28,184 bases of DNA, from positions 1 through 28,184 of the IMG/VR virus record IMGVR_UViG_3300050166_000169; one strand, 5' to 3'. A model generated the notes under the pieces. It was not told the origin of the DNA and searched no databases. It saw nothing but the letters and a program-made list of their open reading frames with translations. The translations under genes were made by a program, and so were the position numbers. Numbering within the stretch: the stretch's first letter is position 1; each line of letters starts with the position of its first letter. Positions 1 through 28,184 of this stretch are shown here, in pieces. Origin of the DNA: a virus.

Positions 1-282
1 ATGAACAAGGCCGAATTGATCGAAGCATTGGTCAAAGAAACCGAAATGTCCAAAGCTGGTGCCACCCGTGCCCTGAATGCCGTGATCGACACCATCGTCA
101 AGACGGTGGCCAAGAAGCAGGACGTCCAGCTGATTGGCTTTGGCACCTTCAAGGCTGCAAAGCGCGCTGCCCGCACTGGCAAGAACCCCCGCACTGGCGA
201 GAAGCTCAAGATTGCAGCGGCCACCGTGCCCAAGTTCAGCGCAGGTGCAGCCTTCAAAGCTGCCGTGAACAAAAAGAGGTGA
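1..282 (+). CDS. HU-family DNA-binding protein
   Basis: A 93-residue nucleoid protein, the usual length for HU/IHF subunits. HU dimers bend and compact DNA without strong sequence preference and assist replication, repair and site-specific recombination. The sequence shows the N-terminal helical dimerisation part (about residues 1-45), the GFGTF turn near residue 47, and the DNA-binding arm with the family signature GKNPRTGE at about residues 60-67, followed by a lysine/alanine-rich tail. The reading starts at the first base of the window, so its promoter and ribosome-binding site cannot be seen. It lies outside the minus-strand integration operon and is probably a host gene next to the insertion point, although phages can also carry HU. 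Identification as HU is firm; host versus element ownership is inference. Confidence 0.95.
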   Translation: MNKAELIEALVKETEMSKAGATRALNAVIDTIVKTVAKKQDVQLIGFGTFKAAKRAARTGKNPRTGEKLKIAAATVPKFSAGAAFKAAVNKKR

Positions 283-300
283 TCTGACTTGCTCAGATGT

Positions 301-318
301 ACGGCTCTTCGGGGCCGT
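301..318 (+). terminator. Hairpin after the HU gene
   Basis: Seven-base arms ACGGCTC and GGGCCGT pair (one T-G wobble) around a TTCG loop, 18 bases after the HU stop codon. TTCG loops make very stable RNA hairpins. Only a weak T-rich tail (TTATTA) follows, so termination may be inefficient or the hairpin may protect the 3' end of the HU mRNA. The next 80 bases up to 398 hold no gene I can recognise and probably contain the left attachment site of the element. Confidence 0.55.
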
Positions 319-398
319 TATTACTGGTGCATTCGCTTGGCGCGTGAATTTGAAGGTGCAGCGCGTCGTCCGGATCCCTGGCCTACCAGCTCACCGAC

Positions 399-845
399 TC
401 ATTGGCTGTCGGCGATGGCCTGAAACTTTGCGAGCTGCTCACTCCACAGGGCCGGAATGGTGTGTTTGGTGAACCAGTGCAAGTTCAGCCCCTTGGGCTG
501 GGTGCCTTGAAGGATGCTGTCGATGATTTTGGGATCCAACAGCGTCAAGCGCATGCACTCGTTGACCGTGGCCTGATCCAGGCCCTCCTGCCTGGCAATT
601 TCAACGCCACTGCGAACGATGCCCTCGTCGATGAGCCGCTGCCAGTAAAAGGCCCGTGTGAGCCCTTCAACCAGTTTAGTGTCCGGTAGCTGAGCTTGGT
701 CTTTGATCACCTGGGCGAGGTTTTCCGGCGGCTCAACAACGCTGCGCCCACCGCGTTTGACGAACTTCAGTGGGATGAAGGTGCTGAACTCCACGTGATT
801 TGAGGTGGTGGCCACGCTGTTGTTCATCGACTGTGCGTTATTCAT
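399..845 (-). CDS. Small HTH-like protein downstream of the serine recombinase
   Basis: A 148-residue protein, last gene of the integration operon. Its ATG overlaps the recombinase stop codon (ATGA, 842-845), indicating translational coupling. Residues 1-60 are a polar lead-in. Residues about 60-110 form a helical block in which GVEIARQEGLDQATVNECM (80-98) looks like the helix-turn-helix of ParB/KorB-type proteins, with 'LLDPKII' directly after, as in that HTH family. The C-terminal part is rich in Trp and aromatic residues. I do not recognise a named family with certainty. Its constant partnership with the recombinase suggests a DNA-binding accessory, for example a recombination directionality factor or a regulator of the operon; that role is inference. 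An overlapping plus-strand frame at 402-689 is a shadow. Confidence 0.8.
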   Translation of the reverse strand: MNNAQSMNNSVATTSNHVEFSTFIPLKFVKRGGRSVVEPPENLAQVIKDQAQLPDTKLVEGLTRAFYWQRLIDEGIVRSGVEIARQEGLDQATVNECMRLTLLDPKIIDSILQGTQPKGLNLHWFTKHTIPALWSEQLAKFQAIADSQ

Positions 846-2203
846 GCGATCTCCAATTCACGAAGGTCATATTCCAGTTGTTCATATCCGGCCATGTTCT
901 TTGGCGGAAGGCCGATCAGTGCGCCCCAGGCTTCAAATCGCCAATCCACATGCAGGCCTTCCGGAGCGACGGTGATGCGCTTGATCAGCGTGCGCACGAT
1001 GTCTTGTTTGGCTTGCGTGGCCAGCTGGTCCCATATACCAGCCGTGTTTTTGAAGAACAGCACCATGGCTTCAGGTTCCGTTAGCTTGGGGTTGAGACTG
1101 CAGACTTGCTCCCAGCATTTGTGGACCATCTGACCGGAACGCAGTACCTCGAGCACCTTTTCCATCACGGATTTCTCTATGCCCGCCGCAGGTAGATTGG
1201 CAAATTCCACGGTACCAGCCCCCATTTTTTGGTTCTTGTTGACCACGTAGTAGCGGTACAACTTTCCGCTGGTCTTGCGGGTGGCCATCGGCAGGTAGAG
1301 GTCCCCATCGGCCGTGAACATCATCCCGCGCAGCAAAAAGCCGTGCCTGCACTTCTGACCGAAGGTGTCTCGAGCCCGATCCCGGCTGTTCTGGGTCATG
1401 ATCTCTTGCACACGGTCCCATTGCGACTGATCAATCAGGGCCTCGTGTTGGCCTGGATAAAAGTCGCCCTTGTGTCCAATATCGCCGATGTACAGACGGT
1501 TGTGCAGGATGGTGTAGATGGCCTGCTTGCTCAGTGGCTTGCCGTTCTTGCTCGTGACGCCTTGCTCTACGAGCTGCTTGACCATGAGTGTGGTCGAACG
1601 TGTTGCGACAAACGAGTCAAAGATTTGCCGCACCACCTCGGCCTCCTCTGGTTCCACTACCAACTTTCGGTTGTCCACGCAGTAGCCCATCGGCACTTGT
1701 CCACCCATCCACATGCCTTTGCGCTTGGAGGCGGCGAATTTGTCGCGGATGCGCTCGCCAGTCACCTCTCGTTCGAATTGAGCGAAGGACAGCAGGACGT
1801 TGAGCATCAGGCGACCCATGGACGTGGCTGAATTGATCTGTTGGGTGACTGAGCTGAAGCTGGCCTTGTACCGATCAAAGAGCTGAATCATCTTGGCAAA
1901 GTCAGCCAGTGACCGTGAAAGCCGATCGATCTTGTAGACCACCACGATGTCGATCTTGCCGTCCTGGATGTCTTGCAACAGGCGCTTGAGGCCTGGGCGG
2001 TCCATATTGCCGCCGGTGAAGCCCGGGTCTTCGTAGTTATCCTCGACTTGCTCCCAGCCCTCTGCGCGCTGACTGGCAATGAATGCCGCGCCAGCTTCAC
2101 GCTGCGCATCGATGGAGTTGAAGGTTTGATCCAGCCGTTCGTCCGAGGAGACGCGGCAATACACCGCGCAGCGCTTGGGAGTGACTTGTTGCGTCTCGCT
2201 CAT
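842..2203 (-). CDS. Large serine recombinase (phage integrase)
   Basis: Catalyses integration, and with a partner excision, of the element by four-strand cleavage through a serine-DNA bond. Counting from the ATG at 2203 (453 residues), the resolvase domain (about 10-150) carries the YCRVS motif with the nucleophile Ser19 and the second active-site block KIDRLSR (91-97). The 'recombinase' domain follows (about 168-270). The usual zinc-ribbon region (about 287-345) keeps LRGMMF and YRYYV but lacks the cysteines, as in other DUF2924-associated recombinases. An in-frame start at 2245 exists, but 2203 is preferred because it gives an ATGA overlap with the upstream DUF2924 gene, the same junction type seen at the two other joints of the operon. 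Function is firm; the direction of control over excision is not visible. Confidence 0.93.
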   Translation of the reverse strand: MSETQQVTPKRCAVYCRVSSDERLDQTFNSIDAQREAGAAFIASQRAEGWEQVEDNYEDPGFTGGNMDRPGLKRLLQDIQDGKIDIVVVYKIDRLSRSLADFAKMIQLFDRYKASFSSVTQQINSATSMGRLMLNVLLSFAQFEREVTGERIRDKFAASKRKGMWMGGQVPMGYCVDNRKLVVEPEEAEVVRQIFDSFVATRSTTLMVKQLVEQGVTSKNGKPLSKQAIYTILHNRLYIGDIGHKGDFYPGQHEALIDQSQWDRVQEIMTQNSRDRARDTFGQKCRHGFLLRGMMFTADGDLYLPMATRKTSGKLYRYYVVNKNQKMGAGTVEFANLPAAGIEKSVMEKVLEVLRSGQMVHKCWEQVCSLNPKLTEPEAMVLFFKNTAGIWDQLATQAKQDIVRTLIKRITVAPEGLHVDWRFEAWGALIGLPPKNMAGYEQLEYDLRELEIA

Positions 2204-2670
2204 GCCTTCTTGCCTTTCAAGCCAAAGAAGGCTGGTCCGGACCATTGCGTGCCCGTGATCAATTTGGCGATGGCCGATAGGCTCTTGTACCGCTGGCCGT
2301 CGAATTCGTAGCCACCCGTGGGGAGCACCGTGACCTTGTATTTGTGGCCATCAAATTCACGCAAAAGCGTGGTGCCCGGGAGCAGTGTCCGGGTGGTTGG
2401 CGCAGCAGTCTTAATCTTCGAGAACCTGGCACCGTAGTCGGCCAGCATGTCGCGGGTGCCGCTGGGCAGGGCGCCATAGGCCTGCTCTTGCAACTTGTAG
2501 ATCAAGCGTGACTCGATGTGCGTGCGGTTTGGCCTGGCAGGCCGGTGCACAAAAAACTGATCCCACAGGGCCCAGAGCTCGGGCATTTTCATGTTCGGCA
2601 GCGCGTGCAATTTTTCGGAGATTTGGCCGGTACGCAGGATGTCGTGTATCGGCGGGATGGTGTTTTTCAA
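2200..2670 (-). CDS. DUF2924 family protein
   Basis: A 156-residue protein. Residues 14-75 contain the helical part with the pattern 'MKMPELWALWDQFF' and 'NRTHIESRLIYKLQE', and residues 98-150 the C-terminal small beta part 'LREFDGHKYKVTVLPTGGYEFDGQRYKSLSAIAKLITG...WSGPAFFGL'. This two-part layout is that of the DUF2924 family, which is found again and again directly beside large serine recombinases in proteobacterial prophages; the C-terminal part resembles an RAMA-like DNA-associated module. Molecular function is unknown; a role in recombination or its control is inferred from the neighbourhood. It overlaps both neighbours by ATGA (2667-2670 and 2200-2203), so it is translated as part of one operon. 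Confidence 0.88.
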   Translation of the reverse strand: MKNTIPPIHDILRTGQISEKLHALPNMKMPELWALWDQFFVHRPARPNRTHIESRLIYKLQEQAYGALPSGTRDMLADYGARFSKIKTAAPTTRTLLPGTTLLREFDGHKYKVTVLPTGGYEFDGQRYKSLSAIAKLITGTQWSGPAFFGLKGKKA

Positions 2671-2897
2671 GACTGTGACTCCAGGTGTGTAGACGGGTTT
2701 GCATTGACGCTCTGGTGGGCATGTAAGTCGAGGAACTTGTCTCGATCAGTCGCATATACCCAACTGCTGTGCGCCTGCGTGAGGGCCTGGTGTTGATCTA
2801 CGACCGCTTGTGCGATCAGGTGAGCGATTTGCGCGAGGGAGAGATACCCACTTTTCTCGGCCGGATTGCCTTGGACTGGGGTTTGAAAGTGGTTCAT
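2667..2897 (-). CDS. Small hypothetical protein, first gene of integration operon
   Basis: A 76-residue protein if it starts at the ATG at 2895-2897; a start at 2948 would add 17 residues but would run through the palindromic sequence that looks like a control site, so the shorter form is preferred. The sequence has a helical core 'LSLAQIAHLIAQAVVDQHQALTQAH' (about residues 20-45) and no cysteine or catalytic motif. I do not recognise a family. The stop codon overlaps the DUF2924 start (ATGA), which supports it being a real translated gene that leads the operon. Confidence 0.6.
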   Translation of the reverse strand: MNHFQTPVQGNPAEKSGYLSLAQIAHLIAQAVVDQHQALTQAHSSWVYATDRDKFLDLHAHQSVNANPSTHLESQS

Positions 2898-2905
2898 CGA
2901 GGTGC

Positions 2906-2919
2906 TTTGATTGATCAAA
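2906..2919. promoter_or_regulatory. Palindrome at the start of the integration operon
   Basis: Arms TTTGAT and ATCAAA are perfect inverted repeats around a TG spacer, nine bases upstream of the first ATG of the minus-strand integration operon. The size and place fit an operator for a small dimeric HTH protein, possibly the operon's own 148-residue product. No clear -35/-10 pair was recognised in this direction. The role is inferred. Confidence 0.4.
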
Positions 2920-3001
2920 TCTGACCTCGGAAATCGTAGCCAAAACACCCAAATTCGAGTCGTTGTTTTAGAGGGCCATCAACGCGCTTGAGAGCACAAA
3001 G

Positions 3002-3047
3002 CCGCATGAATCCTGGCTTTTTCTGAAACCTCCCAGCAACCATGCGG
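3002..3047. repeat. Short inverted repeat in the divergent control region
   Basis: CCGCATG at 3002-3008 and CATGCGG at 3041-3047 are perfect inverted copies with a 32-base spacer, inside the gene-free stretch 2949-3187 between the integration operon and the plus-strand SOS-box promoter. It could be a protein-binding pair or simply chance; no T-run follows either arm. The rest of this stretch holds the promoter described next and a 5' leader hairpin at 3122-3143. Confidence 0.3.
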
Positions 3048-3062
3048 TCTGTAGCGACGGTT

Positions 3063-3097
3063 TTGACAGATTTTCAAAAAGCTGTATATTTATCCAG
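3063..3097 (+). promoter_or_regulatory. Promoter with LexA/SOS box upstream of 3188 gene
   Basis: TTGACA (3063-3068) and TATATT (3085-3090) form a sigma-70-type promoter with a 16-base spacer. Overlapping the -10 element is CTGTATATTTATCCAG (3082-3097), which matches the E. coli LexA consensus CTGT-N8-ACAG at all but one base of the conserved arms and has the AT-rich centre typical of strong boxes. A bound LexA would cover the -10 element, so transcription of the two genes starting at 3188 should rise after DNA damage. The leader between promoter and gene contains a C4/G4 hairpin with A-A mismatches (3122-3143). Promoter and box are seen directly; regulation is inference. Confidence 0.75.
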
Positions 3098-3187
3098 CAA
3101 TCCGGCGAAAACCACCAAAAGCCCCAGGACGAAGGACCAGGGGTTCAGACGCCTCATTGCCCAACGAAAAACAACAAGGAGATATTC

Positions 3188-4429
3188 GTGAGCCGTAACC
3201 AAACCTACGCCGACATATTGCTGAACCTGCCTGTCGACGACACCCTCAAAACCTTCATCGAGCGCCATGCTTTGCCCATGCCCGAGGGCTGGGCATGGAG
3301 CGACACGGTCCAGACTTCAAGACGACTGATCGGGCTGATTCAGGCGCACCCTGTGGTAGCCATGCGAGACCGCATCGTGGCGGGGTTGCATGCCTGCACG
3401 CTGCTGGCCCACCCACTGGGCAAACAGGCCATGTTCCAAGCTGCCCATGACCGACCGGCCGAACTGGTGGGCCTCATTGCCTGCAAGAGCGATCTGCACC
3501 GTGCCTTCTGGTTGTATGTCCACCACCCGGCATTGTTCGAAGCCGCAGCGGAAATCGAATACCTCGACCACCATGGTCAACAAGCCCAACAGCATGACCT
3601 GGGCCTTAAACGGAGCATCAAGCGTGACGAGGTGTCGATCGCAGCATTCGGTGACGCCATCAAAGGCTTCTACCAGCGGGAGTTGGGGTGCGGCGAGGTG
3701 TGTGTGGTCAATGTACTGGACCGGGCGCGCGGCACGCAACTGATCTCCATCCATGCCAAGGACCTGGCCACGGCCAAGCTGGAGTTCGAGGGCAGCCAGT
3801 TACAGCGGCGGGTGGGCAGTCCGAACATTCACATGGTGCTCGAGTACGCCCAAACCACCGGTGTAGCTCGCACCATCATCCGTGGTGGGGCTAAGTACCA
3901 CGCCATGCTGTGTGAGGCCTTTGCCAGGCACCTGCTGGGTATGGAAGCCGATGCCCAGCGGATCCAGACGCCACGCCTGAACCTGTCTACGCTGCGCTTG
4001 GGACTGAACATCCCACAGGCGATTGATGACGGATTCGTTGGCCTGCAGGTCAAGAGCGTGACCGTGGTCAGCGGTTGCGGGCAACTCAAAATGGAATGCA
4101 CGGCCAGTGTCGCCAGCGATCAGCGCTGCGTGACGGACCTGCTGCAGGACTACTTCGGTGCAGAAAACCCGCTCGCACGTGGCTGGGCCATTCAGGCTGC
4201 TGTCCTCAATTTTTATCTGGCCCCGATGCAGGGTAAGAGCCGCTGTCAGGTGGTCAGTGTGGAGATCACCAGCAAGGGGCGATTGAACCTGCACAAGTTC
4301 GATGAGAAGCTGCGTGCCCAACTCGAGGGCTATTTGGTTCAGATTGGCATCCTGAAGGCGCAGCAGGTGCTTAAACCCGACCGGGAGCAGGAACAGCCCC
4401 AGGCCGTAGCTACCAGCTTGTTCGAGTGA
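3188..4429 (+). CDS. Hypothetical protein, SOS-box-controlled, first of a pair
   Basis: A 413-residue protein with a GTG start preceded by a strong ribosome-binding site (AAGGAGAT at 3176-3183). I do not recognise a family. No signal peptide, membrane segment, nucleotide-binding loop or evident catalytic cluster is visible. Residues 1-160 are mostly helical with several His/Trp residues; residues about 165-270 look alpha/beta ('CVVNVLDRARGTQLISIHAKDL'); residues 290-395 look like a second alpha/beta part ('LQVKSVTVVSGCGQLKMECTASV', 'SRCQVVSVEITSKGRLNLHKF'). The next gene starts seven bases after its stop, so the two form an operon behind the SOS-box promoter. A role in damage response, prophage induction or defence is possible but unproven. 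Long antisense frames here are shadows. Confidence 0.82.
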   Translation: MSRNQTYADILLNLPVDDTLKTFIERHALPMPEGWAWSDTVQTSRRLIGLIQAHPVVAMRDRIVAGLHACTLLAHPLGKQAMFQAAHDRPAELVGLIACKSDLHRAFWLYVHHPALFEAAAEIEYLDHHGQQAQQHDLGLKRSIKRDEVSIAAFGDAIKGFYQRELGCGEVCVVNVLDRARGTQLISIHAKDLATAKLEFEGSQLQRRVGSPNIHMVLEYAQTTGVARTIIRGGAKYHAMLCEAFARHLLGMEADAQRIQTPRLNLSTLRLGLNIPQAIDDGFVGLQVKSVTVVSGCGQLKMECTASVASDQRCVTDLLQDYFGAENPLARGWAIQAAVLNFYLAPMQGKSRCQVVSVEITSKGRLNLHKFDEKLRAQLEGYLVQIGILKAQQVLKPDREQEQPQAVATSLFE

Positions 4430-4436
4430 GGTGTGA

Positions 4437-5393
4437 ATGGAGCTGACACCCAATCAACAAGCCATCAGCTTGACCGCTTTGATGTTCGTTCGGGGCAGCG
4501 CATCCTTTGAGAGCAGCCTGCATGATGAGGAAATGGCAGCGCTGGAGCTTCTCAAGCAGGCGAAGGCGGTTGTGCCTGGGGTGGTCAACAGCCGCGATGC
4601 CGTCTGTGCTTTCTGCGGCATGTACCGTGGTCCGATCTTCAGGAGTGATGAAGGGCTCATGGTGCAGTGCCCGGACTGTGGGCCGTTTGCACTGGATCCG
4701 GCCAGTCAGCGCAGTTGGAGACTGGACGACGAATGGTTGATCCGCAAGTTGCGCGGCGCACTGGACATCTCGCCGCACGCAACCACCACTCAGATCGTCG
4801 ATGGGGTGTGGGACATTGGCCGGTATAAGAAGCGGCCGGTGGTTCTGGCTCGCCGTATCGACTTGGTGGAGCGCCATGGGCTGCGGATTTTTCATGGGCC
4901 TGAGCCACGCAGTAAAAGCTGGGTGATCACGCCACGGCCTTTGGTGCGGGTACCACTGGAGCCGTTGGCCGGGACGGCTGAGTGGTGGCAACTGGAAGAC
5001 CGGTTCGCCTTGCACGGTTTGGCATTGAGATTGCTTGATCCGGACCAAGGCGAAAAAGCCGATGTCCCGCAAGATGGCATACCGAGCGTGGCTGTCCATG
5101 GGCCCTTCAGTGAAGACTTCGCCTGGGTGCACCTGGATGACTGGCCGCACGGTCCCATTCGTTTGACCGAGGCCCAGGCGAAACTTTTTGCGGCACTCTG
5201 GAAGCATCGTCACCTGGCGCAGTCTGCCGAGTTCCTCATGAGAGAAGCGGGACTGGGCAGTGAGCGACCCATAGATATCTTCAAGTTGAAAACATCCAAT
5301 CGTGGTGACCCTCGGTATGAGGGACCGCTGCTTGCGTATGAAAAACTGGTAGCGCGTCAGCGCCGTCAAGGGTTGTATTGGTTAGCGCTTTGA
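4437..5393 (+). CDS. Hypothetical zinc-ribbon protein, second of the SOS-box pair
   Basis: A 318-residue protein, ATG start with GAGGTG just upstream and overlapping the preceding stop region. Residues 57-81 contain CAFC and CPDC knuckles (C57-x2-C60, C78-x2-C81), a four-cysteine zinc ribbon. Residues 120-230 are alpha/beta without a motif I recognise. The C-terminal 80 residues ('LTEAQAKLFAALWKHR...FLMREAGLGSERPIDIFK') look like a winged-helix or other DNA-binding module. Zinc ribbon plus C-terminal helical domain suggests nucleic-acid binding; that is inference. It shares the operon and presumed SOS control of the 3188 gene. A 319-residue antisense frame covers it almost entirely but has no ribosome-binding site or family resemblance. 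Confidence 0.82.
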   Translation: MELTPNQQAISLTALMFVRGSASFESSLHDEEMAALELLKQAKAVVPGVVNSRDAVCAFCGMYRGPIFRSDEGLMVQCPDCGPFALDPASQRSWRLDDEWLIRKLRGALDISPHATTTQIVDGVWDIGRYKKRPVVLARRIDLVERHGLRIFHGPEPRSKSWVITPRPLVRVPLEPLAGTAEWWQLEDRFALHGLALRLLDPDQGEKADVPQDGIPSVAVHGPFSEDFAWVHLDDWPHGPIRLTEAQAKLFAALWKHRHLAQSAEFLMREAGLGSERPIDIFKLKTSNRGDPRYEGPLLAYEKLVARQRRQGLYWLAL

Positions 5394-5500
5394 ACTATTT
5401 AGCCCGCCCTGGCCCTGGAGTGGGTCACGCAGCTTCCAGTCAAACCAGCCCTTCACACAATTCCACATAGCAGTCATTCGCTCTCATTTATGATGGCCGG

Positions 5501-6073
5501 CTACAGAGCCTCGGTCGAAAATTTAATCCTGCCTGACTGAAGCAATTGCTCGAGATGGGTTCGCGTGGAACTCGGCGCATTTATCAAGAAAGCACAGGCA
5601 ACGGGCGCAAAGGCTTCAATCGCATCAATCGGCGCTGAGTAGACCATTCCCTTTCGTGCAATCTTCAAAACATCCGTGACGTTGTTTATTGCCCCCCATT
5701 CGATCTTCGGCGAAAGCGTGTGACTGAACTTATTACGTACCGCGTTGACGTTTTGAATGCCTTGTTTGACGAAACCTGCCGCTGAGAGGTCATCTTTCAG
5801 GAGCTTGGCCTTTTGACCGAAGGTGAGTTTCAGTTCCTCAAGGTTCTTTACCTTGTACTCGGTCTTAATATGCTCGTTCATGTATTGCTCGATCACAAGA
5901 TGAACGCGAAGTACTCTTCCGATCGCGTTATGATCCGCCGAAAACGTTGCATCAAAACGATCAATCTCTGCCTGTGCCTCTTTCGTTAATACGTCCATCA
6001 TGGGCGCGAACAAATCAAGAATTTCGTTCTGAATTTCAGGGCTAATAATAGTAGCTCGTGTGACGTCGGTCAT
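5501..6073 (-). CDS. HEPN-like protein
   Basis: A 190-residue, largely helical protein with ATG start and a good ribosome-binding site (AAGGAA). Residues 50-120 read as a helical bundle ('HLVIEQYMNEHI' then 'VNAVRNKFSH'), and the RNKFSH at 113-118 fits the R-x4-H motif of HEPN domains, where Arg and His build an RNase active site. The overall shape recalls MltR/DUF4145-type HEPN relatives, which are common in defence and toxin-antitoxin loci. Whether it cleaves RNA cannot be told from the sequence, since many HEPN members are inactive. It is divergent from the DUF6615 gene with a 66-base shared control region. The region from here to about 10.4 kb is more AT-rich than the phage genes, a sign of separate acquisition. 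Confidence 0.8.
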   Translation of the reverse strand: MTDVTRATIISPEIQNEILDLFAPMMDVLTKEAQAEIDRFDATFSADHNAIGRVLRVHLVIEQYMNEHIKTEYKVKNLEELKLTFGQKAKLLKDDLSAAGFVKQGIQNVNAVRNKFSHTLSPKIEWGAINNVTDVLKIARKGMVYSAPIDAIEAFAPVACAFLINAPSSTRTHLEQLLQSGRIKFSTEAL

Positions 6074-6139
6074 TCCGTGTTCCTTTTAGCTTGTCGAGAT
6101 CATTGGGATCAGCCTAGCCGCCTAATTGGAGTAATGTAG

Positions 6140-6952
6140 ATGAACCATTCGCTTTGCCAAACGTTTCGGAGAATAGCTTTTCGCACATTCGATCATCTGG
6201 GTACAGCTAAGGTCGTGAATCATCAGCCCCTTGAAGAGACATTTACTGACCTTAACATTCTTGATTTGAAATTCAGGCATGGCTCGGAAATCTTCTCGAA
6301 GACCTTTTCGAAGAACGTTGAGGGAAGAAATGGAGCGGATTGGGAGTGGTGGTTAACAAATAGAACTATGGACAATTGGCTTGGACTTCGGGTGCAGGCC
6401 AAGGTTCTGAATTTGGCCTCTGACTGCTTCGAGCATCTTCATTACCGTTCGGGTGACCCGAAAGAATACCAAAGAGTAAGGCTCAAGCGTGCCAGCAAAA
6501 ATGATGGGCTAATTCCCCTATATTGCTATTACCTGCATTCGCTTGATCTTAAAAATTCAGTATCCGCCACCTGCAGTAGCTTTCCTTACGATATGGAGGC
6601 GTATGGATGCTCATTGAGCTCGCTTGAGCATGTGGAAAATCTATTCACTGCAGGGCAAAAGAAGGATTTGGCGTCGGTATTGAAGCGATCTTATCCATGG
6701 CACTGTCTTGTGTGTTGTTCGGGATATGGCGGCAAGGATCTTCCAACGCAGGCCTGGGAGTTTCTCAAAGGAGCGTTTGATGTTCAAGAATCAAATAAGA
6801 AAAAGGACGATGCCATAGATCCGGGTAAACCTATTGGACCTCGCCCTGAACCGCCGATTCATGTGAGAGAAGCAATGGAAGGCACGGAGAGCGAAAACGC
6901 TCCCGCAGATATTGGCGGTGTGCTAATTATTAAATCGAGTGTCAGAGGCTAA
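6140..6952 (+). CDS. DUF6615 family protein
   Basis: A 270-residue protein; ATG with GGAG eight bases upstream. The N-terminal half matches my memory of DUF6615: 'EETFTDLNILDL' (32-43), 'GADWEWW' (65-71) and 'LGLRVQAK' (81-88), followed by a Cys/Tyr-rich middle ('LIPLYCYYLHSLD', 'WHCLVCCSGYGGKDLP') and a low-complexity, proline-rich tail from about 225. The spacing D67...Q86-x-K88 between beta-strand-like segments resembles a PD-(D/E)XK nuclease core with Gln in place of the acidic residue; this is a suggestion, not a family statement. No function is established as far as I know. It sits between two HEPN-like genes inside the AT-rich cargo, suggesting defence or toxin biology. Confidence 0.8.
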   Translation: MNHSLCQTFRRIAFRTFDHLGTAKVVNHQPLEETFTDLNILDLKFRHGSEIFSKTFSKNVEGRNGADWEWWLTNRTMDNWLGLRVQAKVLNLASDCFEHLHYRSGDPKEYQRVRLKRASKNDGLIPLYCYYLHSLDLKNSVSATCSSFPYDMEAYGCSLSSLEHVENLFTAGQKKDLASVLKRSYPWHCLVCCSGYGGKDLPTQAWEFLKGAFDVQESNKKKDDAIDPGKPIGPRPEPPIHVREAMEGTESENAPADIGGVLIIKSSVRG

Positions 6953-7189
6953 CCATTCGCTGCAGGCGCGACGGTCCTGACGTGGCGCGACCCGGGCTCA
7001 AACGTTGAATTCCCGTTTTTAACTCTCGTGTCTGGCTGCGTTGGGTCCGGTAGAGGCGGTCAAAAACGACAGTCACAGTTCGGCCAGGAGCAGTCCTTGA
7101 AGGCTGATTGCATTCGCGTAGACTAGACGCTCACTATTAGCGGTTTGTACGCAGCACGGTGAAACACTTTAACGACACTTGGAGACTAT

Positions 7190-7855
7190 GTGGCTGATTC
7201 CGAATACTTGAAGGATTTCAAGGCAGTTTGGGGCGATTCTTGTCAATCAATGTGGGCGGAATTGCTCGCACTTTCGATGGCCGAGTCCCACGTAATTTCC
7301 AACTACGCCAAAATTCCAAGCGATCTGTTGCTCACGGAGATGTTCTATACGCCAGTACTGCGAGGGCGATTGGAAGACTTGCGAAAGGACACTTACCTTT
7401 CACGAGTTGGTATATACCGCCTCGCTGTCATTACAAATCGCTTGGTGGTCCTCTCAGCTTCGTTCGAAACATACTTCTCATATTTTTTGGATGCATTCAT
7501 TCAAACGAAACCGAAGTACTTCGATAAGGCAGAAAATGCACGTACACCAGCGGGCGACAAGTTGCTAGGTGATGTCACAAAGATTCGCGGCTTAAGCGCG
7601 CGAATCAAAAAATTCGGCGAGTTGGCTCCGTCAAAAATCAAGTCAATCGAGGCACGCTTGACTTACCTAGACGATGTGTACATGCTCAGAAACGTGCTTG
7701 CTCATCGCGCAGGTCTAGTGGATGCCCATGCGTCTAGCGTCCTAAAACATCTCAAATTCAACGCTGGGGATCGCGTGTCGCTCTCAACGGACAAGCTGCT
7801 TGAATTAGCCGCCCCAGTCGTTAAGATTGCTGAGGCGCTTGATCAAAAGCTCTAG
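7190..7855 (+). CDS. HEPN-like hypothetical protein
   Basis: A 221-residue protein with GTG start and GGAGA at 7181-7185. It is mainly helical. Residues 160-175 contain 'LDDVYMLRNVLAHRAG', in which R167-x4-H172 is the typical HEPN arrangement at the start of the last long helix, and residues 80-105 ('NRLVVLSASFETYFSYFLDAFI') form the preceding long helix, as in RiboL-PSP/HEPN-like proteins. It may be an RNase or an inactive HEPN adaptor. The 237-base gap upstream contains a possible weak promoter (TTGAAG at 7097-7102, TAGACT at 7119-7124). It converges with the nuclease gene at 7918. It is not similar enough to the other HEPN-like protein here to be called a paralogue. Confidence 0.78.
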   Translation: MADSEYLKDFKAVWGDSCQSMWAELLALSMAESHVISNYAKIPSDLLLTEMFYTPVLRGRLEDLRKDTYLSRVGIYRLAVITNRLVVLSASFETYFSYFLDAFIQTKPKYFDKAENARTPAGDKLLGDVTKIRGLSARIKKFGELAPSKIKSIEARLTYLDDVYMLRNVLAHRAGLVDAHASSVLKHLKFNAGDRVSLSTDKLLELAAPVVKIAEALDQKL

Positions 7856-7917
7856 TAGATTGGGTGGATCCCTCAAAAGCAGTACAGAGCAGTCTATAGA
7901 AAGAAGTGGAAGTTGCT

Positions 7918-8643
7918 TCAACGAGTGAGGCGCGAGCCGATGAGCGACTGGAATAATTGAAGGATTTCTACCTTTGTTCGACCACTACTAATGATGGATA
8001 GGAAATTGTCGAATTTCATCGAAACTTGCACTCCGCTTCTTGGATTGAGCAGAACGAAGTGCTGCCATTCTTCGCTGTGCCCCTCGATTGACGCGGAGAA
8101 GCTGAGCAACCAATATATGGCGATTTGGCGATAGTCGGCCGCAGAGAATCGTTTGGCCGTGCATTTCACTTCGACCAATGTGGAACCTAGAGAGAAATCT
8201 CCGTGACCGTTTGCAATCCACTCAAGGCCTGGGATTTGGGGCCGAATCACGATCGTATGCCCACTTGTCCGACTCATCTCCGTCATTGTGTTGGCGAGAT
8301 TTCTCCCAACAGTTTCCGCCAATAGCTGGTCACCTTCAGTAAGTTGATCGGGCAACTCAGCGTCGAAATAGACGCGTTGCCGACGCAGGGTTTCAGCGAA
8401 ACATCTTGGCCAATCAATGACGACTGCGCCACTAAGAAGAGTCTCGCCTACGGTGTAACCGAGCTCGAAGAGCATTGCACGCTGTAGAGTCGAACGTCGT
8501 ATAAGGTCAGGTCGGAGCGGCTGGATAGGTACAGTTAGCTCAGATTTGTTGAAGTAAGCCACAACGCCCGGCGTTAGTTGTGGAAACACTTCATCGAAGA
8601 CTCCTGGGATATTTCGCGCTACTGTGCGTGGGTCAAACTGCAT
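7918..8643 (-). CDS. PD-(D/E)XK-type nuclease, partner of reverse transcriptase
   Basis: A 241-residue protein. The core reads GDFSLG-STLVEVKCT...YRQIAIYWLL: Asp149, Glu158-x-Lys160 and Gln173 are spaced as in PD-(D/E)XK endonuclease folds (acidic residue before one strand, E-x-K on the next, then a helix with Gln). Residues 1-130 form a separate N-terminal part, helical, beginning 'DPRTVARNIPGVFDEVFPQLTPGVVAYFNKSEL'. Its ATG (8641-8643) lies inside the last codons of the reverse transcriptase gene (11-base overlap), so both proteins are almost certainly made together. A role as the DNA-cutting effector, or as a processing nuclease for the RT product, is inferred from context. I do not recognise a named family for the full protein. 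Confidence 0.82.
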   Translation of the reverse strand: MQFDPRTVARNIPGVFDEVFPQLTPGVVAYFNKSELTVPIQPLRPDLIRRSTLQRAMLFELGYTVGETLLSGAVVIDWPRCFAETLRRQRVYFDAELPDQLTEGDQLLAETVGRNLANTMTEMSRTSGHTIVIRPQIPGLEWIANGHGDFSLGSTLVEVKCTAKRFSAADYRQIAIYWLLSFSASIEGHSEEWQHFVLLNPRSGVQVSMKFDNFLSIISSGRTKVEILQLFQSLIGSRLTR

Positions 8644-10327
8644 CGCTAATCCCTTGAGCCCATTGCATGAAAACGGACGCGAACCGTGGCTCTGCGCCGC
8701 GTGGAAGCTTACTGAGCTTCGCTTTGTCCTTCACTTCGTCAAAGGGTAGCTCGACACCGAGTGCCCACGATTGGCTCGCGGCACGTTTTGCCTGCAGTCG
8801 AGCCTTTGCTCCTTCATCGCCGAACTCTAGTGAGGCGAACCAGTACAGCCGTTGGCATTCCGGACTCATTTGCTGCCAGCGATTACGCAAATAATTAAAC
8901 GCTACGGTATCACCCCATCCGCGCCAGCATTCGATGCAAGCCCGTCGCACGATGTCTAGTTGCGATTCGTCAAACAACTGACGCACAAACAGTACGCGGC
9001 TTGGAGTGCTTTGAAAACGCAAACTCCGCAGGTAGTGGAGTAAGCTGGTGTCTGCCTTCAACAGATGCGCTGAGTGTTTTGGCACGGCATCTAGCAAAGA
9101 ATCAAGCGTTGCGTGGATACTAGAAAACCTTGTATCGCCTCGAAGAGTGGCAATGCCCCGCATGATTGTCGAAAAAGACGAACGAAACGCATGAAGGTTT
9201 TGCTGTTTTAGCAGTGTCCCTGCTATTTCAAGTGCAGCAACCGGCTCATGGAGTCGCATAGTCCGCCCAATCTGGGTTACGAGGAAGGAGTCGGGCAGGG
9301 ACTTCTCAAGCTCACGGTTCAGGAGTTTTCGTACATCAAGTGTCTCTACAGTTTCCACGAGAGACTCATAGTCCTCTTCGGGACTGTCGGAGTATGGATC
9401 GAACTTGAGGTCGATGCTTCGCAGCTTCGCAGCCTCGACGTCATCGCCACCAAGTTGTGATGTGACGTAATCACGATAGTGTTTCGAGGACAAAAACACG
9501 GTCTTCGACTTGTTCAAGCTCAATCCGTAGTCCATCAATGCATGTGCCACAATGCCGAGAGCACGGTATGCCTCTGCAGCATTCTTCGCAATGAGCACAT
9601 AGTCATCAACATACCGGTTCCATTGGATGCCCTTGGCAGTCAAAGACGCATCTACTTGGTTTAGTACAAGTTCAGACAAAATTCGGGCGCCCTGGCCTCC
9701 CACAGGTAGACCGAATGAGCGACCTGCGAAGAACTTGCTAAGCAGCGCATTAACTTGCTTCGCCACTGCTACGGCATCGCCGCCAAGGCCGCCTATTACG
9801 TTTTCAACGTAGTGATGAGAGACGTGCTCATAGAAGCTGGAAATATCTGTTTGTACGACAAATGCCTCGCTACCAGCTATGTTCGCCTGAGCTACCGTTG
9901 CTTCCTTAAAGGCGCGCCACGACTTGGTCTCATCGAATAGCTGTTCGCCTCCGTCAAGCAAGAATCGGTAGGAATGAGCGAAAGGAGAACGATTCGGTTC
10001 AAGTGCTTCCGCGATTGCAATCGCCAATCCATTGAGATAGATGTTCCAGAACGGATGTATCTTTGCTACCACCCGAAATCCAGCTGGACCTGAGGGTGCA
10101 AGCAGCCGCTCGCTATGAACATGCAACTCCGCGATGCGTTCATGATTGTCTTTGCTCGCTTGACTGTCACGAAGTTCAGCGTAGAAACCGTAAGCGATGG
10201 TTGCAAGTGCCTCGGCCTCGTCACCACAGAACCGAACGTCCATGTCAAATGGCAAGGTGTCGTTGTCGCCGTGTTTTGATACCTCGCGGGCAGCGCGTTC
10301 GAAATGATGCAGTTCAGGTTTGAGCAA
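8633..10327 (-). CDS. Reverse transcriptase with C-terminal helical domain (UG/Abi-type)
   Basis: A 564-residue protein; TTG start preceded by AGGAAA at suitable spacing. RT palm motifs are complete: motif A TDISSFY with Asp161 (160-166), motif B 'GLPVGGQGARILSEL' (206-220), motif C YVDD (239-242), motif D 'GLSLNKSK' (268-275). A substrate for cDNA synthesis is not visible. Residues about 300-564 have no maturase or endonuclease motif and read as repeated helices, like the HEAT-like domain of the unknown-group/Abi RTs that act in phage defence (DRT and AbiA/AbiK/Abi-P2 relatives). It is not a group II intron RT (no intron features around it) and retron hallmarks were not seen. The stop overlaps the nuclease start by 11 bases. 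Class within the defence RTs could not be assigned. Confidence 0.88.
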   Translation of the reverse strand: MLKPELHHFERAAREVSKHGDNDTLPFDMDVRFCGDEAEALATIAYGFYAELRDSQASKDNHERIAELHVHSERLLAPSGPAGFRVVAKIHPFWNIYLNGLAIAIAEALEPNRSPFAHSYRFLLDGGEQLFDETKSWRAFKEATVAQANIAGSEAFVVQTDISSFYEHVSHHYVENVIGGLGGDAVAVAKQVNALLSKFFAGRSFGLPVGGQGARILSELVLNQVDASLTAKGIQWNRYVDDYVLIAKNAAEAYRALGIVAHALMDYGLSLNKSKTVFLSSKHYRDYVTSQLGGDDVEAAKLRSIDLKFDPYSDSPEEDYESLVETVETLDVRKLLNRELEKSLPDSFLVTQIGRTMRLHEPVAALEIAGTLLKQQNLHAFRSSFSTIMRGIATLRGDTRFSSIHATLDSLLDAVPKHSAHLLKADTSLLHYLRSLRFQSTPSRVLFVRQLFDESQLDIVRRACIECWRGWGDTVAFNYLRNRWQQMSPECQRLYWFASLEFGDEGAKARLQAKRAASQSWALGVELPFDEVKDKAKLSKLPRGAEPRFASVFMQWAQGISDAV

Positions 10328-10329
10328 AA

Positions 10330-10413
10330 AAGTTTCCTGTTATGGTGTTTGCGCCTTTTTTGTCGGAGCGGCATTCCAATACTAAGGCAATTGACTGACT
10401 GTTGAGGAAACTT
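10330..10413 (-). promoter_or_regulatory. Leader of RT operon with inverted repeat covering the RBS
   Basis: AAGTTTCCT (minus strand, 10413-10405) is perfectly complementary to AGGAAACTT (10338-10330), with a 66-base loop; a G-T pair can extend it to ten pairs. The downstream arm contains the AGGAAA ribosome-binding site of the RT gene and runs into a T-rich stretch that includes the TTG start. When paired, the leader would hide the RBS. The gene-free interval is 10328-10463, between AbiEii stop and RT start. It could also encode a short structured RNA used by the RT; no such RNA family was recognised. Confidence 0.5.
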
Positions 10414-10463
10414 CGATTTGCTTGATCAGAACTAGGTGGCCATGAGTGATTGAAATACGCGAT

Positions 10464-11294
10464 TTATGCAATCAATTTTGTTCGAAGCAATTCAATGACC
10501 GAATTCAGATCTGGTGCTTGCAACTGGTTCTTCTTGATGAATGCTTGCCATTGCTTGATCTTTTGGGGATCGTCGCCAAAGACGGATGTCAGGCCAATGG
10601 GGGTGGAGGCTGGCATGGGCGTATTACGCCGGTCAAGGGTTGCCATGATCGCCGTTTGCACCAACGCTGGATCAAGCTCTTGTGTTGTGAGCAGCACCCA
10701 AAGATCGAAATAGTCCTTAAGCCGAGTGTTGGCCATGCCCAGTGAAACGATGGCTTCGAACTTTTCCGCAACCACGGTGTACCGGGGATAGACCCTGATC
10801 TTGGGCGCTGGCAGTTCTGTCAGCATCACCGGATAGTCGGCCAGCTCAGGCGCTGGGGTGACGGCATCACCATAGCCAATGTCGATCTGGACTGGGCTGC
10901 GAGCGCCATCGAGATGGCCGGTCAAGGTTACTCGAAGACCTGAGTAATTGGCTTCCTTGCGGATTTCGGCGACACGGATGGTGTCGGCATCGAACACGAT
11001 CCCGTCATCACATTCGATTGCGCAGATCTCCCGGAATGCTTCATGCACCAACGGTTCTTCCGCCAAGCCAAAGCCCAGCAGGTCAATGTCCCGGGTGGGG
11101 CGATGCGGGACGTCAAACCACATGTCAAAAAGCAACGCGCCTTTGAGCAGGAAATTGTCCTTGTTGGATGAAACGCTCAGGCGATAGAGCAGGCGCTCCA
11201 AGCCATATCGGGTCAGCACCAGCGAGAAGTCCTGGTTTTCCGCCTTGGCTTTGTTGAGCAGTCTGGCCCGTACAGATGCGGGTTTGTTGATCAC
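10464..11294 (-). CDS. abiEii: AbiEii toxin (nucleotidyltransferase)
   Basis: Toxin of the type IV toxin-antitoxin and abortive-infection system AbiE; family members are nucleotidyltransferases that stop growth when unchecked. Counting from the GTG at 11294 (276 residues), the core shows 'LLKGALLFDMWFDVPHRPTRDIDLLGFG' with Asp69-x-Asp71 as metal ligands in the strand after KGALLF, in line with the nucleotidyltransferase fold (DUF1814). Later conserved parts include the 'VEKFEAIVSLG...RLKDYFDLWVL' helices (AEKFEA...KDYFD), a hallmark of the family. A longer reading from 11360 exists, but 11294 gives a GTGA overlap with the antitoxin stop codon, standard for coupled toxin-antitoxin genes. No truncation is seen. 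Confidence 0.92.
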   Translation of the reverse strand: MINKPASVRARLLNKAKAENQDFSLVLTRYGLERLLYRLSVSSNKDNFLLKGALLFDMWFDVPHRPTRDIDLLGFGLAEEPLVHEAFREICAIECDDGIVFDADTIRVAEIRKEANYSGLRVTLTGHLDGARSPVQIDIGYGDAVTPAPELADYPVMLTELPAPKIRVYPRYTVVAEKFEAIVSLGMANTRLKDYFDLWVLLTTQELDPALVQTAIMATLDRRNTPMPASTPIGLTSVFGDDPQKIKQWQAFIKKNQLQAPDLNSVIELLRTKLIA

Positions 11295-11893
11295 GTGGTT
11301 AGTCCTTCCAGGTATGGACGCATGACGTTTTGCACTCTGCAAATCTGCCCGTAGTGCCAAAGCTCATCCATAGAGACACGCTTTGCATTCCACGCCTCTT
11401 TCAGCGCCTCCATGGCCACGTCCAGGCCAATCTTGTTGCGGTACTTGAAGCAGTCTGCAATGGTTTTGGGCACATTCGTGATCTTCACAGGTACCCCTTC
11501 AATGTTGTGAAGTTCGATGCCCTCGGAGAGCGCTGCTCCACTGAACCGTGCGACATGAAGGGGGGGGTAGGACATCTGTGGTGACCTGGCCTTGTTGTCT
11601 ACCGCAATCCACACCTCAAAGGGCGCTTGGGTTGTCAGTCCGTGGAAGGACAGGGCAGACAGAAGACACACCAGTACCTGGGGATGCTTGCTTGCGACTT
11701 CGGCAAGGCTGGCGAATTCGGATGCTTTGCGTTGCGGCAGTGCATACAGCCCCCGGCTGACCTTGTGCAGTAGTCCTCGCTGGGCAAGCTGCGCCAGGTA
11801 CATGCGTGAATGCCCCCGGGCAACGGCGTCGCTGGGGCGCAGCAGAACCTTGCCCTGGGCGAGATCGAGAAGGTAGTCAGAGGTGGCTTCCAT
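11291..11893 (-). CDS. abiEi: AbiEi antitoxin and repressor
   Basis: Antitoxin of the AbiE pair, 200 residues. The N-terminal winged-helix part (about 15-52) has the family pattern 'GHSRMYLAQLAQRGLLHKVSRGLYALP', followed by the AbiEi antitoxin domain with 'HPQVLVCLLSALSFHGLTTQAPFEVWIAV' and 'VPVKITNVPKTIADCFKYRNKIGLDVAMEALKEA'. In characterised AbiE systems this protein represses its own promoter through inverted repeats and counters the toxin without forming a stable complex with it. The matching inverted repeat lies immediately upstream (11903-11948). The promoter there would place the mRNA start at or within a base or two of the ATG, so the transcript may be leaderless. The toxin gene follows with a GTGA overlap. 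Confidence 0.92.
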   Translation of the reverse strand: MEATSDYLLDLAQGKVLLRPSDAVARGHSRMYLAQLAQRGLLHKVSRGLYALPQRKASEFASLAEVASKHPQVLVCLLSALSFHGLTTQAPFEVWIAVDNKARSPQMSYPPLHVARFSGAALSEGIELHNIEGVPVKITNVPKTIADCFKYRNKIGLDVAMEALKEAWNAKRVSMDELWHYGQICRVQNVMRPYLEGLTT

Positions 11894-11902
11894 GGCGACA
11901 TT

Positions 11903-11948
11903 ATTTCATAACGTCGGTACTTGTCAATAAATACCTACGTTATGAAAT
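11903..11948 (-). promoter_or_regulatory. AbiE promoter with long inverted-repeat operator
   Basis: ATTTCATAACGTCGGTA (11903-11919) and TACCTACGTTATGAAAT (11932-11948) are inverted copies matching at 16 of 17 positions, with a 12-base spacer. The spacer contains TTGACA on the minus strand (11927-11922), and 17 bases further ATAATG (11904-11899) can serve as -10 element, so both arms of the repeat lie on or beside promoter elements. This is the expected layout for autorepression by AbiEi. The repeat is seen directly; the binding protein is inferred from the gene next to it. Confidence 0.8.
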
Positions 11949-12002
11949 TTCAGAGAGGGAGGCGAGGACATGGTCCAGGTGTCGGGTGGAGCGGAAATCG
12001 GA

Positions 12003-12060
12003 TTAAAGAACTGGAGATATCGCCAAAGTTCTTTATTCAGTTCCTTAACAGTTCTTTATT
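12003..12060 (+). promoter_or_regulatory. AGTTCTTTA motif cluster before replication operon
   Basis: Three copies in one direction, AGTTCTTTATT (12027-12037), AGTTCCTTAA (12039-12048) and AGTTCTTTATT (12050-12060), start 12 and 11 bases apart, about one DNA turn. An inverted copy TTAAAGAACT lies at 12003-12012. They stand some 50 bases before the first gene of the early operon. This looks like an operator array for a phage regulator or an iteron set. No repressor gene for it was recognised. The rest of 11949-12111 contains the strong RBS AAAGGAG of the next gene and nothing else I can name. Confidence 0.55.
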
Positions 12061-12111
12061 GATTTCCTGAAATAGCAGCGTTGTCCCCCAACTCTTCGAA
12101 AGGAGTTACCA

Positions 12112-12396
12112 ATGCTGCTTGCAACACCAGCACTCGAGGCGCCAGTTTTCCTGAGCGCCGCTTCCCCTGAATCCACCATGCCCAAGCAGCTGGTGCTGAC
12201 CGAGGCTGACTTGGCCTCGCGCTGGGCCATGAGCCCTAAAACCCTGCAGCGCTGGCGTATGACTGGCACAGGGCCGACCTATCTCAAACTGGGTAAACGG
12301 GTGAGCTACCCGCTCAACGCCGTGATCGCCTTCGAGAACTGCGTCCAGCATGTCTCGACCTCCAAGCGTATCCCCGGGAAGGCAGGTGCGGCATGA
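12112..12396 (+). CDS. Helix-turn-helix (AlpA/excisionase-like) protein
   Basis: A 94-residue protein with a strong ribosome-binding site (AAAGGAG at 12100-12106). Residues 28-70 read 'LTEADLASRWAMSPKTLQRWRMTGTGPTYLKLGKRVSYPLNAVIAFE', the pattern of MerR-type winged HTH domains in AlpA and excisionase proteins (LT..ELA.RW..S..TL.RWR..G.GP...K.G..V.Y....). The first 22 residues are not part of the domain, and an internal ATG at 12178 could also be used. It opens the early operon and overlaps the next gene by ATGA. It may regulate the operon or act as excision factor for the serine recombinase; both are inference. Confidence 0.85.
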   Translation: MLLATPALEAPVFLSAASPESTMPKQLVLTEADLASRWAMSPKTLQRWRMTGTGPTYLKLGKRVSYPLNAVIAFENCVQHVSTSKRIPGKAGAA

Positions 12397-12878
12397 ACCA
12401 CCTGCAATTGCAGCAAGCTGCGCTGCCTGACCTCTCCGTGAGCCAGATCAGCCGTCTGCCCAAAGACCAGCTGGCCCATTTCAGCAACGCGGTGCAGCAG
12501 CTTAATGACTGGACGGTGGAGATGCGTGGCCGGATCAACCGGGCCATGGAAATCCGCTACGCCGACCAGATTCGCCATGCCGAATGCCTTGGCCAGGAGG
12601 AAGCAGCCAGGTTTCGCATCGACGACGGTGACCTGCAGATCGATGTCTCGCAGCCCAAAGAAATCGTCTGGGACCAGCAGCACCTGTCCCAGATTGCTGA
12701 ACGGATGGTGGTGGCCGGTGACCGGGTGCAGGACTTCATGCAAGTCCAGTTCTCGGTGGCCGAGCAGGACTACGCCCGCTGGCACCCACTGCTGCGCGCG
12801 GCATTCCAGCCCGCCCGCAAAGAGCTGATCACTGAACCCACCTTCCAGATCCGCTGGGTCGGCGAAGTCCAGCTTTGA
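12393..12878 (+). CDS. Conserved phage hypothetical protein
   Basis: A 161-residue acidic, mostly helical protein beginning in an ATGA overlap with the HTH gene. Residues 15-60 ('LSVSQISRLPKDQLAHFSNAVQQLNDWTVEMRGRINRAMEIRYADQI') look like long helices, perhaps a coiled coil; residues 75-110 contain short strands around 'IDDGDLQIDVSQPKEIVWDQQHL'. I do not recognise a family. The neighbours (HTH before, DUF669-like protein after, primase further on) place it in the DNA replication or recombination segment of the phage. No enzyme motif is visible. Confidence 0.75.
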   Translation: MNHLQLQQAALPDLSVSQISRLPKDQLAHFSNAVQQLNDWTVEMRGRINRAMEIRYADQIRHAECLGQEEAARFRIDDGDLQIDVSQPKEIVWDQQHLSQIAERMVVAGDRVQDFMQVQFSVAEQDYARWHPLLRAAFQPARKELITEPTFQIRWVGEVQL

Positions 12879-12934
12879 GCGGACTGCCACTTGGACAAAC
12901 CAGAACACAACCCCACACAACAGGAAAACCCTCA

Positions 12935-13651
12935 ATGAACAACGACAGCTACACCCAGGCCGCAACCTATGGCCAATCCTCGACCCACGGCGCCCCAGGT
13001 GCCTGGTGTGACTTCAATGACGCCGATGCACAGCAAGGCGAGTTCAACCTGATTCCTAAGGGCACCCAAGCACTGGTGCGCATGGCCATCAAACCTGGTG
13101 GCTATGACGACGCGAGCAAGGGCTGGACGGGCGGCTATGCCACGGCATCGGATGAAACCGGCGCGGTGTTCCTGTCCTGCGAGTTCGTGCTTCTCACCGG
13201 GTCGTTTGCCAAACGCAAGATCTGGAGCAATGTTGGTCTGCACTCCAACAAAGGGCCTATCTGGGCGCAGATGGGGCGCAGCTTCATCAAGGCCGTGCTC
13301 AACAGTTCGCGCAACATCCATCCCGACGACGCATCCCCAGAGGCGCAGCGTGCCCGACAGATCCGCAGCTTCGGTGACCTCGATGGTGCCGAATTCGCAG
13401 CCCGGATCGGCATTGAAAAAGATGGCCAGGGCGAGTACCGAAACATCATCCGGCTGGTGATCGAGCCCGATCACAAGGAATACGCAGAGCTGATGCAGGC
13501 CAAGCTGCAACGCGACGGTGGCACGGGTGGAGGCTCCGGTGGGGCCCCGGCAATGGCCTCTCCTGCATCAGCAGCAACAGCCACCCAGTCCGGGGCCAGC
13601 TACACCCCCCGTCCGGGTAATGCGCAGGCTCGGCCTGCATGGGCGCAGTGA
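12935..13651 (+). CDS. DUF669-like phage DNA-metabolism protein
   Basis: A 238-residue protein; ATG at 12935 preferred because it follows AGGAAA, whereas the open frame upstream to 12875 adds an unlikely proline/threonine-rich stretch. The middle (about 25-155) resembles DUF669-type proteins: an N-terminal 'F.L.P.GTQALVRMAIKPGG' strand pair, 'VFLSCEFVLLTGSFAKRKIWSNVGL' and 'WAQMGRSFIKAVLNS'. Those proteins accompany phage recombination and replication genes and are thought to bind single-stranded DNA. The tail from about 190 is a Gly/Ala/Ser-rich disordered segment ending 'ARPAWAQ', comparable to SSB tails that recruit partners. Function as an SSB-like protein is inferred. Confidence 0.72.
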   Translation: MNNDSYTQAATYGQSSTHGAPGAWCDFNDADAQQGEFNLIPKGTQALVRMAIKPGGYDDASKGWTGGYATASDETGAVFLSCEFVLLTGSFAKRKIWSNVGLHSNKGPIWAQMGRSFIKAVLNSSRNIHPDDASPEAQRARQIRSFGDLDGAEFAARIGIEKDGQGEYRNIIRLVIEPDHKEYAELMQAKLQRDGGTGGGSGGAPAMASPASAATATQSGASYTPRPGNAQARPAWAQ

Positions 13652-13663
13652 TGGCGGCTTTGC

Positions 13664-14086
13664 ATGAAATGCTGGGTGTGTTCCCGTCAAGCCAAAGGCT
13701 TCGGTCATGTGGATCTTCGCTTCAAGGTGGGGCACCCCAAGCGGTACCCCATCGACTGGATCTTTTGTTCGCAGCGCTGCCAGGCCTGTTTCCACCGGCT
13801 GTACGCAGCCGGTGTGCGGGCACTCGAGCGCGAGGGCACTTTGCCGACGGGAGTAGGCGTGATTGATCCGACGGACGCCGAACTGGCTGCCATGCAGCAG
13901 TGCCTCAAGCCGCTGGGCGAGGCCGCCGGTGAAATCGGTATAGACCGACCACTGTCGAGCTACACCCAGCAAGAGGCCCTGCGGCTGATCAATGCCGTGG
14001 TCACGACCTATGTCGAGGCCATGGTGCAAGAACACGAGCGCAGCAAGTACCCACCTGTTCGCATGCAACTGGATCAATCGCCATAG
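13664..14086 (+). CDS. DUF6511 family zinc-finger phage protein
   Basis: A 140-residue protein. Residues 3-42 form a cysteine finger: CWVC near the start (C3, C6), then 'GHPKRYPIDWIFCSQRCQACFHRLY' with C35, C39 and C42. The C-terminal part (about 66-125) has 'PTDAELAAMQQCLKPLGEAAGEIGIDRPLSSYTQQEALRLINAVVTTYVEAM', a helical segment I associate with DUF6511 and that is frequent before phage replication genes. Function unknown; metal binding is inferred from the cysteines. The ribosome-binding site is weak (GGCGG), and the start is fixed by the cysteine block immediately after it. Confidence 0.75.
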   Translation: MKCWVCSRQAKGFGHVDLRFKVGHPKRYPIDWIFCSQRCQACFHRLYAAGVRALEREGTLPTGVGVIDPTDAELAAMQQCLKPLGEAAGEIGIDRPLSSYTQQEALRLINAVVTTYVEAMVQEHERSKYPPVRMQLDQSP

Positions 14087-14110
14087 AGACGACTTTGAGT
14101 CGATTGTCCT

Positions 14111-14144
14111 GAATCCACCGCAGGACGCAGCGTCCTGCGGATTC
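14111..14144. repeat. Strong hairpin between early genes
   Basis: CCGCAGGACG (14118-14127) and CGTCCTGCGG (14131-14140) pair perfectly around a CAG loop, and flanking GAAT/ATTC can add four more pairs across a CCA bulge. It lies in the 113-base gap between the DUF6511 gene and the next HTH gene. No T-run follows on the plus strand, so it is not a typical terminator; an mRNA stability or attenuation element, or a protein-binding cruciform, would fit. The remainder of the gap holds only the next RBS. Confidence 0.6.
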
Positions 14145-14199
14145 CATCTTCTACCAACCGATGCGGGTGAAACAGATCACCTGCAGGGGAGACTATTTC

Positions 14200-14490
14200 A
14201 TGAATGAACCTGAATCCTTGGCTTCTCCATTGAGCCTGCAAGCAGCGGGCGAGAACGACTTCAGCGATGAGCCGCTGCTCACAGCCAAACGTGCATCCAA
14301 GGCGCTGAACCTGCCGCTGTACTACTTCACCAAAACTGCAAAGCGCAAGGCCCTGGGGCTGCCGTTCTACTGCGTCAATCGATTGGTCCGCTTCAGATTG
14401 GGTGAGCTGCACCAGTGGCAGATTGCCTATGCCCACAAGCTGCTTGAAGAACAAGACGCAGCTCTCCAAGAGGGAGGTGCGCATGCTTGA
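14200..14490 (+). CDS. Small helix-turn-helix protein before primase
   Basis: A 96-residue protein; the ATG at 14200 follows GGGGAG (14185-14190). Residues 27-72 read 'LLTAKRASKALNLPLYYFTKTAKRKALGLPFYCVNRLVRFRLGELHQWQ', which has the order of a MerR/excisionase-type winged HTH (LLT...A..L.....Y......R...GLPFY.V..LVRF....L..W). Its end overlaps the primase start by eight bases, so it is coupled to primase translation. It may be an origin-binding or regulatory protein of the replication module; that role is inferred from position. Confidence 0.75.
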   Translation: MNEPESLASPLSLQAAGENDFSDEPLLTAKRASKALNLPLYYFTKTAKRKALGLPFYCVNRLVRFRLGELHQWQIAYAHKLLEEQDAALQEGGAHA

Positions 14491-16801
14491 TTTCAACGAC
14501 GCACCCACTTCGACCACGCGCAAAGCAGCGGGGGATGGCACCGATGCCAATCGAGAGAAATCCGAAATCCGAACAGCCCTCAATGACCAGCTGGCCCTCC
14601 TGGCTGTGGATATCTGGCCTTCGGGCAAGCGCCGCCAGAACAAATACCTGGTGGGCGATGTGATGGGTGGTCCGGGCGACAGCCTGGAGTTGTTGCTCTC
14701 TGGCCCCAAGGCCGGGCTGTGGACAGATCGTGCCACAGGCGAGGGCGGAGACATCTTCGATCTGATCGCCCGCTACTACAGCTTCAATGTGCAGACGCAG
14801 TTCCCGCAGGTGCTGGAGAAAGCCCGGGAATGGCTCGGCCGTGTCACGGTCATGCCGCCCAGCGCCGTGGCAGCAAGCAAGGCCAAGGCACCCGTGGTCG
14901 ATGAGCTGGGTCCTCCAACTGCCAAGTGGGACTATCAGGATTCCAGCGGCAAGCTCATCGCGGTGGTGTACCGGCACGACCCTGAGCATGGACGCAAGGA
15001 GTTCAGACCTTGGGATGTGCGTCGCCGCAAGATGACGCCGCCCGAACCACGTCCGCTGTACAACCAGCCCGGCATGCTCAAGGCCGATCAGGTGGTGCTG
15101 GTCGAAGGAGAAAAGTGCGCCCAAGCCCTGCTCGAATTCGGTGTGTGTGCCACCACGGCCATGCACGGTGCCAATGCGCCGGTTGAGAAAACCGATTGGT
15201 CGCCGCTGTCTGGAAAGCATGTCCTCATCTGGCCCGATCGGGACAAGCCCGGCTGGCTGTACGCGGACCGTGCCTCGCAGGCCATCTTGCAGGCAGGGGC
15301 CAAGTCGTGCGCCATCTTGCAGCCTCCCGCACAAAAGCCCGAAGGCTGGGATGTGGCCGATGCTCTGACCGATGGCTTTGACATTGCCGGGTTTCTGGCC
15401 GTGGGCGAGCGTATGCCTATCACGCGTGAATTCGGCGCAAACGACATCGCCATGCCGATCGAGGGCATCGACTATTCCACCGAAGATGGGCTGGCTCTGG
15501 CGTTCTCGCACCAGTTCGCCGAGGACTGGCGTTACTGCGCCCCGTGGTCCAAATGGCTGGTCTGGAATGGCGTGCGCTGGAACGTGGACAAGCAGCTGTA
15601 CATCATGCACCTGAGCCGCACGGTGTGCCGCAGCGCCGCTATGTTTGCCGAGACACCGCGCATGAAAGCCCGCATGGCCAGTGCAGCCACCATCTCGGCC
15701 GTTGAGCGTCTTGTGCGATCTGACCCCCGACAAAGCGCCACTGTTGACGAGTGGGATGCCAATGCCTGGCTGCTCAACACGCCCGGCGGCATTGTGGACC
15801 TGCGAACCGGCGCGCGTGGACCGCACGACCGCGATCGACGCATGACCAAGGTGACCACGGCCACGCCGCAGGGCGAGTGCCCGGTCTGGCGCAATTTCCT
15901 GGTCAACGTGACTGGGAGCGATCAAGAACTGCAGGACTATCTGCAACGCGTGGTGGGCTATTGCCTCACGGGCGACTTGAGCACGCACGCCCTGTTTTTC
16001 CTCTATGGCACAGGGGCGAACGGCAAGTCGGTGTTCGTGAACGTGATCTCCACGGTGCTGGGCGACTACGCGGCCAATGCGCCCATGGACACCTTCATGG
16101 AGTCGCGCACCGATCGTCACCCCACCGATCTGGCCGGTCTGCGTGGTGCCCGCTTTGTCTCAGCGACAGAAACCGAGCAGGGCAGGCGCTGGAACGAGTC
16201 CAAGATCAAGGCGATCACGGGTGGGGACGACATCACGGCGCGCCTGATGCACCAGGACTTCTTCACCTACAGGCCGCAGTTCAAGCTCCTGATTGCCGGT
16301 AACCACAAGCCCGCGATCCGCAACATCGATGAGGCCATGCGCCGCCGCATGCACCTGATCCCCTTCACGATCACGGTCCCTCCTGAAAAGCGGGATCCGC
16401 TTCTGACCGAGAAGCTTTTGGCCGAGCGTGACGGCATCTTGGCCTGGGCATTGGAGGGATGCCTGCAGTGGAAGAAGCTGGGACTCAAGCAGCCCCAAAG
16501 CGTGGCCGAAGCGACCGAGGAGTACTTCGAGGCCGAAGACGCCATGGGCCGGTGGATCGCTGAGCGCTGCAACCAAGGACCCAGCCACAAGGCGCTGACG
16601 GCCACACTTTTCAACGACTGGAAACAGTGGGCCGAGCTCAGTGGCGAGTACGTGGGCACCCAGCGCAGGTTCTCGGATGCCTTGCTCACCAGGCGCCTTG
16701 AGAAATGGCGCAACTCCATGGGCGTGCGCGGTTATGTGGGCCTTGACCTCAAACAGCCCACCTCGCTGCCTTCGCGCGCCTACCCCTACAACGACGATTG
16801 A
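14483..16801 (+). CDS. Phage primase-helicase (TOPRIM plus D5/P4-type SF3 helicase)
   Basis: A 772-residue replication protein that primes and unwinds phage DNA. The ATG at 14483 follows GGGAGG (14472-14477); an in-frame upstream GTG at 14402 lacks such a site. Residues 1-130 form an N-terminal part without a zinc ribbon. A TOPRIM domain (about 195-295) shows VLVEGEK (acidic Glu) and WPDRD at about 249. A D5_N-like segment (about 320-480) begins at 'YSTEDGLALAFSHQFAEDWRYCAPWSKWLVWNG' and leads into the SF3 ATPase: Walker A GTGANGKS at about 510, Walker B-type 'FVSATETEQG' at about 555, and 'FKLLIAGNHKPAI' as the sensor-1 region. Length and order are those of P4 alpha-like phage/plasmid primases. 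It is the core enzyme of the early operon; the long antisense frame beneath it is a shadow. Confidence 0.93.
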   Translation: MLDFNDAPTSTTRKAAGDGTDANREKSEIRTALNDQLALLAVDIWPSGKRRQNKYLVGDVMGGPGDSLELLLSGPKAGLWTDRATGEGGDIFDLIARYYSFNVQTQFPQVLEKAREWLGRVTVMPPSAVAASKAKAPVVDELGPPTAKWDYQDSSGKLIAVVYRHDPEHGRKEFRPWDVRRRKMTPPEPRPLYNQPGMLKADQVVLVEGEKCAQALLEFGVCATTAMHGANAPVEKTDWSPLSGKHVLIWPDRDKPGWLYADRASQAILQAGAKSCAILQPPAQKPEGWDVADALTDGFDIAGFLAVGERMPITREFGANDIAMPIEGIDYSTEDGLALAFSHQFAEDWRYCAPWSKWLVWNGVRWNVDKQLYIMHLSRTVCRSAAMFAETPRMKARMASAATISAVERLVRSDPRQSATVDEWDANAWLLNTPGGIVDLRTGARGPHDRDRRMTKVTTATPQGECPVWRNFLVNVTGSDQELQDYLQRVVGYCLTGDLSTHALFFLYGTGANGKSVFVNVISTVLGDYAANAPMDTFMESRTDRHPTDLAGLRGARFVSATETEQGRRWNESKIKAITGGDDITARLMHQDFFTYRPQFKLLIAGNHKPAIRNIDEAMRRRMHLIPFTITVPPEKRDPLLTEKLLAERDGILAWALEGCLQWKKLGLKQPQSVAEATEEYFEAEDAMGRWIAERCNQGPSHKALTATLFNDWKQWAELSGEYVGTQRRFSDALLTRRLEKWRNSMGVRGYVGLDLKQPTSLPSRAYPYNDD

Positions 16802-16813
16802 GAGACAAACCCA

Positions 16814-17026
16814 ATGAAAAAGATTTCAAAAGCAGGGCTGATTGCCAGATCTCTGACGTGCCTGACTCTATTGAACATTTGTTCTTTACGCGTATACGCG
16901 TATACAGATAAGAGTCATAGATGTTTGAATGCGGCAAAAGCGTCAGTCACATTGTCAAAACCGGACAAGTCCGCTTTTGACTTCCCAGCGGCGCACCGGA
17001 ATATTGCGTTTGGAGGGCAGGTATGA
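16814..17026 (+). CDS. Possible small protein after primase
   Basis: A 70-residue reading frame, ATG 12 bases after the primase stop and ending in an ATGA overlap with the next gene. Residues 3-29 ('KISKAGLIARSLTCLTLLNICSLRVYA') could be a signal peptide with cleavage after AYA, but the rest is unlike any family known to me. The segment has a lower GC content than its neighbours and contains the tandem 'GCGTATAC' stretch at about 16889-16904. The overlap and the small gap support translation; the composition speaks against it. I rate it as uncertain. Confidence 0.4.
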   Translation: MKKISKAGLIARSLTCLTLLNICSLRVYAYTDKSHRCLNAAKASVTLSKPDKSAFDFPAAHRNIAFGGQV

Positions 17027-17253
17027 AAATCCCTCCAGCACGTTACCCCTCGCCCCTTGGGCGCATGCAGGCCACTCCCATGGATGTCGAGGCGACCAAG
17101 CGCCAAGGGTGGCGCGAGCAGCACATCCTGGTCATCTCCCATGATGACGAACGCCTGGATTTTCTGGAGCGCCAGCTCATTCGCAGCATTGGCGAGCGGC
17201 TCTACGGGCAAGGCCAGGGCCATGGTCATCCCAAGGGAGGTGGCCATGGTTGA
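17023..17253 (+). CDS. Small conserved phage protein
   Basis: A 76-residue protein with a clear ribosome-binding site (GGAGGG about 17011-17016). The central part 'GWREQHILVISHDDERLDFLERQLIRSIGERLYG' (about 28-62) looks like an alpha/beta fold fragment with a conserved-looking D-E-R-L-D core; the tail is Gly/His-rich. Comparable short proteins precede DUF6362 genes in other prophages, as far as I recall, but no function is known. Its stop lies within the start of the DUF6362 gene (8-base overlap). Confidence 0.7.
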   Translation: MKIPPARYPSPLGRMQATPMDVEATKRQGWREQHILVISHDDERLDFLERQLIRSIGERLYGQGQGHGHPKGGGHG

Positions 17254-17641
17254 AGCCTGGACAGTCGAGACGGTGGCAGACCGATTTGTGGATGCGGCCA
17301 GAACGGCCAGGCGCCTGCCACGCGTGATGGTGCAGGGCTATGCCAGCACCTGGCCCATCGTGATCCTGCCAGGCGATGCCTACCCGGATCCACACAAGGT
17401 GTACCGATTGCCGCCCCCATCCCCTCAGGATGTGGAGCGCATGCTCGAAGTCATGCGTTGGGTGCAGTTGCTTGAACTGGACGAGCGGCACTTGGTGTGG
17501 ATGCGGGCCAAGCGCTTTGACTGGGTGGAGATCAGCAAGCGCTTTGCCTGTGACCGCACCACGGCGTGGAGACGCTGGAAGCGGGACATGCAGGTGGTGG
17601 CCGATCTGCTCAACCGGCAGGCCCAGCCACTGAAAAAGTGA
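17246..17641 (+). CDS. DUF6362 family protein
   Basis: A 131-residue protein starting at ATG 17246 after GGGAGG (17235-17240). The sequence follows the DUF6362 pattern: 'WTVETVADRFVDAARTARRLPRVMVQGYASTWPIVI' at the N-terminus, 'PPPSPQDVERMLEVMRWVQLLELDERHLVWMRAKRFDWVEISKRFACDRTTAWRRWKRDMQVVADLLN' at the C-terminus. The last 45 residues form a sigma-like or transposase-like HTH ('WVEISKRFACDRTTAWRRW'). These proteins are common in late-early phage operons, and DNA binding, perhaps as a late-gene activator, is a fair inference but not shown. It is the last gene of the early operon; the frame from 17057 is only its upstream extension. Confidence 0.85.
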   Translation: MVEAWTVETVADRFVDAARTARRLPRVMVQGYASTWPIVILPGDAYPDPHKVYRLPPPSPQDVERMLEVMRWVQLLELDERHLVWMRAKRFDWVEISKRFACDRTTAWRRWKRDMQVVADLLNRQAQPLKK

Positions 17642-17665
17642 GGCCTGTCATCTGGAGAGGAAATT

Positions 17666-17741
17666 AGCGTGTTTTGGCGGTCATGCGCGGCGCTATTGAC
17701 GTTCAAACGTGAATGCGCGGTTTTTGGGGCCAAAACACGCT
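17666..17741. repeat. 13-bp perfect inverted repeat with inner palindromes
   Basis: AGCGTGTTTTGGC (17666-17678) and GCCAAAACACGCT (17729-17741) are perfect inverted copies with a 50-base interior. Inside lie a direct repeat ATGCGCGG (17683-17690 and 17713-17720) and a small palindrome ACGTT-CA-AACGT (17699-17710). The arrangement directly after the early operon is layered like a replication origin, a site-specific binding region or a large terminator stem. No coding sequence fits here. The function is unknown. Confidence 0.6.
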
Positions 17742-17800
17742 GCAACATTTCGGCGATTTGCAGCTACATTTTCATCTACGGTGGACAAACGAGTGCAGAG

Positions 17801-17883
17801 ACAGTGATGACAGTCACACACAGTCGATGACACCTGAAACTTCTCCGAAACAGTCGAGGAATAGTCAAAGACAGTCGATGACA
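17801..17883. repeat. Iteron-like ACAGTCGATGACA repeats
   Basis: ACAGTCGATGACA occurs exactly twice (17820-17832 and 17871-17883), with degenerate forms ACAGTGATGACA (17801-17812) and ACAGTCGAGGA (17850-17860), all in the same direction. A 7-base stem GACATCG/CGATGTC follows at 17880-17904. Together with the inverted repeat at 17666-17741 they fill the roughly 270-base stretch without a credible gene. Candidates are a phage replication origin bound by an initiator, or operator sites. They are not CRISPR repeats: spacing is irregular and units are too short. Confidence 0.55.
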
Positions 17884-17910
17884 TCGACGTCTTCTGACGA
17901 TGTCCGACCC

Positions 17911-18132
17911 CTATCGATGAACTTCGATTTCCCCGGACTCCTGGTACTCCACCAGCTTTTCCAACGGCATGTACACAGTCGGCTTTCCCTCCCGGAAAAC
18001 CTCCAGGCGTCCATGAACTTCTGATCCCACCTCGTAGGTTCCCGCAACCAGCGGCGTAAAGCCCGCTCCGGATGCTGTGGCCTCAGTCGGGCTTTTGCGG
18101 GCCAGAACCCCGCGAACTACTTTGATTTGCAC
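17911..18132 (-). CDS. Possible small hypothetical protein
   Basis: A 73-residue frame with GTG start, divergent from the methyltransferase gene. The sequence 'VVRGVLARKSPTEATASGAGFTPLVAGTYEVGSEVHGRLEVFREGKPTVYMPLEKLVEYQESGEIEVHR' alternates charged and hydrophobic residues like a small beta-rich protein and has sensible codon use, but the ribosome-binding site is weak (GAGAA at long distance). I do not recognise a family. It may be a real accessory protein or chance. Confidence 0.45.
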   Translation of the reverse strand: MQIKVVRGVLARKSPTEATASGAGFTPLVAGTYEVGSEVHGRLEVFREGKPTVYMPLEKLVEYQESGEIEVHR

Positions 18133-18149
18133 TGCAGAACATTCTCGTT

Positions 18150-19436
18150 TTGCGGTCGATTTTACCGGTCACCCCCGTGAATCATCCTGAGATCCGAATG
18201 GTCCCAGTGGACGTGCTCGTCCCCTACGCTCGCAACGCCCGCACACACAGCGATGCCCAAGTGGCCCAGATCGCGGCCTCCATTACCGAGTTCGGCTGGA
18301 CCAACCCGATCCTCACGGACGGTGCCAAGGGCCTGATTGCTGGCCACGGTCGCTTGATGGCTGCGCGCAAGCTCGGTCTCAAGGAGGTGCCGGTCATTGA
18401 GCTGGGGCACCTGACGCCCGAGCAGAAGAAAGCCTACATCCTGGCCGACAACCGGTTGGCCGAGAACGCTGGCTGGGATGACGATCTCTTGAAACTCGAG
18501 TTGGCCGAGCTCAAAGCGGCCGACTTCGATCTGGACCTGATGGGTTTCACCGACAAGGAGCTCGAAGAGCTGCTCAACGGCGACGAGTCAGGCGGTGGTT
18601 TGACTGAGGATGATGCAATCCCAGAAGCACCAGTAGATCCTGTTTCCAGACCTGGGGACTTGTGGATTCTCGGCAACCACCGCCTCCTTTGTGGCGACTC
18701 AACGATCCTGTCGGATGTGGAGCGCCTCATGGGTGGCCAATTGGCCGACATGGCCTTCACCGATCCGCCTTACAACGTGGACTACGGCAACAGTGCCAAG
18801 GACAAGATGCGCGGCAAAGACCGGCGCATCATGAACGACGATCTGGGTGAGGGGTTCTTCCAGTTCCTCTACGACGCCTGCCTGAACCTGCTTCTGGTTA
18901 CCAAGGGCGCCTGCTACGTGTGCATGAGCTCGTCCGAGCTGCACACCCTGCAAAAGGCCTGGATCAAAGCAGGTGGAAAATGGTCCACGTTCATCATCTG
19001 GGCCAAGAACACTTTCACGCTCGGACGTGCGGATTACCAGCGACAGTACGAGCCCATCCTGTATGGCTGGAAACAGGGCACGGACCACTTCTGGTGCGGT
19101 GACCGGGACCAGTCAGACATCTGGAACTACAACAAGCCCCGGGTCAACGACCTGCACCCGACCATGAAGCCGGTCGAGCTGGTCGAGCGGGCCATCAAGA
19201 ATTCCTCGAAGAGCCGGGACATCGTTCTGGACCTGTTTGGAGGTTCGGGCACCACCTTGATCGCCAGCGAAAAGACCGGGCGTCAGGCTCGCCTCATTGA
19301 GCTCGATCCCAAGTTCGTGGATGTGATCATCAAGCGCTGGGAGGACTACACCGGCCAGCAGGCTATGCGTGAAGACGACGGGTTGAAGTTTTCTGAGGCA
19401 AGCGAAATGGCGCTTCCTGATCCAGCAGCCCAATGA
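18150..19436 (+). CDS. DNA methyltransferase with N-terminal ParB-like domain
   Basis: Up to 428 residues. Residues about 16-110 are a ParB/Srx-type nuclease-like domain ('MVPVDVLVPYARNARTHSDAQVAQIAASITEFGWTNPILTDG...IAGHGRLMAARKLG'), then a methyltransferase with the target-base motif DPPY (about 205) before the AdoMet motif DLFGGSGTT (about 360-369) and 'HPTMKPVELVERAI' between them; this order marks a beta-class N6-adenine or N4-cytosine enzyme. Such fusions are frequent in phages, where they modify viral DNA, possibly against host restriction or to mark DNA for packaging. No cognate restriction enzyme gene is adjacent. The start is uncertain: TTG 18150, GTG 18177 and ATG 18198 are possible and none has a good RBS. 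Confidence 0.9.
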   Translation: MRSILPVTPVNHPEIRMVPVDVLVPYARNARTHSDAQVAQIAASITEFGWTNPILTDGAKGLIAGHGRLMAARKLGLKEVPVIELGHLTPEQKKAYILADNRLAENAGWDDDLLKLELAELKAADFDLDLMGFTDKELEELLNGDESGGGLTEDDAIPEAPVDPVSRPGDLWILGNHRLLCGDSTILSDVERLMGGQLADMAFTDPPYNVDYGNSAKDKMRGKDRRIMNDDLGEGFFQFLYDACLNLLLVTKGACYVCMSSSELHTLQKAWIKAGGKWSTFIIWAKNTFTLGRADYQRQYEPILYGWKQGTDHFWCGDRDQSDIWNYNKPRVNDLHPTMKPVELVERAIKNSSKSRDIVLDLFGGSGTTLIASEKTGRQARLIELDPKFVDVIIKRWEDYTGQQAMREDDGLKFSEASEMALPDPAAQ

Positions 19437-19499
19437 CGGTGGTCCACAGCAGCTTGCGTCAGAATCAGGGATAAGTCCAAGCCATGACCTCAGACCGGC

Positions 19500-19997
19500 A
19501 TGTTCAATCTTCACTGCACCAAGAAGCTTCTCGATCGCATCAAACCAGAGGTTCAAGCCCCTCGGCATGGGACAACTCGTCTTGGCAACTGGTATGCCAC
19601 GGCGCTGTTTTGGAAACCTCAAATGGCACTTGTGGTCAATGAGCGAACGCTTTTGCCTGTGCTGCTGCCCTTGGCGCCAGCGGCAACGCTTTCGCAGCGA
19701 TTCCCGATAGCACTGAGTGATGTGCTTCGAGCGCTGGACATGCCAGGCGAATTCATTGATTCAGAAATCAGTGACATGAGTGAGGTGGTCTATGCCAAGA
19801 CAGCCAACCGAAGCGTGCTGGGCGTGATGAACGAGTTTGCGTACCTGGCAGAGGGCTACCGTGATCAAGGTGGCTCAATCGATCCGGTTGCGTTGTCCCT
19901 CAAATTGGCAGGTACACCCTGTGGTCCTCTCTATAAAGGTGCAGTCTTTCCGGACAAGGCTCTGCGTGAGCTGGTCTATGGCGGTGCGATTCACTGA
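19500..19997 (+). CDS. DUF6933 family protein
   Basis: A 165-residue protein. It begins 'MFNLHCTKKLLDRIKPEV' and continues 'LGNWYATALFWKPQMALVVNERTLLPVLLPLAPAATLSQRFP', the pattern I know from DUF6933 proteins (an N-terminal L.CTKKLLDR.K segment followed by 'W.A.......LV.N..T...'). No enzyme function is established. It is short, soluble and has no membrane segment. In this element it lies between the methyltransferase and a convergent minus-strand operon, outside any core phage function, so it may be cargo. The ribosome-binding site is poor. Confidence 0.75.
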   Translation: MFNLHCTKKLLDRIKPEVQAPRHGTTRLGNWYATALFWKPQMALVVNERTLLPVLLPLAPAATLSQRFPIALSDVLRALDMPGEFIDSEISDMSEVVYAKTANRSVLGVMNEFAYLAEGYRDQGGSIDPVALSLKLAGTPCGPLYKGAVFPDKALRELVYGGAIH

Positions 19998-20025
19998 CTC
20001 AATTCTGATGTTTATTTGTGACTGA

Positions 20026-20385
20026 TCAGCCCAGACGCGCGAGGTAGCGAACGCTGTCTCCTCCGGATGGATCGATGAACAGGTAGGGGCGGCCAGGTGC
20101 GTGCACCATCACGCACAACCGGCCATCCCAGTAATCGCCTCCCTTGCCTTTGAGCCAGTCGCGAGACTTGCCAAGGTTCAATTTGAAGCCATCAAATTCT
20201 TCGGGGTCCATCTCCCGAATCTCGGTCACGTAGACCGCCTCGACGCCGCAAGCGGCAATGTCGGAGATGTCCGTAGGTTTGCGGCCAAAGGGCAGTGGGA
20301 TGCTGAGCTTTTGAACCTGCAATTCGCGGCCATCGAAGTTGATGGTCGTGGGCTTGGATTCGATGGTGATAGTGATGGGGTTCAT
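20026..20385 (-). CDS. Conserved hypothetical protein with DUF3489 neighbour
   Basis: A 119-residue protein; ATG with GAGGA five bases upstream. It is mostly beta ('TITIESKPTTINFDGRELQVQKLSIPLPFGRK') with an acidic middle ('EIREMDPEEFDGFKLNLGKSRDWLKGKGGDYWDGRLCVMVH') and no catalytic motif that I recognise. It starts seven bases after the DUF3489 gene and is the last member of a three-gene minus-strand operon. Function unknown. Confidence 0.75.
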   Translation of the reverse strand: MNPITITIESKPTTINFDGRELQVQKLSIPLPFGRKPTDISDIAACGVEAVYVTEIREMDPEEFDGFKLNLGKSRDWLKGKGGDYWDGRLCVMVHAPGRPYLFIDPSGGDSVRYLARLG

Positions 20386-20392
20386 AAGGTCC

Positions 20393-20836
20393 TCAAACGG
20401 TTGTGGTGGTGATGCGGTAAACGCGGTCTGTGCCAGTCTGCTTCTCTGATGAGATCTCCAGCCCCAGCTTCTTCTTGAGTGCGCCTGCCATCGCGCCGCG
20501 CACGGTGTGAACCTGCCAGCCTGTGGCCTCGGTCATCTGCGGCAACGTAGCGCCCTCGGCGCGCCTGAGCAGCTCGATCAGCACAGCCTGCTTGGTGCCT
20601 TCGCGTGTTGAACGTGATGGCTGAGTGGTGATGCCAATCTCTTGCAGCCCTTTGGCTGTTGCCACATACACCTCGGGCTCTGACGCGCTGGGCTCAATCA
20701 GCTGTGCGTTGCGCATGGCCGTGAGCACCTTGATGCGTGCACCACCCTTGAGGGTGTCGGGGAAGTTGGTCAGTTTCTTTTGTGGATGCTGTGCAGCGGC
20801 TTCGAGCAGCGCGCGTTGTGTGTCCGTGAGTTTCAT
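20393..20836 (-). CDS. DUF3489 domain protein
   Basis: A 147-residue protein with ribosome-binding site AAGGAAAA. The C-terminal 70 residues match DUF3489: 'REGTKQAVLIELLRRAEGATLPQMTEATGWQVHTVRGAMAGALKKKLGLEISSEKQTGTDRVYRI', a winged-helix domain in which 'TGWQVHTVRGAM' is the recognition helix. The N-terminal 75 residues ('LTDTQRALLEAAAQHPQKKLT...KVLTAMRNAQLIEP') resemble a second winged helix. DNA binding is likely. DUF3489 proteins are common in Burkholderiales and alphaproteobacterial mobile elements; target unknown. It overlaps the DUF6900 stop by ATGA. Confidence 0.87.
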   Translation of the reverse strand: MKLTDTQRALLEAAAQHPQKKLTNFPDTLKGGARIKVLTAMRNAQLIEPSASEPEVYVATAKGLQEIGITTQPSRSTREGTKQAVLIELLRRAEGATLPQMTEATGWQVHTVRGAMAGALKKKLGLEISSEKQTGTDRVYRITTTTV

Positions 20837-21051
20837 TGTTTTCCTTTCGATGTTGTTGATTTGTTTTGTGCTGCTGCAGTGGCGGCAGCGTGGCCTGCGG
20901 CGTAAGCAGCCTCCAGTGCGCTCTTGACGGCCCAGACCGAAACGTCGTGGAAGTCCAGGCGATCACGGTGCTGTGTCTCCAATGTTTCGATAAAGAAATG
21001 TTTCAGAGCGATCTGCTCAAAAAGCTTGTTGAGGTTCTTGTCTTGCTTCAT
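20833..21051 (-). CDS. DUF6900 family small protein
   Basis: A 72-residue protein; the ATG at 21051 follows AAGGAAC, whereas an upstream in-frame start at 21102 would add a sequence unlike the family. The core 'LNKLFEQIALKHFFIETLETQHRDRLDFHDVSVWAVKSALEAAYAAGHAA' (about 6-56) matches DUF6900, which is regularly found beside DUF3489 genes. Function unknown; short, helical, no metal or catalytic residues. First gene of the minus-strand trio; divergent from the HNH gene with a shared 106-base control region. Confidence 0.83.
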   Translation of the reverse strand: MKQDKNLNKLFEQIALKHFFIETLETQHRDRLDFHDVSVWAVKSALEAAYAAGHAAATAAAQNKSTTSKGKQ

Positions 21052-21157
21052 CGGCTTGTTCCTTTCGTTGATCCAATGTGATGGATTGACGCTCTGAATC
21101 AAGATGAAGCCAAGTCAATTTTTCGAGCTGTCGCTTATTCCTTGAAAGCCGATTGAG

Positions 21158-21538
21158 ATGCCGCTAAGTGCGCCTACTCCATGCAGATATCCGGGTTGCG
21201 CGCAGGTGCTGAACGTGCCCGGCTACTGCACCCATCACCAGCCCCAAGTGCACCGTGAGTACGGGCGTGCGCGGCGTGGGTTCGATACCGAGCTAGGCTT
21301 CTATCAATCGGCCAGGTGGCGCAACACACGTGCAGCGGTGCTACGGGATAACCCGCTTTGCTGCAGGTGCCAGGCTAAGGGCTTGTTGCAACCAGCCAAG
21401 GTGGTCGATCACATTGTTCCGGTGAAGCTTGGCGGTGAGCGCTTTGAGCGAGCGAACCTGCAGAGCCTGTGCGTGCCCTGTCACAACGCCAAGACCGCCT
21501 CAGAGACGGCATCCCTGCGCAACCAGGCCCCGTCCTGA
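21158..21538 (+). CDS. HNH endonuclease of the packaging module
   Basis: A 126-residue nuclease. The HNH core is 'VVDHIVPVKLGGERFERANLQSLCVPCHNAKT' with Asp84-His85, Asn100 and His109; C68/C71 and C105/C108 form the structural zinc site. An extra N-terminal knuckle (C9, C14, C24, H27) is visible. In HK97-like and other phages an HNH protein directly before the small terminase works with the terminase for cos-site cutting and is needed for packaging, and gene order here is the same. It opens the late plus-strand operon. The stretch behind it (21539-21692) is G-rich with two short stems. Confidence 0.92.
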   Translation: MPLSAPTPCRYPGCAQVLNVPGYCTHHQPQVHREYGRARRGFDTELGFYQSARWRNTRAAVLRDNPLCCRCQAKGLLQPAKVVDHIVPVKLGGERFERANLQSLCVPCHNAKTASETASLRNQAPS

Positions 21539-21692
21539 GGGGGTAGGGGGTCTGAATCTCTACAGACTGGCGCCCAAGATGCGTGGGCTTGCGCAAATTT
21601 TTGTGCGTGCAAATTGAACAAGGGGGGGTATCCCTCAAACCTGCGCAGCAAAGGCCGTGCATCAGATGAACATCAAACCAAGCGGGTGATTT
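21539..21692. other. Candidate packaging (cos) region
   Basis: This 154-base gap between HNH and small terminase has several G runs (near 21539-21560 and 21620-21630), a stem GTCTG/CAGAC around 21551-21568, GCCCA/TGGGC around 21571-21590, and GCGCAAA/TTTGTGC near 21592-21608. Cos sites of phages with HNH plus P27-type terminase often lie near the small-terminase gene. The position and structure fit, but no experimental or comparative mark can be seen. Confidence 0.35.
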
Positions 21693-22154
21693 ATGGGCGG
21701 ACGCAAGCCACTGCCGACTCAAGTCAAGCAGATCAAAGGGACCTTGCAGCCATGCCGGACCAACTATCACGAGCCTGTTCCAGAGGGCTTGCTGGTGGAG
21801 CCTCCGGACTACATGCCAGAAGGTGCCAAGGCCGCCTGGCGCTACGCGCTGGAATGTGCCCCGCCCACGCTGATCCGCAAGCTGGACATGTCTGTGCTGG
21901 AGATCTGGGCCTGTGCGGCAGACCTGTACCGACAGGCCCAGGCGGGCATCGGCAAAACGGGACTCTTGGTGAAGGCGCCTCACAGCGGTGTGCCCATGCA
22001 GTCGCCGTACTTGGCCATTGCCAACAAGCAGGCCCAGATCATGACCAAGGCTGCGATCGAGATGGGGTTCACGCCTGCATCGCGTTCGCGCATCTCCATT
22101 CCAAACGAGCGACCGGGCGAAGAGCTCGATCTCTGGGAGGACATTGTTGGGTAA
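21693..22154 (+). CDS. Small terminase subunit (P27 family)
   Basis: A 153-residue DNA-recognition subunit of the packaging motor. The start 'MGGRKPLPTQVKQIKGT' is the signature opening of P27-type small terminases, followed by the helical segment 'PEGAKAAWRYALECAPPTLIRKLDMSVLEIWACAADLYRQAQ' and the end 'NERPGEELDLWEDIVG', with 'SPYLAIANKQAQIMTKAAIEMGFTPASRSRI' before it. It selects the phage DNA and positions the large subunit. Encoded 15 bases before the large terminase. A competing frame at 21614-22276 in another phase is a shadow. Confidence 0.93.
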   Translation: MGGRKPLPTQVKQIKGTLQPCRTNYHEPVPEGLLVEPPDYMPEGAKAAWRYALECAPPTLIRKLDMSVLEIWACAADLYRQAQAGIGKTGLLVKAPHSGVPMQSPYLAIANKQAQIMTKAAIEMGFTPASRSRISIPNERPGEELDLWEDIVG

Positions 22155-22169
22155 GACCGAGAGCAAACG

Positions 22170-23837
22170 ATGAGTGGATATGCCGCGAGCGCCAAACAAT
22201 ATGCACAGCGCGTCGTATCGGGAGAGATCCTGACCTGCGAGTGGGTTCAGAAGGCCTGCAAACGTCAACTCGATGACCTGATCCGCTTCAAGCGCAAGAG
22301 CAGCATTTACCAGTTCAACCCGGAGCTGCTTGATCGGTACGGCAGGCCTTACCGACCCGCAGACAACCTCTGTGCCTTCATCGAGCGCCTGCCTCACGTC
22401 AAAGGCCCACTGGCCAGCAAGATGATTGTTCTGGAGCCATGGCAGGTGTTCATTCTGTCCACGGTCTTTGGGTGGGTCAAATCGGACGGTAAGCGCCGTT
22501 TCAGGCGTTCCTACATCGAGGTGCCACGAGGCAATGCCAAGTCCACCTTGTCATCGGCGGTGGGTTTGTACATGCTGGCGGCCGACCGCGAGGGTGGCGC
22601 CGAGGTGTACTCGCTCGCCACCACCCGCGATCAGGCCCGCATCGTCTTTGGCGATGCCCAGACCATGGCACGCCTGAGCCCGGGATTTCGGAACCGGTTT
22701 GCGGTGAACGTCGGTGCGCACAACATGCATGTGCTCCAGACTGGCTCCAAGTTCGAAGCGCTCTCGGCTGAGGGCTCGACGCTGGACGGCCTGAACATCC
22801 ACTTCGGTTGTATTGACGAGCTGCACGCCCACAAGACCCGAACGGTCTATGACGTGGTGGAGACCGGCACCGGCAAGCGGGACAACTCATTGCTGTGGGT
22901 GATCACCACGGCTGGCAGCAACCGCTCAGGAATTTGTTACGAGGTCAGAAGCTTTGTCACCAAGCTGCTGAACCGAGTGTTCGAGGACGACTCTCAGTTC
23001 GGGATCATTTACGGCCTCGATGAAGGGGACGACTGGACGATCAAGGACTCCCTCATCAAGGCCAACCCCAACTGGGGCATCTCGGTGCGCGAGGAGATCC
23101 TGGTGCCCCTGCAGGCCAAGGCCATGCAGTTGCCCAGCGCGGTCAACAACTTCAAGCGAGCCTGGGACGCAGGCACCAATCCGGATCTGGAGTTGGACCA
23201 GTTTCTCGGGCAACCCTGTTGGGTGGGCCTGGACCTGGCCAGCAAGACGGACATTGCGGCGCTGGTCATGGTGTTTCAGCACCCTGACCCCAACGACAAC
23301 ATGCGTGACGCATATGCCGTGTTTGGCAAGTACTACCTACCCGAGGACACGGTCCAGGCTGCTGGCAACAGCCAGTACGAGGGCTGGGCCCATACCGGAC
23401 GCCTGTCTGTGACGCCGGGCAACGTGATCGACTTCAGCTGGATCGAGGCCGATTTGCAGGACATCGCAACCCGGTTTTCGGTGGAAGCCGTAGCCTTCGA
23501 CCCGTTCCAGGCCACGCAGCTCTCAACTCGGATGCTCTCTGAGGGCCTGCCCATGATCGAAGTTCGTCCCACGGTGCTCAATTTCAGCGAGCCGATGAAG
23601 ACGCTTGAAGCCTTGGTCCTGCAAAAGAAGCTCGCCCATGACGGCGACCCGGTATTGGCCTGGATGGCCAGCAACGTGGTGGCCCACACGGACGTCAAAG
23701 ACAACATTTACCCGCGCAAGGAGCGAGCAGAAAACAAGATCGACGGCATCGTGGCACTGATCATGGCCCTTTCACGGGCGATCAAACCGGGGGACTCGGT
23801 GGTGCTGGGATCCGACTACGAGCTGATGCTGCTCTAA
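22170..23837 (+). CDS. Large terminase subunit (ATPase-nuclease)
   Basis: A 555-residue motor protein that cuts the concatemer and pumps DNA into the prohead. The ATPase part contains the Walker A-like 'VPRGNAKSTLSS' at about 116-127, and a Walker B 'IHFGCIDELHAHKT' at about 210-223, with the DEAD-like 'DEL'. The nuclease half (about 345-555) shows the RNase H-like acidic residues in 'WVGLDLASKTDIAAL', 'VEAVAFDPFQATQ' and 'ENKIDGIVALIMALSRA'. Length, motifs and order match the HK97-type large terminase family. ATG start; weak RBS, 15 bases after the small subunit, so coupled. It ends 32 bases before the portal gene. Confidence 0.95.
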   Translation: MSGYAASAKQYAQRVVSGEILTCEWVQKACKRQLDDLIRFKRKSSIYQFNPELLDRYGRPYRPADNLCAFIERLPHVKGPLASKMIVLEPWQVFILSTVFGWVKSDGKRRFRRSYIEVPRGNAKSTLSSAVGLYMLAADREGGAEVYSLATTRDQARIVFGDAQTMARLSPGFRNRFAVNVGAHNMHVLQTGSKFEALSAEGSTLDGLNIHFGCIDELHAHKTRTVYDVVETGTGKRDNSLLWVITTAGSNRSGICYEVRSFVTKLLNRVFEDDSQFGIIYGLDEGDDWTIKDSLIKANPNWGISVREEILVPLQAKAMQLPSAVNNFKRAWDAGTNPDLELDQFLGQPCWVGLDLASKTDIAALVMVFQHPDPNDNMRDAYAVFGKYYLPEDTVQAAGNSQYEGWAHTGRLSVTPGNVIDFSWIEADLQDIATRFSVEAVAFDPFQATQLSTRMLSEGLPMIEVRPTVLNFSEPMKTLEALVLQKKLAHDGDPVLAWMASNVVAHTDVKDNIYPRKERAENKIDGIVALIMALSRAIKPGDSVVLGSDYELMLL

Positions 23838-23869
23838 CGAGACGGCAGGCGCGTTTTCTGACACTACCG

Positions 23870-25354
23870 ATGGGAATCTTCAACCTCTTTGACCGATTCA
23901 AAGCTTCCGCAAGTGATCGCTCCCCATGGGGTGATTTCTTTTTTGAGCCTGTGTCGGTGCGCAGCGTCTCGGGCATGCGCGTCTCGGCCGATTCGGCCAT
24001 GCGCCTGGCAGCCGTCTATGCCTGCGTGCGCATCCTGTCTGAAACCATGGCCTCGCTGCCTCTGGTGGTCTATCGCGCTCGGGCAGATGGCGGCAAGGAC
24101 CGGGTGACGGACCACTGGCTCTACCGCTTGTTGGGCAAGAAGCCCAACCGGTACCAGAACCCGTTCGAGTGGCGCGAGATGCTGCAGGGGCACCTGGCCC
24201 TGCGTGGCAATGCCTTCTGCCAAATTCTGGCCAACGGCCGGGGCGAGATCACCGAGCTGATCCCTATCCATCCGGACCGGGTGCGAATGGAACTGCTCAC
24301 TGAAGGTGACTACCGATATCGGATTCAGAACCAGGCAGGCCACGAAATGATCCTGCCTCGCGGCGAGGTCTGGCACCTGCGGGGTTTGTCCTCGGACGGT
24401 CTGCTGGGCTTGAGTCCCATCGAGCTTTCCCGTGAGAGCCTGGGCATGGCATTGGCCGCGCAGGACTATGGCGCCCGGTTTTTCAACAACGATGCCAAAC
24501 CCACGGGCGGCTGGATCGAGTTCCCGGGCAACTTCAAGGACGCCGAAGCCAAGAAGGTATTTCGTGAGTCCTACCAGCAGGCGCAGTCCGGAGCGAACCG
24601 GGGCAAGGTGCTGGTGCTGGAAAACGGCATGAAGTTCCACGAGGTGGGCGTCACCAACAAGGACGCCCAGTTCCTGGAGCTGCGCAAGTTTCAGATCACG
24701 GACATCGCTCGCCTGTTTCGGGTGCCGCCACACATGATCGCGGACCTGGATCGGGCCACCTTCTCGAACATCGAGCAGCAAAGCCTGGAGTTCGTCATGC
24801 ACACCATGACGCCCTGGGCCGAGCGCTGGGAGGCTTCGATCGAAGCGGACCTGATGCTGGAAGGCGATGAGCTCGAAATCGAGTTTGACTTCGCCAACCT
24901 GATGCGCGGTGATGCGGCCAGCCGCTCGGCTTACTACCAAAGCGGCATCCAAAACGGCTGGCTCACCCGCAATGAGGCCCGTATCGCCGAGAACCTCAAC
25001 CCGATTTCTGGACTGGATCAGCCCCTTCGCCCGCTCAACATGGTCGAAGAGGACGCGGCCGAGGCATTGGAGTCACAGACTGCAGCGGCAGACGGAACGC
25101 CCTCACCTGACGCAGACCCCGGGTCTGATCAGGCCATTCACCAGAGGCTGCGGGGTTTGGTTCATGTCAACGCACAGCGTCTGGCCCGTCGCATCAGCAG
25201 GACCGGTGCGATCGGACCCAAAGCAGTGAATTTGATCTCTGAGACCTTTGGTTTGACTCCATCACGGGTTGAGCAGTGGGCCGCCCATATTGAAACACCT
25301 ACCGATGAGCATGCACTGGCGCAAGCGCTCATCGAACTTGGAACGCATGAATGA
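23870..25354 (+). CDS. Portal protein (HK97 family)
   Basis: A 494-residue protein forming the twelve-fold ring through which DNA enters the head. The opening 'RSVSGMRVSADSAMRLAAVYACVRILSETMASLPLVVYR' and later 'NPFEWREMLQGHLALRGNAFCQI', 'SSDGLLGLSPIELSRESLGMALAAQDYGARFFNNDAKPTG' and 'DIARLFRVPPHMIADLDRATFSNIEQQSLEFVMHTMTPWAERWE' are classic HK97-portal segments in the expected order. The C-terminal 100 residues are variable and disordered, as usual. Its stop overlaps the protease start (ATGA, 25351-25354). The long antisense frame here is a shadow. Confidence 0.95.
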   Translation: MGIFNLFDRFKASASDRSPWGDFFFEPVSVRSVSGMRVSADSAMRLAAVYACVRILSETMASLPLVVYRARADGGKDRVTDHWLYRLLGKKPNRYQNPFEWREMLQGHLALRGNAFCQILANGRGEITELIPIHPDRVRMELLTEGDYRYRIQNQAGHEMILPRGEVWHLRGLSSDGLLGLSPIELSRESLGMALAAQDYGARFFNNDAKPTGGWIEFPGNFKDAEAKKVFRESYQQAQSGANRGKVLVLENGMKFHEVGVTNKDAQFLELRKFQITDIARLFRVPPHMIADLDRATFSNIEQQSLEFVMHTMTPWAERWEASIEADLMLEGDELEIEFDFANLMRGDAASRSAYYQSGIQNGWLTRNEARIAENLNPISGLDQPLRPLNMVEEDAAEALESQTAAADGTPSPDADPGSDQAIHQRLRGLVHVNAQRLARRISRTGAIGPKAVNLISETFGLTPSRVEQWAAHIETPTDEHALAQALIELGTHE

Positions 25355-26289
25355 ACAAGCAACTTCTGATCTCTGAATTTTTGACCACGCCCTGGGCGTT
25401 GATGCCCGAGCGTCTGCAGGCCATGACTGCCGTCCTCACCCGTTGGTCTTCTGACGTGTCCCCCAGCGACGAGACGCTGTTTCAGATCAATACGGACCGT
25501 GTGCTGCGCGACACGCGCAAACAGTTCGCAACAGATCGTGCCGCGTCTAATACCGGAGCTGGCATCGCGGTCTTACCCCTGTATGGGGTGGTCACGCAGC
25601 GCGGCAACATGGTCGATGACATCTCGGGGCCGGGCAGCACCAGCACCCAGAAATTCACAAGCGCATTACGCCAGGTCCTGGCGGATGACACGGTGGGTCA
25701 GATCCTGATCGACATCGACAGCCCCGGCGGCAGCGTCTACGGTGTGGCCGAGTTGGCCGCTGAGATCGTCAAAGCCCGGGCCCAAAAGCCCGTGGTGGCA
25801 GTGGCTAACAGCCTGGCCGCCTCTGCCGCTTACTGGATCGGTTGCTCAGCTGGTGAGTTCTACGTCACCCCGGGTGGTGAGGTGGGCTCCATTGGGGTCT
25901 GGCAGGCCCACTTTGATTACTCGAAGGCGCTGGAAGAGGAAGGGGTCAAACCCACCCTGATCTCGGCAGGCAAGTTCAAGGTCGAGGGCAACCCTTATGT
26001 GCCGCTGGACCGAGAAGCGCAGGCCTTCATGCAGTCCCGCGTGGACGACTACTACAACGCCTTTATCAAAGCCGTGGCCAAGGGCCGAGGCGTTTCGGTT
26101 GCCGATGTGCGTGACGGCATGGGCGAGGGGCGGGTGCTGGGTGCCGATGCGGCGCTTGCCGCCAAGATGGTGGACGGCATTGCCACCTTCGACGATGTGC
26201 TGGCCAAGATGCAAAAGAAAGCCGTCCCTCAAAAGCCATCGGGTGCTTCCCGCCTTGGACGGGCCCGAGCAGCGCTTGCGCTGATCTGA
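25351..26289 (+). CDS. Prohead protease, S49 (SppA/protein C-like) family
   Basis: A 312-residue serine peptidase that trims scaffold and capsid proteins during head maturation. 'VGQILIDIDSPGGSVYGVAELAAEI' (115-139) is the crotonase-like strand-turn of S49 enzymes; the nucleophile is Ser158 in 'NSLAASAAYWIG' and the general base is Lys208 or Lys210 in 'LISAGKFKVEGNPY'. 'GGEVGSIGVW' (175-184) completes the fold. The more frequent U35 prohead protease is absent here; an S49 enzyme takes its place, as in lambda and many betaproteobacterial phages. Starts in an ATGA overlap with the portal gene. Confidence 0.93.
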   Translation: MNKQLLISEFLTTPWALMPERLQAMTAVLTRWSSDVSPSDETLFQINTDRVLRDTRKQFATDRAASNTGAGIAVLPLYGVVTQRGNMVDDISGPGSTSTQKFTSALRQVLADDTVGQILIDIDSPGGSVYGVAELAAEIVKARAQKPVVAVANSLAASAAYWIGCSAGEFYVTPGGEVGSIGVWQAHFDYSKALEEEGVKPTLISAGKFKVEGNPYVPLDREAQAFMQSRVDDYYNAFIKAVAKGRGVSVADVRDGMGEGRVLGADAALAAKMVDGIATFDDVLAKMQKKAVPQKPSGASRLGRARAALALI

Positions 26290-26318
26290 CCCCGTACAGA
26301 TTCCGTTTCCCCAATTCA

Positions 26319-26403
26319 GCAGTCCTCCGTTGAGGGCTGCCGACCACCTGCGACCCGTTGGTCGCGCCTCAAACCGCCGCCCCGTGCTTGCTGCCTGGGC
26401 GGC
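26319..26403 (+). promoter_or_regulatory. Three stacked hairpins before the capsid gene
   Basis: In the 138-base gap before the major capsid gene there are three stems in series: GCAGTCCTC/GAGGGCTGC with loop CGTT (26319-26340), GCGACC/GGTCGC with loop CGTT (26350-26365), and GCCGCCC/GGGCGGC with a 14-base loop (26376-26403) followed by ATTTTC. The last could act as a weak terminator; all three would stabilise a processed capsid mRNA from its 5' end. No promoter was recognised. Stems are read directly; role is inferred. Confidence 0.65.
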
Positions 26404-26427
26404 ATTTTCATATCTGGAGCAACACCA

Positions 26428-27759
26428 ATGAGTAAGCAATTGCGCGAGCTTCAAGCTCGCAAAGCCACCCTGGTCAAGGACGCCCGTGCCCTGACCGATA
26501 TCGCCGCATCTGAAGAGCGCGACATGACCGATGAGGAGTTGAATGCGTTCAACGCCCTTAAGGCCAAGATCGAGGCCGCATCAGCAGCCATCGACCGCGA
26601 GGCTGCCCTGATCGCCGAAGAGGCGCATATGGCCAATGTGGCCCATTCAGCAGTCTCCCATGGTCACACAGCCACGGTAATTTCCGTCACCGACAACCTC
26701 GAAGTTGATCCCAAGCACGGCTTCAAAACCGTGGGCGACTTCCTCAAAACCGTGCGTCAGGCTCAAAACCCCGGCAGCGCCATCGACGAGCGTCTCCTGA
26801 TTGGCTCCGGTCGCGGTGCCGTCGCCCCTGCCTCTTTTGGCAACGAAGGCTCGGCGCAAGACGGTGGCTTTTTGGTGCCGCCCCAATTCGCTCAAGAAAT
26901 CTTCCAGCTCTCCCTGGGTGAAGACTCCTTGCTGCCGCTGACCGACAACGTCGAGATCACGGGCAACACCATGGCCTTCCCCAAGGATGAGACCACGCCC
27001 TGGGGCACCAACGGCATCCGAGCCTACTGGCAAGGTGAAGCCAATCCGGCCGGTGCCACTAAACCGGTGCTGGGTCTGTCTACCCTGCGCCTCAAAAAGC
27101 TCATGGCCCTGGTGCCGGTGACGGATGAGCTGCTGGACGACACCAATGCGCTGTCGACCTACCTGCCCGACAAGATCGCCACGTCCATTCGCTGGAAGAC
27201 CAACGAGTCGATCCTGTTTGGCGCTGGCACCGGCCTGCCTGTGGGCTGCATGACCAATGCGACCACGGTGACGGTGGCCAAGGAGTCGGGCCAGGCCGCC
27301 CAGACCCTTCTGGCCCAGAACCTGGCCAAGATGATTTCTCGCCTGCCGCCAGGCTCATTTGGCAAGGCCGTGTGGATCGTCAACAACGACGTGTTGCCAG
27401 CTCTTTTTACGCTCATGCTGGGCAACTACCCGATTTACCTGCCAACAGGATTGCCCGTTGGGGGCATCCAGGTCTCGCCCTACGGCACATTGCTCGGTCG
27501 CCCGGTGTTCGTCTCTCAGCACGCCAACAGCTTTTCTGCGGCGGGCGATGTGTTGCTGGCCGACCTGTCGTACTACCAGACCATCACCAAGGCCGGTGGC
27601 ATGCAAACGGCCACTTCCATGCACCTGTACTTCGATGCGGACCTCACGGCTTTCCGCACCACGTTCCGCATGGACGGCCAGTCCAAGATCGCCGCGCCGA
27701 TCTCCCCCGCCAAGGGCAGCACGACCATGTCGCCCTTTGTCCAACTGGGCGCACGTTGA
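26428..27759 (+). CDS. Major capsid protein (HK97 fold)
   Basis: A 443-residue shell protein. Residues 1-75 ('SKQLRELQARKATLVKDARALTD...EELNAFNALKAKIEAASAAIDREAALIAEEAH') form the coiled-coil delta/scaffold domain that the S49 protease should remove. The rest carries the HK97 fold features: 'SAQDGGFLVPPQFAQEIFQLSLGEDSLLPL' (start of the mature part and N-arm), 'WGTNGIRAYWQGEANPAG...TLRLKKLMALVPVTDELLDDT' (E-loop and spine helix area) and the C-terminal A domain 'IQVSPYGTLLGRPVFVSQHA'. Ribosome-binding site GGAG in TCTGGAGCAAC. No crosslink site can be claimed. Expected to be the most expressed gene, in keeping with the leader hairpins upstream. Confidence 0.96.
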   Translation: MSKQLRELQARKATLVKDARALTDIAASEERDMTDEELNAFNALKAKIEAASAAIDREAALIAEEAHMANVAHSAVSHGHTATVISVTDNLEVDPKHGFKTVGDFLKTVRQAQNPGSAIDERLLIGSGRGAVAPASFGNEGSAQDGGFLVPPQFAQEIFQLSLGEDSLLPLTDNVEITGNTMAFPKDETTPWGTNGIRAYWQGEANPAGATKPVLGLSTLRLKKLMALVPVTDELLDDTNALSTYLPDKIATSIRWKTNESILFGAGTGLPVGCMTNATTVTVAKESGQAAQTLLAQNLAKMISRLPPGSFGKAVWIVNNDVLPALFTLMLGNYPIYLPTGLPVGGIQVSPYGTLLGRPVFVSQHANSFSAAGDVLLADLSYYQTITKAGGMQTATSMHLYFDADLTAFRTTFRMDGQSKIAAPISPAKGSTTMSPFVQLGAR

Positions 27760-27788
27760 TCGTCGCCTGAACCCTAAGGAGAACTCTG

Positions 27789-28184
27789 ATGTTTCCAAAT
27801 GCAAAAGCCAGCGAGCAGCTGTCGATTTTGGCCACGCTCGACCCGGGCAACCAGGCAGTGGGTGTCGCCAACACTGGCTGGGTGCCGCTGAGCACCCACC
27901 ATGGCCTGCTGGCGCTGGTGCAAACCGGCGCTTTGGCCACAGGTGCCACGGTTGACGCCAAGCTGCAGCAGGCCCAGGACACCAATGGCACGGATGCCAA
28001 GGACGTGGCGGGTAAAGCCATCGCGCAGCTCACTCAGGCGAGCAACGGTGCCAACCGTCAGGCGCTCATCAACTTGCGCCCTGAAGAGCTCGATGTGAAC
28101 AATGGCTTTGCCTTCGTCCGCCTCGTGGTCACGGTGGCTGCCGCTGCAGCCAACACCTCGGCGCAGCTGCTGGGCGTCAACCCG
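27789..28184 (+). CDS. Phage head-module protein, partial at window end
   Basis: ATG at 27789 after AAGGAGA (27776-27782), open for 132 codons to the last base of the window, so the C-terminus is missing. The sequence begins 'MFPNAKASEQLSILATLDPGN' and is rich in Ala, Thr, Gly and Gln ('GALATGATVDAKLQQAQDTNGTDAKDV', 'VRLVVTVAAAAANTSAQLLGVNP'), as in small capsid-associated or decoration proteins. Its place directly after the major capsid gene suggests a head structural or head-joining role; I do not recognise the family by sequence alone. Confidence 0.82.
   Translation, partial: MFPNAKASEQLSILATLDPGNQAVGVANTGWVPLSTHHGLLALVQTGALATGATVDAKLQQAQDTNGTDAKDVAGKAIAQLTQASNGANRQALINLRPEELDVNNGFAFVRLVVTVAAAAANTSAQLLGVNP

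What the first reader, a model, noticed from the sequence alone, without database searches (positions are those of the whole stretch)
3063..5393. SOS-box promoter driving a two-gene unit of unknown function
CTGTATATTTATCCAG sits on the -10 element of a good promoter that reads into a 413-residue protein and a zinc-ribbon protein, neither of which I recognise. LexA control in a prophage usually marks induction or DNA-damage functions. No CI-like repressor gene was recognised in the window, so this unit might be part of a non-classical lysogeny switch or a damage-triggered defence.
Basis: partly seen in the sequence, partly recalled or inferred. Interest (0 to 1): 0.62.

Follow-up and report, generated by a model that had tools for sequence, protein, structure and literature searches.

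The report
Prophage switch run by host LexA
This dormant bacterial virus appears to lack the repressor pair its relatives use to stay silent, and instead carries a landing site for the host's DNA-damage repressor LexA on the promoter of its first early genes, so the host's own alarm system would decide when the virus wakes.

Summary
CTGTATATTTATCCAG (3082-3097) overlies the -10 of a TTGACA-16-TATATT promoter reading into P413 (3188-4429) and P318 (4437-5393). It is the best LexA-like site in the window (22.7 bits; next 9.7) and the most conserved 16-mer upstream of the pair. In four Limnohabitans genomes, sites of this form fall at lexA, SOS-type genes and this prophage promoter; an identical box lies beside a host umuD-like gene.

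P413-P318 are core genes of a prophage family, not cargo. In 58 relatives the gap upstream of P413 holds a divergent Xre repressor plus ImmA-type metallopeptidase (ICEBs1-style switch) and no SOS box. In 38 loci, including this one, that pair is absent and the SOS box present. None has both. No CI, S24 or ImmA repressor was recognised in longer relatives, including one 46.9-kb prophage; some records are fragments.

Best reading: a clade in which host LexA serves as switch repressor in place of ImmR/ImmA, as in phage GIL01. P413 resembles the RdgC/RexA/CENP-N fold; P318 is a zinc-ribbon, PhoB-like winged-helix protein, probably an activator. LexA binding, induction and both protein functions are inferred.

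The parts
3063..3068 (+). -35 element TTGACA of the P413 promoter
   Evidence: TTGA invariant and CA mostly kept in its clade
3085..3090 (+). -10 element TATATT, inside the SOS box
3082..3097 (.). SOS (LexA) box CTGTATATTTATCCAG overlapping the -10
   Evidence: 22.7 bits against host SOS matrix; most conserved 16-mer; host genome scans
3188..4429 (+). P413: conserved phage core protein; AlphaFold2 model resembles the RdgC / CENP-N (RexA-type) DNA-binding fold
   Evidence: PMC11077077
4437..5393 (+). P318: zinc-ribbon plus C-terminal PhoB/OmpR-like winged-helix protein, second gene of the unit
4605..4679 (+). four-Cys zinc ribbon of P318 (C57, C60, C78, C81, invariant)
5163..5390 (+). predicted winged-helix domain of P318 (about residues 243-318)
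2667..2948 (-). orf93: small first gene of the divergent integrase unit, with counterparts in both switch types
2200..2670 (-). DUF2924 protein of the integrase unit
842..2245 (-). large serine recombinase (integrase)
399..845 (-). ParB-like / PHROG 14161 'recombinase' protein of the integrase unit
5501..11893 (.). variable cargo between P318 and the excisionase-like gene (DUF6615, DRT8-like RT + PDDEXK, AbiEi/AbiEii); not part of the switch
12002..12060 (.). AGTTC repeat array (one inverted, three direct copies 11-12 bp apart) upstream of the excisionase-like gene; candidate P318 target
12112..12396 (+). excisionase/HTH_17-like gene, first core gene after the cargo

Best explanation
P413-P318 are the first rightward (early) genes of a serine-integrase prophage, and their promoter is the lysogeny switch. 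In this clade the Xre/ImmA repressor-protease pair of sister phages is absent and the promoter carries a host SOS box. LexA would sit on the -10 and keep the phage silent. DNA damage would make LexA cleave itself, releasing P413 (RdgC/RexA-type DNA-binding fold) and P318 (zinc-ribbon winged-helix protein). P318 would then activate the excisionase and replication genes, perhaps through the AGTTC repeats at 12002-12060. Shown by computation: the box, its conservation, its identity with host LexA sites, and the mutual exclusion with Xre/ImmA. Inferred: LexA binding, induction, the roles of both proteins, and the direction of the evolutionary swap.
For: Box scores like the host's own sites (22.7 bits; host sites 14.5-24.2) and nothing else in the window exceeds 9.7. 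In L. parvus (3.0 Mb) CTGTW8NCAG occurs at four places: lexA, this prophage promoter, a Y-family polymerase (PF00817, 3.5e-35) and a GIY-YIG-looking gene. Three more Limnohabitans genomes give the same picture, with the prophage box found in each. The identical 16-mer lies between a umuD-like gene and a divergent exonuclease-like gene in Limnohabitans JirII-31. Mutual exclusion: 58 loci with Xre + ImmA and no box, 38 with box and no Xre/ImmA, none with both. PF06114 (ImmA) in 6 of 6 Xre/ImmA-type records and 0 of 12 box records; S24 over cut-off in 0 of 12. No Xre, S24 or ImmA family found in the 46.9-kb L. parvus prophage. AAGTATAGC word upstream of P413 in 57 of 58 Xre/ImmA loci and 0 of 38 box loci. 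The pair is core: P318 follows P413 in nearly every locus with sequence there.
Against: No binding or induction data. The partition reflects few evolutionary events: on the P413 tree the switch states need about two changes, and the box rows are nearly one clade. The root is unknown, so loss of ImmR/ImmA is likely but not proven. Several records are fragments, and an unfamiliar repressor could be missed. Only one box is present, whereas GIL01 uses several boxes plus a helper protein. P413's model has pTM 0.52 and full-length TM-scores to RdgC or CENP-N of only about 0.2-0.3. P318's winged-helix matches have E about 0.05-1.
Confidence: 0.74

Rival explanations
1. The box is a true LexA site, but lysogeny is kept by another, unrecognised phage repressor. 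P413-P318 are then only a damage-induced early module, as with LexA-controlled antirepressors or helper genes.
For: LexA-controlled antirepressors that act on a separate phage repressor are known in Salmonella prophages (PMC3121763). Many phage ORFs here have no family, and the cargo of some box-type records holds Xre genes.
Against: No CI, Xre, S24 or ImmA gene near the promoter or in the 46.9-kb relative. The Xre genes seen lie in cargo or flanks in 3 of 12 records. The box occupies the promoter controlled by Xre/ImmA in sister phages. P413 is about 413 aa and common to both switch types, unlike small antirepressors.
Confidence: 0.17
2. The 16-mer is conserved only as a core promoter, or as the operator of a phage repressor that happens to look like a LexA box.
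For: It overlaps the -10. CTG-N10-CAG alone is at chance level in the window.
Against: CTG and CAG edges are kept where a -10 does not need them. Some loci have the perfect palindrome CTGTATATTTATACAG. The sequence equals host SOS sites and is almost absent elsewhere in the genomes. Sister phages use a different promoter -10 without the box. L113 has a differently placed TACTG-N10-CAGTA. orf93, the only clade-wide small neighbour, has counterparts in both switch types.
Confidence: 0.05
3. P413-P318 are a damage-triggered anti-phage defence pair.
For: They lie next to real defence cargo, and the fold of P413 is shared with the exclusion protein RexA (PMC11077077).
Against: No PADLOC match. The pair is fixed in the family at a fixed place, while defence genes next to it change (DRT8/AbiE here, RloB-type genes in L039).
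Confidence: 0.04

Closest known systems
Betatectivirus GIL01 (LexA-maintained lysogeny)
   Same: No dedicated phage repressor recognised; host LexA box at an early promoter; DNA-damage induction expected (PMC6182141, PMC4551915)
   Different: GIL01 is a 15-kb linear extrachromosomal replicon of Bacillus with several boxes and the LexA helper gp7; here a serine-integrase tailed-phage-type prophage with one box, in betaproteobacteria, whose relatives carry Xre/ImmA
ImmR/ImmA switch of ICEBs1 and related phages
   Same: Sister phages have an Xre repressor plus M78 metallopeptidase divergent from the same P413-P318 operon
   Different: Window clade lacks both genes and the AAGTATAGC word
Salmonella Gifsy LexA-controlled antirepressors
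   Same: LexA box plugs induction into SOS (PMC3121763)
   Different: There a separate phage repressor exists and the LexA target is a small antirepressor outside the immunity region; no such repressor found here
RdgC / lambda RexA / IML3-CHL4 (CENP-L/N) fold
   Same: Top Foldseek hits of the P413 model are CENP-N and RdgC (prob 1.0, E 1e-5 to 1e-4), which belong to the one DNA-binding fold described in PMC11077077
   Different: No sequence match to any RdgC or RexA family; extra helical N-terminal region; low TM-scores

Membership tests
Host LexA (SOS) binding site | CTG-N10-CAG palindrome matching the host's own SOS sites | tested here: met
   22.7 bits; the same 16-mer at a host umuD-like gene; lexA sites CTGTATTTTTAACCAG
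Host LexA (SOS) binding site | Placed to block a promoter | tested here: met
   covers the -10 at 3085-3090
Host LexA (SOS) binding site | Bound by LexA and released after DNA damage | not testable with these tools
   needs EMSA and mitomycin C
GIL01-type LexA-maintained lysogeny | No dedicated phage repressor | tested here: inconclusive
   none found in window, in the 46.9-kb L039 prophage, or by S24/ImmA in 12 records; some are fragments, and novel repressors could be missed
GIL01-type LexA-maintained lysogeny | Several LexA boxes at early and late promoters | tested here: not met
   one site only in the window and in L039
GIL01-type LexA-maintained lysogeny | LexA helper protein (gp7) | not tested
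   no search made
ImmR/ImmA switch | Xre repressor plus M78 protease divergent from the early operon | tested here: not met
   absent in window and box clade, present in 58 sister loci
CI / S24 repressor switch | Xre or LexA-like repressor with S24 domain | tested here: not met
   one relative, L134, has such a gene before P413
RdgC family | Sequence match to the RdgC family profile | tested here: not met
   no RdgC hit at E up to 1; no PDB sequence hit
RdgC / RexA / CENP-N fold | Shared fold | tested here: inconclusive
   Foldseek prob 1.0 but TM about 0.2-0.4 and pTM 0.52
PhoB/OmpR-type winged helix (P318 C-terminus) | Shared winged-helix fold | tested here: inconclusive
   many hits of one fold class, prob up to 0.96, E 0.05-1

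The most novel reading that the evidence does not exclude
A clade of integrating tailed-phage-type prophages has dropped its own repressor and antirepressor and uses host LexA as its only lysogeny repressor, so any LexA-bearing cell is 'immune' without a phage immunity protein. The same early operon has been re-plugged at least three ways in the family: ImmR/ImmA, host LexA, and a phage LexA-like S24 repressor (L134).
Probability: 0.5. Interest if true: 0.8.

Novelty: new variant of a known kind. Interest (0 to 1): 0.66.

Why it matters
Lysogeny kept by the host's LexA is documented in very few phages, GIL01 being the main case. Here close relatives with and without a dedicated repressor share the same early operon, which makes it possible to test how a phage exchanges its decision module, whether LexA alone can hold lysogeny, and what happens to superinfection immunity when the repressor belongs to the host.

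Tried and rejected
Defence pair: no PADLOC match, and the pair is core rather than cargo. Antirepressor model: no target repressor found. orf93 as a new repressor: counterparts exist in both switch types. Significance from CTG-N10-CAG alone: rejected, chance level. L113 as an independent gain of the box: not shown; on the tree it may be sister to the box clade (support 52), its branch is long and its P413 frame is interrupted. Searches of phage and plasmid records with P413, and of phage records with P318, found nothing. PDB sequence searches found nothing useful. A common operator formed by AAGTATAGC in both orientations holds in only 12 of 58 loci. Upstream region of recA in Limnohabitans: no clear AT-rich box was seen, not pursued.

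Full report
Observation. The window (an IMG/VR virus record) begins with an HU gene and a leftward integrase unit: ParB-like protein, large serine recombinase, DUF2924 protein and a small orf93. The rightward promoter TTGACA-16-TATATT (3063-3090) reads into P413 and P318. CTGTATATTTATCCAG (3082-3097) lies on the -10. No tRNA gene is in the window.

Is the box more than chance? CTG-N10-CAG by itself is not (12 sites, 13.1 expected). With a matrix built from Limnohabitans SOS sites, from which this exact sequence was left out, the box scores 22.7 bits. The next site in the window scores 9.7, and 0 of 60 Markov shuffles reach it. Among 29 aligned upstream regions the most conserved 16-mer starts exactly at 3082 (0.958 against a median of 0.61), while the promoter spacer and flanks vary.

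Is it the host's LexA site? In L. parvus II-B4 (3.0 Mb) CTGTW8NCAG occurs at four places: lexA (CTGTATTTTTAACCAG, with a second box beside it), this prophage's promoter (CTGTATATTTATACAG), a Y-family DNA polymerase (PF00817), and a gene that by eye carries a GIY-YIG motif but has no Pfam match. The reversed control pattern gives 0-1 hits. Three further Limnohabitans genomes show the prophage box together with lexA and other sites, some at umuD-like genes and a Y-family polymerase; two sites were not assigned to a gene. In strain JirII-31 the identical 16-mer sits between a umuD-like gene and a divergent exonuclease-like gene (L106).

The gene pair is core. P413 found 38 loci in genomes and 38 in viral contigs, and the alignment brought 33 more viral loci. 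The order is constant: integrase unit, divergent promoter, P413, P318, variable cargo, excisionase-like gene, p161, p258, p140, primase. Cargo differs between relatives: DRT8-like RT with PDDEXK and AbiE here, RloB/AAA genes in L039, none in L051.

The switch. In all more distant relatives that hold enough upstream sequence, with the exceptions named below, the gap between DUF2924 and P413 contains a divergent Xre gene (HTH_31/HTH_3) and an M78 metallopeptidase. That is the ImmR/ImmA arrangement known from ICEBs1 (PMC8960796). In the window's clade this pair is absent, the gap is about 0.5 kb and the SOS box is present. Counts: 58 with Xre + ImmA and no promoter box, 38 with box and neither gene, none with both (some loci are near-duplicates). 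Exceptions: L011 and L040 have the box with one edge base changed; L028 and L038 lack upstream sequence; L113 (P413 56% identical) has no Xre/ImmA but a palindrome TACTGGATAAATAACCAGTA just after a TAGAAT -10; L134 has a LexA-like S24 gene directly before P413. Family searches of longer records agree: M78 in 6 of 6 Xre/ImmA-type and 0 of 12 box-type, S24 over cut-off in none. HTH_3 appears in 3 of 12 box-type records, in cargo or flanks. On the P413 tree the states are strongly clustered and need about two changes; the root is not known, so 'replacement' is an inference from the wider spread of Xre/ImmA.

The proteins. P413: AlphaFold2 pLDDT 80.7, pTM 0.52. Foldseek hits are CENP-N (E 1.4e-5), E. 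coli RdgC (9.4e-5) and, weaker, Iml3 (1.1e-2), and a phage RdgC in BFVD (2e-3). The lambda RexA paper groups RexA, RdgC and IML3/CHL4 as one DNA-binding fold and reports that RexA biases the lambda switch towards lysis (PMC11077077). The resemblance is at fold level only, with low TM-scores. P318: pLDDT 87, four invariant Cys, and a C-terminal domain whose hits are mostly OmpR/PhoB-type winged helices at weak E-values.

A possible downstream target. Upstream of the excisionase-like gene a block with AGTTC repeats (12002-12060) is kept across both switch types. Its outer bases change together in the copies. PhoB-type proteins bind direct repeats about 11 bp apart (own knowledge), so this is a plausible P318 site; nothing tests it here.

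Mechanism proposed. LexA holds the promoter closed. DNA damage removes LexA, P413 and P318 are made, and P318 turns on excision and replication genes. Closest precedent is GIL01, in which lysogeny is maintained by host LexA with the helper gp7 (PMC6182141). The case here differs in having one box, an integrated prophage, and relatives with a different switch on the same operon. Gifsy-type antirepression (PMC3121763) would need a separate repressor, which was not found.

Noticed in passing
7918-10327: DRT8-like reverse transcriptase (PADLOC E 2e-147) with its PDDEXK partner in the cargo slot behind P318.
   Followed up: partly
10464-11893: AbiEi/AbiEii-type toxin-antitoxin pair in the same cargo slot; the slot holds other genes in relatives, for example RloB/AAA genes in L039.
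   Followed up: partly
12002-12060: Conserved AGTTC repeat array upstream of the excisionase-like gene in both switch types; outer bases of the copies change together between clades.
   Followed up: partly
L134:5218-5949: LexA-like S24 repressor gene directly before P413, a third kind of switch on the same operon.
   Followed up: partly
L113:3107-4300: P413 reading frame interrupted by one in-frame stop (codon 254) in a relative that has an SOS-like palindrome at its promoter.
   Followed up: no
L018:1459-1930: Host umuD-like gene with the identical 16-mer box lies about 1.3 kb from the prophage's integrase end in Limnohabitans JirII-31.
   Followed up: no
L005, L020; L010, L012; L011, L016: Several assemblies hold two copies of the P413 locus, suggesting co-resident related prophages (some are MAG bins; L020 is rearranged).
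   Followed up: no
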